Below, piece by piece: positions 1-64,000 of a stretch of DNA of 64,000 bases. The stretch spans positions 124,001-188,000 of the forward strand of contig JAPOZO010000056.1 in the NCBI GenBank assembly GCA_026706025.1, given 5' to 3'. Positions within the stretch are counted from its first letter, which is position 1, and every line of letters begins with the position of its first letter. A program made the position numbers and the translations under genes. The DNA comes from Candidatus Poribacteria bacterium. Lineage in GTDB: Bacteria > Poribacteria > WGA-4E > WGA-3G. The notes under the pieces are model-generated. The model searched no databases. It had not been told where the DNA came from and saw nothing but the letters and a program-made list of their open reading frames with translations.

Positions 1-844
1 TAAAGCGTTCACCACGAATGCTCAGAAGTTTGCCACCTTCCCCTCTAACCGCTTCTGAGATCAAAAAGTTAGGTGCCCCGTCTAAGAAAAGCGTTGTTGG
101 ATGAAATTGGACGAATTCCATATCTATCATTTCGCATCCGGCGCGCCATGCTGCAGCGAATCCGTCGCCAGTCGCTACTTTTGGGTTAGACGTACACGGG
201 TAAATCCGTCCAAGCCCACCGGTCGCGAGAATTGTGGCTTTGGCGCGAATACAGGCGACCTGTTCTTCTACAATTGCCGTAACACCATAGCATGTAGGTG
301 TCTCCTCGCTCGCTAACTTGACATCCGCGTCGGTCAGCAAGTCAATGGCGAATGTATTTTGCAGGACGTGAATGCGTTCCGTATTTAGTACGCGTTGGAT
401 AAGGACATCCGTCGTTTCACGACCTGTTGCGTCGCCTTTATGTACAATTCGACGGCGGCTGTGAGCGGCTTCTCGTGTAAAGCGCGGCAGGGTTCCTTCC
501 CAATCGAAGTTCGCACCCCAGTCTAATAGTTCGCCAACGCGTGGAATACCTTCAGATACCATCATCTCAACGGCTTCCACATTGCAGAGACCGGCACCCG
601 CTGCACAGGTATCCTTTATGTGCAAGGCGATCGTATCATCGAGGTTCATAGCAACAGCGATCCCACCTTGGGCATAGTGTGTGTTACTCTCTGTCAATGT
701 CGTTTTGGTAATTAACGTCACATTCGCGTGTTCACTCGCAGCGAGAGCCGCGCGTAACCCAGCGGCACCACTACCGATGATAAGCACATCGGTGTCCCAA
801 CTCAAAAGCCCCTCTGAATTCATCGCAGATGTTGGATTTTCCAT
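1..844 (-). CDS. nadB: L-aspartate oxidase, C-terminus cut by window edge
   Basis: Oxidises L-aspartate to iminoaspartate with FAD, the first step of de novo NAD synthesis. About 281 N-terminal residues are visible and the frame is still open at position 1. They show the FAD-binding GSGAAGL near residues 24-30, the NadB-type THYAQGGIA, a HSRRRIVHKGDATGRE segment and EFVQFHPT. The THYAQGGIA pattern favours NadB over the related SdhA/FrdA flavoproteins. The ATG at 842-844 is the first start of the frame. It is the last gene of the minus-strand block, 123 bp after the thioesterase gene. Another NAD gene, nadD, lies at the far end of the window. Confidence 0.85.
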   Translation of the reverse strand, partial: MENPTSAMNSEGLLSWDTDVLIIGSGAAGLRAALAASEHANVTLITKTTLTESNTHYAQGGIAVAMNLDDTIALHIKDTCAAGAGLCNVEAVEMMVSEGIPRVGELLDWGANFDWEGTLPRFTREAAHSRRRIVHKGDATGRETTDVLIQRVLNTERIHVLQNTFAIDLLTDADVKLASEETPTCYGVTAIVEEQVACIRAKATILATGGLGRIYPCTSNPKVATGDGFAAAWRAGCEMIDMEFVQFHPTTLFLDGAPNFLISEAVRGEGGKLLSIRGERF

Positions 845-967
845 GTTTTTAAATTACCTTGCGGTGGGTCAAAGGCTTTGACGTATCTAAAGTGTGTGTA
901 CAAATGCCGTCCCTCCATTTCATTACGGGACTATGTTTGTGATTGTTTATCAGAATGCACAGAAAAT

Positions 968-1408
968 TCAAAACTGAGCCGGTACTTTTGGTGCAAAACT
1001 TTCACTGACCGGTACGACTTTTCCAGTGCCAGTAGCAATGAGCGTGCCATCACTGAGCGTAACCTCTGCTTTTGCTTCCACTAACCTTTTGGAAACCTTC
1101 GTACGCTCGGCAGAGACAAGGAGTTTCACCCCCGTTGGTGCTGGATTACGAAAACGGACCTCGAGTTGCGCTGTTACTGCGGGCTGATCGAAGGTGCCTA
1201 TTCCGACGTAGGTAATCGCTTCATCTAACAGGGTACTGAGGATACCTCCGTGTAGAATGTTTGCCCAACCTTGCAAGTGTTCAGCGGGTGTACATTCAAT
1301 GCGGACAGAGGCACCATCACCTATAATTTCAGGTTTTACCTGAAAGCCGAATGGGTTTTTCATACCGCAAACAAAGCAGTTGTCATTGTTTTCAATCGCC
1401 ATTTTCAC
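968..1408 (-). CDS. PaaI-like hotdog-fold thioesterase
   Basis: A 146-residue single hotdog domain of the PaaI/acyl-CoA thioesterase family, likely hydrolysing an aromatic or acyl-CoA thioester in the cytoplasm. The NILHGG stretch followed by LLDEAITY matches the family HGG-x(n)-D active-site region. An N-terminal CFVCGMKNPFG segment is common in this subfamily. The start overlaps the end of valS by 17 bp, so the two genes are probably cotranscribed and translationally coupled. The substrate cannot be told from sequence. Confidence 0.75.
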   Translation of the reverse strand: MKMAIENNDNCFVCGMKNPFGFQVKPEIIGDGASVRIECTPAEHLQGWANILHGGILSTLLDEAITYVGIGTFDQPAVTAQLEVRFRNPAPTGVKLLVSAERTKVSKRLVEAKAEVTLSDGTLIATGTGKVVPVSESFAPKVPAQF

Positions 1409-4058
1409 TTCCTGATTCGGTAAGCATAGCGAGGCTCCGTGCTAATTTGTCTTGCTCTGTCAACAACCGTTGAAGTTGTGCCTTCTTTTGTGCAACGACT
1501 TTTTCCGGTGCCCGCTGAACGAAGTTTGGATTATCTAACGTCTTTTGTGCCGACACAACGTCCTTCGTTGCTTGTTGATGGCGTTTGCTAAGCCTTGCGT
1601 GTTCGGCATCGAGATCTATGACATCTGCAAGCGGAATATAAATAGCGAGTTCTCCGATAACCGCTTCAGCAGCGGCGGGAGGTTTTTGCAGAGATTCAGC
1701 GATAGTGATGTCAGCTACCCGTGTGAAAGCCGGTAAGTACTGTGATAGATATGTTTCGAGTCGCTCACGCACTTCACTGTTTGGTGATTGGATATGAACT
1801 TCTACAGACGCTCCAATCGGAACGTTCAACTCACCTCGGATGCTGCGGATACTCTCAATGACTTCCGTGAGCGTCGCCATAGTGGTTTCTGCGGTTGAAT
1901 TTTCGCCTGTTGGCTCTGGCCAAGGGGCAATAGTTACTGACTTATCGTCCTGCGTTCTATTGCGCGGGAGTTGTTGCCAAATTTCTTCGGTTAGGAAGGG
2001 CATGAGCGGGTGGAGGAGCCGCATTGTCTGCTCCAAAACGTCTGCAGCTACCCAGAGTGCCGCTGGTTCGTCTTGCGCAATTCGCTGTTTGGTGAATTCG
2101 AGATACCAATCACAGAATTCGTGCCAAAGGAAAGCATAGAGCGTTTGTGTCGCTTCGTAGAAACGGAAGTTTTCGAGGGCATCGGTTGTTGTTTTAATAG
2201 TATGGCTGAGCCGACTCCGTATCCACGTTATTTCGAGCGTTTCTTGTTCGGTCTCTATGGCATCCACTTCCGTGGGAATGGGATGTTTTTCTAAATTCAT
2301 CAGGATGAACCGGGCAGCGTTCCAGATTTTATTGGCGAAGCGTCTACCTGACTCAATCTGCGATTCTGAGAGCGAGACATAAGGGATTGGTGTGCTTACA
2401 TTTGCAAGGGCGAAGCGGAATGCGTCTGTCCCGTAAGTGTCGATTGTCTCTAACGGGTCGATGGTGTTTCCTTTCGATTTGCTCATCTTTTGCCCCTTTT
2501 CGTCGGCGACAAGCCCATGCAAATAGACGGTTCGGAAGGGTACCTCGTCCATACATCCGAGTCCTAACATTATCATTCTCGATACCCAGAAGAAGAGGAT
2601 GTCCCAACCGCTGACCAGAACAGATGTCGGATAAAAAGTTTTCAATTCTTCCGTCTCTTCTGGCCAGCCCATGGTGGAGAAGGGCCACAGCCCGGAGCTG
2701 AACCATGTATCAAGAACATCTTCATCTTGGCGGAAATCAGAGGCACCACACTTGCATTGCTGTGGCGTTTCCATGGCAACAGTAACTGCCTCACATGCGT
2801 TACAGTACCATATCGGGAGTTGATGTCCCCACCAACGCTGACGTGAGATCGGCCAAGGTTCGATAATCTCCATCCAGTGATAGAAGCGATCGGTCTCGCG
2901 TTCTGGAATGAACCGGACTTCGCCCTTTTGGGTCGCTTCTATGGCGCGTTGTGCGAGCGGGCGGACATTCATGAACCATTGCAATGATATAGCGGGTTCG
3001 ACAATCGTACCGCACCGGTCGTGATGGCCAACGGCGTGCCGATGCGGTACAATTTTGACGAGGTAATCTAAGTTCTGCAAATCTTCGACGACCCGTTTGC
3101 GACACTCCCATCGGGATAAACCGACATATTTTTCGGGTGCCGCTTCGCTGATATGTCCATCTTGCGTGAAGATCGTACGCTGTTCGAGTTCGTGCCGCAA
3201 TCCGATTTCATAATCATTAGGATCGTGTGCGGGCGTTACTTTCAAAGCGCCGGTCCCAAATTCTCTATCCACGTAAGCATCGGCGATTATCGGAATTTCC
3301 CTGTCACAGAGGGGTAGGTGTGCTGTCTTTCCAATGACATGCTGATACCGCTCATCGTCGGGATGCACAGCGACAGCCGTGTCGCCTAACATAGTCTCTG
3401 GGCGCGTCGTGGCGATTTCAAGGACAACATCACTGTCTTTCACAGGATAGCGGATGTGGTAAAAGTTGCCGTCTATCTCAATCGGTTCCACTTCAAGGTT
3501 ACTGATAGCCGTGTTGCACTCTGGGCACCAATTGACCATGTAGGTGTCGCGATAGATGAGTCCCTGATTATAGAGTTTGACAAACGCGGTGCGAACGGCT
3601 TTCGAGAGTCCTTCATCAAGTGTGAAACGCTCACGTTTCCAGTCACAAGAGCATCCGAGTTGTTGAAGTTGTGAGACGATATAGCCAGCAGATTCGGCTT
3701 TCCATTGCCACATCCGCTCGGTGAATTTTTCTCTGCCGAGTTCAATTCGACTTGTCCCTTCCTCGGCGAGTTTTCGTTCCATGATGAGTTCAGTAACAAT
3801 ACCGGCGTGGTCGGTTCCGGGCATCCAGAGCGTGTTATACCCTTGCATGCGCCGCCATCGGATGAGGCAATCTTGGAGCGTATTATCAAGTGCGTGTCCG
3901 ATGTGGAGACTACCTGTAATATTCGGCGGCGGAATCACGATTGCGTAAGCCTGTTTCTCGGAGGTTGCCGCCGCGTGGAAGTAGTCATTTTTTTGCCAAA
4001 ATTGGTACCATTTCCCCTCAATTTCTTGAGGGGCATAGATTTTTGGGAGATTTGTCAT
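1392..4058 (-). CDS. valS: Valyl-tRNA synthetase
   Basis: Charges tRNA-Val with valine. It is an 888-residue class I synthetase with the HIGH signature (HIGH, residues 52-55, within PPPNITGSLHIGH), an editing (CP1) domain in the middle, the KMSKS loop (residues 524-528) and a C-terminal coiled-coil arm rich in Lys, Gln and Glu. Length is normal for ValS. A heptamer-type repeat element fills the gap between hpf and the valS ATG, so there is no clear ribosome binding site. It is followed by the overlapping thioesterase gene. Confidence 0.97.
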   Translation of the reverse strand: MTNLPKIYAPQEIEGKWYQFWQKNDYFHAAATSEKQAYAIVIPPPNITGSLHIGHALDNTLQDCLIRWRRMQGYNTLWMPGTDHAGIVTELIMERKLAEEGTSRIELGREKFTERMWQWKAESAGYIVSQLQQLGCSCDWKRERFTLDEGLSKAVRTAFVKLYNQGLIYRDTYMVNWCPECNTAISNLEVEPIEIDGNFYHIRYPVKDSDVVLEIATTRPETMLGDTAVAVHPDDERYQHVIGKTAHLPLCDREIPIIADAYVDREFGTGALKVTPAHDPNDYEIGLRHELEQRTIFTQDGHISEAAPEKYVGLSRWECRKRVVEDLQNLDYLVKIVPHRHAVGHHDRCGTIVEPAISLQWFMNVRPLAQRAIEATQKGEVRFIPERETDRFYHWMEIIEPWPISRQRWWGHQLPIWYCNACEAVTVAMETPQQCKCGASDFRQDEDVLDTWFSSGLWPFSTMGWPEETEELKTFYPTSVLVSGWDILFFWVSRMIMLGLGCMDEVPFRTVYLHGLVADEKGQKMSKSKGNTIDPLETIDTYGTDAFRFALANVSTPIPYVSLSESQIESGRRFANKIWNAARFILMNLEKHPIPTEVDAIETEQETLEITWIRSRLSHTIKTTTDALENFRFYEATQTLYAFLWHEFCDWYLEFTKQRIAQDEPAALWVAADVLEQTMRLLHPLMPFLTEEIWQQLPRNRTQDDKSVTIAPWPEPTGENSTAETTMATLTEVIESIRSIRGELNVPIGASVEVHIQSPNSEVRERLETYLSQYLPAFTRVADITIAESLQKPPAAAEAVIGELAIYIPLADVIDLDAEHARLSKRHQQATKDVVSAQKTLDNPNFVQRAPEKVVAQKKAQLQRLLTEQDKLARSLAMLTESGSENGD

Positions 4059-4064
4059 TTTTTC

Positions 4065-4147
4065 GTTGTCAGTTATCAGTTGTCAGTTATCGGTTAAGAG
4101 ATTTTCGTTTAAGAACAGTTTCCTCTCGTAACTGATCATCGATAACC
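4065..4147. repeat. Heptamer-arm palindromic element between hpf and valS
   Basis: Tandem 7-bp units (variants of AGTTATC/AGTTGTC) at 4066-4094 face inverted copies (GTAACTGATCATCGATAAC) at 4128-4146, with a TTAAGAG/CTCTCG-type centre. The element starts right after the hpf stop (read on the minus strand) and ends just before the valS start. It belongs to the same family as the elements at 33.4, 38.6-43.5 and 55.7 kb. Confidence 0.65.
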
Positions 4148-4148
4148 A

Positions 4149-4712
4149 TTAGGTAAAGAGGGGTTCTACCCACCCGTATGTCCCCTGCTCCATTTCATAA
4201 AGTAAATTGACTTGCCGGGTTTCCGCGTTTAAAAACAGCAGAAATACGGTATTTGAGGCTTGGAGTTCCGTTGCGGCTTCCGCGACCGTCAGTGGTTTCG
4301 CTGCAAATTTCTCCTGCGTCGCTACGATGACAGGTGCGTCAGTCCCATCAGGGTCTATTACGGTTTCCACGCTGTCTGGGTTGAGCTGGGCGACCACTTC
4401 GCGATGTGGTGCATTATGCCGTCGGTCTTTAACTCTATCCTTGTAGCGACGGACCTGACTGATAATCTTATCTGTTACAGTATCTAATGCCGACAGAATC
4501 TCATGCGTTTCACTTTTCGCATAGAACGAGACGCGTGGTGCTGTCACTATCATCTCGGCATCAAATCGATTTTTCTCGGATTTGAGAACGACGTTCAGTT
4601 CCTGCATATCTCCGAAACGGGTTTCAATTTTGTCGGCACGTTTTAGGATGTATGCATGAATATCATCAGTAATTTTTAGGTTATGTCCGGAATAGGTTAT
4701 TTTCATTTTCAT
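4149..4712 (-). CDS. hpf: Ribosome hibernation-promoting factor, long form
   Basis: A 187-residue protein with the two-domain plan of long HPF. The N-terminal S30AE domain (residues about 1-100, with conserved SGHNLKITDDIHAYI and DRVKDRR) sits in the decoding centre of idle ribosomes. The C-terminal domain (about 130-187, KPLTVAEAATEL...FLLFLNAETRQVNLLYEMEQGTYGWVEP) drives 100S dimer formation in known long HPFs. Its place downstream of rpoN is the widely conserved rpoN-hpf order. Confidence 0.92.
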   Translation of the reverse strand: MKMKITYSGHNLKITDDIHAYILKRADKIETRFGDMQELNVVLKSEKNRFDAEMIVTAPRVSFYAKSETHEILSALDTVTDKIISQVRRYKDRVKDRRHNAPHREVVAQLNPDSVETVIDPDGTDAPVIVATQEKFAAKPLTVAEAATELQASNTVFLLFLNAETRQVNLLYEMEQGTYGWVEPLFT

Positions 4713-4749
4713 TCTCCCTTCTTTTATAGATGACGGAACAAGGCAAAAA

Positions 4750-4868
4750 GTAGTTTTCGGTTTCAGTTCGGTTTTCTCTCACTGCGAGGCATGAAAACCC
4801 TTTCAGTTTTCAGAAAGAGACTTTGAAATTATCAAAAACCTCTTAACTAACAACTGACAACTAATATT
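4750..4868. repeat. Degenerate heptamer-arm element between rpoN and hpf
   Basis: Contains AGTTTTCGGTTTCAGTTCGG, a CTCTCACTGCGAGGC motif that is shared with the elements at 40.0 and 43.5 kb, a second arm with CTTTCAGTTTTCAG, and CTTAACTAACAACTGACAAC at the end. It looks like a decayed member of the same family, lying in the 196-bp gap between the two genes. Confidence 0.5.
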
Positions 4869-4908
4869 AATAATCCTGAAAACGCATCCCCTCTCGTCGG
4901 ACATTCAA

Positions 4909-6780
4909 TCAATGCGTACGATTCCCTGCGTGGACAGCGGACCTTTCACGTGATGTCGGAATACCTAACTCGTCCCGATATTTCTGAACAGTCCGCCTCG
5001 CTAATAGAATCCCTTTTGTTTTTAGGGCATTACTGATCGCTTGATCACTCAGCGGTTTGTTCGGTGTCTCAGCATCGACCATCTCTTGAATGAGGTTTTT
5101 CACTTGTTTGGCAGAGATCGCTTCGCCTTGTGTTGTTGCTAATTCATTACTAAAGAAAAATCGTAGCGGATACATGCCGTGTGGCGTTTGCACGTATTTA
5201 TTGCTTGTCACTCGACTGACAGTTGATTCGTGGACTCCTATTCTGTCAGCAATCGTTTTGAGTGTTAAAGGTTTGATGCTTTTAACCCCTTTTGTCAGGA
5301 ATTCTGTCTGTACCTCAAAAATTGCCTCGGTGACTCGGGCGATTGTGCTACCGCGCTGGGCAAGGCTGCTGAGCAAATTTGAGGCATCACGATAGCGTTT
5401 TTCTATCCATTCCTTTGCCTCAGTATCAAGCGTATCTTGCCGATTTCGCATCAGATTGAGATAGTAAGGATTTATCTGTAAGCGGGGTATATAGCTGTCT
5501 ACAGAGATAGCCTGATATTTGCCGTTGAGGTACTGTATCTCCACGTCTGGCGTAATGGTGTCCGCATGAGAACTTTTCTTAAGCGAGTGCGTCATTGGAT
5601 CGGTGAAGTAGCGACCTGGATAAGGCGACAGTCTTCCTATCCACTTGACAACTGTATCAATAACCACGATGTCAATTTTTAATGCCTTTGCGATGCAGTG
5701 CCATTGCTGATTGAGAAAAGCGTCGAAGTAGTTTTCGATAATCTCTTGTGCGAGAGATTGCACAAACATCTTTTGATTTCCAAAACTTTCACACTGCCAC
5801 AGTTCTCCGTCCAAGTTTTCCGCGACTGCGCGTATCTCTTCTGGCTTCTGATTGCGTATCTGAATGAGCAATGCCTCTCTTGTATCTCGATGTGCGATAC
5901 CGAGGGGTTCAAAGTTGTCTTGTATCTCGCGAAGCACAGTTTCAACGAGGGTCGTTTCACATCCGACGGCTTCGGCAATATCTTCCAACGTGAGTTGATA
6001 GACATTCAGAGTGGGTTTGCAATTTCCGAATGTATGTTCATATATGATGGTATAAGTCTTGTTATTGTCTGGATCGTTGATTTGCCATGTGCAGTTTATA
6101 GGTGCCCCTTCGTTTTCGGCGGACGCGCGCGTTGTCTTTTTCCTTGCGATTGTAGCGGTTTTTGAAAATGTGATATTATTATTACCCGTTGCGGCTTGTA
6201 AACCTTTTTGAATGATAGTGTGTAATTCTGCTGAGATCTCTCCTGCATTCAATGTGGTTAAGGACTCGCAGGGAATTTGAAACAGTTTGAGTTCCAGTTT
6301 CCCATCGTCGTTCAAGTTCCCAAGAATGTGTTCTGCAATAGTGTGTTCCATCTCCGTCCTGATGATATCGGCAGAAGCAAGGTCAAGTTGCTCAGCAAGG
6401 TGATCGTGCAGGGAACACTCGTATACGACATCTGGCGGCGGTTCATCAGGGTCTGCGTGTTTAGTATTCATTCGGTCACTGAGCGAGATGCGGTCCTCAA
6501 AAGCCATTTCCCAATCAATATCAACAGCGGTATCTTCCTGATCAAGATTGCCTTCAGGCTCGTTCCATTCGGGTGTTGGGTCTAATTCTTCTTCAAGGGT
6601 AGGTACGACTTCGTCATCGTCTTCAAGTTCAAGAAACGGATTCTGCTCAAGTTCTTGGCGAATAAAATGTGTTAGTTCTTGCAGCGGCATATTCAGCACT
6701 TTAAGTGCTTGCTGTAACCTGGGCGTGATAGACGTTTTTTGCGTCAGCTGAGGGGTCTGGGTAAGTTGCGCTTTGTACAT
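4909..6780 (-). CDS. rpoN: RNA polymerase sigma-54 factor with an internal insert
   Basis: Sigma-54 directs RNA polymerase to -24/-12 promoters and needs an AAA+ activator; one such activator is encoded at 45.2 kb. Region I (residues 1-50, Gln- and Leu-rich) and an acidic region II (about 51-90) are typical. The core-binding and HTH regions follow, and the C-terminal RpoN box reads ARRTVQKYRDELGI. At 623 residues it is well above the usual ~450-500. The excess is mainly about 97 residues (about 165-262) inserted between the conserved ILGNLNDDGKLEL and LTLEDIAEAVG of the core-binding domain. The reading frame through the insert is intact. Confidence 0.95.
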   Translation of the reverse strand: MYKAQLTQTPQLTQKTSITPRLQQALKVLNMPLQELTHFIRQELEQNPFLELEDDDEVVPTLEEELDPTPEWNEPEGNLDQEDTAVDIDWEMAFEDRISLSDRMNTKHADPDEPPPDVVYECSLHDHLAEQLDLASADIIRTEMEHTIAEHILGNLNDDGKLELKLFQIPCESLTTLNAGEISAELHTIIQKGLQAATGNNNITFSKTATIARKKTTRASAENEGAPINCTWQINDPDNNKTYTIIYEHTFGNCKPTLNVYQLTLEDIAEAVGCETTLVETVLREIQDNFEPLGIAHRDTREALLIQIRNQKPEEIRAVAENLDGELWQCESFGNQKMFVQSLAQEIIENYFDAFLNQQWHCIAKALKIDIVVIDTVVKWIGRLSPYPGRYFTDPMTHSLKKSSHADTITPDVEIQYLNGKYQAISVDSYIPRLQINPYYLNLMRNRQDTLDTEAKEWIEKRYRDASNLLSSLAQRGSTIARVTEAIFEVQTEFLTKGVKSIKPLTLKTIADRIGVHESTVSRVTSNKYVQTPHGMYPLRFFFSNELATTQGEAISAKQVKNLIQEMVDAETPNKPLSDQAISNALKTKGILLARRTVQKYRDELGIPTSRERSAVHAGNRTH

Positions 6781-6814
6781 TTCATGCGTCTCTTTCGGTG
6801 TTGCTGCAGCGGTG

Positions 6815-7555
6815 CTACTCTACCCGATAGGAGAAATTGTGTCCAAAATAGAGATCTCTCGCTATTGGGTCGTTAACGAGTTCTGTAGGCGTCCCAGCGA
6901 GCGTAATTTTTCCATCAACAATGATGTATGCCCTGTCAACGATGTCAAGCGTTTCAGCAGCGTTGTGGTCCGTGATGAGTACCCCTAAGTTGCGGTCGCG
7001 CAAATGTGAAATGAGTTGCTTAATGTCTGCGACAGCAATGGGATCTATTCCAGAAAGCGGTTCATCAAGGAGAATAAAATCCGGTTGAGCCGCGAGGGCT
7101 CGTGCTATCTCCGCCCGGCGACACTCACCCCCAGATAGTGTGTATGCCTTGCGTGGTAACAGGTTCGAGATGCCGAGTTCGTTTGTCAGTTCATGGATAT
7201 GCGAACCGCGTTCGGATTTGGGTATCCCTTGTGCCTCAAGGATCGCCTCAATGTTCTGTTGAACCGTCAATTTACGGAAAATCGATGTCTCCTGTGCGAG
7301 ATAACCGATGCCGAGCCGCGCCCGCTTATACATCGGATAGAAGGTGATGTCTTTTTCGGCATACGTGATTCTCCCCGAATTGGGGCGAATCAGTCCGACG
7401 ACCATGTAGAACGTTGTCGATTTGCCAGCACCGTTGGGACCGAGCAGCCCGACAACTTCGCCTTGCTGTACCGATAGACTCACCTCATTAACAACAATGG
7501 GACCGTTCCTTGTATAACGTTTTACGAGTCTGTGTGCTTGTAATTCTGTTGCCAT
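6815..7555 (-). CDS. lptB: LPS export ABC transporter ATPase LptB
   Basis: A 246-residue ABC ATPase that powers LPS extraction with LptFG and hands it to LptC/LptA. Walker A is GPNGAGKST (residues 39-47), the signature is LSGGECRRAEIARAL, and Walker B is FILLDEPLSGIDP. The LSGGE-RR-x-EIARAL pattern and the position between lptA and rpoN identify LptB rather than a generic transporter. LptF and LptG are not in the window. Confidence 0.93.
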   Translation of the reverse strand: MATELQAHRLVKRYTRNGPIVVNEVSLSVQQGEVVGLLGPNGAGKSTTFYMVVGLIRPNSGRITYAEKDITFYPMYKRARLGIGYLAQETSIFRKLTVQQNIEAILEAQGIPKSERGSHIHELTNELGISNLLPRKAYTLSGGECRRAEIARALAAQPDFILLDEPLSGIDPIAVADIKQLISHLRDRNLGVLITDHNAAETLDIVDRAYIIVDGKITLAGTPTELVNDPIARDLYFGHNFSYRVE

Positions 7556-7600
7556 GATCTCTAACTATGGTGTTCCTACTCTTATGATTAACTGAGCTGC

Positions 7601-8527
7601 TTAATCGTTTTCGGATGCATCCGTTTCAGTGTCAGCATCTGCGTCATCGGGGTTTTCAGTATCTGTATCCGTTTCTTCTTCGGGATCCGCATCTTCAGCA
7701 TTTCCAGTATCCGCATCAGATTTCTGTTCCGCGTCCACATTATCCGTCTCAGCATCGGTGTCTTTTTTTTCTGCTTCAGCCTTAACTTCAGTTTTCTCAG
7801 GAGCAGTTACGGCAGTTTCTTCTTCGACAGTCTCCGCACCGCTTTCGGAATTCTCATCCGTTTCTGCGGTTACGGGTGCCGCTTGTGTAACGCTCACTTT
7901 GAATTTAACGCCACCTTCGCCAGTCTGTTTACCTGTCGTCCGATTGAAAGTGAAAAGCTTAGTTTCCAGTCTATCCTTGTTTTGTAAGACGACGACGTTT
8001 TCCTTGAGCGTAATGATATTCGTCAGGTTGTTCATGATAGCATGGTCACAGGTAGCGAAGATATCTTGATCTCGGATTTCTACATTGCCCTCAGCGATAA
8101 TTTCTGTTGTTGTGTTAGTTTCAGGGTCACTTTTCATGGTAATTTTATCAGCGTTGAGAAACCCAATTTCAACACCTTGTGCGTTATACCGGACCGTCTT
8201 GGCATTGCCGATAAGGATCGTTATACCGTCTTTATCATATCTCTCCATTCTATCTGAGGTGCCGGTGATTTCTTCTTTCTCCGTTTCTACCAGAGCTCCC
8301 GTACTTTCAACAGGTGCAGCCTCTTGTCCGGTGTGCTCTGTTGTTTGCGTTTCCGAGCTCTCAATGGCTTCTGTTTCCTCCGCAGTAAGCGTTAGAGAAG
8401 CAAGGCAGACAAGGAATATTAGGCAACCGGCGTACCCACAAAAATTATAAAATTTGCGGAGCTGAGCTCTACGTTCACGCCTACTCTGGTTCAGTCGGGG
8501 TTTTATGATATTCATGTGCTTTCTCAT
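7601..8527 (-). CDS. lptA: LptA/OstA-like periplasmic LPS transport protein with acidic tail
   Basis: A basic N-terminus and hydrophobic segment (about residues 30-48) suggest a signal peptide or anchor. The OstA-like beta-jellyroll spans about residues 85-215 (ITGTSDRMERYDKDGITILIGNAKTV, EIIAEGNVEIRDQD). The last ~90 residues are a very acidic Glu/Asp/Thr tail of low complexity, unusual for LptA. The start overlaps lptC by 47 bp; a second ATG at 8515 is possible. The gene lies directly between lptC and lptB. Confidence 0.78.
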   Translation of the reverse strand: MRKHMNIIKPRLNQSRRERRAQLRKFYNFCGYAGCLIFLVCLASLTLTAEETEAIESSETQTTEHTGQEAAPVESTGALVETEKEEITGTSDRMERYDKDGITILIGNAKTVRYNAQGVEIGFLNADKITMKSDPETNTTTEIIAEGNVEIRDQDIFATCDHAIMNNLTNIITLKENVVVLQNKDRLETKLFTFNRTTGKQTGEGGVKFKVSVTQAAPVTAETDENSESGAETVEEETAVTAPEKTEVKAEAEKKDTDAETDNVDAEQKSDADTGNAEDADPEEETDTDTENPDDADADTETDASEND

Positions 8528-9122
8528 CTTTAGGATAAAGTTTGAATCTATTATTTTTCATTTTTACAGTTTCAAGCGTCGGATTCGCTAACATTTCTGT
8601 TCCGACCCAGGTAGAATCTCCACGCACGACTGTGGCTTCATCGGGAGCATACAACCTACCTGCGAGGTTCTGCCAATGGAGTACCTCAGTAAACAGTTTG
8701 CCATCTTTACTGATCCCTACGACATTCCCTGTCAGGTGCAGACTGTCCTTCTTAGTGCCATTGAGAAATTGTTTACCTTTGTCGCTATTCAAGGTGATAG
8801 AAACAACACCCTCTTCAAAAATCTGTACAGTCGGATTTTCCACTTCAACATAACTTCCGTGGAATGTTGAAGCGTCCCCGATAAGCGTCCATTTGAGGAC
8901 ACCTGCCTCGGTGTGTTGCGTAGAAAACCTGTCAAGTTTCTGCGTTGGTACCGCTTCTACAGATTCATCGGGGGCACTGACTGGCGTTTCTGTGCTTTTA
9001 CAGGACGTTACAAAGAGCAGTAGGGATGCAAAAAAACCTATGAAAATGCAGTTAATTCTGTGTCTTCCACCGTCGATGCATCCAAATCCATTGTGCCGGA
9101 TATTGTCTGATATAGGATTCAA
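8481..9122 (-). CDS. lptC: LptC-like lipoprotein, start unresolved
   Basis: The C-terminal ~170 residues resemble the LptC periplasmic domain (STFHGSYVEVENPTVQIFEEG... LHLTGNVVGISKDGKLFTEVLHWQ... VRGDSTWVG). A hydrophobic stretch ends in a lipobox, LLLFVTSC, with the Cys codon at 9000-9002. No ATG or GTG sits close upstream in frame. The choices are a TTG at 9122, inside the acyltransferase gene, or an ATT at 9054-9056 that shares one base with the acyltransferase stop. The open frame continues to 9437, but that part is a shadow of the acyltransferase. The neighbours support the role. Confidence 0.7.
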   Translation of the reverse strand: MNPISDNIRHNGFGCIDGGRHRINCIFIGFFASLLLFVTSCKSTETPVSAPDESVEAVPTQKLDRFSTQHTEAGVLKWTLIGDASTFHGSYVEVENPTVQIFEEGVVSITLNSDKGKQFLNGTKKDSLHLTGNVVGISKDGKLFTEVLHWQNLAGRLYAPDEATVVRGDSTWVGTEMLANPTLETVKMKNNRFKLYPKDEKAHEYHKTPTEPE

Positions 9123-9924
9123 TAATTTTCGTGAATTTCTGTGTATTGACAACAAGATCTTTCTCTTTCGTGCAGGTCCGTTGCAACGCCAAAGGTGGTT
9201 CAATGATTGCACGATGCGAACCATCGGATTGACGGACAATGAACGTTGGTAGTATTGCCGCGCCTGTTTTGAGGGCAATAGCAACCGGACTATACGGTGT
9301 GTAGGCGCGCCTGCCAAAAAAATCGACAAAAACGCCGCTGACAGTCGTATCAACATCGGCGACGATGCCAAGTAACTCATTGCGTCTAAGGCATTGAAGT
9401 GCTTGACGTATCCCTGTATCCCGATCAATAGTTGCATAACCGGCTTTTTCTCGGTAATGCGAGACCAAGGCGTTTAAACGCGGAGAACGCAACTCACGAA
9501 CAATCGGAGTCAGCGGAGCAACTGTGGCAGAAATACTGGCGGCGAGAAGTTCCCAATTCCCGAAATGCCCTGTTAAAATAATCGCGCCTTTTCCTGCTGC
9601 GAGTGCCTGCTCCACATGTTCGATCCCTTCAAAACTAACGTATCGCTGGATTTGCTTGCGCCCCAAACGCGGAAACCGCATAAACTCTACGACAGTCTTG
9701 CCGAGATGTTGGAAGCACTGTTTAGCGATTGTTCTGGCACAGCATTCATCCGAGAATGTCAAACTACACCGTAGATGTTCGCACGCTAATTCTCTATATC
9801 GCGGTGCGATCCAAAATACAAGCGTTCCTAACCATCCGCCGATAGCGAGTGCTACGGGACGCGGTATCTGAGATACGCAAAATCCAAGCGATTTGGCGGC
9901 AAACGCATAGTACCAATCTTTCAT
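9052..9924 (-). CDS. Lipid A biosynthesis acyltransferase (LpxL/HtrB family)
   Basis: A member of the LpxL/LpxM (HtrB) family, which adds a secondary acyl chain to lipid A at the inner membrane. The catalytic HX4(D/E) motif appears as HFGNWE inside TGHFGNWELLA. One N-terminal hydrophobic segment (SQIPRPVALAIGGWLGTLVFWIA) would anchor it. The ATG at 9924 (MKDWYYAFAAKS) is preferred to the upstream ATG at 9993, whose extra residues are not family-like. It heads a run of lipid A and LPS transport genes on the same strand. Confidence 0.83.
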   Translation of the reverse strand: MKDWYYAFAAKSLGFCVSQIPRPVALAIGGWLGTLVFWIAPRYRELACEHLRCSLTFSDECCARTIAKQCFQHLGKTVVEFMRFPRLGRKQIQRYVSFEGIEHVEQALAAGKGAIILTGHFGNWELLAASISATVAPLTPIVRELRSPRLNALVSHYREKAGYATIDRDTGIRQALQCLRRNELLGIVADVDTTVSGVFVDFFGRRAYTPYSPVAIALKTGAAILPTFIVRQSDGSHRAIIEPPLALQRTCTKEKDLVVNTQKFTKIIESYIRQYPAQWIWMHRRWKTQN

Positions 9925-10039
9925 TGTTAAATAGTATACTAAATTTCTTCCAAAATTACAAAGAAAAATATACCACAACACAAATCCTACCACGTATAGG
10001 CAGAATTTGTTACTTTGTTGTATTGGCGGATGATTCCCT

Positions 10040-10150
10040 TTATTTTTTGATGTCCTTACTATAATGGGAAGGTTGTAATGACCGGTAGCGCGACTGATTC
10101 AGGTGTTGTTTGATGGGATCTTCAAATCTTTGTTCTGTATATGTCGGCAC
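10040..10150 (-). pseudogene. Relic of a type I restriction HsdR N-terminus
   Basis: A 36-codon frame from a GTG at 10150 reads MPTYTEQRFEDPIKQHLNQ, then SRYRSLQPSHYSKD and a stop. From memory this resembles the extreme N-terminus of HsdR subunits (TEQ-FE-HI--HL--SGYRS----DYDK). Nothing of the nuclease or helicase remains. It lies in a 717-bp gap next to an IS3 relic. The match is short and was made by eye. Confidence 0.4.
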
Positions 10151-10367
10151 GGTCTATACCTCGTTCAATAGATGAGGGTTGTTGCGGCATCATACTCCTT
10201 TGGATCTTGAAAAGTATAACATAGAAATACCGAAAAATCAACGCGATATAGCGAGATGCTGCGAAATGCTGCGAATTTTTCTGGGTTTTTTCAAAAAACA
10301 TAACATATATTAAGTGTTAACACTGCGAAAAATACAACATAAAAAAAATGAAGTGCCAACGGTAATT

Positions 10368-10480
10368 CAGACCACAAAATCAGCAAAGTTAAGACAAGTT
10401 TTTTGCTCAAATTCTACAGGTGTCAAATGGTTTCCTAACGCCGAGTGAGGACGTTTCTATTTATACACTTGTAGGATAAT
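10368..10480 (-). pseudogene. 3' relic of an IS3-family transposase
   Basis: Read on the minus strand this frame gives VYK, a stop, then KRPHSALGNHLTPVEFEQKT and CLNFADFVV, ending at 10368. The KRPHSALG--TP-EFE pattern is the C-terminus of IS3-family OrfB integrases. The internal stop and the loss of everything upstream show a dead fragment. The rest of 10151-10641 holds no gene that I can recognise, only a short ATGCTGCGAA tandem near 10254-10276. Confidence 0.65.
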
Positions 10481-10641
10481 CGGATACTCCTTTCGCTTAG
10501 ATTGTTATTATATCACAATCTTGGTTTAGAGGGTGGCCCGAATTTCCGATGGCAGTACACCTTGCGTTGCAGCGGAATATCCCTTGATTTCCAGCATAAT
10601 TTGCGGTAGACTCTAAGATTAGGAGTAGAACGGACATCTCT

Positions 10642-11961
10642 ATGGATACCCCTGAAAACGTCAATAAAGAAATCTATCGCCTCGCGCTTCCGAATATCGT
10701 CAGCAATTTTTCTATCCCGCTTCTGGGTGCGGTGGATACCGCATTGATGGGACGGTTGGAATCCGAACACTATCTCGGTGCCGTTGGTATCGGTGGTATT
10801 ATCTTCAGTTTTATTTATTGGGGGTTCGGGTTTCTCAGAATGGCGACGACAGGATTGACAGCGCAAGCCTTTGGCGAAAAAGACCTTCCCGAATGTGGGT
10901 GCTTGCTACTAAGAGCGATATGCATCGGAATCACGGCAAGTCTACTGCTTCTTATCTTCCAATGGCAGCTTGTGAATGTCAGTTTCCTGCTCATTGATAC
11001 AAGTTCAGAAGTGGAACACCTTGCGCGAACCTATTTCCATATTCGCATCTATGCTGCCCCTGCGACGTTGTGCTTGCATGCGTTTCACGGTGTCTTTCTG
11101 GGGTTACAGAATGCCCGTTATCCAATGCTATTGACGATTGTGGTGAATCTTGTCAATATTGCTCTGAATCTGGTGTTTGTGCGGTTGTTCGGTATGAAGG
11201 TAGCGGGTGTTGCTTTGGCGACTGTCATTGCGCAGTATGTCGGATTGTTCTTAGCAGTTCTACTTTTTTCGAGATACTATCGAGGTCTTTTGAGAGCGTG
11301 GCGTTTCCGAGAGGTCTTGGCACTTTCCAGACTCAAGCGATTCCTTAACATTAGTGGTGACATCTTCATCAGAACCTGTTGTCTTGTGTTTAGCCATGCT
11401 GTTTTCACAGCGAAATCCGCCGTTTTGAGCGATACTTTTCTTGCTATCAACACAATCCTCCTTCAGTTTATCAATCTTTCATCCTACGCGATTGATGGGC
11501 TCGCTTTTGCAGCGGAAAGTCTGATCGGTAAGTACAAGGGGGCACAAGATATGCTGAATTTGAAACGAACAACGCGCCAGGTCTTCTTCTGGTCATTTCT
11601 GTTCGGTGGCGTAATTATGTTAATTTTCGTGTTATTTGGAGAGATGCTGCTACATCTCTTTACAAATCAGGTGCCGCTTATCAAGCAGGCAAAACCGTAT
11701 CTTATCTGGATAATTGTCGCGCCTGTCGTCAACGTCGCTGCCTATATCTGGGATGGTATTTTTCTGGGAGCAACTGCTTCTAAGGCACTGCGGAATTCTG
11801 TAATTGTGTCAACACTCCTTTTTTTAAGTGCTGTCTACTTGCTCATGCCTTTTGGGAACCACGGCTTGTGGGGAGCATTAACATTGCTTCTGATTGCCCG
11901 CGGTGTGTCGCTAACAGTATTGGCACCGAAATACCTGTTTAAAGCAGCAGATTCTGAGTAG
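10642..11961 (+). CDS. MATE-family multidrug efflux transporter
   Basis: A 439-residue polytopic membrane protein with about 12 hydrophobic segments in two homologous halves. It has MATE landmarks: LALPNIVSNFSIPLLGAVDTALMGRL at the N-terminus, GFGFLRMATTGLTAQAFGEKD, and FINLSSYAIDGLAFAAESLIGKYKG in the second half. It resembles the DinF-like branch, which exports drugs or organic cations against a Na+ or H+ gradient. No regulator is adjacent. Confidence 0.85.
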   Translation: MDTPENVNKEIYRLALPNIVSNFSIPLLGAVDTALMGRLESEHYLGAVGIGGIIFSFIYWGFGFLRMATTGLTAQAFGEKDLPECGCLLLRAICIGITASLLLLIFQWQLVNVSFLLIDTSSEVEHLARTYFHIRIYAAPATLCLHAFHGVFLGLQNARYPMLLTIVVNLVNIALNLVFVRLFGMKVAGVALATVIAQYVGLFLAVLLFSRYYRGLLRAWRFREVLALSRLKRFLNISGDIFIRTCCLVFSHAVFTAKSAVLSDTFLAINTILLQFINLSSYAIDGLAFAAESLIGKYKGAQDMLNLKRTTRQVFFWSFLFGGVIMLIFVLFGEMLLHLFTNQVPLIKQAKPYLIWIIVAPVVNVAAYIWDGIFLGATASKALRNSVIVSTLLFLSAVYLLMPFGNHGLWGALTLLLIARGVSLTVLAPKYLFKAADSE

Positions 11962-12238
11962 TCAGTCCTCAGAAATCGCTTGCCTTTCTCTGCCCGACTG
12001 GCGGGGTTGAATGAAGACAAGACTTACGCAAATTTAGCATACGGTGTGAGATTCTTTTATTCAGCTCACGTTAGGACATCTCTATAAATGCTGAAGAAAT
12101 CCGCAGAAATCCGCAGAAACACCCTATCAAATACCCCTATCAAATACCCCAAGCAATACCCCAAGCAAAAACCCCCTACGGGACTGAAGCGGTTTTTGAA
12201 GTATTCAAGATTTTGTTTATTGTAAAGTTTTAACCACC
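11962..12238. repeat. Gene-free stretch with CCCC(C)TAC-type repeats
   Basis: No gene is visible. A direct-repeat tract at 12090-12175 has AATCCGCAGA twice, CTATCAAATACCCC twice, CCAAGCAATA and CCAAGCAAAAACCCCCTACGG. The last part matches the right half of the GTAGGGG...CCCCTAC elements found in the pyrimidine operon. A GACTTACGCA motif near 12023 recurs near 19759. Confidence 0.5.
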
Positions 12239-12268
12239 TTGACTTAATAAATTGAATTAAGATATAAT
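12239..12268 (+). promoter_or_regulatory. Likely sigma-70 promoter of the primase-helicase gene
   Basis: TTGACT at 12239-12244 and TATAAT at 12263-12268 are separated by 18 bp. They lie 71 bp upstream of the ATG at 12339, in an AT-rich stretch. Called by eye. Confidence 0.55.
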
Positions 12269-12338
12269 TGCCTTAGTAAGATTTTAGTAGTTTAATCCGG
12301 TTATTTCACTGAGGCGGAACTTGCGTTATAAATAAATT

Positions 12339-15300
12339 ATGAACGCCTTAAAAGATATCCTTCAGCGTTGTCATCAACGACATAAAAAGCCGCTTCGCCA
12401 GCGAAAAACAAAGGTGACACCTGCGCTGTACAAAGGGTTCCCATATCATTTCACGGTCTATTGTGCTTGGCGATGCCCTGTGAGACTCTATGAACTCGAG
12501 CAGGCAGACATCTCTTTCATGCCTATAGGACGCGCACCTCAGCACGACCACGGTCCGCTGGATTTTGGCGGTGAACGGTTCTTGAGCCGACAACGTTTAA
12601 GTGATTGGAATAACTGGGTATGGCACAAATCATGGGGAATTCAAATCTATACCGGTACGCCTTCAGAGCACGATGGCGCGCAATGGCACGACATTGATTT
12701 TAAGTATGACGCGATTTGTGCTGCCCCGGATACTGTTCTTGCTTGTATTGAGGCACTCGTTAATTCTGTTGCGAATCCACTATTGACGCTGACAAAGTCT
12801 GGTGGGCTGCGTTTTTCTTTCAGAGTACAGGGTTATCTCCATCAAAATACTGATGAAGCGAAGCAGTATATCTATAAACACACACCGACGACAGAAAATC
12901 CATACCATCGCGATGTATATCTTGAGATTCTTGGCAATGAGGAATACAGTCTCTGGGATGGGCGCTATGAGATTCTGCTCGGAAATTTATTAGATCCGCC
13001 TATCATTACTAAAGAGGTACTCTTTGCCCCTATTGACGCCCTTCGCGCTGCGCTTCACGAATCTGCGCCGCCAACAGAAGGGGAGTTAGCACTGAGTCCC
13101 CGATCGGTACCTGTTGTGCCAACGTACTTCGGTTCGCACAACCTTAATCTTGCAAAAGAGGCGTTTTTGAAGCGCGAGTTTTCTTATGTCCAGCAGGAAA
13201 ATAACGTTCACTACTGGAACCGCCCCGACAGCGACGTTGAAGATGGACGCGTTTTGTTATGGGAACAAGACGGGGTGGTGTGGATACGCGCATCGACATC
13301 TGATGAAGGACTACCGATGGAGGCGACACATATAACAGATGTCTGGGACGATACCGGTATTCTGCCATTGCTACCAGCTGCTGGACTACCTGTAACGGAT
13401 AATGTGCGTGACGTGCGGGAAGGGAAACTCAGTCCATTGGCGATAAAGCGTCCGGATCCTATGCTGCATCAGCAGGGACGTGAAAATAAGGTTTACGGGA
13501 CCCTTAAAAAGAACGCCGCTAAGATACAGCGTGTTTTCAATCGGGAGGTCCGAATTCTCGGACTTATTGCCGAGACAGGGGCAGGGAAAACCTACGCCGC
13601 GGCATCCTATGTCCTCAACGGCGGTGCGATCAGTTTCAGCGGAAAGTCCGTGGTAACAAAAAAAGCAGAACGCCGCTTTCAAAATCAAGACTTGCCATCG
13701 GTTGCCTACAGGCGAGCACGCGAATACTTGTGGGAACAAGTGAAAGAGATACCGGTTGAGGAACGGATGGCGACCCCTTTTCAACGCGGTAATATCTGTG
13801 AGGACCCGGAGCGGTGTTACGAGTTTGAAAGAAAGGGTGGGAATCCAGATGAAAGTATTTGTCCACAGTGTCCAGTTTATATAGAGTGTCAGCAGCGCGG
13901 CTATTTGTCGCAACCCGGCACACTGCAACGTGCCAAAGCACAAATATGTAACCCAATGCGACTGTTTTTGGATCCACAAAACTCAGAAACGGTGGAAAAA
14001 ATGCTTGAGAAGACAGATGACACAGAGCGGCTCTGTATCATTGATGAAGCGTCAACGGATAGGCTATTTATTTCCTGTCGTATATTAAAAAACACATTGG
14101 AAGAGTGGCGTGTAGACTGGCGAGGAAGTGCCTTAGGGAACTTTGGGAATGCCCTATTAAACGCATTGGAAGTCAAAAGTGGATTTGATGGTAATGCTGT
14201 CGGTCGGATCCGCGCAGTGGTACAGGCATTTGAAGGGCAGAAAGAGACACTCATTCAACAGATGTGTCAAGTCAATGCAACGGGTAAAGTGGTGCCGCGT
14301 GAGTTTGTTGATGACGAAACGGGCGAAACTTTGGCGCGTTTTAGCATTGTGTTTGAAAACGAAGCTGCTGCTCACATTCCCTTAGATACAGACGCTGCAG
14401 ATAAACTTGCGACAAAAGGGCTGCCTGTCTTTGAACTTGATACCTTCGCATTGAACGAGGATATGAAAATACCGATGTCAATGACACAAGCCGTTGCGTT
14501 GGGCGTTTTGGACACAGCAACCGTAACAAAAATCAAGACATTTCCGACAGTTTATAGGCATCCAAATTGGACGTTTTGGCATCAACTGAAGCGTTTCTTT
14601 GAACATTATCCACGGGATGCTGATGCCCCGTTGTTATGGTCTGACGAAGATATGCGGTTCTGGGTGCCACCGGTGTTGCCTCCGACGGTCAAGCGTCTTC
14701 TGTTCATGTCGTCAACGCTCTCCGAGCCGGATCTCTATCGGGCATTTCCGGGTGAAGAGATTGAAGTCCACCACATCAAATCGACAGCGTGGGTCGCCGG
14801 GAATCGAGTTTTTCAGATTCGCACAGGTATCTATCCACGACAAACAATTTTAAACTACGATACCGATTGGAGCGTTATGGGTATGTCTGAGACCGGACAG
14901 CGTTTTTTTCTTGGTATCCAAGCAGAAATTGAGAGTGACCCAAGCGTTAAGCATGCGATTATCACCAGCGGACCAGTAACACAGCATTTACAAAACATCG
15001 CAGCAAGGGAAAATGTCTGTTTTGTAACAGGTTTCAAAGAGATAGAGACATTAGAAGATACCGCTTTTGAAACGGCAGAAGTGGTTTGGATAGTTGGGGT
15101 CCCGTTCTGGTCACCAGGTCTCACTTGGCGGCAATCACAGATTTTGTTTGGCAACGACGAAAAACCGCTCTGTTATGATGGAGAAGCGGAATTTGGGAAC
15201 TACAAAGACGAGCGCATCCAAGATGTTTATGAACGGAGTGCTGCCGGTTTATTTACACAGATTGTCGGTCGAGTCGGATTGAACCGTTTACCGAACAAGA

Positions 15301-15755
15301 CGGTGGTGCTGCTTTCGAGCATGCCATTGCCCGACATCACCAATAGACCCGAAACCCTCCTTTTTGACTGGGAGGACTTTGAGGTTGCTGGCGGGCTGGG
15401 CAAACTCCCTGAGGTAATAGCCGAACGCGAGCACTTTGAAACAGAACGCGACAACCTCACTGCGGAATCTGGTCGCGAAGAAGTGGAACAGGTCATGGGA
15501 GTCTCCAGCAGTCAGGCGAACCGTATTTTGATGAAGCTCAGAGGCGGTAAACGCCTTCGTGCCCCGTTCCGGGACCAGATTTTCTCGCTGCTTTCCGGCG
15601 GTGAGAAAAAAACAGCAGAACTCATTGATGCGATTGACGGACATCCGGGTTCCATCAAAAATGAACTTAAGCGTCTTGTAGATTCTGGTGAAATCGTGAA
15701 GGTTCGGCGGAGTATGTATGCGCTGCCGCCTTCGTCTGACTCGAAAAAAAAGTAA
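12339..15755 (+). CDS. Putative primase-polymerase/XPD-DinG-like helicase fusion
   Basis: 1138 residues. About residues 80-225 resemble an archaeo-eukaryotic primase/PrimPol core: IQIYTG, then HDIDF (117-121, candidate catalytic Asp pair), LTKSGGLRFSF (151-161), and VYLEILGN...RYEILLGN. Next comes a P-loop AETGAGKT (411-418), a Walker B IIDEAS (567-572) and, between them, Cys 487, 493, 508, 511, 517 and 537. This placement recalls the FeS cluster of XPD/DinG helicases. LFMSSTL and QIVGRVGLNR would be later helicase motifs. The last ~90 residues look like winged helices. I know no named family with this full plan. It stands alone behind its own promoter. Confidence 0.6.
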   Translation: MNALKDILQRCHQRHKKPLRQRKTKVTPALYKGFPYHFTVYCAWRCPVRLYELEQADISFMPIGRAPQHDHGPLDFGGERFLSRQRLSDWNNWVWHKSWGIQIYTGTPSEHDGAQWHDIDFKYDAICAAPDTVLACIEALVNSVANPLLTLTKSGGLRFSFRVQGYLHQNTDEAKQYIYKHTPTTENPYHRDVYLEILGNEEYSLWDGRYEILLGNLLDPPIITKEVLFAPIDALRAALHESAPPTEGELALSPRSVPVVPTYFGSHNLNLAKEAFLKREFSYVQQENNVHYWNRPDSDVEDGRVLLWEQDGVVWIRASTSDEGLPMEATHITDVWDDTGILPLLPAAGLPVTDNVRDVREGKLSPLAIKRPDPMLHQQGRENKVYGTLKKNAAKIQRVFNREVRILGLIAETGAGKTYAAASYVLNGGAISFSGKSVVTKKAERRFQNQDLPSVAYRRAREYLWEQVKEIPVEERMATPFQRGNICEDPERCYEFERKGGNPDESICPQCPVYIECQQRGYLSQPGTLQRAKAQICNPMRLFLDPQNSETVEKMLEKTDDTERLCIIDEASTDRLFISCRILKNTLEEWRVDWRGSALGNFGNALLNALEVKSGFDGNAVGRIRAVVQAFEGQKETLIQQMCQVNATGKVVPREFVDDETGETLARFSIVFENEAAAHIPLDTDAADKLATKGLPVFELDTFALNEDMKIPMSMTQAVALGVLDTATVTKIKTFPTVYRHPNWTFWHQLKRFFEHYPRDADAPLLWSDEDMRFWVPPVLPPTVKRLLFMSSTLSEPDLYRAFPGEEIEVHHIKSTAWVAGNRVFQIRTGIYPRQTILNYDTDWSVMGMSETGQRFFLGIQAEIESDPSVKHAIITSGPVTQHLQNIAARENVCFVTGFKEIETLEDTAFETAEVVWIVGVPFWSPGLTWRQSQILFGNDEKPLCYDGEAEFGNYKDERIQDVYERSAAGLFTQIVGRVGLNRLPNKTVVLLSSMPLPDITNRPETLLFDWEDFEVAGGLGKLPEVIAEREHFETERDNLTAESGREEVEQVMGVSSSQANRILMKLRGGKRLRAPFRDQIFSLLSGGEKKTAELIDAIDGHPGSIKNELKRLVDSGEIVKVRRSMYALPPSSDSKKK

Positions 15756-15823
15756 TCCCATCGTAAAATCACTTCGGACCCATCTTCCGCATTATTATCA
15801 GATTGATAACTCTCCGAAAAAAC

Positions 15824-15853
15824 TTGAAAACGCTTTCCAATTCGTGCTAAACT
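15824..15853 (+). promoter_or_regulatory. Possible sigma-70 promoter of the epimerase gene
   Basis: TTGAAA at 15824-15829 and TAAACT at 15848-15853 with an 18-bp spacer, 37 bp before the ATG. An AAGGAG ribosome binding site precedes the ATG at 15891. Confidence 0.4.
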
Positions 15854-15890
15854 GAAAGATTATTACACGCTATAAGGAGAACAATACACA

Positions 15891-16742
15891 ATGCCAAAGT
15901 TTGGTGTAAATTTATTACTCTGGGCAGATAAGTTTGATCGAGAAACTGCAGATCTGATTCCGAAAGTTGCTGAAATGGGTTTTGATGGTGTCGAAATCCC
16001 TATCTTTGACCCAGATACAGTGGACATCCCTTATACCCAAGCACTACTGAAGGATACCGGTTTAGAGACCATCGGGTGTAACATCATGGGTGGGGATAGG
16101 AATCCGATTGACGAGGACCCTACTATTCGAGAAAACGCAAAAACCTATCTTAAACGCACAATCGAGATCGTTGCTGAATTGGGTGCCGATACGCTCGTTG
16201 GACCGATGTATAGTGCTGTGGGTAAACTCGTTGGACGCGCCAGAAACGAACAGGAATGGGACTGGTGCGTTGAAGGTATACGAGAGGTCGCTGAATTCGG
16301 CGGAAAGCACGGTGTCACCCTGGCGAGCGAACCGCTCAATCGGTTTGAAACCTACTTCGTCAACATCGCCGAAGATGCTGTTAAACTTTGTAAAGCGGTG
16401 GATAGCCCGTATTTCAAGGTACATCTGGACACGTTCCACATGAACATTGAAGAAAAGAATCAGGCAGATGCTATTATTGCGACGGGTGATTATTTGCATC
16501 ACATGCACTGTTGTGAAAATGATCGCGGCACTCCGGGCACAGGGCTCGTAGATTGGGATGGCGTTTTTGGCGCATTGGCAAAGGTTAACTATGACAGATG
16601 GCTCGTGATTGAATCGTTTACGCCTGCTGTCAAGGAAATCGCCGCTGCGACGTGTATCTGGCGCGACATCGCGCCGAGTGCCGAAAGCCTCGCGATAGAC
16701 GGTCTCGCCTTCCTTAAACAGAAAGCAGCTCAGCATCTGTAA
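15891..16742 (+). CDS. Sugar phosphate isomerase/epimerase, D-tagatose/D-psicose 3-epimerase-like
   Basis: A 283-residue TIM-barrel of the AP-endonuclease-2 superfamily. EPLNRFETYFVN, HLDTFHMNIEE and the H-x-ENDRGTPGTG-like segment HCCENDRGTPGTG match ketose 3-epimerases of the DTE/DPE family, where Glu, Asp, His and Glu bind the metal. It probably interconverts a ketose at C3 in a catabolic route; the sugar is unknown. A clear AAGGAG precedes the ATG. It is followed after 32 bp by the peptidase gene. Confidence 0.78.
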   Translation: MPKFGVNLLLWADKFDRETADLIPKVAEMGFDGVEIPIFDPDTVDIPYTQALLKDTGLETIGCNIMGGDRNPIDEDPTIRENAKTYLKRTIEIVAELGADTLVGPMYSAVGKLVGRARNEQEWDWCVEGIREVAEFGGKHGVTLASEPLNRFETYFVNIAEDAVKLCKAVDSPYFKVHLDTFHMNIEEKNQADAIIATGDYLHHMHCCENDRGTPGTGLVDWDGVFGALAKVNYDRWLVIESFTPAVKEIAAATCIWRDIAPSAESLAIDGLAFLKQKAAQHL

Positions 16743-16774
16743 AACAGTAAACCATTCAAGAAGGAGGGATGGAG

Positions 16775-19753
16775 ATGCGTTGCATCAAATTGATTGGGCT
16801 GTTCTGCACAATATTCTTTGCTATTCTCGTAACAGACGATGTTGTGGCACAGCGGACAACGCCAGAAGAAACAGAGGCTAATAATCCTGTTGAGAAGACA
16901 CGATTTCTTAGCAATATCCGACAACTCACTTATGACGGGAAGCGCGCTGGGGAAGGCTATTTCTCTGAAGACGGCAACGCCCTCATCTTCCAAAGTGAAC
17001 GTGAACCGGATAATCCGTTCTATCAGATTTATCTGCTAAATCTGCTGACAGGTGATACGCATCGCGTCTCAACCGGTATCGGGAAAACAACTTGTGCCTT
17101 CTTCCGACCGGGGACCGATGAGGTGCTTTATGCCTCAACACACCACGACGCTTTCGCGAAAGCAAAACAGGAAGAAGAATTGCAGTTCCGAGCATCTGGG
17201 CAAGAGCGTCGCTACAGTTGGGATTACGATGAAGCGATGGACATTTTCTCGGCGAATCGGGATGGTAGCAACCTGAAACAATTAACCGATGCTCCCGGTT
17301 ACGACGCTGAAGCCTCCTATTCGCCGGATGGCAAGCGCATTGTTTTCTGTTCACTTCGAGACGCATATCCTAAAGATCAGCTCTCTCCGAAGGATCTGAA
17401 GCAACTTGAAGTTGACCCCGCCTATTTCGGTGAAATCTATATCATGAATGCCGATGGGTCAGATCAGGCCCGCTTGACAGATTCACCGGGATACGATGGT
17501 GGTCCCTTTTTTACACCTGATGGGCGGCACATCGTCTGGCGGCACTTCACCCCCGACGGCAGCCAAGCGGACATCTACACGATGCAGATAGATGGCTCAA
17601 ATGTGCGCCGACTCACCGATTTCAAGAGTATGTCATGGGCACCCTATTTCCATCCGAGTGGTGCTTACGTGATTTTCGCTTCCAACAAACTCGGATTTTC
17701 CAATTTTGAGTTATATCTCGTTGATGGCAGAGGTAGACATGAACCGGTTCGCGTTACCGCAACTGATGGTTTTGATGGACTTCCTGTCTTTTCTCCGGAT
17801 GGCAACCGCTTGTGCTGGACCTCAAATCGAAACAGTCAAGGGGTTTCGCAACTTTATATCGCGGAGTGGAACCACCAAGCCGCGCTGGAGGCAGTATTAG
17901 AGGCATTCGCAGCACCGAGCGTTGATACCTCTATCCTGCAGTTCAAGAACGACCCAGCGGTTTACATCTACCCAGGGCAAACCGGAATTAGCATTCAGCG
18001 TCACATAGAAATTCTCGCGTCTGACGAATTGGAAGGTAGAATGACCGGCTCCAAGGGTGCAGAATTGGCAGCCAAGCACATCGCAGCCCAATTCGCACAC
18101 CTCAATCTCAATCCTATCGGTGATGAGGCGACCTACTTTCAAGCGTTTGAATTCACCGCGGGGAGACGGATTATAGCCGAGGAGAACCGCTTTCATATGA
18201 CACGCCAGATGCACGGTTCCGAGCAAGTGATGGAATTCAGTGTGGAACGCGATTTCCAACCGCTCTCTTTCTCGCGGAACGGTGTCGTTGAGGGTGAAGT
18301 GGTTTTTGTCGGGTATGGCTTAACCGTTCCCGGCAAGTTAGGTGAAGGTTATGATGCTTATGCGGGTTTGGACGTGAAAGACAAAATAGTTGTCGCGCTT
18401 CGCTATGTGCCTGAAGGCGTTGAACCTGAACGCCGCCAGCAATTGAATCGGTATGCTGGACTCCGATACAAAGCGATGCAAGCACGGGAACAGGGAGCAA
18501 AGGCGTTTCTTGTTGCTGCCGGTCCGAATTCCCCGAATGCAGGCAAGTTAATTCCGCTTGACTTCGATAGCAGCCTCGCCGATTCTGGAATTGTCGCCGC
18601 ATCCATAAGCGATACTGTGGCAAATGCACTCTTCGCACCCTCTGGTAAAAATCTGAAAGATGTTCAATCTGGACTGGATACGGAAAATCCGCACTTTCTC
18701 GGACAATTTCCGTTGCCCGGTGTCAAAGTCAAAATCGTGGTTTCGGTTGAGAAAGTTAAGAAAACCGATCAAAATGTCGTTGCACTGCTGCCACCCCCGG
18801 AATTAACAGACGACACTGAGTATGTTATTGTCGGTGCACACTACGACCATATCGGGCATGGTGAAATCGGTTCGCTCGCCCGGAAGGATGAAGAAGGACA
18901 GATTCACAACGGTGCGGATGACAACGCCTCTGGAACTGCTGTTGTCTTAGACTTGGCAAGAACCCTCAGCGAAGCTTATCAAAAACAGCCTGAAAACATT
19001 CGCAGAGGGATCATCTTCACGCTCTGGTCGGGTGAGGAACTTGGGCTTATCGGCTCTACGCACTTTGTCAACGATCCTGTCGTTCCTTTAGAAAAGGTGG
19101 CGGCATACATCAACTTTGATATGGTCGGACGGCTCCGTGAAAATAAACTTATCTTGCAAGGCGTGGGTTCATCGTCTGTATGGACGAAACTGATTGAAAA
19201 GCGGAACATCCCCATCGGTTTTAATCTAACGCTTCAAGAAGATCCTTATCTGCCAACGGATGTGACTGCCTTTTATCCGAAAGAGGTACCGGTACTCAGT
19301 TTTTTCACGGGTGGACACGAGGACTATAATCGCCCTACGGACGACCCAGAGACGCTCAACTATACTGGCATAGAACGGATCGCGCGTTTGGCACACGGCA
19401 TCGTTTCAGACTTAATCAGTGCTGATGAACGTCCGGCGTACGTCCGAGTAGAACGGAGTCAGTCAGAGGAAGGGAGTCGTGATACGCTCCGTGCATATCT
19501 TGGGACGATCCCCGACTATACTACGGAAGGCACGGGGGTCAAACTTTCCGGTGTCCGTGCGGAAGGTCCCGCCGATAAAGCCGGTTTAAAGGGCGGTGAT
19601 GTTATCGTCGAATTTGGTGGGCAAAAAATTACCAATATCTACGACTACACTTATGCGCTTGATGCCGTGAAGATTGGTGAACCTGTCGAAGTTGTTGTGC
19701 TACGAGAGGGAAAACGCGTAAAACTGACAGTTACACCTGAAGCGCGGAATTAA
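16775..19753 (+). CDS. Secreted TolB-like propeller fused to M28 peptidase and PDZ domain
   Basis: The ATG at 16775 is chosen because GGAGG at 16763-16767 is 7 bp away; an ATG at 16769 is too close. Residues 1-25 form a signal peptide ending VVAQ. A TolB/WD40-like beta-propeller follows (about 45-360, repeats such as YSPDGKRIVF and FTPDGRHIVW). A zinc aminopeptidase of family M28 comes next, with a PA-like insert, VGAHYDHIGHGE, HNGADDNASGT and WSGEELGLIGS. A C-terminal PDZ domain (about 915-990) ends it. It probably cleaves peptides in the periplasm or outside the cell. Confidence 0.85.
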   Translation: MRCIKLIGLFCTIFFAILVTDDVVAQRTTPEETEANNPVEKTRFLSNIRQLTYDGKRAGEGYFSEDGNALIFQSEREPDNPFYQIYLLNLLTGDTHRVSTGIGKTTCAFFRPGTDEVLYASTHHDAFAKAKQEEELQFRASGQERRYSWDYDEAMDIFSANRDGSNLKQLTDAPGYDAEASYSPDGKRIVFCSLRDAYPKDQLSPKDLKQLEVDPAYFGEIYIMNADGSDQARLTDSPGYDGGPFFTPDGRHIVWRHFTPDGSQADIYTMQIDGSNVRRLTDFKSMSWAPYFHPSGAYVIFASNKLGFSNFELYLVDGRGRHEPVRVTATDGFDGLPVFSPDGNRLCWTSNRNSQGVSQLYIAEWNHQAALEAVLEAFAAPSVDTSILQFKNDPAVYIYPGQTGISIQRHIEILASDELEGRMTGSKGAELAAKHIAAQFAHLNLNPIGDEATYFQAFEFTAGRRIIAEENRFHMTRQMHGSEQVMEFSVERDFQPLSFSRNGVVEGEVVFVGYGLTVPGKLGEGYDAYAGLDVKDKIVVALRYVPEGVEPERRQQLNRYAGLRYKAMQAREQGAKAFLVAAGPNSPNAGKLIPLDFDSSLADSGIVAASISDTVANALFAPSGKNLKDVQSGLDTENPHFLGQFPLPGVKVKIVVSVEKVKKTDQNVVALLPPPELTDDTEYVIVGAHYDHIGHGEIGSLARKDEEGQIHNGADDNASGTAVVLDLARTLSEAYQKQPENIRRGIIFTLWSGEELGLIGSTHFVNDPVVPLEKVAAYINFDMVGRLRENKLILQGVGSSSVWTKLIEKRNIPIGFNLTLQEDPYLPTDVTAFYPKEVPVLSFFTGGHEDYNRPTDDPETLNYTGIERIARLAHGIVSDLISADERPAYVRVERSQSEEGSRDTLRAYLGTIPDYTTEGTGVKLSGVRAEGPADKAGLKGGDVIVEFGGQKITNIYDYTYALDAVKIGEPVEVVVLREGKRVKLTVTPEARN

Positions 19754-19790
19754 GTTAGGACTTACGCATTTTTTCATGAGTTCCTACATA

Positions 19791-19952
19791 GTAATCCAAG
19801 TTGCTACTAACGGATTTTGAGCGTTTCAACATGGTTTTTCAGACATTTTCCCCACCCCAGAGGGGTGATATGTCTATAGAAAAGGGTATATCAACGTCTT
19901 GCACTCCAGCGGAGTGCTATGTAAGTAAATAGGTGGCAACTTGGGTTATATA
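19791..19952. repeat. MITE-like element with CAACTTGGGTTAT ends, copy 1
   Basis: Imperfect terminal inverted repeats are TAATCCAAGTTGCTAC at the left and GGTGGCAACTTGGGTTATA at the right. Inside are short palindromes, CCACCCCAGAGGGGTG and GCACTCCAGCGGAGTGC, each with a TGTCTATAG or GCTATG flank. No coding capacity. Lies in the 446-bp gap upstream of the WD40 gene. Confidence 0.6.
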
Positions 19953-20007
19953 GTACGCACAATAGGCGAGGTTACATAGAGTTTAAGAATTTAATAAGGT
20001 ATTTTTC

Positions 20008-20197
20008 ACCCAACTTGCTACCTATATGATTTTAGACCCCACGGATACCGTTTTTCAGCAAGCAGCATTCATTTTTGCGAAAAATTCGGAGTGTCCTGTG
20101 TTATTTTCGGTGCGAAGAAGCACAACCTAACAGGTTTGCGGCGTACACGCCCAGATGCGACCTGCATCATGCTACAAGGTGGCAACTTAGGTTATTG
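20008..20197. repeat. MITE-like element with CAACTTGGGTTAT ends, copy 2
   Basis: Left end CACCCAACTTGCTACCTATA, right end AGGTGGCAACTTAGGTTATT. The right end stops 3-4 bases before the ATG of the WD40 gene at 20200, so this gene has no Shine-Dalgarno sequence and its upstream region is element DNA. Confidence 0.55.
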
Positions 20198-20199
20198 TT

Positions 20200-21573
20200 A
20201 TGAAACTCAAAGTGTTTTTCAGTCTGATGTTGTTAATGTTGTCAACGTTTCTATATGTATCTGACACAATTGCTGAATTTGCTCCCTACACGCAATGGAA
20301 TCTCCCTGAAGGTGCGAAAGCACGGCTCGGTAAAGGCGGAATAAATGATATAACGTGCTCACCAGATGGGGCGTTGCTTGCTGTGGCGAGTCAGATCGGT
20401 ATATGGATTTATGATGTACAGACACGCGAAGCACTTGCCCTGCTCACTGGGCATATCGGGTCGGTAGAGCGTATAGCGTTCAGTCCGGATGGCAAAACAC
20501 TCGCCAGTGGGGGTGATGATAATACCGTGCGGCTATGGGGTGTAGAGACACAGACAGAAATCGGCACACTTGAGGGACATACCGGGGGACCAAATAGTCT
20601 ATTTTTCAGTCCGGATGGACGCAGCCTCGCAAGTCGGGATGATGATAAAACCCTGCGTTTATGGGATGTGGAGACACAGACGCAAGTACACGCATTTGAA
20701 GGACATACCGGGACGGTAGAGAGTGTATCGTTTAGTCCGGATGGAAAAATGATCGCCAGTGGGGGTCAGGACAACAGTGTGCGTTTATGGGATGTGTCTA
20801 ACCGAACAGAAATAGGCAGACTTGAAGGGCATACCGAATATGTTAGTAGTGTTGTTTTCAGTCCGGATGGCAAAAAAATTGTAAGTGGGAGTCATGATGG
20901 CACGGTGCGTTTGTGGGATATGGAGACACAGACAGAAATAGGAACCCTTGAAGGGCATATCTGGCCTGTCAGTAGTGTTGTTTTCAGTCCGGATGGCAAA
21001 ACAATCGCAAGTGGGAGTAATAACAATATTAACAACATCGTGCGTTATGCTGGCAACACCGTGCGTTATGACAGTCCCGTGCGTATATGGGATGTGGAGA
21101 CACAGACAGAAATAGGCGTGCTTGAGGGGAGTTCCGTATCGTTCTCAAGGGTATCGTTCAGTCCGGATGGCAAAACAATCGCAAGGATGTATAGTTGGGC
21201 GGGCTACAGCGTGGAGTTATGGGATGTGGATACGCAGAAAAGAAAACAGGGATTTTCTAACGATGAAATCTTTGTCCTTCGCGTCTTAGAATATACGATG
21301 TGGGAAGTCTTGTGGGTTGTTGCTGCGCAAGGAAAAAATATACACACCATACTTAACGGACATACCGCTGCTGTCAATAGTGTCGCGTTCAGTCCGGATG
21401 GCAAAACAATCGCAGCAAGCGTCGGTGATCTCCACTCCAGATATCAGGGGTCTTACTTCATTCGTATGTGGGATGTTGCTATGCTGATGGAAATAGACAT
21501 ACTTGATCGTTGGGGCGCAGAAGTTTTGGTAACAAAAATGTCGCGTTCAGTCCGGATGACAAAACAATCTTAA
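20200..21573 (+). CDS. WD40-repeat secreted protein, 5' part of a frameshifted gene
   Basis: A signal peptide (KLKVFFSLMLLMLSTFLYVSDTIA) is followed by at least seven WD40 blades. Each has the pattern SVAFSPDGKTIASG...VRLWDVETQTEIGTLEGHT, so it should form a beta-propeller outside the cytoplasm. The frame ends soon after an A5 run (21534-21538), where the blade continues in another frame in the next entry. A full product would be about 1000 residues. It is either a recent pseudogene, a sequencing or assembly indel, or less likely a slippage site. Confidence 0.75.
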   Translation: MKLKVFFSLMLLMLSTFLYVSDTIAEFAPYTQWNLPEGAKARLGKGGINDITCSPDGALLAVASQIGIWIYDVQTREALALLTGHIGSVERIAFSPDGKTLASGGDDNTVRLWGVETQTEIGTLEGHTGGPNSLFFSPDGRSLASRDDDKTLRLWDVETQTQVHAFEGHTGTVESVSFSPDGKMIASGGQDNSVRLWDVSNRTEIGRLEGHTEYVSSVVFSPDGKKIVSGSHDGTVRLWDMETQTEIGTLEGHIWPVSSVVFSPDGKTIASGSNNNINNIVRYAGNTVRYDSPVRIWDVETQTEIGVLEGSSVSFSRVSFSPDGKTIARMYSWAGYSVELWDVDTQKRKQGFSNDEIFVLRVLEYTMWEVLWVVAAQGKNIHTILNGHTAAVNSVAFSPDGKTIAASVGDLHSRYQGSYFIRMWDVAMLMEIDILDRWGAEVLVTKMSRSVRMTKQS

Positions 21574-23216
21574 GTAGGTGTGAGCAGTCGGTGATATGTT
21601 TGCGGGATGCTGCGACGTACACAGAAATACGCAGACTTGAGATACCGGGCCACTGGGCCAATATTGCTGTTTTCAGTCCGGATGGACACACGCTCGCAAC
21701 TCTACAAACTATTTATAACGGAAGCGCATTTGTGCGTTTGTGGGATGTGGATACGGATACGGCAATAGGCATACTTTGGGGAGGACATATCGGGGGAGTC
21801 AAAAGTTTATCTTTCAGTCCGGATGGACGCATTCTCGCAACTGCAGGGAGTGTTGATGCCACGGTGCGTTTGTGGGATGTGGAGACACAGACAGAAATAG
21901 CGATACTTCGAGGACATGCCGGGTGGGTCAAGGGTGTCTCGTTCAGCCCGGACGGCAAAACAATCGTCAGTGGGAGTCATGACCGCACCGTGCGTTTATG
22001 GGATGTGTCCACGCGAACAGAAATAGGCACGCTTGAGGGGCATACCGCTGCTGTCAATAGTGTATCCTTCCATCCAGATGGCAAAACAATCGTCAGTGGG
22101 GATCAGCATGGCACGGTGCGTTTATGGGATGTTGGGACGCTGACAGGAAAGGGCACACTTAAGGGACATACCACTGCTGTCAATAGTGTCGCGTTTTCTC
22201 CGAGTGGCAAAACAGTCGCAAGTGGCGGTGATGACGGCACGGTGTTGTTGTGGCACATCACATCCGCTGACCATAGCAATACACAGGTTGACGCGACAGC
22301 ACTGCTGCTGGGTGGATCCCTCACAGCAAAGATAGACCCCGGCAATGATGTGGATTACTTCAGTGTCCCAATAGAGGTGCGGGGGCAACTCACACTTTGG
22401 ATGACAACGACAGGTGCCCTTGGGACGATAGGCACATTGCAAAATAGTGATGGCACCACACTCGCAGCGACTGCTGATGAAAACGGGGATGACACCTTAA
22501 ATTTCAGGATACAACAGGTTGTAGAACCGGGGACATATTACATCAAAGTCGAAAGTGATACGCAAAAGACTGGCGACTATACGCTTTACGCGGCGTTTAT
22601 GCCTGCAACAGATGTCAACGCTGATGGTGTCGTGGATGTGTTAGATTTGATGATCGTCGCTGAGAACTTTGGTAGGGTTGAGCCCCCCCTGACAGGAGAT
22701 GTCAACGGCGACGGTGAAGTGAACCGTGAAGACATCAACGCAGTTTTAGACGCACTTGAGGCCGCTATCGCCGCCGCACCTGCTGCTGTATCCAAAACCG
22801 AAAGCCTCCTACGATGGATTGACCGAGCCAAGCAACTTAACCCGACAGACGCACGCTTTCAAAAAGGAATTGCTGTGCTTCAAAATCTCCTAACGACGCT
22901 AATAGATACAGAGACGGTGCCGAAAGCAACGGCACTCTTGGCAAACTATCCAAACCCGTTCAATCCTGAGACGTGGATACCTTATCAACTGGCAAAGTCC
23001 ACAGATGTAACGCTGAGGATTTATGCTGCGGATGGTAGGTTAGTTCGGCTGCTGGACTTGGGACATCAAGATATTGGTATGTATCATAGCCGAAGTCGTG
23101 CGGCGTATTGGGATGGTAGAAATATGATGGGTGAATCTGTGGCAAGTGGTCTGTATTTCTATACGCTCACCGCAGGCGAGTTTACCGCAACGCGGAAGCT
23201 ATTGATACGCAAGTAA
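21510..23216 (+). CDS. WD40-PPC-dockerin-sorting domain protein, 3' part of the frameshifted gene
   Basis: Continues the propeller of the previous entry from about 21535 (NVAFSPDDKTI), with further WD40 blades to about 22260. Then come a PPC-like beta domain (DVDYFSVPIEVRGQLTLWM...GTYYIKVES), a dockerin-like pair of calcium loops (DVNADGVVDVLDLMIVAENFG and DVNGDGEVNREDINAVL) and a C-terminal ~80-residue domain with YPNPFNPETWIPYQLA...VRLLDLG...WDGRN...ASGLYFYTLTAGEF. The end resembles FlgD-Ig or type IX sorting domains. No good start exists for it alone; TTG at 21510 is only the frame opening. Confidence 0.75.
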   Translation: MGRRSFGNKNVAFSPDDKTILSRCEQSVICLRDAATYTEIRRLEIPGHWANIAVFSPDGHTLATLQTIYNGSAFVRLWDVDTDTAIGILWGGHIGGVKSLSFSPDGRILATAGSVDATVRLWDVETQTEIAILRGHAGWVKGVSFSPDGKTIVSGSHDRTVRLWDVSTRTEIGTLEGHTAAVNSVSFHPDGKTIVSGDQHGTVRLWDVGTLTGKGTLKGHTTAVNSVAFSPSGKTVASGGDDGTVLLWHITSADHSNTQVDATALLLGGSLTAKIDPGNDVDYFSVPIEVRGQLTLWMTTTGALGTIGTLQNSDGTTLAATADENGDDTLNFRIQQVVEPGTYYIKVESDTQKTGDYTLYAAFMPATDVNADGVVDVLDLMIVAENFGRVEPPLTGDVNGDGEVNREDINAVLDALEAAIAAAPAAVSKTESLLRWIDRAKQLNPTDARFQKGIAVLQNLLTTLIDTETVPKATALLANYPNPFNPETWIPYQLAKSTDVTLRIYAADGRLVRLLDLGHQDIGMYHSRSRAAYWDGRNMMGESVASGLYFYTLTAGEFTATRKLLIRK

Positions 23217-23233
23217 GTTTATTGCCATATCGT

Positions 23234-23426
23234 TTATAATAACCCAAGTTGCCAGTTGTTTATAGACATAGCACCCCTACGGGGTGCGGTCGCTTGCATA
23301 TATCGTTTTCTATAGACATATTACCCCTACGGGGTGAAGAAAGTGTCCGAAAAACTGTGTTACAATACGCAGAAATACCCAAGCAAAAACCCCAAAATCC
23401 GTTGGTAGCAACTTGGGTTATAATAA
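23234..23426. repeat. MITE-like element with CAACTTGGGTTAT ends, copy 3
   Basis: Terminal inverted repeats of about 20 bp: TTATAATAACCCAAGTTGCC at the left, and its near-complement TAGCAACTTGGGTTATAATA at the right. Two internal palindromes, CACCCCTACGGGGTG and TTACCCCTACGGGGTGA, each follow a TATAGACATA motif. Sits between two surface-protein genes, 30 bp before the next ATG. Confidence 0.7.
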
Positions 23427-23456
23427 CCAACTTGATAATTACTGAGGAACAGTTCC

Positions 23457-26210
23457 ATGTGTGAAGCTCTGGTAAGACAGCAAAGGTTCGTCCTTTATCT
23501 GATCGCTCTTTTCTTAATGAGCCTATTTTCAGGGCAGGCGATTGCGGAATGGGAAACGACGACATATCACTGGGAAATAGGTGAAGAACCTTCAGGACAA
23601 GAAACTGTCTTTGTTCCGCAACCGGTAGAGGTGGAGATCGAAAATACAGGTATAAACGCATTCTTAACAAGCAGTGCGAGTTACACACTCGCACGGAGAT
23701 ACCAAGTGTATTTGTCGCCTGAATGGGATGAGGATAAAACCTATCTTCTTCTGCAGGCATTACAAGATATGGCAGAAGGGTATGGGAGTCATTCTCCCCC
23801 TTGGAGACGGAACCCGAGTTATTGGGTATTGAGTGATGTGCATGTGGCAGAAGACATTGATCTGGGGCCCGATGTGGCAGTCGCACAAGGGAGTCTTCGG
23901 ACGATAACAATTGCATCAGAGGCGTTCACGCATGCACATCCGTTTGTCGCAAAAATAGATGGCATTCAAGGACGATATTTTTCCAAGCGACTTTGGCGAG
24001 CCGCCCTCAGATTTGCGACATACATACCAGGAGAAGGCATCCAACACCGTGCGATAGACAACATGCTACAGAGATACTATGGTGTTACGGTGCATGTCCC
24101 CGACTACGAAGTCTTAACGGGTGAACCGGCACATAACTTTAGCACATTTACCTATGAAGAAATCATAGGTATCATGATAATGTTTGAAGAATACCCATCC
24201 GGCATGCATGTAACGCCAGGATTGAAATATCTTATCAGACGGGCACCAGACCCCTTTGTTAAATACACCGCACGCGCAAATACCGGGAAAGGCTTTATAG
24301 AGTTTACCGAAAAAGCTTTTGAAGATGGAATCACGCACGAAACACAGCGGATCATTCTCCATGAAAAAGCACACTTCTTGTGGGATTATCTATTTGACAG
24401 GCAACTCAAAACAGACTGGATAAAACTCGGCGAGTGGTTTTATGACGGTGAAAGGTGGATGACAACGAATCAGACCGAGTTTGTCTCCGACTACGCACAT
24501 GGCGAAAATCCAAATGAAGATATGGCAGAAAGCATCGCTTACTATATCGTCACCCCGGATAAACTCAGGTCCAGATCGCCTGCCAAGTATGAATTCATAC
24601 AGAACAGGGTTATGCACGGCACACGCTATATTTCTACGATACGCGAAGACCTCACCTTTGTCGTCTATAACTTATATCCCGATTATGTCTACCCCGGAGA
24701 AGTCGTCCGGGTTGATGTGACAGTGGAAGGTGATTCAGAAGGAAAAGGGTCTAAACAAGTTACTGTAGAAATAGAAACCCATACAGAAAACGAATTGGAC
24801 TACTCAACAGGTGGATATGTGTATTTTAAATTGTTAGATAGAGATCGAAATCGAAATGGTCCCGATTACTTCGCTGTCCGATTACGCCCTGTAGGTGCAA
24901 AACAGAGCAATATATTGCGCGGAAACAAATATGTTCCTTCGTATTATGCTAAAGGGGATTACACAATAACACAAGTGGCGACATACGATGTCAATAGGCT
25001 CACAAGATACAATTCGGGTGGCTTCGGCTTGCAAATCTATATCAATAACAGAGACGAAGACCAAGACTCATCCCCCCCTGAATATGTGCCGAATTCCGCA
25101 AAGTTGTCCATATCAGACGCATACACCGAAAGAAACGAGCATTTCTACGCTGTCACTGCAACCTGGCAAGTCAAAGAGGATAGGACACTCTCCGGGTCTA
25201 CTTATATAGAACCAAAAGAAGAAGAACAGGACTTTAGACGTGGGGTCTACTATTACCTACAACCATACAACAGATGGTCGGGTGGTGGGCGTTTGGTGGA
25301 TGCTCGTGCAATCAGGTGGGAGGGAGATATTTGGACATTAAAATCAACTTTTTACATCCCACATTATATGCCCGGTGGGGTGTATGAATTAAAACGCCTC
25401 TACTTTAAGGATGAAATAAACCGTGAGAGTGCTTGGTTACCTGATATTGATGATCAGATGCGAAAAGTAACAATAGAAACGAAGCACCCGGATATGACAC
25501 CACCTACACTCGATGTTAACAGGATCACTGTGGATGCCGAACCCGCAAATCCGGCAAATCCGAATGGTGAGACGTTCGTCACAGTCACGTATTATGTCAA
25601 AGACGATATTAGTGGGTTTGAAGGAGGGCATATCGCTATCAGAGACCCGTTAGGCGGGGAAAGAAGTTATGGTTTTCAGGGACCCTACAGTTATAACCAA
25701 ACAAAGGAAATCTATTTTCAAGATGCCCCCAATGTTTATCGAAAATATACGAGTTTTATCCACTTGCCGGAAGGCAGTTTTCCCGGTGTTTGGGGCGTTA
25801 TCGGAATATCGGTTACGGACAAAGCAAGGAATAACATTTACCATGATTTTACCGAAATCACGCGCTTTGAAGTGGAAGAAGGAGCTGCTGCAGCCCCTGT
25901 AATTGCCGTACTTCCTGACAACACGCAACTTCTCGCAAATTATCCCAATCCGTTCAACCCAGAAACCTGGATACCGTATCACTTAGCAGATGCTGCAGAC
26001 GTTACCTTGACGATCTATGCGGTAGATGGTAAACCTGTTCGGACTTTAGCCCTTGGACAGCAACCAGGGGGTATGTATCAAAGCAAAGGTCGTGCTGCAT
26101 ATTGGGATGGCAGAAACGAACATAATGAACTGGTTGCCAGTGGTCTTTATTTCTATACGTTGACGGCAGGGGACTTTTCGGAAACACGGAAGATGTTGAT
26201 AAGAAAATAG
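23457..26210 (+). CDS. Secreted putative zinc metalloprotease with C-terminal sorting domain
   Basis: 917 residues with a signal peptide (RFVLYLIALFLMSLFSGQAIA). HEKAH at residues 302-306 is a zincin HExxH site, and NPNEDMAES (352-359) supplies a possible third zinc ligand, as in gluzincins such as the anthrax lethal factor fold. About residues 400-820 are beta-rich, probably Ig- or bacterial-cadherin-like. The last ~80 residues (NYPNPFNPETWIPYHLA...AVDGKPVRTLALG...WDGRNEHNELVASGLYFYTLTAGDF) are the same sorting-type domain as in the neighbour upstream. I do not recognise a named family; the protease call rests on the motifs. Confidence 0.6.
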   Translation: MCEALVRQQRFVLYLIALFLMSLFSGQAIAEWETTTYHWEIGEEPSGQETVFVPQPVEVEIENTGINAFLTSSASYTLARRYQVYLSPEWDEDKTYLLLQALQDMAEGYGSHSPPWRRNPSYWVLSDVHVAEDIDLGPDVAVAQGSLRTITIASEAFTHAHPFVAKIDGIQGRYFSKRLWRAALRFATYIPGEGIQHRAIDNMLQRYYGVTVHVPDYEVLTGEPAHNFSTFTYEEIIGIMIMFEEYPSGMHVTPGLKYLIRRAPDPFVKYTARANTGKGFIEFTEKAFEDGITHETQRIILHEKAHFLWDYLFDRQLKTDWIKLGEWFYDGERWMTTNQTEFVSDYAHGENPNEDMAESIAYYIVTPDKLRSRSPAKYEFIQNRVMHGTRYISTIREDLTFVVYNLYPDYVYPGEVVRVDVTVEGDSEGKGSKQVTVEIETHTENELDYSTGGYVYFKLLDRDRNRNGPDYFAVRLRPVGAKQSNILRGNKYVPSYYAKGDYTITQVATYDVNRLTRYNSGGFGLQIYINNRDEDQDSSPPEYVPNSAKLSISDAYTERNEHFYAVTATWQVKEDRTLSGSTYIEPKEEEQDFRRGVYYYLQPYNRWSGGGRLVDARAIRWEGDIWTLKSTFYIPHYMPGGVYELKRLYFKDEINRESAWLPDIDDQMRKVTIETKHPDMTPPTLDVNRITVDAEPANPANPNGETFVTVTYYVKDDISGFEGGHIAIRDPLGGERSYGFQGPYSYNQTKEIYFQDAPNVYRKYTSFIHLPEGSFPGVWGVIGISVTDKARNNIYHDFTEITRFEVEEGAAAAPVIAVLPDNTQLLANYPNPFNPETWIPYHLADAADVTLTIYAVDGKPVRTLALGQQPGGMYQSKGRAAYWDGRNEHNELVASGLYFYTLTAGDFSETRKMLIRK

Positions 26211-26419
26211 TATCAAATGACCATAAGATAGCTGGAATGCTGATGTTTATTAGCTTCCCAGTAATAGAAGATTGAACAGGCTAACAGCCTATTCTACAAT
26301 TAAGTAAACCCTTTTCCTTTTAACAGAAAGCGGTACGTAAAGTCAAGGTCCTTCGTCCGTTTATCAAAGCGTGTTTTATTATTTTTCGATGTTACTATAA
26401 TCCATTAAAGGAGCATTTT

Positions 26420-27598
26420 ATGAACGCGAAAGTTTTTAGGTTAATGCTATGCGTATTCCTTTCGCTCTCAGTTGCGTTATTGTCTGGGTGTGAACGGATA
26501 CGCGATATGGGGATGACTGATGAAATGGTCACTCCGTCTGATGAAACGACTATGCCCACACTTAAAGTGGGTCTAATTCACCCACAACCCAATTATACCA
26601 GTTTTGGCAAAGGGGCTGAACTTGCTCGCGGTGAAATCAACGCAGCGGGCGGTGTCCTCGGTATGCAGGTGGAATTCGTCTATAAAGAGGAAGTCACAGC
26701 CACCGTCGCTCAGGATGCCGCAGCATTGGCTGAATCGGAAGGTGTTGTTGCGATATTGGGTCCCCTGTTTTCGAGCCATGCTGTGAAAGTTGGGCCCGTC
26801 ATCAATATCCCGGTACTCCTCGGCGCAACACGGGCAGAGGTGACGGCAGACGCGACGGACCCAAACGATTTTATGTTTCTCATTGCAGGTTCCAATGTGC
26901 TACAGGCGGAACTTCTGGCAAAAGTCGTTGTAAATCAGCTTGATAAGAAAACCGCTGCAATGATTTGGCAAAACATGGATGTGTATTCTGAAGGTTTTGT
27001 GCAATCATTTAAGGCAAGTTTTGAAAAACTTGGCGGGAGCGTGGTTGTCGAGCAAACCTATGAGAGTGGGGCGATGATGTTTACTGAACAACTGACTGCA
27101 GTTAAAGATGCAGCCCCTGATGTCCTTCTTCTCGCCAGTTTTCCACCAGCGAACCCACATATAATGAAAGAAGCACGGGACATGGGAATTGAATCTACCT
27201 TTATCGGTAGCGATGGTTGGGACGATCCGCTGATGTCTACGACTCTGGCGGATAATGAACCTGTTGACGGTTACTATTGTACCAACTTAGATCCGGATGC
27301 TGTAGATTTTAATGCTGCTTATATGGCGAAATACGGCTCTGTTGACGGCATTGCAGCAGCAGATTATGATGCCCTGAGAATTTTGAAAATAGCAATCGAG
27401 ACAGTGGGATCAACCGATGATCCGGGTGCGATTCGAGATGCGATCGTTGGCATCACAAATTACGAAGGCGCGACGACTATCTCTCATTTTGATGAGAACC
27501 GTAATCCGGTTAAAAGTGTCGGGGTACGACAAATTCTGAATGGAATGCCGCAGGCTGACATCATTGAGGCAACGCCAGAGGATGGTGCAACTGAATAG
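26420..27598 (+). CDS. LivJ-like substrate-binding lipoprotein
   Basis: A 392-residue type 1 periplasmic binding protein. The lipobox VALLSGC gives a lipid-anchored mature protein, and VGLIHPQPNYTSFGKGAELARGEINAAGGVLGMQVEFVY matches the branched-chain amino acid/amide binding family (peripla_BP_6). An AAAGGAGC ribosome binding site precedes the ATG. No permease or ATPase gene is nearby, so it may serve a transporter encoded elsewhere or a sensor. Confidence 0.82.
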   Translation: MNAKVFRLMLCVFLSLSVALLSGCERIRDMGMTDEMVTPSDETTMPTLKVGLIHPQPNYTSFGKGAELARGEINAAGGVLGMQVEFVYKEEVTATVAQDAAALAESEGVVAILGPLFSSHAVKVGPVINIPVLLGATRAEVTADATDPNDFMFLIAGSNVLQAELLAKVVVNQLDKKTAAMIWQNMDVYSEGFVQSFKASFEKLGGSVVVEQTYESGAMMFTEQLTAVKDAAPDVLLLASFPPANPHIMKEARDMGIESTFIGSDGWDDPLMSTTLADNEPVDGYYCTNLDPDAVDFNAAYMAKYGSVDGIAAADYDALRILKIAIETVGSTDDPGAIRDAIVGITNYEGATTISHFDENRNPVKSVGVRQILNGMPQADIIEATPEDGATE

Positions 27599-27696
27599 TT
27601 ACAAACGTTTCAAAGGCAGTTGTATTTCAAAAGTGGATGAGTTCTCATTTCGGTGAGAATTCGTTCGCTGCTAACCCTAATGAAGAGAGATCCGAG

Positions 27697-28878
27697 ATGA
27701 AGTTTAAAACTTTTACATTTATATTTTTCTTTGCTATTGCTGGATTGGTTGCCGGTATGATCGGCTGTGAGCGAGTGGCGCAAGTTTTTGAACCTGCTAC
27801 TCAGCCAGAGGGGTTCAGTGGGGAAATTCCTATTGGTGTTGTCTTGCCTCAGACGGGAGACTTAGGGCCGGGGGAATTCGGGCCAGGTGCCTTGGTGATG
27901 GAAAATAGTTTTAATATGGCACTTGAGGAGATTAACACCTCACAACTACTCGGCGATGTGAGCCTTAAATTCATTACTGAGGACGATATGAGTACTGTAG
28001 AGGGTGCCATTGAGGCTTTCAATAAACTGATCCACCAAGACAAAGTGTCTGTTATTCTGGGTGTCTGGACCTCACAGGTTGCAAAATCTGTTTTTCCAAT
28101 TGCACAGGAAAATGGAGTCGTGGCTTTTAGTCCTGTCGTCGTGGCCGCTGGCTTGGCGGAGATCGGTGAATTTATATTCCGAGCGAGTCACTCTACAGAT
28201 GTATTAATTCCCAGCGGTGTTAAGGTGACACAGGAGAAACTGGGTTACCAGCGAGTTGCGACGATAGCAGATACGGTCGATTTCGCTTCGCGGGTGAGTG
28301 ATGAAGGATATAGAAAAGCCCTCGCTGATAGCGGCGTTGAGGTGGTAACTACGGAGACTTTTGAAACCGGGGACACCGATTTTTCCGATCAATTAACTCG
28401 GATAAACGCATTGAATCCGGACGCTATTTTTGTTTCAGCGCAACAGATAGAGGTTATTAAAATTCTCACCCAGGGGCGTGAACTTGGAATTTCTGCGGAT
28501 GTTCCGTTTATTAGCATCGTTTTGTCTGTGGATGAAATCCGAAGTGCTGGGGCTGCGGCTGAGGGAGCGATTACCTTCACGGATTGGGTCAGTACAGCAG
28601 ACACACCGGGAAATCAGGCTTTTGTTCAGAATTACACCGCAAGATACGGTATGGAACCCAGCGTTTGGGCTGCACAGCCGTATGCCGCAGTCTATATCCT
28701 TGCGGAAGCGATTACAAACGCCCAATCAACGGATTCAAAAGCGATTGCTGCTGCACTTGCTGACATTAAAGATTTTGACACTATTTTGGGTAAGTTCTCT
28801 TTCGATGCCAACGGAGACGCAATCTATGACCCGGTCGTTCTGATTGTGAAGAATGGCAAACTTGAGGTTTTCGAGTAG
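27697..28878 (+). CDS. LivJ-like substrate-binding lipoprotein, second copy
   Basis: The ATG at 27697 gives a clean lipoprotein signal (MKFKTFTFIFFFAIAGLVAGMIGC); the frame opens at 27637 but that extension is not signal-like. The body (IPIGVVLPQTGDLG, NMALEEINTSQLLGDVSLKFITEDD) is a type 1 periplasmic binding fold like the previous gene, though the two differ clearly in sequence. Ends just before a strong terminator. Confidence 0.82.
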   Translation: MKFKTFTFIFFFAIAGLVAGMIGCERVAQVFEPATQPEGFSGEIPIGVVLPQTGDLGPGEFGPGALVMENSFNMALEEINTSQLLGDVSLKFITEDDMSTVEGAIEAFNKLIHQDKVSVILGVWTSQVAKSVFPIAQENGVVAFSPVVVAAGLAEIGEFIFRASHSTDVLIPSGVKVTQEKLGYQRVATIADTVDFASRVSDEGYRKALADSGVEVVTTETFETGDTDFSDQLTRINALNPDAIFVSAQQIEVIKILTQGRELGISADVPFISIVLSVDEIRSAGAAAEGAITFTDWVSTADTPGNQAFVQNYTARYGMEPSVWAAQPYAAVYILAEAITNAQSTDSKAIAAALADIKDFDTILGKFSFDANGDAIYDPVVLIVKNGKLEVFE

Positions 28879-28896
28879 GGACGTGTCTGATTAAAT

Positions 28897-28952
28897 GGAA
28901 AGCGCGCTGTGGCGGATTTTCAAATCCCGTCGTAGCGCGCTTTACTTTTTTT
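28897..28952 (+). terminator. Rho-independent terminator after the LivJ-like pair
   Basis: AAAGCGCGCT (28899-28908) pairs with AGCGCGCTTT (28934-28943). An inner GGATTTTCAAATCC extends the stem, and a T-rich run follows to 28952. It lies 20 bp after the stop and close to the convergent gene on the other strand. Confidence 0.8.
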
Positions 28953-28972
28953 CAGTGCCAGACGATTTTGCA

Positions 28973-30094
28973 CTACTCAAATACGAGATGTGCAACGACC
29001 CCCGCATGGTCGGAGGGCCACAACCCAGAGGCTAACCGATTTGAAGGTTTATCGCCTACGGTGTGTGTCATGACAGAAGTTGGTAGTTCCAGGTTTCGGA
29101 CAAAGATCTGGTCAATCCGGACAGAGAGATCACTCACCTCGTTGAGGATGTCATCGTCTTGGCAACAAGTTTTACCAGTGCCTTCGGAGTCCATCTGCCA
29201 AACGTCAACATACCCCGCCGACAGTAAAATTTGATAAGCAGTGCCGTCTGGTGCTCTTGTATTAAAATCCCCTAACAGGATGATTGGTAAAGTTTCGTCT
29301 TGAAGGTTATTTACGAGTTCTTGTGCTTGTGCCACTCGGCTTCCCTGTCCTAATTCCTCTGCCTCCAAATGTGTATTAATAACGCGGTAGGTAACACCTG
29401 AAACGGTAGCATCTACGGCGACGTAACCTCTTTGCACTTCAAGCCCAAGCATTTCAATTGTGAGTGCCTTTGTGTAGTTAACACTCATAGGTCGCGATAC
29501 CACGACATCGCTGCGAGACAGTATCACATCGTAGTCGGTTAAACGGACATCATCAATGCCGGTATCGGTGAACATCGGCATCTCAATATCCAGATTTTCA
29601 ACTTGGGCAGCGACTTGATAACTTAAGCCTTCCGCTTGAAGCGCGTCCATCAGAATTTGGAGAAAATCCAGGACAACTTCTTCAGCTTCAACAAGTCCAC
29701 CGGTAATCCGATCGCCTGGGCTTTGTCGGCGAATTAACGAAATCTCTTGTAATCCGATAAGATGCGGTTGATAGGCTTTTATAGACTGAGCAATTGCCGC
29801 AGCACGACTTGGAAAGTCTGATGCTATAACCGCGTTATACATGTTAGCGACTTCCTGGGGCACCTGTAACAGATTCTCTACAGTTAAAAGTCCGTCTGGA
29901 CTGCCTCCAACATAAACGTTGTAGGTCATCACTGTGAGTGGTTCCGCTTCCAGTGTACTGTCATCGGGTAGCATCGGGGCTGGTATTCTTTCGCAACCCG
30001 AAAGGCTCAATAGAATTCCAAACAACAGCACCATAATTTTCATGGAGCTGACAAATTTTGAAAACTTGCTATAAAAATTCAGTTTTTTTACCAT
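28973..30094 (-). CDS. Endonuclease/exonuclease/phosphatase-family lipoprotein
   Basis: The ATG at 30094 is chosen because a GGAG lies 6 bp upstream. The lipobox is SLSGC. The EEP fold is shown by MTYNVYVGG, IGLQE (metal-binding Glu), YDVILSR, VINTHLEA, LLGDFNT and SDHAGVVA (catalytic His). It is likely a secreted phosphodiesterase, such as a sphingomyelinase- or DNase-like enzyme; the substrate is unknown. It converges on the LivJ-like genes across a shared terminator region. Confidence 0.85.
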   Translation of the reverse strand: MVKKLNFYSKFSKFVSSMKIMVLLFGILLSLSGCERIPAPMLPDDSTLEAEPLTVMTYNVYVGGSPDGLLTVENLLQVPQEVANMYNAVIASDFPSRAAAIAQSIKAYQPHLIGLQEISLIRRQSPGDRITGGLVEAEEVVLDFLQILMDALQAEGLSYQVAAQVENLDIEMPMFTDTGIDDVRLTDYDVILSRSDVVVSRPMSVNYTKALTIEMLGLEVQRGYVAVDATVSGVTYRVINTHLEAEELGQGSRVAQAQELVNNLQDETLPIILLGDFNTRAPDGTAYQILLSAGYVDVWQMDSEGTGKTCCQDDDILNEVSDLSVRIDQIFVRNLELPTSVMTHTVGDKPSNRLASGLWPSDHAGVVAHLVFE

Positions 30095-30260
30095 ATTCAT
30101 CTCCAATGTCTCAGTTTTTAAATTGAGGCAACTTTGCTAAGCGGCAATCTTCTAACCGCAACCAATATTGATTTTCCATTACACGTGAAAAAACTGTGCC
30201 AAAAAGAGAATACCATAAACCCGCCTACATGTCAAACTGAAATTATTCAACTGCTTTCGC

Positions 30261-30289
30261 TTGACATTTGTCTACTTTCCGACTATACT
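30261..30289 (+). promoter_or_regulatory. Strong sigma-70-type promoter
   Basis: TTGACA (30261-30266), a 17-bp spacer and TATACT (30284-30289). The start site would be near 30296, which rules out starts of the downstream frame at or near 30261 and supports the GTG at 30330. Confidence 0.75.
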
Positions 30290-30329
30290 TAAGGCAGTTT
30301 ATAGAAGACGCATGGAGGTATATATCATA

Positions 30330-30770
30330 GTGAAATTCCGCTATCAATTTTGTTCGTACGACTCGAGTTCAGCACTCATAGCTGTTTTGGTGGCAACACT
30401 ACTTTTTGTTGGGTGCAGTCAAAAGATAGGGACACCGGAGGCTTCTCAAACGGCATCGCTCACTGGGACAATTGTTGAAATCGACGACCATGGCAATGCT
30501 GTGACCGATCTGGAAATTGACCCATTCACCAAACGCGGTTGGAAACTCGGGGACACGCTCGAAGCAGCGTTTGAGACTGGACAGAAAATTCAGATAAAAT
30601 TCGTTGAAAACTACGGCGATGTACCTGTTGGCGACTATTTGGGCAGGTTTTCGACATCTACCAAACAATTCAAACTTGCGATTAACATGGGCAACATCTC
30701 TGACACCTTGAAGTTGAAGACCAAGAGTAAAGTAGTGCTTCAGAAAGTAGAATCGCTTTCAGCAGATTGA
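30330..30770 (+). CDS. Lipoprotein resembling the C-terminal domain of SAM hydroxide adenosyltransferases
   Basis: The GTG at 30330 lies 11 bp after GGAGG (30314-30318) and downstream of the promoter's start site. Residues 1-29 form a lipoprotein signal ending TLLFVGC. The rest (about 115 residues) reads GTIVEIDDHGNAVTDL, LGDTLEAAFETGQKIQIKFVENYGDVPVGDYLGRF, and LAINMGNISDTLKL. This resembles the C-terminal beta-barrel of SAM hydroxide adenosyltransferase/DUF62 proteins, but the catalytic N-terminal domain is absent. Its role is unknown; it may bind a nucleotide-like ligand at the membrane. Confidence 0.6.
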   Translation: MKFRYQFCSYDSSSALIAVLVATLLFVGCSQKIGTPEASQTASLTGTIVEIDDHGNAVTDLEIDPFTKRGWKLGDTLEAAFETGQKIQIKFVENYGDVPVGDYLGRFSTSTKQFKLAINMGNISDTLKLKTKSKVVLQKVESLSAD

Positions 30771-30856
30771 GTAAGCCTATCGCGGTGGATAAACAATGTC
30801 TATTATGTATCAGCATACTCTCAAACAATATTCCATGTAAAAGAAGGAATTGATAG

Positions 30857-31636
30857 ATGTCTTCGCAACGCCAGACAATGATTAAAGAGACAATTAAAGG
30901 TTGTATGCGTGCTAAGCTGCTGTCCTATAAACCTGAAGTGAGGAATATGCCTTTTCATCATCGTTTGCTCGGTAAAGATAGCATAGCTTTATTTTTTTTC
31001 ATTCACTCCTTGAATACAAAATTTAGCACCTTGTTTTATGAACCAGTAGCAATTGCACTCGCAAGAGGAAGATTTAAGGTTGCAGAAGCCCAAGTTAAGC
31101 CTTTTAATAGGATTAGTACTGATGCACAGCAACAGATTCAGACCATAATGGATGAACTCTGGGTCGCAGAAAGGAAACCCAATAAATGTATTGAAATGAA
31201 AGAGATCAGACAGGTTTGCCAAACTGGAACTTTGAAACAAGTGAAACAGACCCCGGTGGACCTCTGGCTCGAAAATTATGATGGTGCGTTATTTTTGATT
31301 GATTTGAAACCTGTGAAACCCAGTTGGAATCATATTGAGGGATACAAACGAACCCTCCTAAAATGGACAGCAGCCGAATTAGCACGAGATCCAGGGGCAG
31401 CTGTAAACACAATGATTGGCATTCCTTACAATCCTTACGAACCAAAACGTTATGAACGATGGACACTGAAAGGAATGTTAGATTTACAGCACGATATTTT
31501 GATAGCAGAAGAACTCTGGAATTTTATCGGTGGCGAGGGAACCTACGCGGATTTGTTGGATGCTTTTGAACTTGCTGGTATTGAGTTAAGACCCGAAATT
31601 GATAGTTACTTTGAGAAATTCAGATATGAAGGTTGA
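30857..31636 (+). CDS. TdeIII-like type II restriction endonuclease
   Basis: 259 residues with a candidate PD-(D/E)xK site: TPVDLWL, then LFLIDLKPVKPS, where the Asp and the DLK are the likely metal and catalytic residues. The N-terminus (IKETIKGCMRAKLLSYKPEVRNMPFHHRLLG) and the segment after the active site (YKRTLLKWTAAEL) recall the TdeIII family from memory. An AAGGA ribosome binding site precedes the ATG. No methyltransferase is nearby. The 3' end overlaps the next gene by 11 bp. The family call needs a profile search. Confidence 0.65.
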   Translation: MSSQRQTMIKETIKGCMRAKLLSYKPEVRNMPFHHRLLGKDSIALFFFIHSLNTKFSTLFYEPVAIALARGRFKVAEAQVKPFNRISTDAQQQIQTIMDELWVAERKPNKCIEMKEIRQVCQTGTLKQVKQTPVDLWLENYDGALFLIDLKPVKPSWNHIEGYKRTLLKWTAAELARDPGAAVNTMIGIPYNPYEPKRYERWTLKGMLDLQHDILIAEELWNFIGGEGTYADLLDAFELAGIELRPEIDSYFEKFRYEG

Positions 31637-32669
31637 CAATGCCTTTGATAAAACGGAATTACTCCAATACCTCAGCACTGCCTACGGTTTACCTTTGAAG
31701 TCCATAACCTTTTTTCCAGAAGGTGAAGATAGCTACGGTTATGTTGTCGCGTCTGAAACAGGTGAAAAGTTTTTTGCAAAAGCTTCAACTTCTGTGCCGA
31801 ATAGTTGCTTACAGGTTGCATCACTTTTACGGCATCAGTGCAGTATATCTGGTATTGTCGCGCCTTTAGAAACGCTGGCAGGGACACTCAGCGTTCCGTG
31901 GCAAGATTTTAGGGTCTCGTTGTTTCCGTTCATTGAGGGCAAAAGCCGTTGGGATTTGTGGAAGGTCGGTAAAGATTTCACGGATGCAGAACTCTCACAA
32001 ACAGCGGCATTACTCGCAACAATCCATGGATGCCCAGATGCAGTTGCGTCTAATAACCTGACAGTCGCAACGTATGACTTGCCTTTACGGCATGAACTTC
32101 ACAGGGTGCTTGAGGCACCGGGGAAGATACCGCCTCAGAATCAATACCAGAAGCAGTTAATCGAGGCGATTACGCAACACAGTTCAGAGATTTTACAGAC
32201 ACTTGAGAGATATGATGGTCTCGGATGTTCAGCATCGGCACTACAAACACCTTTTGTCATTACACATGGCGATCCGACACCCGGCAATCTCATTATAGAT
32301 GCTGAAAACCGACTTCACATAATTGATTGGGATGGTGTCTGCTTGGGTCCACCTGAAAAAGACTTGGTCTCTTTCACAGGCGAACGGTTTGAGGTGGTTT
32401 TAGAAAGTTATCTTGCGGAACGACGGAACGGTGCTGCCCTATACGCGGATATTTTCGGGTTTTATATCTACGAATGGACGCTCAATGAGATCCGAGATTA
32501 CGGCACCAAAATCCTCTTTAAAAACAGTGACACGCAGCAGAACGAGTATGATTGGGAGAGTTTGCAAGACTATCTTCCACCTGATAGGATGTCAATGGAA
32601 GATGGTATTGCGGCTGTCCGAAATACACTCGGTAGGTATAGTTTCTTACCGAAAAACAGTGGAGGTTAG
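31626..32669 (+). CDS. Aminoglycoside phosphotransferase-like kinase
   Basis: The ATG at 31626 (MKVDNAFDKTELL) overlaps the end of the restriction gene. The protein is a protein-kinase-like fold enzyme of the APH/choline kinase superfamily: a catalytic loop HGDPTPGNLIID and a metal-binding IIDWDGVCLGPPEKDL. It is likely to phosphorylate a small hydroxylated molecule; antibiotic resistance is not implied. The stop abuts the next gene's ATG. Confidence 0.78.
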   Translation: MKVDNAFDKTELLQYLSTAYGLPLKSITFFPEGEDSYGYVVASETGEKFFAKASTSVPNSCLQVASLLRHQCSISGIVAPLETLAGTLSVPWQDFRVSLFPFIEGKSRWDLWKVGKDFTDAELSQTAALLATIHGCPDAVASNNLTVATYDLPLRHELHRVLEAPGKIPPQNQYQKQLIEAITQHSSEILQTLERYDGLGCSASALQTPFVITHGDPTPGNLIIDAENRLHIIDWDGVCLGPPEKDLVSFTGERFEVVLESYLAERRNGAALYADIFGFYIYEWTLNEIRDYGTKILFKNSDTQQNEYDWESLQDYLPPDRMSMEDGIAAVRNTLGRYSFLPKNSGG

Positions 32670-33401
32670 ATGATGTCTCAAATCAAATCCGTACTACTCT
32701 GGGAAAACCAACGGCGTTATGTCCGAGAAGCGATTGATGCTGGTACGCTCAAAGGCGCAATTATTCCCACGGGTAGCACAGAGCAACACAACGAACACTT
32801 GGCGATGTATCACGATACGCAAAGTGCTGTCTATGTCTCCAAATTAGCAGCTGAAAAGTTGTTCCCACAGGTGATCGTCACAACACCTCTGGCGATTGGC
32901 GTATCCGAACACTGGATGGATCATAAGGGGACTCTCACACTTCGTGCCGAAGTCTTCGGCGAGGTGCTTTATGATGTCGCCGATAGCATGCGTCGGCACG
33001 GGATCGACAACATCCTAATTGTCAACGGGCATGCGGGCAACGCGGGTCCCGTGCATGAACGGTTGGATGGCTACCGAGAGAAACTCGGCATTAACATCGA
33101 ATTCCATTCCTATTGGGAAGCATACACCGCGGAGTTAGTGCAAGAACAAATGGAATCAGGCGTCTGTCCTGGACACGCAGCGGAGTTTGAGACGGCGTTT
33201 GCGCTCGCTGCTTTTGCGGAAAATGTTGATTGGAACGGTGTGGATTACGACAGCGCGAAACTCACCATCTCCAATGAAGGTCAAGCGAAATCCGATCGCG
33301 AATATCACCATCAAGCAAAACTCGCTACAGCCGACAAAGGGCATGCGATGATTGATGTCGCTGTGGACTGGGTCGCGGAAAAGATGCAGGGGATGCTTTA
33401 A
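32670..33401 (+). CDS. Creatininase-family amidohydrolase
   Basis: A 243-residue metal-dependent amidohydrolase. PTGSTEQHNEHL, GVSEHWMDHKGTL, NGHAGN and PGHAAEFET match the creatininase family (creatinine amidohydrolase, MftE, FAPy deformylase), which has two metal ions bound by Glu, His and Asp. The substrate is uncertain. The ATG directly follows the stop of the kinase-like gene; a second ATG is next to it. Confidence 0.85.
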   Translation: MMSQIKSVLLWENQRRYVREAIDAGTLKGAIIPTGSTEQHNEHLAMYHDTQSAVYVSKLAAEKLFPQVIVTTPLAIGVSEHWMDHKGTLTLRAEVFGEVLYDVADSMRRHGIDNILIVNGHAGNAGPVHERLDGYREKLGINIEFHSYWEAYTAELVQEQMESGVCPGHAAEFETAFALAAFAENVDWNGVDYDSAKLTISNEGQAKSDREYHHQAKLATADKGHAMIDVAVDWVAEKMQGML

Positions 33402-33551
33402 TAGTTATTGGTTGTCAGTACGGTTTTTCTCTGAAAAACCTTTCGGTTGTCAGTTAAAGAGGGTTGTGGCAGTGTTAGCAAATGTTCCAGCCACAAGTTG
33501 TTAACCGATAACTGACAACCGATAACTGACAACTATTAAAACTGATAACCG
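33402..33551. repeat. Heptamer-arm palindromic element after the creatininase gene
   Basis: Starts right after the stop codon. AGTTATTGGTTGTCAGT and GGTTGTCAGTTAAAGAG on the left face GTTAACCGATAACTGACAAC and further GATAACTGACAACT units on the right. A nested hairpin (GGTTTTTCTCTGAAAAACC) is homologous to one in the elements at 40.0 kb. Runs into the 3' end of the convergent aldolase gene. Confidence 0.7.
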
Positions 33552-33560
33552 ATGACGACT

Positions 33561-34349
33561 CTAATGTCCGTCAAGAGCCTTTCGCACCCCGTCACCCTGG
33601 TCACGCCACCAACTGTAGAGGATGGAAATATCGGTGCCGATACAGAAATGCCGAACCCCCATATCCAGATAGCGTTTTGTGTCGTCGGCACTTCCGATTT
33701 CGGCGCGCGGCGGGACTCCCATCTTTATGGCGGTCTTAAACACCTTGTCATGCGCCTCTTGGATTTCAGGGGCACCGCGTTGACCGACCATCCCGATACT
33801 CATAGAGTAATCCGAACCGCCCCACTGAATCATATCAACGCCTTCAACAGACAGCACCTCTTCAAGGTTGTCAACTGTCCCTTTTTTCTCAATCATAATG
33901 ACGTTGACGACATCACGGAGTGCTTGGACGTATTCTGGCCCGCCGCCGTAACCCATATAGGAAAATCGGCGGGTGGCTACACCGTAGCTGCCCCCATCTT
34001 CGGGTGTATCTGCGCGTGTGATACGAACGCATTCCTTGACATCTTCAACATTCTGACAATCCGCGTAAAGCACACTTTGGAAGCCTGAGCCGATTGCACG
34101 CTGTGCGATGAAGCCCCGCGGTTCTTGGTCAACCTTAATCATCGTAGAGATGTTATGAAGTTCTGCTGCCCGACACAGGTTATCCAGATCATGCAGATCA
34201 AACGGACCGTATTCCCCAACGAATTCAACGTAGTCATACAGCCCTGTATGCCCAATCGCTTCAACGATGGAGGGCCAAGTGGTATGGATATGTGTGCCGA
34301 CGGTGGGTTTATCAGCGTTGAGTAGTTCTCTAAATGTATTTTTCCTCAT
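33561..34349 (-). CDS. HpcH/HpaI-family aldolase
   Basis: A 262-residue class II pyruvate aldolase-type TIM barrel. GTHIHTTWPSIVEAIGHTGLYDYVEFVGEYGPFD is the N-terminal substrate-side signature. MIKVDQEP and SVLYADCQNVED follow, and VIMIEKKGTVDNLEEVLSVEGVDMIQWGGSDYSMSIGM contains the metal-binding Glu and Asp. It probably splits a 2-keto-3-deoxy acid to pyruvate and an aldehyde. The other strand runs from the next gene's promoter, so this gene and the 34.6-kb gene are divergent. Confidence 0.82.
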   Translation of the reverse strand: MRKNTFRELLNADKPTVGTHIHTTWPSIVEAIGHTGLYDYVEFVGEYGPFDLHDLDNLCRAAELHNISTMIKVDQEPRGFIAQRAIGSGFQSVLYADCQNVEDVKECVRITRADTPEDGGSYGVATRRFSYMGYGGGPEYVQALRDVVNVIMIEKKGTVDNLEEVLSVEGVDMIQWGGSDYSMSIGMVGQRGAPEIQEAHDKVFKTAIKMGVPPRAEIGSADDTKRYLDMGVRHFCIGTDISILYSWWRDQGDGVRKALDGH

Positions 34350-34468
34350 GAATTGCTCCTCTGTTTTTGGGTATAGGACGTAGCGTTCAAGCCTCTATTA
34401 ACTTACCAAATATCTGTACTTTTTACAACAACTTTTGGTGCGAAAGGTTATCAAAAAACGCTTGTTTA

Positions 34469-34496
34469 TTGACCCGATTTCTGTTAGACTTATAAC
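34469..34496 (+). promoter_or_regulatory. Likely promoter of the 260-residue unknown gene
   Basis: TTGACC at 34469-34474 and TATAAC at 34491-34496 with a 16-bp spacer, about 65 bp before the ATG at 34561. Confidence 0.45.
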
Positions 34497-34560
34497 ATCT
34501 AACTCGGATTTATCAATTTATCCAAACCCCCTTCCTTCAAGACACAGATAGAGGTTTCTC

Positions 34561-35343
34561 ATGAAAAACTTAATGACACTCCCCAAAAATTTTGATGATT
34601 ACTTGACGATTGAAAACGCTGATCTCCGTTTCAGAGAGGCGACTGATGTAGCAGAACGCGTTATCGGGGCAGGTGTAGACATCTATCCGAACATGGATCA
34701 CGCTGCGATCTTCTGTGACCCGCCTCACCTCGTCGCAGACGGTTTGAAACAGCTCGGTTATGTCAACGGGTGGGATGCGCGGTGTTATCCGTCGCCTGTT
34801 GACGGTTGCGACTATATCAACGTCTCTGCGCAATTGCCCGCAGAGAGTCCGGCACACAGCGAAGGGTGGTTTGATTATGTCGCTGTTGTACACCCCGTTG
34901 ACAAACTCGCACTGCGACACATGCTCGGACAGGGATACGGCAATCCGTTTATCCATCACCTGACATGGGGACTTGTACCCCCCGAACGCGCCGGTGACGA
35001 TGATTTTGAATACGCCAATTCCATCGTGCCGTTTATGGTAGAGAAGCGGAGCGTCATCGGTGATGCAATCGGCGATGATCCCGGCACCTTGATTATTGCT
35101 TTACCGGAGAACGTCCTTGCCCATCCGAAATTTGAGAAATCTCTGCCGACGTGGCTCGGTAACCTTGACGAAGAAGAATATCAGGTTGAGTCGATGCAAG
35201 GTGGCGGTTTTCTGATTCAGTTCTTCGTGCTAACGGGTGGCAGAATTGAGGTCGCCTTGCGTGTAGACACAACGCAGACCTTTAACCCGAAAAGTGTCCA
35301 CAAGATTTCGGAAGATGAAATTAGTGCTGTGCAGGGTGAATAG
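34561..35343 (+). CDS. Conserved-looking protein of unknown function
   Basis: 260 residues, no signal peptide or membrane segment. Notable stretches are DIYPNMDHAAIFCDPPHLVADGLKQLGYVNGWDARCYPSPVDGCDYINV, GYGNPFIHHLTWGLVPP and GGGFLIQFFVLTGGRIEVALR. The HHLTWG motif recalls metal-binding vicinal oxygen chelate proteins, but I cannot assign it. It has its own promoter and is divergent from the aldolase gene, so a role in the same catabolic route is possible. Confidence 0.55.
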   Translation: MKNLMTLPKNFDDYLTIENADLRFREATDVAERVIGAGVDIYPNMDHAAIFCDPPHLVADGLKQLGYVNGWDARCYPSPVDGCDYINVSAQLPAESPAHSEGWFDYVAVVHPVDKLALRHMLGQGYGNPFIHHLTWGLVPPERAGDDDFEYANSIVPFMVEKRSVIGDAIGDDPGTLIIALPENVLAHPKFEKSLPTWLGNLDEEEYQVESMQGGGFLIQFFVLTGGRIEVALRVDTTQTFNPKSVHKISEDEISAVQGE

Positions 35344-35362
35344 ATAGGTTTGTTCTTCTTTA

Positions 35363-35392
35363 TTGCGAATTTTGATGTTGATACGGTATAAT
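35363..35392 (+). promoter_or_regulatory. Possible promoter of the CopG-type antitoxin gene
   Basis: TTGCGA at 35363-35368 and TATAAT at 35387-35392, spacer 18 bp, about 90 bp before the gene at 35484. Confidence 0.4.
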
Positions 35393-35483
35393 GCTAATTG
35401 ACAATTAACTGTTTGTGCAGTCAAAACCGTCTTAGTACTGATGCAACTATCAGTGGGCATTTTAAAATCGATGCTTATCAAAA

Positions 35484-35720
35484 ATGAGATTAGATATGAA
35501 TCGTAAAAATGTTCCAAAGACAGATTCCATTCAAGAACTCGCGCATTTCTGGGATACATACGACTTAACGGATTTTGAAGACGAACTTGAGGAAGTGGAT
35601 GAACCCGTTTTTGATTCTCTAATTTCTGTTCAATTGGAACCCGGGGAACTTGAGGTTATTGAAACGCTTGCCAAAGCACATGGAATATCTCCAGCAAATT
35701 TAATTCGAGTCCGCGCTTAA
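35484..35720 (+). CDS. CopG-type antitoxin-like protein
   Basis: 78 residues. SIQELAHFWDTYDLTDFEDELEEV followed by ISVQLEPGELEVIETLAKAHGISPANLIRVRA matches the CopG-antitoxin pattern of an acidic FWDT-D segment plus a ribbon-helix-helix. The C-terminus looks slightly short. No toxin gene is adjacent. A second ATG at 35496 is possible. Confidence 0.6.
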   Translation: MRLDMNRKNVPKTDSIQELAHFWDTYDLTDFEDELEEVDEPVFDSLISVQLEPGELEVIETLAKAHGISPANLIRVRA

Positions 35721-35721
35721 C

Positions 35722-35803
35722 TGAGAAAGGTATCCGTGCAGCTTTTCGTTTTGCGGCACAAGCCCTTCGCGCTGATGTCGTTTATCCTATTCACCAATAA
35801 AGT
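35722..35803 (+). pseudogene. C-terminal relic of a DUF433-like small protein
   Basis: In another frame just after the CopG-type gene the DNA reads LTEKGIRAAFRFAAQAL, then RADVVYPIHQ and a stop. It resembles the C-terminus of DUF433 antitoxin-like proteins. There is no start and no upstream part. Confidence 0.3.
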
Positions 35804-35826
35804 TTGATACATAGGGGACTGTCATA

Positions 35827-36435
35827 ATGGCGTATAGCAATTTTACCTTGGCCGAGGTGAAGAAGGTATTTCAAATAGTAGAAACGGTTGAGGTGGAGAA
35901 TCTTTTTTCGGAGATAGAGCCGGCAGTTCCAAGTTCGGTGCTAACAGCAGTATTGGAACGAAACATGTCGGTAGCCCTTGCTGTTAATACAGAAAAAGCG
36001 AAGTCGGAATTGATTGTTGCCAATGTTCTCATTGAACTCCGCGAGAAATTTGAGCGTCGTATTAGCGTTTTCTCGGGCATTGATTTCAACGTTGATGCTG
36101 AAAAGGGATTAACAGGGGTCTGTGATTTTTTAGTGAGTTTGTCCCCAGCCCGATTCGTTTTAGAGGCACCTGTCATTATCCTTGTTGAAGCGAAGAAGGA
36201 TGATCTGACGGTTGGATTAGGGCAGTGTGTCGCCGAGATGCACGCCGCACAACGCTTTAATGCCGAAAATGGAAACGATATTCCTAACGTTTATGGTGCT
36301 ACGACTTCTGGAACAGAATGGCTCTTCCTCAAATTGGAAGGGCAAAGGCTGTACATTGACACGGAGTTCTACTCTATTCACGAGTGTGACAAAATTCTCG
36401 GCATCCTCGCGAGCATGGTGGAGCAAAAAGTGTAG
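35827..36435 (+). CDS. PD-(D/E)xK nuclease-fold protein of unknown role
   Basis: 202 residues. GVCDFLVS, then VIILVEAKKDDLTVGLGQCVAEMHAAQRFN form a D-x(n)-ExK core with a following Q, typical of small restriction-nuclease-fold proteins often found in cyanobacteria and other repeat-rich genomes. GATTSGTEWLFLKLEG follows. No partner methylase is adjacent. A nuclease role is inferred from the motif only. Confidence 0.6.
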   Translation: MAYSNFTLAEVKKVFQIVETVEVENLFSEIEPAVPSSVLTAVLERNMSVALAVNTEKAKSELIVANVLIELREKFERRISVFSGIDFNVDAEKGLTGVCDFLVSLSPARFVLEAPVIILVEAKKDDLTVGLGQCVAEMHAAQRFNAENGNDIPNVYGATTSGTEWLFLKLEGQRLYIDTEFYSIHECDKILGILASMVEQKV

Positions 36436-36496
36436 CCCTCCTGGGATGGCTGTAATCTCAGAAACCTGATATAGCGTGTAAAAAAAATAAAAAAGT

Positions 36497-36526
36497 TTGC
36501 AATTAATACACAAATTATGGTATAAT
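36497..36526 (+). promoter_or_regulatory. Promoter of the pyr operon
   Basis: TTGCAA (36497-36502) and a consensus TATAAT (36521-36526) with an 18-bp spacer. Transcription would start near 36533, just upstream of the PyrR-type leader. Confidence 0.65.
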
Positions 36527-36554
36527 ATAATAATCAGTAGGATGGTCATATCAA

Positions 36555-36693
36555 AGACCCTTTTTAATCCAATCCAGAGAGGTTGAAAAAAGGATGCCAG
36601 ATTACAAGTTGAATCGGACTCAAAATTTAGATTGTCCACCGGACTTAATTGGATGACGCCTTTCTCGTCACATCAGACGGGGGAGGCTTTTTT
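36555..36693 (+). promoter_or_regulatory. PyrR-type pyrimidine attenuator leader
   Basis: AATCCAGAGAGGTTG at 36571-36585 fits the PyrR-binding consensus ARUCCNGNGAGGYU and sits in a hairpin closed by CCTTTTT and AAAAAAGG. Downstream is an intrinsic terminator. The AAAAGG part of the binding hairpin can pair with the terminator's CCTTT arm, as in an antiterminator. With UMP high, PyrR would hold the first hairpin and let the terminator form, stopping transcription before pyrR. Confidence 0.75.
36658..36693 (+). terminator. Intrinsic terminator inside the pyr leader
   Basis: GCCTTTCTCGTC (36658-36669) and GACGGGGGAGGC (36676-36687) pair over 12 positions, counting G-U pairs. The loop is six bases, followed by TTTTTT (36688-36693). 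It lies 30 bp before the pyrR ATG. Confidence 0.8.
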
Positions 36694-36723
36694 GTTATTA
36701 AGAGATCTTATAGGACAAAAGCA

Positions 36724-37281
36724 ATGGAAATGCGTGAAAAAGCACAAGTGATGAACACCGAAGAAATTCGCCGCGCCTTACTCAGGATCGCTCATGAGAT
36801 TTTAGAGCGGAACCATAAACATATTGAAGATCTCGTATTTGTTGGTGTTAAAAGCCGTGGGGATTTCATCGCCCATCGCATCGCCGAGAACCTTGAACGC
36901 ATCGAAAATATTGAAGTCGATGTCGGTGCTATTGATGTTACGCTCTATCGAGATGATATTAATCTCCATGAGACACAGATTCAGGTCAGTAATACTGAAC
37001 TTCCCTTTGATATTGCTGGCAAAAGGGTTATCTTGGTAGATGAGGTTCTCTATACAGGCCGCACCGTTCGCGCAGCAATGGACGCACTCATGGATTTCGG
37101 TAGACCCGCCGCAATCCAATTGGCGACGCTGATCGACAGAGGTCATCGCGAACTGCCAATTGCTGCCGATTACGTCGGCAAAAACGTACCCACATCACGC
37201 AGAGAGTTTGTACGGGTGCAGCTTGCCGAGGAAGAGCCTGGCATAGACGCAGCAATCATTTATGAAAGGGAGGGTGAATGA
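36724..37281 (+). CDS. pyrR: PyrR, pyr operon regulator and uracil phosphoribosyltransferase
   Basis: 185 residues. Binds pyr mRNA when UMP is present and also makes UMP from uracil and PRPP. VILVDEVLYTGRTVRAAMDAL is the PRPP-binding loop; VGVKSRGDFIAHRIAENL and the basic RREFVRVQ are family features. The ATG at 36724 follows AGGA; the frame opens earlier at a TTG inside the attenuator, which cannot be the start. Its stop overlaps the pyrC ATG by 4 bp. Confidence 0.93.
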   Translation: MEMREKAQVMNTEEIRRALLRIAHEILERNHKHIEDLVFVGVKSRGDFIAHRIAENLERIENIEVDVGAIDVTLYRDDINLHETQIQVSNTELPFDIAGKRVILVDEVLYTGRTVRAAMDALMDFGRPAAIQLATLIDRGHRELPIAADYVGKNVPTSRREFVRVQLAEEEPGIDAAIIYEREGE

Positions 37282-38660
37282 GCGACGCGTGTATCATTAA
37301 CGGACGTATTATCGATCCAGCGAATAATATTGATGAAGTCGGGAATCTGTTTATCACTGATGGCAAGATTACCAGTATCAGTCACCAGTCCTCAGTCACT
37401 GTAGGGGCGAGGTCACCGCGAAGAAACACCCCAGCAAAAACACCGCACGGGGTGGGCAACCTGAAGAAACACCCCAGCAAAAACACCCCTACGGAAACTG
37501 GAAACTTCTTTTACGATGCGATGGGACAGGTTGTCGCACCGGGTTTAATCGATATGCATGTCCACCTCCGGGAACCCGGGTTTGAGCATAAAGAGACGAT
37601 CGCTACTGGCACGGCGGCGGCAGCGGCAGGTGGATTCACCTCTGTTGCTTGCATGGCAAACACCTCACCAGTGATAGATACACCCGAAAAGATTACGCAG
37701 ATTTATGACATCGCCGAAGCAACGGCGAAGACAAATGTGTTCCCGTTTGGCAGTATTACCAAGGATCTCGCGGGCGAAGAATTGACCGATATGCGTGGAA
37801 TGCATTCAGCAGGGGCAGTCGGTTTCAGCGATGATGGCGTTACTGTCATGAACGCCGCTCTCATGCGCGACGCACTCGCCTTGAGCGCAGAACTCGGTTT
37901 TCCGATCATGGTCCACTGCGAAGAGCATAACCTCAACGCCGGTGCTGTCATGAATCTGGGGGAGACATCCCGAAAACTGGGGCTTATCGGTAGCCCGAAC
38001 GCTGCAGAAGACATCATCGTCGCGCGCGACATCATGTTAGCGGAGATGACAGGTGGACACCTCCATGTGCTCCACGTCAGCACTGCGGGTGCCGTTAGGT
38101 TGATACGTCAAGCGAAAAGACGGGGGGTTCATGTGACTGCTGAGGCGTGTCCACACCACTGGATCCTTACCGATACAGAGGTAGAAAAACAGGGGACGAA
38201 TGCTAAGATGCATCCGCCGCTCCGCAGACAGACCGATATCGATGCGATCATTAAAGGTTTGTGCGATGGAACAATCGACGCAATTGCCACCGATCATGCA
38301 CCGCACTCACCTTCCGAAAAGGCACAAGGCATGCTTGAAGCCCCCAACGGAATTATCGGTTTAGAGACATGCCTACCGCTTGTGTTTACATACCTTGTGC
38401 AACCGGGACACCTCACATTGGAGGAAGTGATTGCAAAGATGACCGTTATTCCGGCGAATATACTCGGCATTGACCGGGGGACCCTTTCTGTGGGTGCAGT
38501 TGGGGATGTTACCGTCATTGATATTGACTCGGTGCATCCAGTTGACGTAACAAAATCTTGTTCAAAAAGTCGCAACACACCTTTCACGGGCTGGGAACTT
38601 AAAGGCTGGCAGATGATTACACTTCGGGGAGGGAAGTTAACAGTTAACAGTTACCAGTAA
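37278..38660 (+). CDS. pyrC: Dihydroorotase with an in-frame repeat insertion
   Basis: Class I dihydroorotase; closes carbamoyl-aspartate to dihydroorotate. Visible are the metal site DMHVHLREPG, MANTSPVID, SDDGVTVMNAALMRDAL, HCEEHNL and the catalytic IATDHAPHS. Residues about 33-77 (from the 37372-37509 region) are not family sequence but repeat DNA read in frame. They separate the N-terminal strand region from FFYDAMGQVVAPGLIDMHVH. The 3' end (VNSYQ-stop) is made of repeat-element DNA. Product 460 residues against about 430 in typical relatives. Confidence 0.93.
   Translation: MSDACIINGRIIDPANNIDEVGNLFITDGKITSISHQSSVTVGARSPRRNTPAKTPHGVGNLKKHPSKNTPTETGNFFYDAMGQVVAPGLIDMHVHLREPGFEHKETIATGTAAAAAGGFTSVACMANTSPVIDTPEKITQIYDIAEATAKTNVFPFGSITKDLAGEELTDMRGMHSAGAVGFSDDGVTVMNAALMRDALALSAELGFPIMVHCEEHNLNAGAVMNLGETSRKLGLIGSPNAAEDIIVARDIMLAEMTGGHLHVLHVSTAGAVRLIRQAKRRGVHVTAEACPHHWILTDTEVEKQGTNAKMHPPLRRQTDIDAIIKGLCDGTIDAIATDHAPHSPSEKAQGMLEAPNGIIGLETCLPLVFTYLVQPGHLTLEEVIAKMTVIPANILGIDRGTLSVGAVGDVTVIDIDSVHPVDVTKSCSKSRNTPFTGWELKGWQMITLRGGKLTVNSYQ
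37372..37509. repeat. Repeat element inserted in frame in pyrC
   Basis: The left arm has CAGTCAC/CAGTCCT heptamers (37378-37400). A core begins GTAGGGGCGAGGTCACC at 37401 and ends ACACCCCTAC at 37492, with a CGAAGAAACACCCCAGCAAA-type unit present twice. The right arm is GGAAACTGGAAACT (37493-37506). The core matches the intergenic copy at 38678-38748. The frame used is open, giving SSVTVGARSPRRNTPAKTPH and more. Confidence 0.85.
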
Positions 38661-38796
38661 AGAAGTAACCAGTCACCGTAGGGGCGAGGTCACCTCGTCC
38701 GCACGGGTTGGGCAACCTGAAGAAACACCCAAGCAAAAACACCCCTACAGAAACTGGAAACTCATACGCTGGAAACTGGAAACTGGAAACTATTAA
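38635..38796. repeat. Composite repeat filling the pyrC-carA gap
   Basis: AGTTAACAGTTAACAGTTACC covers the last pyrC codons and stop. A GTAGGGG...CCCCTAC core spans 38678-38748 (71 bp). CTGGAAACTGGAAACTGGAAACT ends before ATTAAAT and the carA ATG. The left part before the core, AAGAAGTAACCAGTCACC, is nearly identical to that in carB. Confidence 0.8.
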
Positions 38797-38798
38797 AT

Positions 38799-39965
38799 AT
38801 GAAAGCGATTCTGGCATTAGCCGATGGCACAGTTTTTGAGGGCGAGCAGTTTGGCGCGACGGGTGAAACCGTTGGTGAGGTCGTCTTCAATACCAGTATG
38901 ACAGGCTATCAAGAGGTGTTGACCGATCCTTCCTATAAAGGACAGATCGTCACAATGACATACCCCTTGATAGGTAATTACGGCTGCAACGAAGCAGACG
39001 TTGAATCTATCGGTCCACAGGTGGAAGGGTTTGTCGTTCGCGAATATAGCGCATACCATAGCAATTGGCGTTCAAAATGGAGTTTAGATACTTACCTCGC
39101 CGAGCATAATATCATCGGCATTCAAGGGATTGATACCCGCGCACTCACTCGCCGCCTCCGAGTTCACGGCGTAATGAATGGATGCCTCTCCACGGAGGAT
39201 CTGAATCCTGAAAGTCTTGTTGCGAAAGCCAAAGCGTGGCACGGCTTGATCGGTTGGGATTTGGTGCAACGCGTGACATGCCCGAATCCGTATGCATGGC
39301 GGAATAGTTATCAGTCATCAGTTATCAGTGGTCAGTTAAGAGATGGATCTGTTAAATCAGAATCCTCTTTAACGGATAACGGACAACGGACAACGGATAA
39401 CTATAAAGTTATTGCCCTTGATTTCGGTATCAAGTACAATATCTTACGTCAACTCACCGAGCACGGATGCGAGGTCCAAGTCGTACCAGCGAAAACATCT
39501 GCTGAGGAGATTCTCGCAGCGGAGCCAGATGGCGTTTTTCTATCAAACGGTCCGGGTGATCCGATGCCAGTTGACTATGCGATCGAAACGATCCAGGGTT
39601 TGATGGGCAAAAAACCGCTTTTCGGGATCTGTTTGGGGCACCAACTGCTTGGGCTTGCCCTCGGTGGAAAGACGTTCAAACTGAAGTTCGGACATCGAGG
39701 GGCAAATCAACCTGTCAAGCATCTTGAAACCGACAAGGTTGAGATTACCTCACAAAATCATGGATTCTGTGTTGATATTGATTCACTGCCAAATAGCGTT
39801 GACATTACGCATATCAATCTAAATGATGACACACTTGAAGGGATACAGCATCGGGAGTATCCCATTTTTTCTGTCCAGTATCACCCGGAGGCATCCCCCG
39901 GTCCGCACGATGCCAGTTATCTTTTTTCGCGTTTTACAAAAATGATGAGGGAAGTTAACAGTTAA
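38799..39965 (+). CDS. carA: Carbamoyl-phosphate synthase small subunit with repeat insertion
   Basis: The glutaminase subunit makes ammonia from glutamine for carbamoyl phosphate. The N-terminal CPSase domain runs to about residue 165; the class I glutamine amidotransferase domain starts at YKVIALDFGIKYNILR. It has the nucleophile loop GICLGHQLLGLALGG and QYHPEASPGPHD. Between the domains a 99-bp repeat copy adds 33 codons (residues about 169-202). The last codons (EVNS-stop) also derive from a repeat arm. No Shine-Dalgarno is visible; a repeat ends just before the ATG. Confidence 0.94.
   Translation: MKAILALADGTVFEGEQFGATGETVGEVVFNTSMTGYQEVLTDPSYKGQIVTMTYPLIGNYGCNEADVESIGPQVEGFVVREYSAYHSNWRSKWSLDTYLAEHNIIGIQGIDTRALTRRLRVHGVMNGCLSTEDLNPESLVAKAKAWHGLIGWDLVQRVTCPNPYAWRNSYQSSVISGQLRDGSVKSESSLTDNGQRTTDNYKVIALDFGIKYNILRQLTEHGCEVQVVPAKTSAEEILAAEPDGVFLSNGPGDPMPVDYAIETIQGLMGKKPLFGICLGHQLLGLALGGKTFKLKFGHRGANQPVKHLETDKVEITSQNHGFCVDIDSLPNSVDITHINLNDDTLEGIQHREYPIFSVQYHPEASPGPHDASYLFSRFTKMMREVNS
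39305..39403. repeat. 99-bp palindromic element inserted in frame in carA
   Basis: Begins TAGTTATCAGTCATCAG and ends GGACAACGGATAACTA. Inverted tandem heptamers surround a centre with TTAAGAG and CTCTTTAAC. Exactly 33 codons by this boundary choice. The TAG at its start is split by the reading frame and causes no stop. The product segment (SYQSSVISGQLRDGSVKSES and on) lies in the interdomain linker. Confidence 0.85.
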
Positions 39966-40078
39966 CAGTTATCAGTTACAAGAGGTTTTTGATAATCCCA
40001 AACTCTCTTCTGATAACTGAAAGATTTTTTCGCAGAAAAAATCGTATTCTCACTGCGAAGCAAACTGTTAACTATTAA
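39953..40078. repeat. Heptamer-arm element filling the carA-carB gap
   Basis: AGTTAACAGTTAACAGTTATC covers the carA stop, then CAAGAGG and CTCTCTTCTGATAACTG. A nested hairpin with GATTTTTTCGCAGAAAAAATC and a CTCACTGCGAAGC motif follow. It ends ACTGTTAACTATTAAAA at the carB ATG. Confidence 0.75.
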
Positions 40079-40083
40079 AAAAA

Positions 40084-43000
40084 ATGCCAAAGCGAACAGA
40101 TATAAAAAAAATCTTAATTATAGGGTCCGGTGCAATTATCATCGGACAGGCGTGTGAGTTCGATTACTCAGGAACGCAGGCGTGTAAGGCACTCAAAGAG
40201 GAAGGGTATGAAATAACCCTTGTCAATAGCAACCCTGCCACCATCATGACCGATCCGGATTTCGCTGATCAGACCTATATTGAACCGATCACAGCGGATA
40301 CGGTGGAACTCGTCATCGACAAGGAGCGTCCAGATGCGTTGCTACCGACACTCGGTGGGCAAACCGCTTTGAACGTGTCTGTCGAACTTGCGGAATCCGG
40401 TGTATTAGATAAGTACGGGGTTGAGCTGATTGGTGCAAAATTGCCTGCCATCCAAAAGGCTGAGGACCGCGCGCTCTTCAAAGAAGCGATGACAAAAATC
40501 GGTTTGGAGGTCCCTCAGAGTGGTATCGCGCACACTGTGCAGGAGGCACTCGCGTTTGTCCAAGATATAGGATTCCCGGCGATTATCCGTCCAGCATTTA
40601 CGCTCGGCGGCACTGGTGGCGGTATCGCTTACAACATTGAAGAATACGAAAAAATGGTCACGATGGGGCTTGCTCTCAGCCCAATCAGTGAATTACTTAT
40701 CGAAGAATCTGTCATCGGATGGAAGGAATTTGAACTTGAAGTAATGCGGGACGGTGCGGACAACGTCGTCATCATCTGTTCCATTGAAAATGTTGATGCC
40801 ATGGGCGTACACACTGGTGATAGCATTACCGTCGCGCCTATCCAAACATTGACGGATAAGGAATATCAGTCGATGCGGGATTCAGCGATTAAGATTATCC
40901 GAGAGATTGGCGTTGACACAGGCGGTTCTAATATCCAATTTGCTGTTGATCCGAAAACAGGTAAACAGGTCGTCATTGAGATGAACCCGCGTGTCTCTCG
41001 GAGTTCTGCGCTCGCTTCAAAAGCCACCGGTTTTCCGATCGCCAAAATCGCGGCGAAACTCGCTGTCGGTTATAATTTAGATGAAATTCCGAACGACATT
41101 ACCGCTGAGACCCCTGCCTGCTTTGAACCGACAATTGATTACGTCGTCGTTAAAATCCCACGCTGGGCGTTTGAAAAATTCCAAGGCACTGATGAAACAC
41201 TCACAACGCAGATGAAATCTGTCGGCGAGGCTATGGCTATCGGCGGAACCTTTAAAGAGGCGTTACAGAAAGGGCTGAGATCACTGGAAACCGGATGGTT
41301 TGGATTGGATAATCACCCACTTGATGAACTTCCGTTGTCTGAACTTCCGAGCAAACTGAGTATTCCGAATGTCAAACGCATATTTTATATCAAAGCCGCC
41401 CTCGCACGCGGGATGAGCATTGAGGAAATCTATGCCTACACACACATCGACCCGTTCTTCCTCTACAATTTGAAGGAGATTGTTGACTTTGAGAATGCTT
41501 TGTCCGAACCCGATGTCCGCCAACAGATAAAAGAAGTAACCAGTAACCGTAGGGGCGAGGTTGCCTCGTCCGAAGGGGTGGGGACGGGTTGGGCAACCCA
41601 ACCCCTACGAAAACTGATAACTGATAACTTGAAAAAAGCAAAACAATACGGATTTTCTGACCGCCAGTTAGGCGACATCTACGAGGTCTCCGAAGAGGCT
41701 ATCCGCGAATGTCGAAAGGAACTTGGGATTGAGGCAACTTTCAAAACCGTTGATACTTGTGCCGCAGAGTTTGAGGCAGAAACACCGTACTATTATTCTA
41801 CCTGTTCAAGCGAAGATGAGGTGCGCCCCTCTGATAAACCGAAAATCATGATCCTCGGCGGTGGTCCGAACCGGATCGGGCAAGGCATCGAATTCGACTA
41901 CTGTTGTGTCCACGCTGCGCTTGCACTCAAGGATGATGGTTATGAAACCATTATGGTGAACAGCAACCCTGAAACCGTTAGCACCGATTACGACACCTCC
42001 GACCGCCTCTATTTTGAACCGTTAACGCGTGAAGATGTTCTGAATATCTATCATAAAGAGAAACCGATCGGAGTCATTGTTCAGTTTGGTGGACAAACAC
42101 CGCTGAACCTTGCTGTTGCACTCAGAGATGCGGGTGTGCCGATTATCGGGACCAGCCCGGAAGATATAGCACGTTCGGAAGATCGCCGACTCTTTAAAGC
42201 AGTTTTAGACGATATCGGCTTAATGCAGTCGCCTAACGGTACCGCAACATCAAGTGAGGAAGCTGCGCCTATTGCTGCCGCACTCGGTTATCCTGTTATC
42301 GTGCGACCGTCGTATGTTTTGGGTGGGCGTGCCATGCAGATCGTTTACGACGAAGAACTTTTGCACGACTACATGAACTCCGCTGTCGAAGCCTCACCTG
42401 AGCACCCTGTACTTATTGATAAATATCTTGAAGAAGCCATTGAAGTTGACGTTGATGCGATCTCCGATGGAAGTCGGACGGTCATCGGTGGTATTATGGA
42501 ACACATTGAGGAAGCCGGTATCCATTCCGGCGACAGCGACTGCGTGTTACCGCCTTATACCTTGGTAGATGAGCAGATTGAACAGCTCAAAACCTTCACC
42601 TACGACTTGGCGAAAGCACTGCGCGTCCGCGGCTTGATGAACGTTCAATATGCGATAAAAAACGATGAGATTTTTGTCCTTGAGGTGAATCCACGTGCAT
42701 CCCGGACCATCCCCTTTGTCAGTAAAGCGATCGGTGTGCCGTTGGCAAAACTTGCTGCGCGTGTGATGGCGGGCAAGACGCTTGAGGAACTCGGATTTAC
42801 GCGCGAGATAGAACCCGCCTATTTCAGTGTCAAGGCACCGGTGTTCCCGTTCAACCGCTTCCCGGGTTCAAATACGCGCTTAGGTCCCGAAATGAAATCA
42901 ACTGGCGAGGTAATGGGAATTGATACGGATGTTTCCCGCGCCTTCGCGAAGGCACAGAAAGCATGCGGTTATACTTTACCCTTGAGTGGCAAGGTTTTCA

Positions 43001-43386
43001 TCAGTGTGAAAAATAAAGACAAGCGCGCAATCATCTTCATTGCTAAAAAACTCACGGATATGGGCTTTGAACTTATCGCTACACACGGCACAGCAAAGGT
43101 GCTGCTCCGTAATGGAATGGAGTCGGAACTCGTCTTTAGCATCGGTAAAGGGAGACCGACGATTCACGATTATATCAAGAATCATGCGGTTGACCTGATT
43201 ATCAATACCCCTACTGGCGACTTGCATCGCCCCAATGAACTCTTAATTCGTGAAATGGCGATAGCCCACGATATTCCAATTTTCTCAACGATACCCGGCG
43301 CAGCCGCAGCCGTTAACGCGATTGATGCGCTACAGCGTGGTGATATTACTGTCACCCCGCTCCAGGATTATTTTCAGATGCTTTAG
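40084..43386 (+). CDS. carB: Carbamoyl-phosphate synthase large subunit with repeat insertion
   Basis: 1100 residues; makes carbamoyl phosphate from bicarbonate, ammonia and two ATP. Two homologous ATP-grasp halves are clear ([23 protein letters not shown] at the start and [23 protein letters not shown] in the middle), with an oligomerisation domain between and a C-terminal MGS-like regulatory domain ([17 protein letters not shown]). A ~34-codon repeat insertion ([20 protein letters not shown] and on) lies in the oligomerisation domain, before [18 protein letters not shown]. All catalytic segments are intact. Confidence 0.95.
41530..41630. repeat. Composite repeat inserted in frame in carB
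   Basis: Left part AAGAAGTAACCAGTAACC, then a GTAGGGGCGAGGTTGCC core at 41549 running to ACCCCTAC at 41608. The right arm is GAAAACTGATAACTGATAAC. A near copy of the pyrC-carA intergenic element. Other frames hold stops in the heptamer arms; the frame used is open throughout. Confidence 0.85.
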
Positions 43387-43523
43387 TAGTTACCAGTTGT
43401 CGGTTATCGGTTGTCAGTTAAGAAAAAGACTTTATATATCAAGTGCACCTCTTAACTCTCACTGCGAGGCAAACTGACAACTGAAAGATTTTTAAAAAAA
43501 AAATCGTACTGAAAACTATTAAA
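43387..43523. repeat. Heptamer-arm element after carB
   Basis: Starts TAGTTACCAGTTGTCGG at the carB stop. It has TTAAGAAA and CTCTTAACTC in the centre and a CTCACTGCGAGGC motif, and ends GTACTGAAAACTATTAAAA just before the ribosome binding site of the next gene. Close relative of the carA-carB element. Confidence 0.75.
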
Positions 43524-43536
43524 AAAGGAAAAAAAA

Positions 43537-44304
43537 ATGGCGAACGATTCTATACAGAGAAACACCCGGTGGGTTCAGACCTTCGATCGGATTCTTGAGA
43601 TGCTAAATCTTGACGCGGAACGTCCGGTGAGCATCCTGCAAATTGAAGACGGTAGGGAGATTGTCGTTGTACAACCTAACGCCTTCACTATCTCGCGCAT
43701 CTATGCGACTGGCCGTCCCGACGGTATGCGTCCACACGGTGTGGATTCTTATTATGATTATTTTTTCGCAAAATTACGGACGTATGAAGAACAACACGGA
43801 ACGCGGGAGGGGTTTACGTTGGAGTCAGACGAATGGGAAATCCTTTTTGAGGAATCTTTCCATCGGTATACCCGCTACCTTCTATTCGCGGGCATTAAAC
43901 GATGGCAAGATGTCCAACGTGATACGGCTACCAATATTGATGTAACGAATTTGGCACGCGAATGTGCACCGGCGGAAATTGCTTGGCAGAGTTATCAGTA
44001 TAAAGGTTATATGCTCATGATGCACAGCATCGCCAACGCCGAACTGAGTTTGCAGGAAAACGATAACGATGCAGCGTTACGGCATATTGACGCAGGCATT
44101 CAACAGATTGGAGAGTTCTGTGGTGAATGTCTGCGTGAGGAACATGGAGAAGCAGAAAATATAACGCGGGAACGCTATCTCAACAACCTTATAGAATTTC
44201 GGTCCGATTTGGAGACGCTTGACACTGAAACTGCTGAGCCGGAAGGCGACGAGGAAGATATTTTGGCAGAACTGGAAAGATTGCTAAATGAAGACGAGGC
44301 ATAG
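43537..44304 (+). CDS. Unknown protein at the end of the pyr cluster
   Basis: 255 residues, soluble, with an acidic C-terminus (EPEGDEEDILAELERLLNEDEA). The N-terminal part (RPVSILQIEDGREIVVVQPNAFTISRIYATGRPDGMRPHGVDSYYDYFFAKL) looks conserved but I do not recognise it. The central part (WQSYQYKGYMLMMHSIANAELSLQENDNDAALRHIDAGIQQIGEF) is helical and TPR-like. It is preceded by AAAAAAGG and follows carB on the same strand, so it may be part of the operon. Confidence 0.6.
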   Translation: MANDSIQRNTRWVQTFDRILEMLNLDAERPVSILQIEDGREIVVVQPNAFTISRIYATGRPDGMRPHGVDSYYDYFFAKLRTYEEQHGTREGFTLESDEWEILFEESFHRYTRYLLFAGIKRWQDVQRDTATNIDVTNLARECAPAEIAWQSYQYKGYMLMMHSIANAELSLQENDNDAALRHIDAGIQQIGEFCGECLREEHGEAENITRERYLNNLIEFRSDLETLDTETAEPEGDEEDILAELERLLNEDEA

Positions 44305-44367
44305 GGCACCAGTTACCCGTATCGCATTCAGTAGGGTAAGTGTCTATGCTCCACATACTGCCTATCG

Positions 44368-45024
44368 TTATATATTTTCGTCGTATGGTGCTTGTATAAG
44401 CACACCGCCAAGGAACAGAAACGCTATGCCACGGATTAGCACGTGCAATTCTATCCCATAGTGTAGGTATCCTTTATACTTTAGGAAAATACCTATTGGA
44501 AAGGCTATTATCGAGATAAAGAACAGATAGCCAGCAACTGAATTTCCCCACGCATGGAGTGCCGAACCATAACAGAGTGCCAGCAACGCGCACAAGAATG
44601 CACCGGTCATAAAGAGGGATTCGCCCCATTCTGTCCAGAGTATGTAAAAAGATTCGCCTATCTCAGTGGGAGCAGTTTCACCCGCCAATTTCGATAGTTC
44701 ATTTATCGGAGCGGTTTGTGAACAGTGGGCTATTAATTCTATGATAAGCCATAGGACAGCGATACTCGCGCCTAAAGCACTTCGGGTATGTGCTTCTGAA
44801 GAGAGTAAACCATAACTCGCTAATAGAGTCGGCACGAGGAAAATAAGTGTAACGACCCCTATTCCATGAAAAATTCCGATTCTTTCAAATTGTTCTGTCG
44901 ATGGGAATGAAACAACAGATGATAAACCAAATATAAACCAAATACTTGACGCTAACATAAGGAAACCGCTTAAGATACCCGTGAGCCCGCCAAGTCTATA
45001 TAGCGCGCTAAGCTGTTTATCCAT
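44368..45024 (-). CDS. Multi-pass membrane protein of unknown function
   Basis: 218 residues with about six hydrophobic segments, such as LTGILSGFLMLASSIWFIFGL, IGVVTLIFLVPTLLASYGLL, SIAVLWLIIELIAHC and SLFMTGAFLCALLALCYGSAL. It resembles DUF4386-type proteins in length and layout, but no decisive motif is visible. Divergent from the sigma-54 activator gene. Confidence 0.6.
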   Translation of the reverse strand: MDKQLSALYRLGGLTGILSGFLMLASSIWFIFGLSSVVSFPSTEQFERIGIFHGIGVVTLIFLVPTLLASYGLLSSEAHTRSALGASIAVLWLIIELIAHCSQTAPINELSKLAGETAPTEIGESFYILWTEWGESLFMTGAFLCALLALCYGSALHAWGNSVAGYLFFISIIAFPIGIFLKYKGYLHYGIELHVLIRGIAFLFLGGVLIQAPYDENI

Positions 45025-45205
45025 TCATACCTCCGAGAAGTGCTGACAAAGATTTCTATATCGTAAATTATGATTCTATAGTTTACCTAAATTGTTAATT
45101 TTAAACAATACTTTTTTCGATTAAAAGTTTCAATCAGAGGATTCGGATAATTTGGCAAACTTGGGATCCAAAACTGACTATACAACAGGAGAAAGTGCTC
45201 CGACC

Positions 45206-46642
45206 ATGAACGCACAGAAAACCGTACTGGTTGTTGATGCCGATCGCGGTGAGCGTGAACTTGTCTGTGAAACGCTTGCAGGCAAAGGGCTTCGCCTCGT
45301 TGTCACAGGTAACATGTATCAGGCGTTTCATCAGATTGAGCACCTAAAGGTAGATATTCTTATCGCGCCATTAAAAGCAGAGCGGATTGATGGGTTAGCA
45401 CTCTTAGAAGCGGCGGTACAGCACCATCCAGATGTCGGTGTCGTTTTTATTACAGAACCGAACATTTTAGAGACCGACATCGGTATCAAAGCGATGCTCG
45501 CATATAAAGATACCTATTTCCTGCCGAAACCGGTTAACCCTGTCCATTTGGCGGCACTTTTGCAGAGAACGCTCGAAAATCAACGCCTTGCGTTTGAGAA
45601 CAGACAACTCCAGTCACAAATAGATGAAAAGGAAGGCTTACGCCGACTCACAGGCAATTCACCGCAAATCATCAAAATTCGTGACATGATAACGCAGGTC
45701 GCCCCGACGAAAGCGACTGTAATGATTTATGGCGCGCGCGGGACTGGGAAGGAATTGGTCGCCCGTGCGATTCATCACCGCAGTTTGCGACGCGGTTCTC
45801 TCATCGCTTTTAATTGTGCGACCCTAAACGAGAACCTCGCAGAATCTGAACTCTTCGGACATGAACGCGGCGCGTTTAGTGGGGCATATTACCAACGGAG
45901 AGGTAGATTTGAACTCGCACACAGCGGGACGCTGTTTCTTGACGAAATTTCACAGCTCAGTCTATCTAATCAAGCGCGCCTTTTGCGCGTCCTTGAAGAA
46001 CGCGAATTTGAACGGGTGGGTGGCGACAAAACCATTCAGGTAGATGTTCGTGTTGTTTGTGCCACGAACCATGATTTGGAAACCGCATCCCAAAGGCGAG
46101 AGTTCCTCCCAGATCTCTATGACCGACTCAACGTAGTGCCTATTCATCTCCCAACGCTTCAAGAGCGGATTGAAGATGTCCCGTTGCTCGTGAAGGATTT
46201 TCTTGGCGAGTTTTGCATACAAAATGCGAAACCTCTGATGACTATTGCGCCAGAGGCGATTAGAACATTGATGAAATACGAGTGGCCAGGGAACGTACGC
46301 GAATTGAAAAACTGCATTGAAGGGCTTGTTGTGATGTCCACGCAATCGACGATCCAGCAAATTGACTTACCTGAACGCATCCTCAAAGCAACCGGAACAG
46401 CGTTTTCAAATCTACTTTCAGTCCCTGATGTCTGGCAGTCAGTTGACGCAATTGAGGATAAACAGCGTTTAAATGTACAAGTCGGTATGTCCCTTGATGA
46501 AATTAGCCGGGAGGCACTGCGGGCGACCCTCGAATCTGTGAACAATAACAAAGCAAAAGCCGCAGAAATACTCAAAGTGAGCCGACGCACAATCCAGCGG
46601 AAAGCAAAAGAATACGATTTGAACGATGAAGAAGAACCGTGA
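45206..46642 (+). CDS. Sigma-54-dependent activator with degenerate receiver
   Basis: NtrC-like. Residues 1-120 are a receiver fold with the acidic pocket (VVDAD, D11 and D13) and a Lys in YFLPKP. The phosphoacceptor Asp is replaced: DILIAPLKAERIDG puts Pro at the expected position (about 55). The AAA+ domain has Walker A GARGTGKE, GAFSGA (usually GAFTGA) and Walker B GTLFLDEIS. A Fis-type HTH (KAKAAEILKVSRRTIQRKAKEY) ends it. ATG at 45206 is preferred to TTG at 45152. It would drive promoters read by the RpoN encoded at 4.9 kb. Confidence 0.88.
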   Translation: MNAQKTVLVVDADRGERELVCETLAGKGLRLVVTGNMYQAFHQIEHLKVDILIAPLKAERIDGLALLEAAVQHHPDVGVVFITEPNILETDIGIKAMLAYKDTYFLPKPVNPVHLAALLQRTLENQRLAFENRQLQSQIDEKEGLRRLTGNSPQIIKIRDMITQVAPTKATVMIYGARGTGKELVARAIHHRSLRRGSLIAFNCATLNENLAESELFGHERGAFSGAYYQRRGRFELAHSGTLFLDEISQLSLSNQARLLRVLEEREFERVGGDKTIQVDVRVVCATNHDLETASQRREFLPDLYDRLNVVPIHLPTLQERIEDVPLLVKDFLGEFCIQNAKPLMTIAPEAIRTLMKYEWPGNVRELKNCIEGLVVMSTQSTIQQIDLPERILKATGTAFSNLLSVPDVWQSVDAIEDKQRLNVQVGMSLDEISREALRATLESVNNNKAKAAEILKVSRRTIQRKAKEYDLNDEEEP

Positions 46643-46651
46643 TACTGTGCT

Positions 46652-47443
46652 TCAATAGTCCTCAGACAACAGTTTCTGTTTATTCGCGTAAACGTGTTTG
46701 TAGTAATCTACGCGTTTGAGTTGCGACGCTGCGGCCTCATCAATGACAACAACCGTCTGTGGATGCATCTGTAGCACCGATGCTGGCACCTCTGCTGTAA
46801 TGGGGCCCTCCACGGCGTTTGCAATCGCTTCGGCTTTTGATTCGCCATTTGCCAATAGCAGGCACTGCTTCGCTTCCATGATTGTGCCTACGCCCATTGT
46901 AATTGCCATCTTCGGGACAGCATCGACAGTGCCGCCGAAATGTGGAGCGTTCGCTTCAAGCGTGCTCTGCGTCAGCGTTTTAATACGAGTCCGGGAACCG
47001 AGGGAAGAACTCGGTTCATTGAAACCGATATGTCCATCTTTTCCGATGCCGAGGATTTGGATGTCAATGCCGCCAGCATTCACAATCGCTGCTTCGTACT
47101 TTGCACAAAATTCCTCATGTCCGATTACTGTGCTCTGTGGGATATGACAATTCTCTGAGGGGATATTGACGGCATTAAAAAAATGGGTCTCCATAAAGGT
47201 ATGGTAGCTATACGGATGATTGGGCGGAATCCCGACGTACTCATCAAGGTTAAAAGTCGTCACGCCTGAGAAATCAAGTCCATCTGTTTTGTGCATCCGG
47301 ACTAAGGCTTCGTAAAGTCCAATCGGCGTGCTACCGGTGGCAAGTCCCAAAACGAGGTCCGGCTTTTTTTCTACCGCGTCTCGGATGATTTCAGCTGCGA
47401 CATCGGCAAGCCGCGTGTAAGTCGGTTGAATAATAACTTCCAT
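46652..47443 (-). CDS. nagB: Glucosamine-6-phosphate deaminase
   Basis: Converts glucosamine-6-phosphate to fructose-6-phosphate and ammonia. 263 residues with GLATGSTPIGLYEALVR, FNLDEYVGIPPNHPYSYHTFM (catalytic Asp) and GIGKDGHIGFNEPSSSLGSRTRIKTLT. Length is normal. It lies 99 bp downstream of an epimerase gene on the same strand, which suggests an amino-sugar or general sugar catabolic cluster. It converges on the sigma-54 activator gene with a 9-bp gap. Confidence 0.95.
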   Translation of the reverse strand: MEVIIQPTYTRLADVAAEIIRDAVEKKPDLVLGLATGSTPIGLYEALVRMHKTDGLDFSGVTTFNLDEYVGIPPNHPYSYHTFMETHFFNAVNIPSENCHIPQSTVIGHEEFCAKYEAAIVNAGGIDIQILGIGKDGHIGFNEPSSSLGSRTRIKTLTQSTLEANAPHFGGTVDAVPKMAITMGVGTIMEAKQCLLLANGESKAEAIANAVEGPITAEVPASVLQMHPQTVVVIDEAAASQLKRVDYYKHVYANKQKLLSEDY

Positions 47444-47542
47444 GTACTTCTCAATCCCGCTTTCTAAACGTAATAACGCAGTTTATACGGAGTGAAACGG
47501 TCCCGCCTCAACCCTACATATTTCGTTCGATTTAACCTGATA

Positions 47543-48331
47543 TTACACAGTTCCAGCGATAATTCGACGCATATCATCGCTGATGCTATGCACCCTGCCT
47601 TCCGGATTGTCTCCATCAACGGGTAATTCCGCTGTCATGTAGTCATCATATCCAATATCTTCAAATGCTTCCATAACGGCATTCCAATTGATTGTGCAAT
47701 CCTCAATTAGATAGGTGAACCGACTCTCGGTTGCGTTGAACCCTTTGACATGCACTTTAGAAATACGACTTCCCAGAGAGCGAATCCAGTGTTGTGGGTA
47801 TCCGTACAACACGATGTTCCCAACATCGAAATAGGCAGTCACCGTTTCACTTTCAAACTCGTCAAGATACCGACAAAATTCTATCGGGCTGAGCAGAAAT
47901 TTATTCCAAACGTTCTCAAGTGCAATTGTGATACCCTTCGCTTTTGCCTCTGGAATCAGTTTATGAATCTCCGTTTGTGAACGTTGATATGCGTCCTCAT
48001 AACTCGTCTGATCGTTGACAACGGCAGGAACGAGCAGCACAGCGTCTGCGCCCACAGCCGTCGCGGTTGCTATTGAGTCAAGCATCCCGGCTCGCGATTC
48101 GGCACGAACATCGGCATCGGCATCGGAGAGTGGACATGCCCAATGTTTGCTATTCATCACGCTGAAGATTTCTAACCCATGTTGTGTAGCGATCTCTTGC
48201 GTCTGGTGTCGATCGTCATCATTTCCAAGAGTGCCGATTTCAACGCCGTCAAACCCCGCTTCTTTCGCAAGTTTAAACCGCGCTTCGGTCGAACCGCCGG
48301 GTAATGATCCGATACATATCCCTTTTTTCAT
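47543..48331 (-). CDS. Sugar phosphate isomerase/epimerase family protein
   Basis: A 262-residue AP-endonuclease-2-type TIM barrel. GFDGVEIGTLGN, ITIALENVWNKFLLSPIEF (Glu), YFDVGNIVLYGYPQHWI (Asp) and ISKVHVKGFN (His) mark the metal site. It resembles L-xylulose/L-ribulose-5-phosphate 3-epimerases more than the tagatose-epimerase-like gene at 15.9 kb. Its ATG overlaps the stop of the TPR gene by 4 bp, so the two are coupled. Confidence 0.78.
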   Translation of the reverse strand: MKKGICIGSLPGGSTEARFKLAKEAGFDGVEIGTLGNDDDRHQTQEIATQHGLEIFSVMNSKHWACPLSDADADVRAESRAGMLDSIATATAVGADAVLLVPAVVNDQTSYEDAYQRSQTEIHKLIPEAKAKGITIALENVWNKFLLSPIEFCRYLDEFESETVTAYFDVGNIVLYGYPQHWIRSLGSRISKVHVKGFNATESRFTYLIEDCTINWNAVMEAFEDIGYDDYMTAELPVDGDNPEGRVHSISDDMRRIIAGTV

Positions 48332-49674
48332 TTTTTCTCCTTTTGAATCTTTGCGCGTAGTTTGCTGTATGCACCCACATTCGGTGCTAACGAGATGGCT
48401 TGATTAATAGCGTCCAAAGCCTTGGCGTATTGGGCATTACGGTAGTAGGTGTACGCAAGTGTGTCATAGTGTTTTGCTGTAGGTGCCAAAGCGACTGCCT
48501 GTTGTGCCAACTCGATCGCTTGTTGCATCTCTTTGCCGAGTCCCGCATAGAGGCGTGCAAGGTTGTTGTGTGCCGCTGCAGCTGTGTTATCGACAACAAT
48601 TGCACGCTCAAACGCGGCAATTGCTGGATCAAATTGGTGTTGATTGATATAGATAACACCCAATTTGATCTGGACTTGTGCGTTATCCGGTGCAATTTCT
48701 GCGGCTTGCTCATACACCCGGGCCGCCTTTTCAAGGGCGCGTTGTTCGATAAATACCTCGCCGAGGTGAAGGTACGCTGGCAGGTAGGACGGGTGCACTT
48801 GTGTGGCAGCTTCATAAATCTGTGCTGCTTCTGTTAAGTTGTCATAAGCCTCATGGAGTTCGCCGAGTTTGATGTATAGCACCGGCAGGTTCGCATTTTT
48901 GTAGATGCTTTCTCGGAACCGATGCATCTGATCCTCATAAGTCTTTAAGCGTTCAAACTGTGCCATAGCAGCTGCGGCTTGTTTTTTGTCTCCAAGCTTT
49001 TGGTACGTCAGGGCGCGCCTATAATGTACCTGCGATAAATATCGGTTCCGCGTGAGCGCGGCATCGTAATATTCCATAGCCTGCTGGAGGCGATTTTGCA
49101 TTTCTGCTACTCTACCCAATCCGTAGTAAGATTCAGTATGGTTTGGGTTCAGGCGGATACCTTCTCGGTAAGTCTTTTCAGCAGCACTGAACCTACGTTG
49201 GAGAATGTATACATCGCCAAGATGGATATGTGCTTCCGCAGATTCATTTAGCAGGACGAATGCTTGTTTGAGATGGTTTTCAGCAAGTGCTAACTTGCCT
49301 TGTGCTTTGTAGACGATGCCTAAATGAAGGTGTGCGTTCCCGTGCACCTCTTGTGGTGCTTTAAATGCCAATGCTTTCTGATATGCTGATGCAGCAGGGT
49401 CCAGATTATTGAGTTCCTGATGCGTAATACCGATATAATATTGGGCGAGGCTGCTAATGTCCGCTGCGGTAGCAAATTCTTTTTCAATGGCTTGAAATTC
49501 GGTGAGTGCCAGATTATATTGCTCCGCATCAAGATAGTGGACACCGCGTTCAAACCGGCGATTCAGTTCTTGCTCAGTATTGCACCATCCCACTGACGGA
49601 AACGAAACAAGCAGAACAAAAGAGAGAATGATGCTTTTCAATATGGGGAGTAGATAGCATTGACGAGTAGACAT
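48328..49674 (-). CDS. Secreted TPR-repeat protein
   Basis: 448 residues. A signal peptide (ILKSIILSFVLLVSFPSVGWC) is followed by about eleven tetratricopeptide repeats with the usual W/L-G-Y-A-F-A-P pattern (for example AEAHIHLGDVYILQRRFSAAEKTYREGIRLNP). The signal end GWCNT could also be read as a weak lipobox. A protein-binding scaffold in the periplasm is likely. Translationally coupled to the epimerase gene. Confidence 0.8.
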   Translation of the reverse strand: MSTRQCYLLPILKSIILSFVLLVSFPSVGWCNTEQELNRRFERGVHYLDAEQYNLALTEFQAIEKEFATAADISSLAQYYIGITHQELNNLDPAASAYQKALAFKAPQEVHGNAHLHLGIVYKAQGKLALAENHLKQAFVLLNESAEAHIHLGDVYILQRRFSAAEKTYREGIRLNPNHTESYYGLGRVAEMQNRLQQAMEYYDAALTRNRYLSQVHYRRALTYQKLGDKKQAAAAMAQFERLKTYEDQMHRFRESIYKNANLPVLYIKLGELHEAYDNLTEAAQIYEAATQVHPSYLPAYLHLGEVFIEQRALEKAARVYEQAAEIAPDNAQVQIKLGVIYINQHQFDPAIAAFERAIVVDNTAAAAHNNLARLYAGLGKEMQQAIELAQQAVALAPTAKHYDTLAYTYYRNAQYAKALDAINQAISLAPNVGAYSKLRAKIQKEKK

Positions 49675-49692
49675 GCATTGATGAGAATGTGA

Positions 49693-49720
49693 ATAGGGAC
49701 GGCATGAGAGCCGTCCCTAT
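49693..49720 (-). terminator. Perfect 11-bp hairpin after the first LamG gene
   Basis: ATAGGGACGGC and GCCGTCCCTAT flank a six-base loop, 17 bp beyond the LamG stop (minus strand). The U-run after it is weak, so it may act as a terminator or a 3' stabiliser. A compensatory variant occurs after the paralogue. Confidence 0.55.
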
Positions 49721-49736
49721 ATTTCAGGGTGTGGCA

Positions 49737-50528
49737 CTAATCACGACGTTTCTTCACTTGTCCCCACGTTGTGGCGAGTTTGTCCGCTGGTTCAACAGGC
49801 AGGAGTTTGCCGTCCATAATATCTTCAACCTCGTCGGCATCAACTGCCCTATCGTAGACATAGAGGTCATCGATATAGAACTTCGCAGAGCTATAATTCG
49901 TTTTACCGATATACATTTTCTCTGCACCTTGCGCGTGCTCTTTCGGGACACCCGGTTCCGCGACGTTTTTGCCATTGACATAGAACGTCAACTTGGCACC
50001 GTCTTTAACACCTGCGATATGATACCAGTCGCCGATTTCAAACGTATCGTTTTCTCCATCAGGACCTGCGCAGAGTGTGCCTTGGTTACCCGGGTTAAAC
50101 CGATAGTGGATGTGCAGAGGCACACGGTTACAGGTCCATATCCCGGGTGAACGGTCTGAGCCGGGTGCTTTTTTCGCGATGATTTGGTCCCAGCCGCCGG
50201 AGTTCGCCTTAGTGAAATTGAGCCAGAAGAGATAGGAGTTGTCCTGATAATCTTCTAATTCTTTGAAGGAATCGACTATCACACTGTCCCCGCCCTCGTC
50301 AAATAACATCGCGCCTTTACCGTGGACGACTTCATCGGTGACAATCTTCGCGCCATCAACTATTTCCCCATCATTTCCGCCACCGGTTTCATCTATAACC
50401 TTTCCGCCTTTCGCTGCATCGAAACTGAAGTAAAGGATTAAACCGTCGTCTTTAACAGCGGCATGTGTGGCGAGTGCGCTGCCCACCGTTAGTAGTGCAA
50501 CGACGAGTATATACATACCTAAACGCAT
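49737..50528 (-). CDS. Secreted LamG-like (concanavalin A fold) protein, copy 1
   Basis: The ATG at 50528 is chosen for AGGAGG 6 bp upstream; an ATG at 50543 overlaps that site's spacing badly. After a signal peptide (YILVVALLTVGSALATHA) comes one LamG/Laminin_G_3-like domain: DGLILYFSFDAAKGGKVIDETGGGNDGEI, YLFWLNF, GDWYHIAGVKDGAKLTFYVNGK, MYIGKTNYSSAKFYIDDLYVYDRAV. It probably binds glycans or acts as a surface lectin. Paralogue of the next LamG gene. Confidence 0.82.
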   Translation of the reverse strand: MRLGMYILVVALLTVGSALATHAAVKDDGLILYFSFDAAKGGKVIDETGGGNDGEIVDGAKIVTDEVVHGKGAMLFDEGGDSVIVDSFKELEDYQDNSYLFWLNFTKANSGGWDQIIAKKAPGSDRSPGIWTCNRVPLHIHYRFNPGNQGTLCAGPDGENDTFEIGDWYHIAGVKDGAKLTFYVNGKNVAEPGVPKEHAQGAEKMYIGKTNYSSAKFYIDDLYVYDRAVDADEVEDIMDGKLLPVEPADKLATTWGQVKKRRD

Positions 50529-50790
50529 GAGTAACCTCCTCATGTCTAAAAAAATTAATCTGCTGTGCGGACATTTTGTATTAGAGCGGCTTTTGACCGT
50601 TTTTTGAATAAAAAATGCTCGCGTCTCAACTCACAGAGGGATTTTAACAGAAACGCTTAAATCTGTCAAGAAAAAGATAAGGTCTGATTTCAGACATGGT
50701 TATTGTAGCGATGGAATAGCGGACTTTTCATGCTCAGAAAGCGAGATAAAAACTTTGATGGGTAGATATACAGAGATGGGAAAATAAATG

Positions 50791-50813
50791 TGGGACGGTG
50801 TGGGACCGTCCCA
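50791..50813 (-). terminator. Hairpin after the second LamG gene
   Basis: TGGGACGGT and ACCGTCCCA form a 9-bp stem with a five-base loop, about 18 bp beyond the stop. Compared with the hairpin after copy 1, one C-G pair is changed to T-A on both arms, so pairing is kept. Confidence 0.55.
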
Positions 50814-50831
50814 ACGTTTCAGGATGTGAAA

Positions 50832-51620
50832 TTAATCTTGACGTGTTTTCAGCTGTCCCCACGTTGTGGTGAGTTTGCCTTTCGGTTCAACAGGGGTGAG
50901 GTTACCCTCCATAATATTTGAGACCTCAGCAGCACTAACGGCTCTATCGTAGACATAGAGATCATCCATATAGAACTTCGCAGAGTTATAACCTGTTTGA
51001 CCGATATACAGTTTCTCAGCCCCCTGGGCATGATTTGCCGGAACCGTCTGTTCATCGACGACTTCGCCATCAATATAAAACTTGAAGCCGTCCCCTTCTT
51101 TGACACCGGCGATATGGTGCCAGTCCCCAATACCAAATTCGTCACCTTCGCCCTCAGGACCGACACAAAGGCTTCCGGCATTCCCCGGATTGAAACGGTA
51201 ATGAATATGCAAAGTTACGCGGTTACAGGTCCATATCCCGGGTGAACGGTCAGAACCGGGTGCTTTTTTGGCGATGATTTGATCCCAACCGCCAGAGTTC
51301 GCCACAATGAAATTGAGCCAGAAGAGATAGGAATTATCTGTATACTCTTCTAATGCTGGAAAGGATTCGACTGTCACACCATCACCGTTAGCATCGCATA
51401 ACAGCGACCCTTTACCGTGGACGACTTCATCGGTGGCAATTTCGGCACCCGTAATTAGACCGTCATTGCGACCACCAGTCTCGTCTATAACGAATCCGTC
51501 TTCTTCTGCATCGAAACTGAAGTAAAGGATTAAACCGTCGTCTTGAACTACGGCATGCGTGGGGATCGCACTGCCTACGGTCAACAGCGCAACGGCGCAT
51601 AGATACATGATTAAACGCAT
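50832..51620 (-). CDS. Secreted LamG-like protein, copy 2
   Basis: ATG at 51620 with AGAGG upstream; the frame opens at a TTG two codons earlier. 262 residues, signal peptide (MYLCAVALLTVGSAIPTHA) plus one LamG domain. It is closely similar to copy 1 over the whole length, including YLFWLNF-ANSGGWDQIIAKKAPGSDRSPGIWTCNRV and the ending TTWGQLKTRQD. A tandem duplication. The 210 bases between the two genes hold no other gene that I can see. Confidence 0.82.
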   Translation of the reverse strand: MRLIMYLCAVALLTVGSAIPTHAVVQDDGLILYFSFDAEEDGFVIDETGGRNDGLITGAEIATDEVVHGKGSLLCDANGDGVTVESFPALEEYTDNSYLFWLNFIVANSGGWDQIIAKKAPGSDRSPGIWTCNRVTLHIHYRFNPGNAGSLCVGPEGEGDEFGIGDWHHIAGVKEGDGFKFYIDGEVVDEQTVPANHAQGAEKLYIGQTGYNSAKFYMDDLYVYDRAVSAAEVSNIMEGNLTPVEPKGKLTTTWGQLKTRQD

Positions 51621-51831
51621 GAGCAAACCTCTTTATGTTTTAAACGAATTAAATTCTATGCAAGCCGATTGTATAAAGGGATTTTCAAACGACCCCTTTA
51701 ATGGAAAGACTCGCGTTTTTACGCAAAACAGCATTATAAAAAAAACGCTAAAATATGTCAAGAAAAATCTGCGTCTATAACTTTCTAATCTAATATCCGA
51801 TGAAAAAATAGATGATGTCTAATCTTGGATA

Positions 51832-51840
51832 TGCTATAAT
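51832..51840 (+). promoter_or_regulatory. Extended -10 promoter before the omega-RNA
   Basis: TGCTATAAT is an extended -10 element. No good -35 is seen. Transcription would start near 51847, about 14 bases before the predicted RNA scaffold. Confidence 0.45.
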
Positions 51841-51846
51841 TAAAAA

Positions 51847-52065
51847 AGGAGAGTGAAAATAGTCAATAACCCTCGAATAAATTCGGGGGCTTGTGCGAGG
51901 CGTATACCAAACGTCCACTCCACAAGGTAAACCGTTGACTACAGTAAAATATCGCAGTATCTTGGCGTGGTAGTTAGAACGACGTTTCGGATGCTCCCCA
52001 AGTCTGATTCTTCTTGGATACTGTGATCTGGAAGGGGAAACATATACCCCGTAAGGGAGAATACA
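51847..52065 (+). ncRNA. Predicted omega-RNA of the IsrB element
   Basis: The 210 bp before the IsrB gene are non-coding and structured. CCCTCGAAT and ATTCGGGGG (51870-51889) form a hairpin; GTCAA (51862) can pair with TTGAC (about 51935); a GAGG...CCACTCCAC segment follows. The layout GTCAATAACCCTCG...GGGGGCTTGTG, then AAACGTCCACTCCACAAGG and GTTGAC, resembles IscB/IsrB omega-RNA scaffolds from memory. The guide would be the ~14 bases at 51847-51860. Confidence 0.65.
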
Positions 52066-52070
52066 AACTT

Positions 52071-53099
52071 ATGTTTGTGCCTGTTAGAACCAAAGACGGA
52101 CAACAACTCATGCCACTACACGCCGCACGCGCCAGAAAACTCGTCAAGCGTGGCGAAGCAACACCCTACGTAAATAATGGCATATATTGTATCCGTCTCA
52201 ACAAAGAACCGTCTGATAGGAATACACAAGAGATTGCTGTCGGTGTTGATCCCGGTAGCAAGAAAGAAGGCTTTAGCACCAAATCGGCAGCACACACCTA
52301 CTTGAATGTGCAAGCAGACGCCCATAATCAAGTGGGTAAGAAAGTCGCAAAGCGTCGCGAGTTGCGTAGAAGTAGACGTTCACGGAAGTGTCCGAACCGC
52401 AAGCAGAGAACCAACCGTCTCGCGAACAAGCAGCGTATACCTGCTGGCACCCGCGCACGCTGGGACTGGAAACTTCGCATCCTTGATTGGTTATCAAAAC
52501 TGTTTCCTGTGACGCATGTCTGTGTTGAGGATATCAAAGCAAGAACGATAGCACATGCCAAGAAGTGGAATACCTCTTTTAGTCCACTTGAAGTTGGCAA
52601 ACAGTGGTTCTATAGCGAAATCGAAAAACGGTGGGAGTTGCTGCTGCTTCAGGGCTACGAAACGCAAGAGCTTCGTGATAAACTCGGACTCAAGAAGTCA
52701 TCGAAGAAGTCATCTGAAGACTTTGATGCACATTGTGTCGATAGTTGGTGCTTGGCACATTATACTGTCGGTGGCACCAGCAGTGTAGACAACAAAGCAG
52801 TGATGTGTATATCACCGATCCCTATAGCAAGGCGCAATCTGCATAGAGAACAATACAAAAAGGGCGGCATTCGTTCAAGATATGGGGGCACTGTGCTGTG
52901 TAAGGGTTTAGTAAAGAATACCCTTGTTAAGCATATCAAATACGGATTAACAAGGTTAGCAGGGCTCAACGCCAAAGGTTTGTTTTCTCTCTACAGTTTG
53001 GATGGAAAACGACTCACAACGGGTGCAAAACGAATGGACTTCAAAGTCCTAAGAAAACTAAACTTTAATTATAGGATCGGGCATTCCTCCCCCAGCTAA
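52071..53099 (+). CDS. IsrB: HNH-less IscB-like RNA-guided nuclease (nickase)
   Basis: 342 residues from ATG 52071, which has GGGAG upstream; the frame opens at a TTG at 52014. PLMP-type N-terminus (MFVPVRTKDGQQLMPLHAARARKLVKRGEA), RuvC-I GVDPGSKKEG (D60), an Arg-rich bridge helix (about 91-110), RuvC-II VCVEDI (E153), RuvC-III DFDAHCVDSW (219-224) and a C-terminal RNA/TAM-binding region. Only 66 residues lie between RuvC-II and III and there is no HNH, which defines IsrB rather than IscB. Known IsrB proteins nick DNA under omega-RNA guidance. All RuvC acidic residues seem present. Confidence 0.85.
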   Translation: MFVPVRTKDGQQLMPLHAARARKLVKRGEATPYVNNGIYCIRLNKEPSDRNTQEIAVGVDPGSKKEGFSTKSAAHTYLNVQADAHNQVGKKVAKRRELRRSRRSRKCPNRKQRTNRLANKQRIPAGTRARWDWKLRILDWLSKLFPVTHVCVEDIKARTIAHAKKWNTSFSPLEVGKQWFYSEIEKRWELLLLQGYETQELRDKLGLKKSSKKSSEDFDAHCVDSWCLAHYTVGGTSSVDNKAVMCISPIPIARRNLHREQYKKGGIRSRYGGTVLCKGLVKNTLVKHIKYGLTRLAGLNAKGLFSLYSLDGKRLTTGAKRMDFKVLRKLNFNYRIGHSSPS

Positions 53100-53119
53100 A
53101 GCAAGGGGTATCCTGCCCG
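53078..53119 (+). repeat. Right-end palindrome of the IsrB element
   Basis: CGGGCA (53078-53083) pairs with TGCCCG (53114-53119), and CCCC with GGGG inside, around a loop holding the IsrB stop codon. Sub-terminal hairpins of this kind mark IS200/IS605 ends. Confidence 0.65.
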
Positions 53120-53128
53120 AATATTTTG

Positions 53129-53698
53129 ATGAAGCGTTCTAATAATTCACCTATATACGTCGTTGCTATCTGTGGGAGTCTGCGGGAGGGGAGTTCAACG
53201 CATGCTGCGCTCCAAATTGCACTCTCTGGCGCGAAAGATGCGGGTGCCGAGGTCGAATTGCTTCAACTTAGTGCGTATGACCTCGTTTTTCAAGGGTCTG
53301 TCGCTAACGAAGATGACTATCCTGCTGGTGTGTTCAAACTCCGAGAAAAGGTGAAACGTGCACACGGCATACTTCTCGGCTCGCCTGAGTACCACGGCAG
53401 CTTCAGCGGTGTCCTTAAAAGTGCCCTTGACCTCATGGGGTTCGATGAATTTGAGAATAAAGTCGTCGGACTCATCGGGGTCTCCGGTGGACGGATGGGC
53501 GCAACTAACGCGCTTTCTATGTTGCGCACGGTTGGCACAGCGCTCCACGCGTGGGTCGTCCCGAAAGACGCATCTATCCCGAACTCATCTAATGCCTTTG
53601 ATGCTGAGGGTAATTTGCACGATCCTGAATTAACTGCACGCCTCAAAGCTGTAGGTAAGCAGGTTACCGAATTCGCCGCACTTCGGAATTCAGCATAA
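53129..53698 (+). CDS. NADPH-dependent FMN reductase family protein
   Basis: A flavodoxin-like fold of about 189 residues. ICGSLREGSSTHAAL binds the FMN phosphate, and ILLGSPEYHGSFSGVLKSALDLMG is the family signature. Probably reduces FMN, quinones or azo compounds with NAD(P)H. The IsrB element ends just upstream, so the original promoter may have been displaced. Start is ATG 53129 (TTG at 53126 also in frame). Confidence 0.85.
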   Translation: MKRSNNSPIYVVAICGSLREGSSTHAALQIALSGAKDAGAEVELLQLSAYDLVFQGSVANEDDYPAGVFKLREKVKRAHGILLGSPEYHGSFSGVLKSALDLMGFDEFENKVVGLIGVSGGRMGATNALSMLRTVGTALHAWVVPKDASIPNSSNAFDAEGNLHDPELTARLKAVGKQVTEFAALRNSA

Positions 53699-53730
53699 AT
53701 CCAAAACGATAACGAATTGAAGCAGGTTCA

Positions 53731-54438
53731 ATGGACGCAATACATAACTGGAATGCATGGATCGGCACAGACGAAGCCGGAAAAGGTGATTATTTCGGGC
53801 CACTCGTTGCTGCAGCCGTTTACGTGGATGCAGAATGCCGCGAAACTTTCTCAGATTTAGGCATTACTGATGGAAAAAGGCTATCAAATCGTCGGATCCA
53901 AAATCTTGCGGAATCGATGCGCTGTCATTATGCACAGCATATCGTTGTTGTGGAAAAGATGCCTGCTGAATACAATTCCCTTTATGCCACTCTCCGCAGG
54001 CGCGGGCAAAACCTAAACCATCTGCTCGCGTCGCTTCACGCTGAAGCGATTCGGACATTAGCGAACAGCGTCGGCGCGAAATACGCACTTGTTGACCAGT
54101 TTTCTAAAGAAGATCTTATCACGCGGCAGCTAAGCCAGCGAGCCAATAACGCACCGCCTTTACAGCGTGGAGCCGCGTCTACTCCCTGTGGAATAGAAAT
54201 AAAACAGGTCCCAAAGGCAGAACGCGATATCGCGGTCGCTGCAGCCTCTATCATCGCCCGCGATGCTTTTCTGACCGGGATGGACACGTTGTCCGAAAAA
54301 TACGAGATGCGTTTACCAAGGGGGGCGTATCAGGTGGTGGAAGCCGGTAGAGAATTTGTTAAGCTGCACGGAAGTGACGCATTACAGAATGTAGCGAAAC
54401 TCCATTTCAATTTGACCGATGCTGTCCGTGCTTTGTAA
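53731..54438 (+). CDS. rnhC: Ribonuclease HIII-type protein
   Basis: Cleaves RNA of RNA-DNA hybrids. GTDEAGKGDYFGPLV is the RNase HIII signature with the first catalytic Asp-Glu; DGKRLS, VDQFSKEDLI and KAERDIAVAAASIIARDAF follow. At 235 residues it lacks the N-terminal TBP-like substrate-binding domain of Bacillus RnhC (about 310 residues). A short odd segment (NNAPPLQRGAASTPCGIE) sits before the last motif. Close downstream of the FMN reductase gene. Confidence 0.85.
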   Translation: MDAIHNWNAWIGTDEAGKGDYFGPLVAAAVYVDAECRETFSDLGITDGKRLSNRRIQNLAESMRCHYAQHIVVVEKMPAEYNSLYATLRRRGQNLNHLLASLHAEAIRTLANSVGAKYALVDQFSKEDLITRQLSQRANNAPPLQRGAASTPCGIEIKQVPKAERDIAVAAASIIARDAFLTGMDTLSEKYEMRLPRGAYQVVEAGREFVKLHGSDALQNVAKLHFNLTDAVRAL

Positions 54439-54506
54439 GCAATGTATCTCCCTACCAACGTTTGTTACGTTAATTTTGTAAAATTTTTTGTAGCACGAGA
54501 GAAACT

Positions 54507-55664
54507 ATGGAAGAATTGTTTAGTATCCATTACGCCGAAGTCGGACTCAAAGGGAAAAATAGAGCATTTTTTGAAAAACGGCTTGCGAACAACATCAAAC
54601 TGTCCCTGCAAGGTACCGGATACGCTGAAGTAGAGCGGCTTCACGATAGGATTCTTGTGCATCTTGGGCAACATGCGGATATTACTGAAATTAAGGAACG
54701 TTTACGGCAAGTCATGGGCATCGCCCATTTTGAGCTTTCATGCCGTACCGAAAACAACATCGCAGCTATTAAAGAAGCGGCATTGCGGCAAATCCAAGAG
54801 GCTTCTTACGAATCCCTGAAAGTTGAAACCAGGCGAGCAGACAAAACCTTTCCACTAACTTCCCCGGAGGTGAGTGCCGAGGTCGGTGGGTATCTCATCA
54901 AGGAAACAGGTGCTCGGGCTGATATGCATAACCCCGACCTTACCTGCTGGATTAAAATAACACACAACGCTGCGTATATCTCCGCAGAGAAGATTCAAGG
55001 GATCGGTGGTTTGCCAGTCGGTGTGAGCGGTAAGGTACTCGTCATGTTGTCCGGTGGGATTGACTCCCCCGTCGCTGCATGGCAAATGATCAAACGTGGC
55101 GCGAAAGCCGTTTTTATTCACTTTTATAGTTACCCATATACGGATAAGGCTTCTCTGGAGAAGGTCATCGAAATTGCGCAGATCTTAGCGGTATCCAACT
55201 ATCGTAGCACCCTCTATCTCGTTCCGTTTGCAGATCTCCAGCAGACGATTGTCACCGCAACGCCAGCACCGTTCCGGGTTGTGTTGTATCGGCGGATGAT
55301 GACGCGCATCGCACAGCGCGTCGCCACTATGGTTGATGCTGAGGCTCTCGTTACGGGGGAAAGTCTCGCACAGGTGGCTTCGCAGACGTTGACGAATCTC
55401 CGAACGATTGAAGCGATTGCCGAAATCCCTATCCTGCGCCCACTTATCGGAGAGGACAAGGCTGAGATAATTACAAAAGCACAACGGATAGGGACCTTTG
55501 ATGTGTCTATACGTCCACATCAGGACTGTTGCTCACTCTTTGTGCCTAAGCATCCTGCCACGCGGGCATCGCTTACCGAGTTGGAAGATGCAGAATCAGA
55601 GCTGGATATAGATACATTGGTTGAAGACGCACTGAATAACCTTGAAAAACAGGTAGTAGAATAG
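54507..55664 (+). CDS. thiI: tRNA 4-thiouridine synthase
   Basis: Makes s4U at tRNA position 8 and supplies sulfur for thiazole. The N-terminal ferredoxin-like plus THUMP domain covers about residues 1-165 (YAEVGLKGKNRAFFEKRL). The PP-loop ATPase follows: VMLSGGIDSPVAAWQMIKRG, and GESLAQVASQTLTNL, RPHQDCCSLFVPKHP. There is no C-terminal rhodanese domain, as in many non-enterobacterial ThiI. A repeat element starts right at its stop codon. Confidence 0.95.
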   Translation: MEELFSIHYAEVGLKGKNRAFFEKRLANNIKLSLQGTGYAEVERLHDRILVHLGQHADITEIKERLRQVMGIAHFELSCRTENNIAAIKEAALRQIQEASYESLKVETRRADKTFPLTSPEVSAEVGGYLIKETGARADMHNPDLTCWIKITHNAAYISAEKIQGIGGLPVGVSGKVLVMLSGGIDSPVAAWQMIKRGAKAVFIHFYSYPYTDKASLEKVIEIAQILAVSNYRSTLYLVPFADLQQTIVTATPAPFRVVLYRRMMTRIAQRVATMVDAEALVTGESLAQVASQTLTNLRTIEAIAEIPILRPLIGEDKAEIITKAQRIGTFDVSIRPHQDCCSLFVPKHPATRASLTELEDAESELDIDTLVEDALNNLEKQVVE

Positions 55665-55772
55665 TTATCAGTTATCGGTTCGCTTCACTTTCAGTTTTCA
55701 GTTAAGAGCGTCCTTGTGGTGCTAACAGATACTTTCACTGCCACAAGAGGATAACTGACAACCGACACCGAA
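55663..55772. repeat. Heptamer-arm element between thiI and the GT9 gene
   Basis: TAGTTATCAGTTATCGG begins at the thiI stop. The centre has CAGTTAAGAGCGTCC; GAGGATAACTGACAACCGAC ends it. The core GTGGTGCTAACAGATACTTT and GCCACAAG resembles the element at 33.4 kb (GTGGCAGTGTTAGC and GCCACAAG). Confidence 0.7.
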
Positions 55773-55780
55773 TTACACAA

Positions 55781-56788
55781 ATGGCTGCTGAAAAAATACT
55801 GCTGATCCGACTCAGTTCCCTTGGCGACATCGTGCTCACAACACCCGCGATCCGAGCGGTTCGCGCCCGTTTCCCGGACGCATACATCTCCATGCTTATC
55901 GCAAAACAATCCGCAGAGATCCTCCGTGAAAATCCACATCTCAATGAAATAATCACGTTCGACCGGCTCGCTAAAGACAAGGATACCGGCGAGATGCTGC
56001 GAATTATGCGTCATCTGCGTGAAGCGAAATTTACGATGGCTATTGATTTTCAACGGAAATTTCGTACTGAGATGCTCATGTATTTCAGTGGTGCCACTGA
56101 ACGCGTGGGTAAAGGTCGATTCTGTACCGTCCGCGTTCCTGAACAGGGTAACAAACACGCCACAGCACACTATTTTGATCTGTTACATGCAGCTGGGATT
56201 CCGGCAGAAGATCGGAGGCTGGAACTCTTTCTCTCCGAATCTGAACGGTTAGATGCGACGCAGCGGTTTGACGCTGCAGGCGTTAACAATGAAGCGTTAA
56301 CAGTGGGACTTTTTCCCGGTGCCGGATGGAAGTTGCGCGAATGGATGCCTGAACGCTTCGCTGCCATTGGCGATAGATTGGTAGAGCATTTCAACGCCAA
56401 TGTCTTGATTTTCGGGGGACCAAAAGAGGCGACGCTCGTGCGGACGGTTGTGAATCTTATGAACGCACCTGCTATTCCGTTTGCTGGTAATCTTCAGGTC
56501 AGGCAGTTAGCCGCCTGCCTTGAAAAGTGTGATCTATTTCTCACCAACGATACCGGTCCAATGCATATTGCCGCAGCGGTCGGAACTCCGACTGTATCTC
56601 TGTTCGGTCCCGGCGATCACATCCGATTTCAACCGCTTGGAACATTGCATCAAACCATCCGTCACGCCGTGCCGTGTAGTCCATGTAAGCAGTTCACAGA
56701 TAAGTGTAAAGACAATATCTGCATGAAAGGGATTGGTGTCGATGAAGTATGGGAGTCTATCTCTGGTGCCCTTGCGAAAGCCTCATGA
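55781..56788 (+). CDS. Glycosyltransferase family 9 (heptosyltransferase-like)
   Basis: 335 residues of the GT9/GT-B fold. ILLIRLSSLGDIVLTTPAIRAVRARFP is the family N-terminus; VGLFPGAGWKLREWMPERFAAIGDRL, CDLFLTNDTGPMHIAAAVGTPTVSLFGP and PCKQFTDKCKDNICMKGI follow. Likely adds a heptose or similar sugar to the LPS core, in line with the LPS genes at the other end of the window. No Shine-Dalgarno is visible; a repeat element ends upstream. Confidence 0.88.
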   Translation: MAAEKILLIRLSSLGDIVLTTPAIRAVRARFPDAYISMLIAKQSAEILRENPHLNEIITFDRLAKDKDTGEMLRIMRHLREAKFTMAIDFQRKFRTEMLMYFSGATERVGKGRFCTVRVPEQGNKHATAHYFDLLHAAGIPAEDRRLELFLSESERLDATQRFDAAGVNNEALTVGLFPGAGWKLREWMPERFAAIGDRLVEHFNANVLIFGGPKEATLVRTVVNLMNAPAIPFAGNLQVRQLAACLEKCDLFLTNDTGPMHIAAAVGTPTVSLFGPGDHIRFQPLGTLHQTIRHAVPCSPCKQFTDKCKDNICMKGIGVDEVWESISGALAKAS

Positions 56789-56807
56789 TCGGCTCCGTGC
56801 TAAGGTG

Positions 56808-57881
56808 TTATCCGCACGCTGCCTCAAAAACGCGTAGATGGTTTTCGCCGAGTATCTTTCTTATATCTTCATCGGAATAACCGCGTTCGCTCAACCCTTC
56901 TGCGATTTTGATGAACTCACTCGCATCCTTAAGTAAATCTCCGCCGCCATCAAAGTCCGAACCGATACCGACATGGTCAACGCCAGCGATGTCAATGGCG
57001 TAGGCGATATGGTTAAGCAATTGCGCCAGGGGCGGCATTTTCTGCCAACCGTCTATCGTAATAAACCCTGGAACAAAGGTGATTCCGACAACACCGCCAT
57101 TAGCCGATAAAGCTTTCAATTGTTCGTTGCTCAAGTTCCGTGGGTGTCGGCACAAAGTCTTACAATTGCTATGAGACGCAATGACCGGATGCTCCGAGAT
57201 TTCGAGAACATCCCAAAATCCACGTTCACTGATATGCGAGACATCCACGAGCATTCCTAAGCGGTTCATCTCTTTAACCAATGCCATCCCAAATCGGGTC
57301 AAGCCGCCCCCCATATCCTCTTCATCATTTCCTGTTGATGCCCATGTATTTAGGTTATGCGTTAAGCCGATGGAGCGGACACCGAGCAAGTAGAGCGAGC
57401 GGAGTATATTCAGGCTCCGTTCGACTGCCTCACTGTTTTCAATGACGAGCACTGCAGCGAGTTTACCCGCTGCCTTCGCCCTGCGAATGTCACTCGCTTT
57501 CCGAACGATGCAGATGTCGTCAGCATTTGCTGTCACTTCTTCGTTGAACCATCCGAACGCATCTAACGCGTAAGCGAGATGGTTTTTCCAGGCGCGCGTC
57601 ACGTCAACGGCGAAGAAAGCAGCATCAATACCACCTTGCCGCATTTTTGGGATATTGAGTTGGATACCGATGGCTTCCTCTACCGGTGGCACGGCACCGC
57701 GCAGATAGGCGATAGTGCCAACCGGATCCTCTGGATTTCGGGCGTTCTCGTCAGCAAAACTCACATTACCGCGACGGATATGTGCCACGATGGCATCATT
57801 GTGTGAGTCAATCACGAGTGCCTGTTCGTGCAATTCCGCGATCCGTTTGTCCAATTGGGGTTGTCTGTTTTTCTTTTCCAT
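56808..57881 (-). CDS. Membrane dipeptidase (M19 family)
   Basis: 357-residue zinc dipeptidase of the renal dipeptidase family. VIDSHNDAIV carries the first metal ligands, VLVIENSEAV the bridging Glu, and DVSHISERGFWDVLEISEHPVIASHSN and VGIGSDFDGGG the rest. No signal peptide or lipobox is seen, so this one looks cytoplasmic. It hydrolyses dipeptides, often with D-residues. It follows the dehydrogenase gene by 5 bp, suggesting cotranscription. Confidence 0.88.
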   Translation of the reverse strand: MEKKNRQPQLDKRIAELHEQALVIDSHNDAIVAHIRRGNVSFADENARNPEDPVGTIAYLRGAVPPVEEAIGIQLNIPKMRQGGIDAAFFAVDVTRAWKNHLAYALDAFGWFNEEVTANADDICIVRKASDIRRAKAAGKLAAVLVIENSEAVERSLNILRSLYLLGVRSIGLTHNLNTWASTGNDEEDMGGGLTRFGMALVKEMNRLGMLVDVSHISERGFWDVLEISEHPVIASHSNCKTLCRHPRNLSNEQLKALSANGGVVGITFVPGFITIDGWQKMPPLAQLLNHIAYAIDIAGVDHVGIGSDFDGGGDLLKDASEFIKIAEGLSERGYSDEDIRKILGENHLRVFEAACG

Positions 57882-57886
57882 AGTCC

Positions 57887-58924
57887 TCAGGGTAAATCCA
57901 GTACTGTTTGTATCGTTCGTTCGGCTATATCAGGCGTAATCCGTAGCGTTGTCGCGACGGTGTACGGGAGCTGGTGTTGCGCGACGTAGTCGGACAAATT
58001 GATAAGCGTATCAACAATTGCCTCACGGGCGACAGCTGACGGACGATAGTTAATCTGCAAACATTCTAATGCATGACGATACTGCCTCCACGGTTGCGAT
58101 TGCAACGCAGCCATGAGTAAAATACCAAGCCCTACCAATTCACCGTGTAAAAGATCGCCACTGCCTGCAGATGTTAAGTGCTTCTCAAGTGCGTAAGTAA
58201 AATAGTGTTCGCTTCCCTCTTCAACGCGACTATGTCCGCATAGATTACAAAGCTGCACCTCCATACAGAGCAGGTCGAGTAGAAGTTTCAATCCTTCAGG
58301 TGTACCGTTGCCGATCTCCCGTGCGTTTTCCAAGAGCGTTTGGAGGAGGGTCTCCCCAATAGCAACTGTCTGCGGCGTAATTTGTTGATCAGATGGATTC
58401 TCACCCATCTTCTCCGCTTCTTGCCAATCCCAGAGTGCTGTTGCGATTGAGAGCACATCCGCTGCGCCACTCGCTCGCATTGCAGCGGGAGCGTTGCAGA
58501 GCATATCCATATCTACGATAACAGTATCAGGTGTCTTTGTAGGTAGATAATGGACACATCCGTTTTCTCTGACACCTGTTGCATCGGTGAGGAAAGCATC
58601 TGTTGACAAAATCGTCGGGACCGCGATGAGAGGCAATTCGTTTGCAGAGGCAACGTACTTAGCGGTGTCAATTGCCAGGCCACCACCGATTCCGTAAACC
58701 ACTTCACCTTCGCATCCGTCGGCAAACGCAGCCATAGTTGCCTCCGTGTTTCCGTCAACGTAGAGAAGTTGATGTGGATTTATAGCGACGCCTTCGACTG
58801 CCTTCCAAGCAGGTCCTGTTGTCAAAACGACTGTCTCGCGGTGCTCATTAATATCAGCAATCGCGCGTGACACAATACTCGGCAATCGTCCAATATCTTT
58901 TTCAGAATGCTCTTCTAATAACAT
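57887..58924 (-). CDS. Glycerol-1-phosphate dehydrogenase-like protein (AraM/EgsA type)
   Basis: 345 residues of the iron-containing alcohol dehydrogenase/dehydroquinate synthase superfamily. GIGGGLAIDTAKY binds NAD(P), PTILSTDAF is the G1PDH-type loop, and GAADVLS, EEGSEHYFTYALEK and LHGELVGLG hold the likely metal ligands Asp, His and His. It resembles sn-glycerol-1-phosphate dehydrogenases, which reduce dihydroxyacetone phosphate. It sits tightly between the M19 and propeller genes. Confidence 0.75.
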   Translation of the reverse strand: MLLEEHSEKDIGRLPSIVSRAIADINEHRETVVLTTGPAWKAVEGVAINPHQLLYVDGNTEATMAAFADGCEGEVVYGIGGGLAIDTAKYVASANELPLIAVPTILSTDAFLTDATGVRENGCVHYLPTKTPDTVIVDMDMLCNAPAAMRASGAADVLSIATALWDWQEAEKMGENPSDQQITPQTVAIGETLLQTLLENAREIGNGTPEGLKLLLDLLCMEVQLCNLCGHSRVEEGSEHYFTYALEKHLTSAGSGDLLHGELVGLGILLMAALQSQPWRQYRHALECLQINYRPSAVAREAIVDTLINLSDYVAQHQLPYTVATTLRITPDIAERTIQTVLDLP

Positions 58925-58939
58925 CAGAATCCTCTGGTC

Positions 58940-60079
58940 TTACTTCACTGACACCGGTAACTCGAGAAAATAAATTTGTCGGGAGCCTTCATGAACTGAA
59001 TCGAAAGTAATTGCTTGTCCGTCTGGTGCCCAACGCGGGTGTAAATCACATCGGATGTCTCCAGTAAATTGCGCTTCATGATGGAACTCACCCAAGACAA
59101 TCTTCCGATTTTCAGCGATATTGTAAACCATCAATTGTGCTAACCGTTCGGGACCTCGTGGATATGTATCGCACAACAGCCACTGCCAATCGGGTGAAAA
59201 TGAGGCGTGTCCATCGTGAGGTAACACACCGCGTCCGATAGGTCTGAAGTCACGTGCCCCATCTGTAAATTCAACGAACCCCATCTCATCAACAATATCT
59301 GAAGAGACAAGAATCCGCGTCGGTGTCCGCCAATCGAAATGTGACACGCGATACCCGAACGGAATTTGCATTTCCAAATCAGAGCCATCAGGGTTCACCG
59401 TCCAGAGTGAGGTGTAGAACCCTGTTTCCGCACGCACTCGGCAAAAAAATAGGAGGCGCGTGCCATCTGTATTAAATAAAACATGATTGAACCAGGTCCG
59501 TTTCCCGACCATCCGTGCGTCACCACTTGCTCGTATAACATCGGCGATAGAGAGGACAAGTTTAGAACTTCCATCTCGGAGGTTAAGTTGATATAAACCG
59601 TCTGTCTCCGGTTGTGCCTCAATGTCACTTGGTTTGCTGTGGGTAGCGTAGCCGACGACGGCTCGACAGTGTGCCATCCGTCCATAGTTTAACCCAATCG
59701 CAAGCGGTGCGGTAGGCGACACGGCAGCAATCGCCCCTTTTATCGTACGCACATCACCCGTAGTTGGATTTAAGGCACGCGATACCAGCGCGTCATCCTC
59801 CCAGTCGTTAAACGTAAATTCTGCAGCAGCGGTAGCGTCTATCCAATGCATCATGCTACCCTGTTGGAGGTTAAAAGCGGTGGTCTTCGCGTGCGGAATA
59901 AATTGATGCGTGTTCCGATCAACCCATCCGACTGTTGCCACGTCTTCTGGCATAGGACGATGTGTATGAAAATCTGTCTCTAATGCAAGATGATACCGCG
60001 TTGTGCTATCCCAAGGATTAATGCCGTAGTACCCGAAAAAATGGTGCTTTGGCGGCATAGACAGGTTTTTTATATCCAT
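58940..60079 (-). CDS. TolB/oligogalacturonate lyase-like beta-propeller protein
   Basis: 379 residues with propeller repeats such as FNTDGTRLLFFCR, WTVNPDGSDLEMQIPFGYRVSHFDWRTPTRILVSSD, HASFSPDWQWLLCDTYP and HPRWAPDGQAITFDSVHEGSRQIY. The layout resembles oligogalacturonate lyase-type seven-bladed propellers. There is no signal peptide, so it may be cytoplasmic, acting on sugar oligomers. Same strand and close to the G1PDH-like gene. Confidence 0.65.
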   Translation of the reverse strand: MDIKNLSMPPKHHFFGYYGINPWDSTTRYHLALETDFHTHRPMPEDVATVGWVDRNTHQFIPHAKTTAFNLQQGSMMHWIDATAAAEFTFNDWEDDALVSRALNPTTGDVRTIKGAIAAVSPTAPLAIGLNYGRMAHCRAVVGYATHSKPSDIEAQPETDGLYQLNLRDGSSKLVLSIADVIRASGDARMVGKRTWFNHVLFNTDGTRLLFFCRVRAETGFYTSLWTVNPDGSDLEMQIPFGYRVSHFDWRTPTRILVSSDIVDEMGFVEFTDGARDFRPIGRGVLPHDGHASFSPDWQWLLCDTYPRGPERLAQLMVYNIAENRKIVLGEFHHEAQFTGDIRCDLHPRWAPDGQAITFDSVHEGSRQIYFLELPVSVK

Positions 60080-60261
60080 GTTATTTCTTATTGGATGCGA
60101 ATTTTGAAACCGAAATCCAACTTATATCGTTTTACCATTTAGTCTACATTTCCAAAAAGCTAAGTGGTCACTCTGAATGAATTCGGCACCTTCCTGAACA
60201 TAGCGCGCAATAAGCCTTTTGTATTCTTAACCACAAGCGATCCGGACAAAAAAAAAAGAAA

Positions 60262-60996
60262 ATGCAATTTGCAGTCAGAACGGATACAGGTAAACTTCGC
60301 GATAGGAACGAAGACTTATACTATTTTGATACGCAGCTTCAACTGTTTGCTATCGCCGATGGTATGAGTGGACACGAACGCGGCGACATCGCGAGTCGCA
60401 TTGCTCTTGAAGTTATTCAGGAGTGGGCGGAAACCCAAGCATCTCCACAGAGCGACTTAGGTCCCATGAAACGACTCGGTGTTCTCAGCGAACTTGCGGA
60501 GGCAGCGAACGAGCGTATCTATACTTCCGCCGAGAGTCAAGGCAAAGGTCGCGGCATGGGCACAACCCTCATTGCGGGTTTTGTTACCTTTAGTTATCTC
60601 GCGTACGTGCACGTCGGCGATAGTAGACTCTATGTCCTACGCGATGAAACATTCACACAGATAACGACAGACGACTCCTTCGTTCAAAAAATGGTCGAAA
60701 AAGGTGAAATAACACCAGAAGAGGGGCGCGTCCATGAAAAACGGAACATCATTACACAAGCTATCGGTTTGAAGCCAGAGGTTAGCGTCAATGCAGATGC
60801 ATATCCGCTTGTCCCCGGTGATATTGTCCTCGCCTGTACCGATGGTTTGCATGACCTAATTATCAACGATGACGAGATCGCCGACATTATCTTGTCTGCT
60901 TCTGGTATTGAAGAGGCATCTGAGAATCTCATCAGCAAGGCACTTGATTATGGCGGCACCGATAACGTTACGGTACTTCTTATAGATGTTGATTAA
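60262..60996 (+). CDS. PP2C-type serine/threonine protein phosphatase
   Basis: 244 residues. Metal-binding motifs in order: RNED near the start, IADGMSGHERGD, HVGDSRLYVLRD, ACTDGLHDLI and GGTDNVTVLLIDVD. This matches bacterial Stp/PrpC phosphatases that reverse Hanks-type kinases or act on stress regulators. No partner kinase is present in the window. An A-rich stretch precedes the ATG. The 182 bases upstream hold no gene. Confidence 0.9.
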   Translation: MQFAVRTDTGKLRDRNEDLYYFDTQLQLFAIADGMSGHERGDIASRIALEVIQEWAETQASPQSDLGPMKRLGVLSELAEAANERIYTSAESQGKGRGMGTTLIAGFVTFSYLAYVHVGDSRLYVLRDETFTQITTDDSFVQKMVEKGEITPEEGRVHEKRNIITQAIGLKPEVSVNADAYPLVPGDIVLACTDGLHDLIINDDEIADIILSASGIEEASENLISKALDYGGTDNVTVLLIDVD

Positions 60997-61048
60997 TCCG
61001 CCATACCCCGCACCTCTTTTCAGGTGCGTGAGTTTCCCAAAAACGCAA

Positions 61049-61516
61049 TTATAATTCCGACGTACTTTCCCCATGTTCTCCAAAGACCAGCACGCCGTCT
61101 GGATCTACTTCTGCTTCTGCTTCTGCTTCTGCTTCTTCCACATGTACAGGTATTGCTAACTCTGGCAGTTCAATCCGCCCGGCTTCAGCCCACAAACGTT
61201 CAAGGTTATAATAAGCACGTCTTTCGGACAGAAAGACATGGACAACAAAATCAACGTAGTCTAAGAGAATCCAATCCGCTTTACGCGCGCCTTCCTGATG
61301 CCAAGGTTTCTGTGACCAGTTGTTTTCAAGTTCTTCAAGAACGGCTTGCGAAATACCTTCTACTTGGATGTCGGAGACACCGCTGAAGATCGCGAAGAAG
61401 TCCGTGAAACCATCAAGTTCACGTAAATCAAGAATAACACCATCTTGTGCACGGCGGCTCATCGCTGCCGAAGCGGCGGCTTTTACCATATCTAATGTGT
61501 TTTTTCCGTTTTCCAT
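61049..61516 (-). CDS. rsfS: Ribosome silencing factor
   Basis: Binds L14 of the 50S subunit and blocks subunit joining in starvation. The 155-residue protein has the DUF143 core (ILDLRELDGFTDFFAIFSGVSDIQVEGISQAVLEELE... WILLDYVDFVVHVFLSERRAYYNLERLW). A ~35-residue acidic tail includes EAEAEAEAE, coded by a GCTTCT microsatellite. Conserved order nadD-yqeK-rsfS on the minus strand. Confidence 0.92.
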   Translation of the reverse strand: MENGKNTLDMVKAAASAAMSRRAQDGVILDLRELDGFTDFFAIFSGVSDIQVEGISQAVLEELENNWSQKPWHQEGARKADWILLDYVDFVVHVFLSERRAYYNLERLWAEAGRIELPELAIPVHVEEAEAEAEAEVDPDGVLVFGEHGESTSEL

Positions 61517-61527
61517 TGCAAATTCCT

Positions 61528-62151
61528 TTAAGTGTTAACGCTCTCTAACGTGCTGTTGTAAGTATGAAGCGTATTTGGATGAATCATTACACCTTTATCA
61601 AGGAGGTGTTCAATTTTCGCGCGAGCGACATGATGAACGGCACGCCTCAAGTCTATGTACGCTAACTCCCGTACGAGATGAACAGCTTTATGTGTCCGTG
61701 TCGGCTCCGCGAAGTCTGCTACGTATAATACCTGTGATATAACCCCCATGGATGGGTTTCCGGTTGTATGGTTGCGAATGGCTTCGAGCACTTCAAGTTC
61801 TGTTACAGCGAATTTCTCAACCGCCAATTTCACGCCTATAAGTGGATGCAGGAGCGAAGGATTTACCTCTTCAATCGGGTCTAGGCGAATTTCATAGGCG
61901 TGTACTGCCGCATATAACGCTTGGGCGTTCATCCATTTCGCGCTGTCATGTAAAAGCGCAGCCAGGCTTGCCTGCCAAACATCCGCTTTATGAACACACG
62001 CGAGATCAACCGCCATCTCTTGTACGGCGAGGACATGCTGAAGCCGTTTCGCGCTCAATTTATCTGAAAGATACTGTTGAATTTCAATCGACTTCGGGTG
62101 TGCCCGGAGTTCTGAAAGTGTGGTGTCTATTTGATCGTATACGTAGTCCAA
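61528..62151 (-). CDS. yqeK: YqeK-like HD-domain dinucleoside tetraphosphatase
   Basis: 207 residues. An HD hydrolase with LSAKRLQHVLAVQEMAVDLA, WQASLAALLHDSAKWM (HD), HPLIGVKLAVEKF, AIRNHTTGNPSMGVISQVLYVADFAEPTR. YqeK enzymes cut Ap4A and similar nucleotides. The start is a TTG directly after the stop of the zinc-ribbon gene (TAATTG), giving coupling. Lies between nadD and rsfS as in many bacteria. Confidence 0.85.
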   Translation of the reverse strand: MDYVYDQIDTTLSELRAHPKSIEIQQYLSDKLSAKRLQHVLAVQEMAVDLACVHKADVWQASLAALLHDSAKWMNAQALYAAVHAYEIRLDPIEEVNPSLLHPLIGVKLAVEKFAVTELEVLEAIRNHTTGNPSMGVISQVLYVADFAEPTRTHKAVHLVRELAYIDLRRAVHHVARAKIEHLLDKGVMIHPNTLHTYNSTLESVNT

Positions 62152-62394
62152 TTACTCTCTCTCATCGTCAATGTGAATCCCTAATTCGGCTAATTCAGCA
62201 AGCAGTTCTCGTTCAGTCTCAGACAAAATCGTGTCCGGCAACGGGGTACGAATCGCGTATTCCTCATTAATCCATTTTGAGAGATCCGCGGCTTTGCACC
62301 GTGCACTACAGAATGGGAAATTTTTGGGTAAAGGGGTCCCGACTTCCCATACAAAGTCGTAAGCTGTTCCGCACATACTGCATGTGTGTTCCAC
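62152..62394 (-). CDS. YacG-like zinc-ribbon protein
   Basis: 80 residues from a GTG at 62394, with AAGGA 10 bp upstream. CSMCG, then FPFCSARCKAADLSKWINEEYAI is the YacG pattern (CxxC, later CSxRCKxxDLxxW). E. coli YacG inhibits DNA gyrase. The frame also opens at a TTG at 62454, but the extra residues are unlike the family. Its place inside the nadD-yqeK-rsfS run is not usual. Confidence 0.75.
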   Translation of the reverse strand: MEHTCSMCGTAYDFVWEVGTPLPKNFPFCSARCKAADLSKWINEEYAIRTPLPDTILSETERELLAELAELGIHIDDERE

Positions 62395-62472
62395 GTTTTT
62401 AAGGTCCTTATATTCAAAAGAGTGCTTTTCACACAACGCGAAAGCATTGCACAACCTGTTAAGAATGTTTCC

Positions 62473-62871
62473 TCAGGAACTGACAATGTGGCGTTGCTTC
62501 AGGGTTTCTATTTCTGCTTTGAGCGTCTCAATTTCTTCCCGTTGTAGATTGTCTCGGATACTGCGCCTGTGTGCCAATATGCCCGACACAGTTGCGCCTA
62601 TCGCAAGAATCGCCAAAGGTAAACCGATGCAGGCAATGATGATGTTATTTTGTCTGTCAAAATTCTTTTCAATCCTGTCAAAACTCTTTTCAACCCTGTC
62701 AAAACTCTTTTCAACCCTGTCAAAACCGTCAGTGACATTCTCTTTTAGATTCTTGAGGTCGGTTTTCATCACAAGGACATCTGCTTTGAGTGTGTCATCC
62801 CCTTCCGATTGCGCATATAAAGGCAACGTGATTGCACAAAGAAGTAGCAAGCAAAGTAGAATCGTTTTCAT
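62473..62871 (-). CDS. Small secreted/membrane coiled-coil protein
   Basis: 132 residues from ATG 62871: signal peptide (TILLCLLLLCAITLPLYA), a coiled coil with perfect 7-residue repeats (FDRVEKS, FDRVEKS, FDRIEKN), one membrane segment (IIIACIGLPLAILAIGATVSGI) and a C-terminal charged coil. The repeats are coded by 21-bp tandem units at about 62655-62727. Function unknown. Confidence 0.65.
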   Translation of the reverse strand: MKTILLCLLLLCAITLPLYAQSEGDDTLKADVLVMKTDLKNLKENVTDGFDRVEKSFDRVEKSFDRIEKNFDRQNNIIIACIGLPLAILAIGATVSGILAHRRSIRDNLQREEIETLKAEIETLKQRHIVSS

Positions 62872-62917
62872 GATGTAGATCCTTATTTTCTGATGAATTT
62901 TAAACGGATATTTCCTG

Positions 62918-63568
62918 TTATTGATACAACCGATACCGCTGAATATAAGATTCGACTGTTTCTGGTACGAGATACCGGATTGAAAGCCCTTTCCAAATCC
63001 GTTCACGAATGGCGGTAGCAGATATATCCACACCCGTGATTGGAAAGGTCGTAACCCGCTTGCGAACCTCCAATGGCACCCGGTTTAGGTCGTAATTCGG
63101 GCGTGTCGTTGCAATCATAATACACCGTGCCAAAACCTTGTCAAAATCTCTCCAGACTTTATACTCAATGAGCGAATCTGCACCGATGATCCATGCGAGT
63201 TCGGTCGTCTCTCCGTAAAGTTTTTGTAGAGCCTTTAGCGTTTCAACGGTATATGACGGACCGGCGCGCTCCAGTTCTATCCGTGACACTTCAAAATGCG
63301 GATTCTCAACAATCGCTAAAAGTGCCATCTGATACCGGTGTTCGGGTTCAATAATATCGGTATCTGCGACCTTATGCGGGGGTCTCGCAGAAGGGATAAA
63401 TAAGATCTTATCGTAGCCCAATCCGACCCGGACCTGTTCAGCACTCAGCAGATGCGCGTAGTGAATCGGGTTGAATGTTCCGCCCATCACAGCAATTCTT
63501 TGGGTTGTCTTCAGCATCAGAATGTCCAGCAGATATGAACTCAATAAGTCAATCTCACACTTCTCCAT
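62918..63568 (-). CDS. nadD: Nicotinate-nucleotide adenylyltransferase
   Basis: Adenylates nicotinate mononucleotide in NAD synthesis. VMGGTFNPIHYAHL is the T/HxGH nucleotidyl transferase motif, followed by FIPSARPPHK, SYTVETLKAL, WIIGADSL and ITGVDISATAIRERI (ISxTxIR). An in-frame ATG at 63517 may be the real start, since the ATG at 63568 is only one base from its AAGGAG. With nadB at the other end, two NAD genes are in the window. Confidence 0.92.
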   Translation of the reverse strand: MEKCEIDLLSSYLLDILMLKTTQRIAVMGGTFNPIHYAHLLSAEQVRVGLGYDKILFIPSARPPHKVADTDIIEPEHRYQMALLAIVENPHFEVSRIELERAGPSYTVETLKALQKLYGETTELAWIIGADSLIEYKVWRDFDKVLARCIMIATTRPNYDLNRVPLEVRKRVTTFPITGVDISATAIRERIWKGLSIRYLVPETVESYIQRYRLYQ

Positions 63569-63624
63569 GCTCCTTAAAGTATACGGCTTTACACGAGAAA
63601 AGTCAATGGGAAAATCGGGACATG

Positions 63625-64000
63625 CTAACCGCCATGTACGCGAGCCTTGTAATCATCATAAGCCCGTTCAATCTGTTTTGCGGATTCTTCGGGACCGATG
63701 AAATGTGCACCGGTCAACACAACAGGCGGTTTCCCGCGTTCCGTCAGCAATTCAGCGACTCGACATTTAATCGCATTGACAATCGAGAGTGTGCCAATGC
63801 TGGACGTGGGTCCGACCGGATACGCCAGATTCGGGATGTCAACAACGGCATCGCCCGGCGGATTGCAGTTGTCGATCGTTAGGTCCGCGATTTCAAAAAG
63901 CCGTTTACCAGAGGCGTGCTTTGAGGTAGATGAACGACTGTGTGCGATGGAACTCACCGCTATGACAGGTAGATTCCGCGCCTTCGCTCCCATCGCTATT
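63625..64000 (-). CDS. SIS-domain sugar isomerase-like protein, N-terminus beyond window
   Basis: Only the C-terminal ~125 residues are visible; the frame is open to the window edge. GAKARNLPVIAVSSIAHSRSSTSKHASGKRLFEIADLTIDNCNPPGDAVV and YPVGPTSSIGTLSIVNAIKCRVAELLTERG match the UPF0309/SIS family (phosphosugar isomerase or binding fold). Function likely sugar-phosphate related; the substrate is unknown. Confidence 0.75.
   Translation of the reverse strand, partial: IAMGAKARNLPVIAVSSIAHSRSSTSKHASGKRLFEIADLTIDNCNPPGDAVVDIPNLAYPVGPTSSIGTLSIVNAIKCRVAELLTERGKPPVVLTGAHFIGPEESAKQIERAYDDYKARVHGG

Follow-up and report, generated by a model that had tools for sequence, protein, structure and literature searches.

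The gene described here belongs to a previously unnamed family of large proteins, and all members found are held by two genera of one Poribacteria family. It lies in the window, as we call the whole stretch of 64,000 nucleotides that was analyzed, and its product joins in one chain an AEP/PrimPol-like domain, a DinG/XPD-type helicase and C-terminal winged helices. The family is multicopy, has lost catalytic motifs in most members yet stays under purifying selection, and is vertically inherited at the window locus. The explanation that we favor, as possible rather than probable, is that the family descends from a mobile-element primase-helicase and has been domesticated as DNA-binding FeS-helicase-scaffold proteins.

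Domain Architecture

The gene is a single open frame of 1138 codons from ATG to TAA (Table 1). Sequence models leave its domain plan unexplained: the sole Pfam match is a sub-threshold AbiEi winged helix, NCBIfam and PHROGs hold nothing useful, and a sequence search of the PDB gives no match. Structure prediction combined with Foldseek explains the plan, pointing strongly to DinG/XPD and weakly to NrS-1 PrimPol. A preliminary description made from the sequence had singled out the strings HDIDF and SGGLRFSF, which are indeed at residues 117-121 and 154-161, and had proposed a primase-like core, an FeS-type helicase and winged helices in one chain; the AF2 model, Foldseek and a weak, in-order hhalign match bear this out. 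The plan is beyond chance: 77 distinct homologues share D118 and R158, and the four Cys are found wherever their segment is present.

The helicase is the clearest part. The AF2 model of the full protein has a mean pLDDT of 81.7, with low values at residues 510-513 and 519-524. Its top PDB match in Foldseek is DinG (9kqh, E = 4.6e-10), and the best 21 matches are all DinG, XPD (also within TFIIH) or CasDinG, down to an E of 2.9e-5 (XPD 9p55 and CasDinG 7xf0 among the matches). The PADLOC model typeIV_DinG aligns over residues 393-805 (1.8e-7). Cys 487, 493, 508, 511 and 517 fall between Walker A and Walker B. The window copy has what defines the DinG/XPD group, namely the fold, Walker A/B with motif VI, and four Cys between motifs I and II. 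A bound 4Fe-4S cluster and 5'-3' helicase activity are predictions for this copy, which is probably still functional as a helicase.

The N-terminus is, with moderate confidence, a divergent AEP domain. When residues 1-345 are modeled separately (pLDDT 81.2), the three best PDB matches are all NrS-1 PrimPol, and those that follow include CRISPR-associated Prim-Pol (CAPP) and LigD polymerase domains. The statistics of this assignment are weak: the best match (6jop) has an E of 7e-3 and a probability of 0.96, no PDB match to this model is below 0.001 in Foldseek, and hhalign against 11 Prim-Pol proteins of other Poribacteria genomes gives a P of 0.029. The hallmarks nevertheless follow in the same order, with SFMPIG aligned to AVFPI, GIQIYTG to GIATG, WHDID to VVDVD, the TKSGG segment to TPRGG, and YLEI to VDTR. 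E196 comes into register with the V[DE]xR/K of the Prim-Pol proteins and would be the motif III acid. Many primases/polymerases of the viral structure library, phage proteins included, match the whole 1138-residue model in Foldseek. The primase fold that had been suspected at the N-terminus is thus weakly placed by AF2 and Foldseek, rather than found absent.

Table 1. Features of the gene and its surroundings, in window coordinates.
Feature	Position	Strand	Basis or remark
DNA present here, absent at the MATE-isomerase site of seven relatives	11962..15811 (approximate)		Locus comparison
Sigma-70-like promoter, TTGACT-18-TATAAT	12239..12268	+	11/12 matches; 70 bp 5' of start
Whole gene, AEP-like + DinG/XPD-type helicase + wHTH	12339..15755	+	ORF, AF2 model, Foldseek
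AEP/PrimPol-like domain (residues 1-245)	12339..13073	+	Partial model, Foldseek, hhalign
Motif I, WHDID (116-120)	12684..12698	+	D118 invariant; D120 in 32/77 copies
Motif II, TKSGGLRF (152-159)	12792..12815	+	Usual His is Arg158 in 77/77
E196, probable motif III acid	12924..12926	+	E in 68/77
Walker A, GAGKT (414-418)	13578..13592	+	Intact in window copy
Cys region 487-517, C-x20-C-x2-C-x5-C plus C493, FeS-type	13797..13889	+	Sequence alignment
Walker B, DEAS (569-572)	14043..14054	+	Intact in window copy
Motif VI, QIVGR (974-978)	15258..15272	+	Intact in window copy
FDWEDF (1009-1014)	15363..15380	+	Within the family's most conserved block
HTH + AbiEi-like winged helix (about 1041-1130)	15459..15728	+	AbiEi_4-like Pfam match, AF2 model

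Loss of Catalytic Residues under Purifying Selection

Residues were counted over the 77 distinct family copies. In motif I, the first Asp (D118) is present in all of them; the second completes the DhD motif as DID in the window copy, and the position is otherwise free (D in 32, E in 21, N in 12 and other residues in 12). The His of an SxH-type motif II is absent, since position 158 is Arg in every copy, as against His in Prim-Pol proteins. E211 is kept in 76 copies. The Cys segment is found in 62 copies; every one of these has Cys 487, 508, 511 and 517, and 57 have Cys 493. Only eight copies, of which the window copy is one, keep Walker A (GxGK[ST]), Walker B (DE) and motif VI (GR) together, and 43 have none of the three, counts that take in copies with the segment deleted. 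The fixation of R158, the variability of position 120 and the loss of motor motifs in most copies argue that the polymerase site is probably dead across the family and the motor in most of its members, and the earlier idea of a working primase is not supported by motifs I and II. Conservation of R158, R162 and E211 would also be compatible with a possible re-modeling of the active site instead of degeneration. The window copy, being among the few with the full helicase motif set, is expected to be an ssDNA translocase/helicase.

Degenerate copies still have open frames and are under purifying selection. Whole-gene dN/dS (Nei-Gojobori) is 0.16-0.29 in 13 close pairs, motor-dead pairs included; constraint is usually weakest in motor domain 1a (0.26-0.71). 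Family-wide conservation is likewise lowest in motor domain 1a (0.60), and is highest in the FDWEDF block (0.84), followed by the FeS (0.76), AEP-like (0.75) and HTH/wHTH (0.75) domains. Purifying selection in degenerate copies means that the genes are retained, though not for both enzyme activities.

Distribution and Forms of the Family

Homologues are present in 48 of 98 related genomes, all in the two genera. Across the phylum, matches come from 51 of 85 genomes, and the two from outside that Poribacteria family are short, one being to a winged-helix-like stretch and the other to the helicase portion of another kind of fusion protein (L172, described below). A scan of the genomes of 84,980 species, which reaches close relatives only, matches Candidatus Poribacteria alone. 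Assembly names suggest that the samples are sponge-derived.

The five genomes examined in full have many copies each. Lists of matching pieces, for example 26 in G021 and 19 in G028, are not gene counts, as a single gene can yield several pieces; from such lists we estimate 0 to roughly 18 copies per genome. The copies lie among ordinary genes of the chromosome, either scattered or in tandem arrays, and fall into length classes of about 1138, 1007, 980, 920-940 and 770 residues. Four of the five genomes have a 1007-residue form at the same conserved locus (L155-L158), and the fifth has a divergent 995-residue relative elsewhere (L159). Two tandem arrays (L039:5426-18660 and L041:2778-17119) have four divergent members each, two of which are full-length while the other two, of about 772 residues, lack motor domain 1. 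In a motor-dead clade (L068, L127, L025, L070), the copies are preceded by a conserved non-coding stretch of about 190 bp, at a variable distance from the start; it could be a common regulatory region.

Locus History and Upstream DNA

The window gene lies between two genes of the same strand, for a MATE transporter (5') and a xylose-isomerase-like TIM-barrel protein (3'). The isomerase has one close orthologue in 19 of the 20 genomes searched, and a family gene is 5' of it in four (G000, G015, G009, G018). In G006 a family gene directly follows the MATE gene, the contig ending downstream. In seven relatives (G014, G027, G029, G032, G007, G028, G021) the MATE gene leads directly into the promoter region of the isomerase. 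Synonymous divergence of the family gene tracks that of two host genes, the isomerase and ribD: dS is, for example, 0.12 vs. 0.17 and 0.13 for G000-G015, 0.40 vs. 0.49 and 0.40 for G000-G006, and 0.48 vs. 0.35 and 0.47 for G009-G018. Since the gene tracks its hosts, it has kept this locus from the time that the species parted, with loss elsewhere or an ancestral gain.

No terminal inverted repeats, target duplications or shared ends of family copies are seen. The most similar copies found within one genome are 69-78% identical, in a comparison of part of the copies of each of the five genomes. A single-gene transposon was rejected on these grounds, there being neither terminal repeats nor young copies, and dS following that of host genes. 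Members of a sister clade, S1 (G014, G029, G004, G027, G032, G016, G011), are elsewhere, close to hemW and/or ribD, and no copy could be seen at the window locus of the S1 genomes. The S1 and window-locus copies may be paralogues with alternate loss, or a single gene that moved. Directly 3' of the S1 copy in three genomes (L033, L034, L035) is an ORF of about 1000 residues that, by eye, resembles a type ISP restriction-modification enzyme.

The gene appears to have its own promoter, as the preliminary description held: the promoter-like element of Table 1 has a counterpart (TTGACA/TACGAT) in the matching position of the G006 orthologue. Upstream of the gene are also 12-13 bp tandem repeats, CCCTATCAAATAC and AATACCCCAAGC (window 12117-12166). 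These are not found upstream of the orthologues in G006, G009 and G018, and iterons were for that reason rejected as an explanation.

Genomic Context

Relics of hsdR and of an IS3 element had been thought to adjoin the gene. A fragment similar to the C-terminal end of IS3-family transposases ('KRPHSALGNHLTPVEFE', 10367-10456, minus strand) was recognized by eye, with no Pfam match, but is 1.9 kb away on the far side of the MATE gene; no hsdR relic was found near the gene. The neighbors of family copies are ordinary chromosomal genes, which does not agree with a setting of defense or mobile-element relics, and at clearly unrelated loci there is no recurrent partner gene suggesting a system, other family copies excepted; neither partners nor surroundings hint at a function. 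A PADLOC comparison of 99 near with 100 far neighbors, the near set including four TnpB proteins scored as Cas12f, gives no clear defense excess among the 25 most frequent families listed for each set, and membership of a defense island was rejected. Curated defense models give only partial matches of the DinG and AbiEi types, which do not amount to a known defense system. No relatives were found in phages, plasmids or IMG/VR, and a phage or plasmid gene was rejected as well.

Origin and Possible Function

The tentative model is as follows. The ancestor would have been a primase-helicase of the mobile-element replication kind, with AEP, helicase and winged helix. Primer making would have been lost family-wide at the AEP active site and the motor would also be dead in most members. 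Selection would retain four parts: the AEP-like domain, as a binder of DNA or nucleotides, the FeS domain, the FDWEDF block and the HTH domains that bind DNA. The window copy would be an ssDNA translocase/helicase that depends on ATP and FeS; its winged helices would direct it to DNA, and its AEP-like domain would be a non-catalytic clamp. We infer a role in handling or policing DNA, which might serve to maintain the genome or to interfere with foreign DNA as it replicates. Domestication into scaffold proteins is favored because loss of the motif II His is fixed, motors have been lost repeatedly and selection continues. Phage, plasmid and viral collections yield no mobile-element parent in which the motifs are intact, so that a mobile origin is argued from the architecture only.

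The same observations admit a more specific reading, to which we give an appreciable but minor probability: degenerate copies would act as defective replication proteins that block related plasmids or viruses by binding their origins, forks or partner proteins, a bacterial analogue of endogenous-viral-gene immunity. The architecture fits mobile-element replication proteins (PMC5862659), DNA-binding parts are kept under purifying selection after catalysis was lost, each genome has many divergent copies, and genes come and go at sites; an invader with an intact relative is, however, missing from the phage, plasmid and viral collections, and defense genes nearby show no clear excess over control genes. 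That a bacterial phylum has in this way domesticated a mobile-element primase-helicase, so that each genome now has many pseudoenzyme copies blocking the replication of related plasmids or viruses, is, taken as a whole, unlikely. It is rather improbable that the proteins are mainly site- or structure-specific regulators, of transcription or the nucleoid, that bind through their C-terminal winged helices, the remainder of the chain being a scaffold. Conservation of the HTH and AbiEi-like winged helix, repeated motor loss and the copies without motor domain 1 would fit such regulators; the full motor of the window copy would not, and scaffolds so large, with conserved FeS Cys, are unusual among regulators.

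Readings in which the enzymes work fare less well. A functional primase-helicase that serves replication or repair, its active site unusual in having Arg where motif II should have His, would fit the window copy, in which D118, D120, E196 and every helicase motif are kept. We consider it quite improbable: R158 is fixed and position 120 free even in copies with intact motors, and no obvious replication genes adjoin the window gene. A selfish single-gene element copying itself with its own primase and helicase is very improbable; dispersed copies, present or absent at neat sites, are what it would leave, but inverted repeats and target duplications are not seen, the closest within-genome copies found in the five genomes differ as given above, dS follows the host genes, and most copies miss the catalytic motifs.

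It is unusual in bacteria for a lineage-specific radiation of such proteins to lose enzyme activities while its genes are maintained by purifying selection. The family members form a natural series, with full motor, dead motor and no motor domain 1, in which the action of an FeS-helicase scaffold without its motor could be tested. They are candidates for a new DNA-handling or interference factor in bacteria mainly known from sponges.

Comparison with Known Systems

The helicase part resembles the SF2 FeS helicases DinG and XPD, including CasDinG of type IV-A, in predicted fold, in the order of Walker A and B and in the four-Cys segment between them. Unlike these, the family adds an AEP-like N-terminus and a C-terminal HTH/wHTH, its helicase is undetectable by Pfam, and most members lack the motor motifs. 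To Prim-Pol (PF09250) AEPs such as the phage NrS-1 PrimPol the N-terminus is linked by the hallmark order G-x-x-x-x-TG, hDhD, T-x-SGG and acidic motif III, and by a weak match of the predicted fold; it departs from them in the His-to-Arg change in all copies, in the variable second Asp of motif I and in its fusion to a DinG/XPD-type helicase.

Genome G071, of another Poribacteria family, encodes a 1275-residue protein (L172:264-4088, minus strand) in which DUF3854 (TOPRIM-like) is fused to a DinG-like helicase. It shares with our family the combination of a primase-like module and such a helicase, and the family profile picks up its helicase part, but its primase class is unrelated and the type was seen in one example.

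The overall plan is that of the mobile-element proteins of the PrimPol-PV1 supergroup, in which a single chain carries a primase, a P-loop helicase and a C-terminal winged helix (PMC5862659), from which the window family differs in being chromosomal, standing alone and multicopy. The AEP partners named in that survey are RepA, DnaB, MCM, VirE, DUF927, DUF3987, D5 and UL9-like SF2, and DinG is not mentioned as a partner in its main text (PMC5862659). In the full-text literature outside subscription journals, on DinG-like helicases with primases and on helicases and primases in Poribacteria, no title or abstract found describes the family. AEP-helicase fusion as such is already known from mobile elements; what is new here is the DinG/XPD-type partner and a chromosomal multicopy radiation with pseudoenzymes.

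What the first reader, a model, noticed from the sequence alone, without database searches (positions are those of the whole stretch)
51832..53125. Complete IsrB locus with omega-RNA and a readable native guide
The IsrB protein keeps RuvC acidic residues and lacks HNH. A structured 210-base region precedes it and an extended -10 promoter lies 14 bases before the scaffold, so the natural guide should be about 51847-51860. TnpA is missing, which leaves open whether the RNA-guided nickase is stranded or has been kept by the host.
Basis: partly seen in the sequence, partly recalled or inferred. Interest (0 to 1): 0.7.

Follow-up and report, generated by a model that had tools for sequence, protein, structure and literature searches.

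The report
Nickase transposon parked at start codon
This is a small jumping gene that carries an RNA-guided DNA-nicking protein and sits exactly between a bacterial gene's promoter and its first codon, so that the gene's own leader RNA would become the element's guide; its relatives sit at gene starts far more often than expected, while sister elements with the same ends do not.

Summary
The locus is real: a complete IsrB element, window 51862-53128 (1,267 bp), in a Poribacteria-type genome. The omega-RNA scaffold starts at 51862 and isrB is 52071-53099. The native guide is therefore the host gene's 5' leader, about 51847-51861. The element is neither stranded nor clearly host-kept: a 99.3% copy lies elsewhere in the genome.

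The surprise is family-wide. Of 95 IsrB insertions at [AG]TGA, 55 lie at gene-start-like codons, against 507 of 5,816 control sites. TnpB elements with the same right end show no excess (open frames of 60+ codons at the border: 9/39, background 24%; IsrB 63/95). Hosts include a single-copy glutaminyl-tRNA synthetase. Two TAM-reading residues covary with the flanking bases (R/Q with G3/A3; R with G4), including an expected ATAG-QR class.

Not shown: RNA, nicking, translation from behind the element, or what causes the bias (selection for a host promoter, or targeting).

The parts
51862..53128 (+). complete IsrB element, 1,267 bp
   Evidence: 99.3% second copy in own genome; seamless empty sites in three close orthologs
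51832..51840 (+). extended -10 (TGCTATAAT): promoter of the downstream FMN-reductase gene, now driving the element
   Evidence: same box at about the same distance in the empty sites L147, L149 and (with one change) L150; transcription start is inferred
51847..51861 (+). predicted native guide = host leader (15 nt from the inferred start; 20 nt would be 51842-51861), with Shine-Dalgarno AAGGAG 51846-51851
   Evidence: left flank of the element; same leader in empty sites
51862..52064 (+). omega-RNA scaffold
   Evidence: HEARO 1-211, E 0.023; covariation in 36 copies
52071..53099 (+). isrB, 342 aa; catalytic motifs D in GVDPGS, E in VCVED, D in DAHCVDS; TAM-reading R314 and T317
53073..53076 (+). 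SD-like AGGA (AGGAG in most copies) directly 5' of the right-end hairpin, overlapping the isrB 3' end
53078..53119 (+). right-end hairpin (presumed TnpA-binding); isrB stop lies within it
   Evidence: fold; conserved in family
53120..53128 (+). AATATTTTG spacer, element end
   Evidence: family spacer of 6-10 nt in 106 of 113 copies with a stem; border
53129..53132 (+). ATGA: host start codon, acting as target-adjacent motif
   Evidence: empty sites; DtIsrB TAM is NTGA (PMC9581776, passages read)
53129..53698 (+). host gene, NADPH-dependent FMN reductase, intact
   Evidence: Pfam FMN_red 1.1e-37; close orthologs 95-97% identical
50832..51626 (-). divergent neighbour, LamG-type lectin domain protein
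   Evidence: Pfam Laminin_G_3

Best explanation
Window 51862-53128 is a recently mobile, non-autonomous IS200/IS605-type OMEGA element of the IsrB kind, inserted exactly between the leader and the ATG of an FMN-reductase gene (shown). The host promoter would now transcribe leader, omega-RNA, isrB and host gene in that order; the leader is the guide and the start codon ATGA is the TAM (guide and TAM positions shown by empty sites; transcription inferred). IsrB with this guide would nick the empty allele and favour keeping the element (inferred from the known IsrB nickase and from guide-directed retention in related elements, the latter recalled). Members of this family sit at gene starts far more often than chance and more often than TnpB elements with the same right end (shown). 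I think this is because an IsrB element needs a host promoter just upstream to make a guide, and because the host gene can still be translated from behind the right end, either through the AGGAG next to the end hairpin or by re-initiation after the isrB stop (inferred).
For: Empty sites at three genes: FMN reductase (L147, L149, L150), thiI (the window's own thiI at 54507 is the empty form of L095), glnS (L333). Start-like borders 55/95 against 507/5,816 controls, P 1e-32; start-like plus SD 32/95 against 93/5,816. ORF classes start/intergenic/inside 51/39/21 against 158/884/5,033. All six full-length copies in the own genome lie before ORFs of 189-503 codons. Second sample, 11 insertions from another genus and 4 from one more genome of the same genus: 5/15, P 0.007. 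TnpB control, same right end: 9/39 against IsrB 63/95 for ORF>=60, P 5e-6; ATGA only 7/25 against 59/86, P 3e-4. Downstream genes carry intact N-terminal domains, including glutaminyl-tRNA synthetase with one full-length copy in the genome. TAM residues: ATGA R+Q/T 93/98, GTGA R+T 9/9, ATAA Q+L/F 6/7, ATGG R+R 9/10, ATAG Q+R 3/3. Cyanobacterial plasmid IsrBs: right end meets an annotated start exactly in 3 of 6 loci read.
Against: 39 of 111 insertions were classed intergenic and 21 inside ORFs. The AGGAG by the hairpin is equally kept in TnpB elements (34/39), so it may serve end recognition and not translation. At glnS (L006) the -10 abuts the border, so that promoter could not transcribe a guide. 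The -10 excess over control starts is weak (20/58 against 17/93, P 0.03). Gene starts were called from ORFs, not from annotation. HEARO scores are below gathering. No RNA, nicking or translation data exist here. TAM switches are few independent events on the tree.
Confidence: 0.72

Rival explanations
1. Purifying selection alone: a TnpA inserts at any ATGA, insertions in genes are lost, and those before a start codon survive because they happen to be harmless. The IsrB guide plays no part.
For: Insertion needs only [AG]TGA; intergenic insertions exist (39 of 111).
Against: Among non-coding sites starts are still over-represented (51 start: 39 intergenic against 158: 884). TnpB elements with the same ends and motif are not enriched (9/39), although the same harm filter applies to them.
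Confidence: 0.35
2. The RNA-guided nickase has been kept by the host as a regulator, as with nuclease-dead TnpB-like repressors (recalled).
For: Guide equals a gene leader; IsrB is intact with conserved catalytic motifs.
Against: The target in this genome is split by the element itself; the next best sites have 3 mismatches. Copies move, few insertions were seen shared between genomes (L120/L135; glnS in G000 and G015), and catalytic residues are kept, not lost.
Confidence: 0.05
3. AGGAG beside the right-end hairpin is part of the transposase binding end and has no role in translation; downstream genes are translated only by re-initiation or poorly.
For: AGGAG is kept in TnpB elements too (34/39).
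Against: The Arg codon there is AGG in 81 of 88 copies against 458 of 3,780 overall, which either constraint explains. It is kept in front of genes that should be essential, ribosomal protein L15 (L363) and the glnS remnant (L335), with 6-10 nt between stem and ATG in most copies.
Confidence: 0.45

Closest known systems
IsrB of Desulfovirgula thermocuniculi (DtIsrB, PDB 8dmb; PMC9581776, passages read)
   Same: Protein aligns over its whole length; no HNH; omega-RNA lies 5' of the gene; NTGA TAM; R323 and Q326 read TAM bases 3 and 4.
   Different: Start-codon insertion and leader-as-guide are not described in the passages I read. Here Q326 is often T, and natural R-to-Q and Q-to-R changes go with A3 and G4.
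HEARO RNA / IscB omega-RNA (Rfam RF02033)
   Same: Position, strand and full-length alignment.
   Different: Scores 23-33 bits against a gathering score of 83; no HNH protein.
IS200/IS605 TnpB elements of the same genomes
   Same: Same right-end hairpin, AGGAG, GAAGATT and [AG]TGA border.
   Different: tnpB is antisense to the border, and there is no excess of start codons (9/39).
IStrons (PMC4227781, abstract in search listing only)
   Same: A transposon that makes its insertion harmless to the host gene.
   Different: IStrons splice out of RNA; here the element sits outside the coding frame.
Borrelia IS605B stem loops (PMC2775950, passages read)
   Same: IS605 end hairpins found outside the intact element, next to genes.

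Membership tests
IsrB (OMEGA nickase) | IscB-type RuvC with RRXRR bridge region, no HNH, about 350 aa | tested here: met
IsrB (OMEGA nickase) | structured omega-RNA directly upstream, guide at its 5' end | tested here: met
   for structure; guide position from borders; RNA itself not seen
IsrB (OMEGA nickase) | NTGA-type TAM 3' of the target | tested here: met
   empty site is guide-ATGA; residue-base covariation
IsrB (OMEGA nickase) | RNA-guided nicking of the non-target strand | not testable with these tools
   biochemistry needed
IS200/IS605 superfamily | insertion without target duplication, next to a fixed short motif, hairpin ends | tested here: met
   seamless empty sites; ATGA (TCAT on the other strand) at the border; right-end hairpin
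IS200/IS605 superfamily | encodes or uses a Y1 transposase TnpA | tested here: inconclusive
   none in the element; five Y1 genes in the genome without convincing matching ends
IscB | HNH nuclease domain | tested here: not met
TnpB-like repressor (TldR) | loss of catalytic residues and a conserved target away from the element (recalled) | tested here: not met
   catalytic motifs conserved; no good second target in own genome

The most novel reading that the evidence does not exclude
IsrB itself steers the element to gene starts. Guides copied from one gene's leader (SD, A-rich stretch, ATGA) partly match many other leaders, so the IsrB-omega-RNA complex opens or nicks leader-ATGA sites elsewhere and exposes the strand that the transposase cuts. 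The element would then be an RNA-guided, start-codon-seeking transposon whose NTG(A/G) TAM is the start codon, with TnpB elements that share its ends lacking this bias.
Probability: 0.15. Interest if true: 0.9.

Novelty: new variant of a known kind. Interest (0 to 1): 0.72.

Why it matters
IsrB is taken as the likely forerunner of IscB and, through it, of Cas9 (PMC9581776, passages), yet what its guides are in nature and why its TAM is NTGA have had no genomic answer that I found. Here the guides are gene leaders and the TAM is a start codon, with dozens of natural replicates and an internal control (TnpB elements with the same ends). The residue-base pairs at positions 314/317 give a natural TAM code that can be tested directly and could help choose IsrB or IscB variants as tools. 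It also makes a concrete question testable: does an RNA-guided nickase shape where its transposon lands, or only which copies survive?

Tried and rejected
Rejected: (1) element border at 51832/53125 as given; the exact ends are 51862/53128. (2) Promoter as part of the element; it is in the empty sites. (3) My own early idea that AGGAG at the right end is an IsrB-specific ribosome site: TnpB elements keep it as well, so I now hold it only as a possible by-product. (4) A TnpA partner in the own genome: no convincing matching ends near the five Y1 genes. (5) Two near-threshold RNA hits, L13-Bacteroidia in the window and HgcC in two loci: taken as chance.

Dropped before counts: of the copies listed I fetched full-length ones only. 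117 loci were oriented, one being the window copy twice (L036), leaving 116. L142 had no right border at the time (115); L051, L056 and L066 have no left flank; L135 is the same insertion as L120; so 111 enter. 16 borders that are not [AG]TGA are left out of the 95. Several borders were set by hand after reading the sequence. In the second sample L324 had no clear border (15 of 16 used); L325 and L326 were fetched but not analysed, since these insertions were already in the first sample. In the TnpB control 26 loci gave no right end and 10 of 49 borders were not [AG]TGA. Of the cyanobacterial loci, six were read for borders; L297, L298 and L299 were fetched but their borders not worked out. 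Literature: searches returned nothing on start-codon insertion of IsrB or IscB elements that I could see; most subscription papers are not in that library.

Full report
WHAT IS THERE. The ORF at 52071-53099 (342 aa) is an IsrB: Pfam RRXRR only, no HNH, IscB model below its cut-off, best solved relative DtIsrB over nearly its whole length. The stretch before it matches HEARO RNA full length from 51862 to 52064, sub-threshold. Thirty-six scaffolds from relatives show 20 of 31 predicted pairs with changes on both sides, and the same weak HEARO match falls on the scaffold of 6 of 10 other IsrB loci. Named relatives found by protein search are all Candidatus Poribacteria (80 of 80 loci kept).

EXACT BORDERS AND THE EMPTY SITE. 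The own genome (6.27 Mb) holds a copy 99.3% identical over 1,267 bp at C52, plus further diverged copies and end fragments. All 38 genomes searched in the genus have the FMN-reductase gene. Of the 30 loci returned, one is the window and two are cut at contig ends; none of the other 27 shows the element in the up to 90 bases before the ATG. Three of them (L147, L149, L150) share the window's promoter and leader, and the leader runs straight into the ATG. The window's own thiI (54507) is in turn the empty form of an insertion seen in L095, and glnS gives a third empty site (L333).

THE GUIDE. The base before the scaffold is 51861. With the inferred start near 51847 the guide is a 15-nt leader that carries the host's Shine-Dalgarno; DtIsrB uses a 20-nt duplex (PMC9581776, passages), which would be 51842-51861. 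The TAM of the empty site is the start codon ATGA. In the own genome the guide plus NTGA finds its own locus (1 mismatch, because the element replaces the TAM) and eight sites with 3 mismatches, against two hits for the reversed control pattern.

START CODONS ACROSS THE FAMILY. I collected full-length copies from the own genome, relatives in its genus and one genome of another genus, G047. In 115 with a right border, ATG comes first in 94 and NTGA in 98. In 111 non-redundant insertions, 95 have [AG]TGA; 55 of these open a start-like frame (60 codons or more, no in-frame start further than 20 codons upstream), against 507 of 5,816 [AG]TGA sites in the surrounding host DNA. With an SD as well it is 32 of 95 against 93 of 5,816. 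A cruder gene call gives 51 start, 39 intergenic, 21 inside for insertions and 158, 884, 5,033 for controls. In the own genome all six full-length copies precede ORFs of 189 to 503 codons; a seventh, decayed copy (L007) does not fit. A second sample of 15 insertions, 11 from another genus of the family and 4 from one further genome of the same genus, gives 5 start-like (P 0.007), weaker than the first. Six cyanobacterial plasmid loci with about 30-52% identical IsrBs were read: in three (Leptolyngbya, Stanieria, Dolichospermum) the right end meets an annotated start exactly, in one (Calothrix) it lies a few bases before it, in two it does not.

A NATURAL CONTROL. Searching with the right end alone found many ends without isrB. 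Of 40 fetched, 23 belong to elements with tnpB on the opposite strand, 15 are solo or mini ends and 2 are isrB remnants. With TnpB loci from two more searches, 39 non-redundant TnpB borders at [AG]TGA give 9 ORFs of 60 codons or more, the background rate (1,397 of 5,816), against 63 of 95 for IsrB (P 5e-6). For ATGA alone it is 7 of 25 against 59 of 86 (the 7 of 25 counted by hand from the rows). The solo or mini ends resemble IsrB: 10 of 15. So the association goes with IsrB, not with the shared end or the motif.

THE HOST GENES STAY WHOLE. Downstream genes have intact N-terminal domains, among them PurD, a RimK-like ligase, several enolase-superfamily enzymes, PEP carboxykinase and glycine cleavage H; of 19 IsrB hosts scanned, 17 had a Pfam match and two had none. 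In the own genome one copy precedes glutaminyl-tRNA synthetase, which has no second full-length copy there; a relative (L328) shares that insertion, and another (L335) has a different right end at the same ATG. A solo end precedes ribosomal protein L15 (L363). Such genes should have to be translated from behind the right end. Its anatomy would allow this: AGGAG, a hairpin, then 6-10 nt in 106 of 113 copies, then the ATG; the isrB stop lies 25-31 nt before the ATG in 99 of 113. The Arg codon that supplies AGG is AGG in 81 of 88 copies, against 458 of 3,780 over the gene. Against reading this as a ribosome site made for the purpose: TnpB elements keep the same AGGAG (34 of 39), so end recognition is enough to explain it.

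THE TAM CODE. In DtIsrB, R323 reads base 3 and Q326 base 4 of the TAM, and Q326R tolerates G4 (PMC9581776, passages). The matching residues here are 314 and 317. By the bases that follow each element: ATGA has R with Q or T in 93 of 98; GTGA R and T in 9 of 9; ATAA Q with L or F in 6 of 7; ATGG R and R in 9 of 10. I expected Q and R for the ATAG borders before tabulating them, and found them in 3 of 3. The tree shows only a few switches: 5 changes at TAM base 3 with 4 at residue 314, and 5 at base 4 with 3 at residue 317. This ties IsrB to the site in which its own element sits.

MOBILITY. Copies identical over their whole length at different sites within one genome (L077/L078/L079; L085/L086) and the 99.3% pair in the own genome mean recent movement. 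No TnpA is in the element; five Y1 genes in the genome lack convincing matching ends, so the partner is not identified.

HOW IT MOST LIKELY WORKS. Shown: borders, empty sites, guide and TAM positions, start-codon excess, TnpB contrast, residue-base covariation. Inferred: transcription from the host promoter, nicking of the empty allele, retention of the element, translation of the host gene behind the end. The cause of the excess is open. I favour survival of copies that have a host promoter directly upstream to make a guide; a weak excess of -10 boxes (20 of 58 against 17 of 93, P 0.03) points that way, while equal rates of a close upstream ORF (15 of 58 against 22 of 93) do not distinguish. 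Steering by IsrB itself is not excluded.

NOVELTY. The protein and RNA are members of a known kind. The start-codon habit, leader-as-guide and natural TAM code did not appear in the literature I could search.

Noticed in passing
L008 (G000:C52, around 322304-322418): Miniature element of about 0.36 kb with left end, omega-RNA and right end but no isrB, lying before a 137-codon ORF: a possible guide RNA served by IsrB in trans.
   Followed up: partly
L335 (G016:C55) and L006 (G000:C43): Two different right ends at the very same ATG of glnS in different genomes, i.e. apparently independent insertions at one start codon.
   Followed up: partly
L357-L396: TnpB elements share the IsrB elements' right end in opposite orientation, so one transposase may move both; many carry TGTCAA, the complement of a -35 box, beside the AGGAG.
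   Followed up: partly
L363 (G005:C1, 118787-118846): A solo right end sits directly before the ATG of ribosomal protein L15.
   Followed up: partly
window 49737-50543 and 50832-51626: Two similar LamG-type genes in tandem on the minus strand next to the element.
   Followed up: no
L315, L319, L320: IsrB lineage with ATAG borders and Q314/R317, a TAM class expected from the residues.
   Followed up: yes
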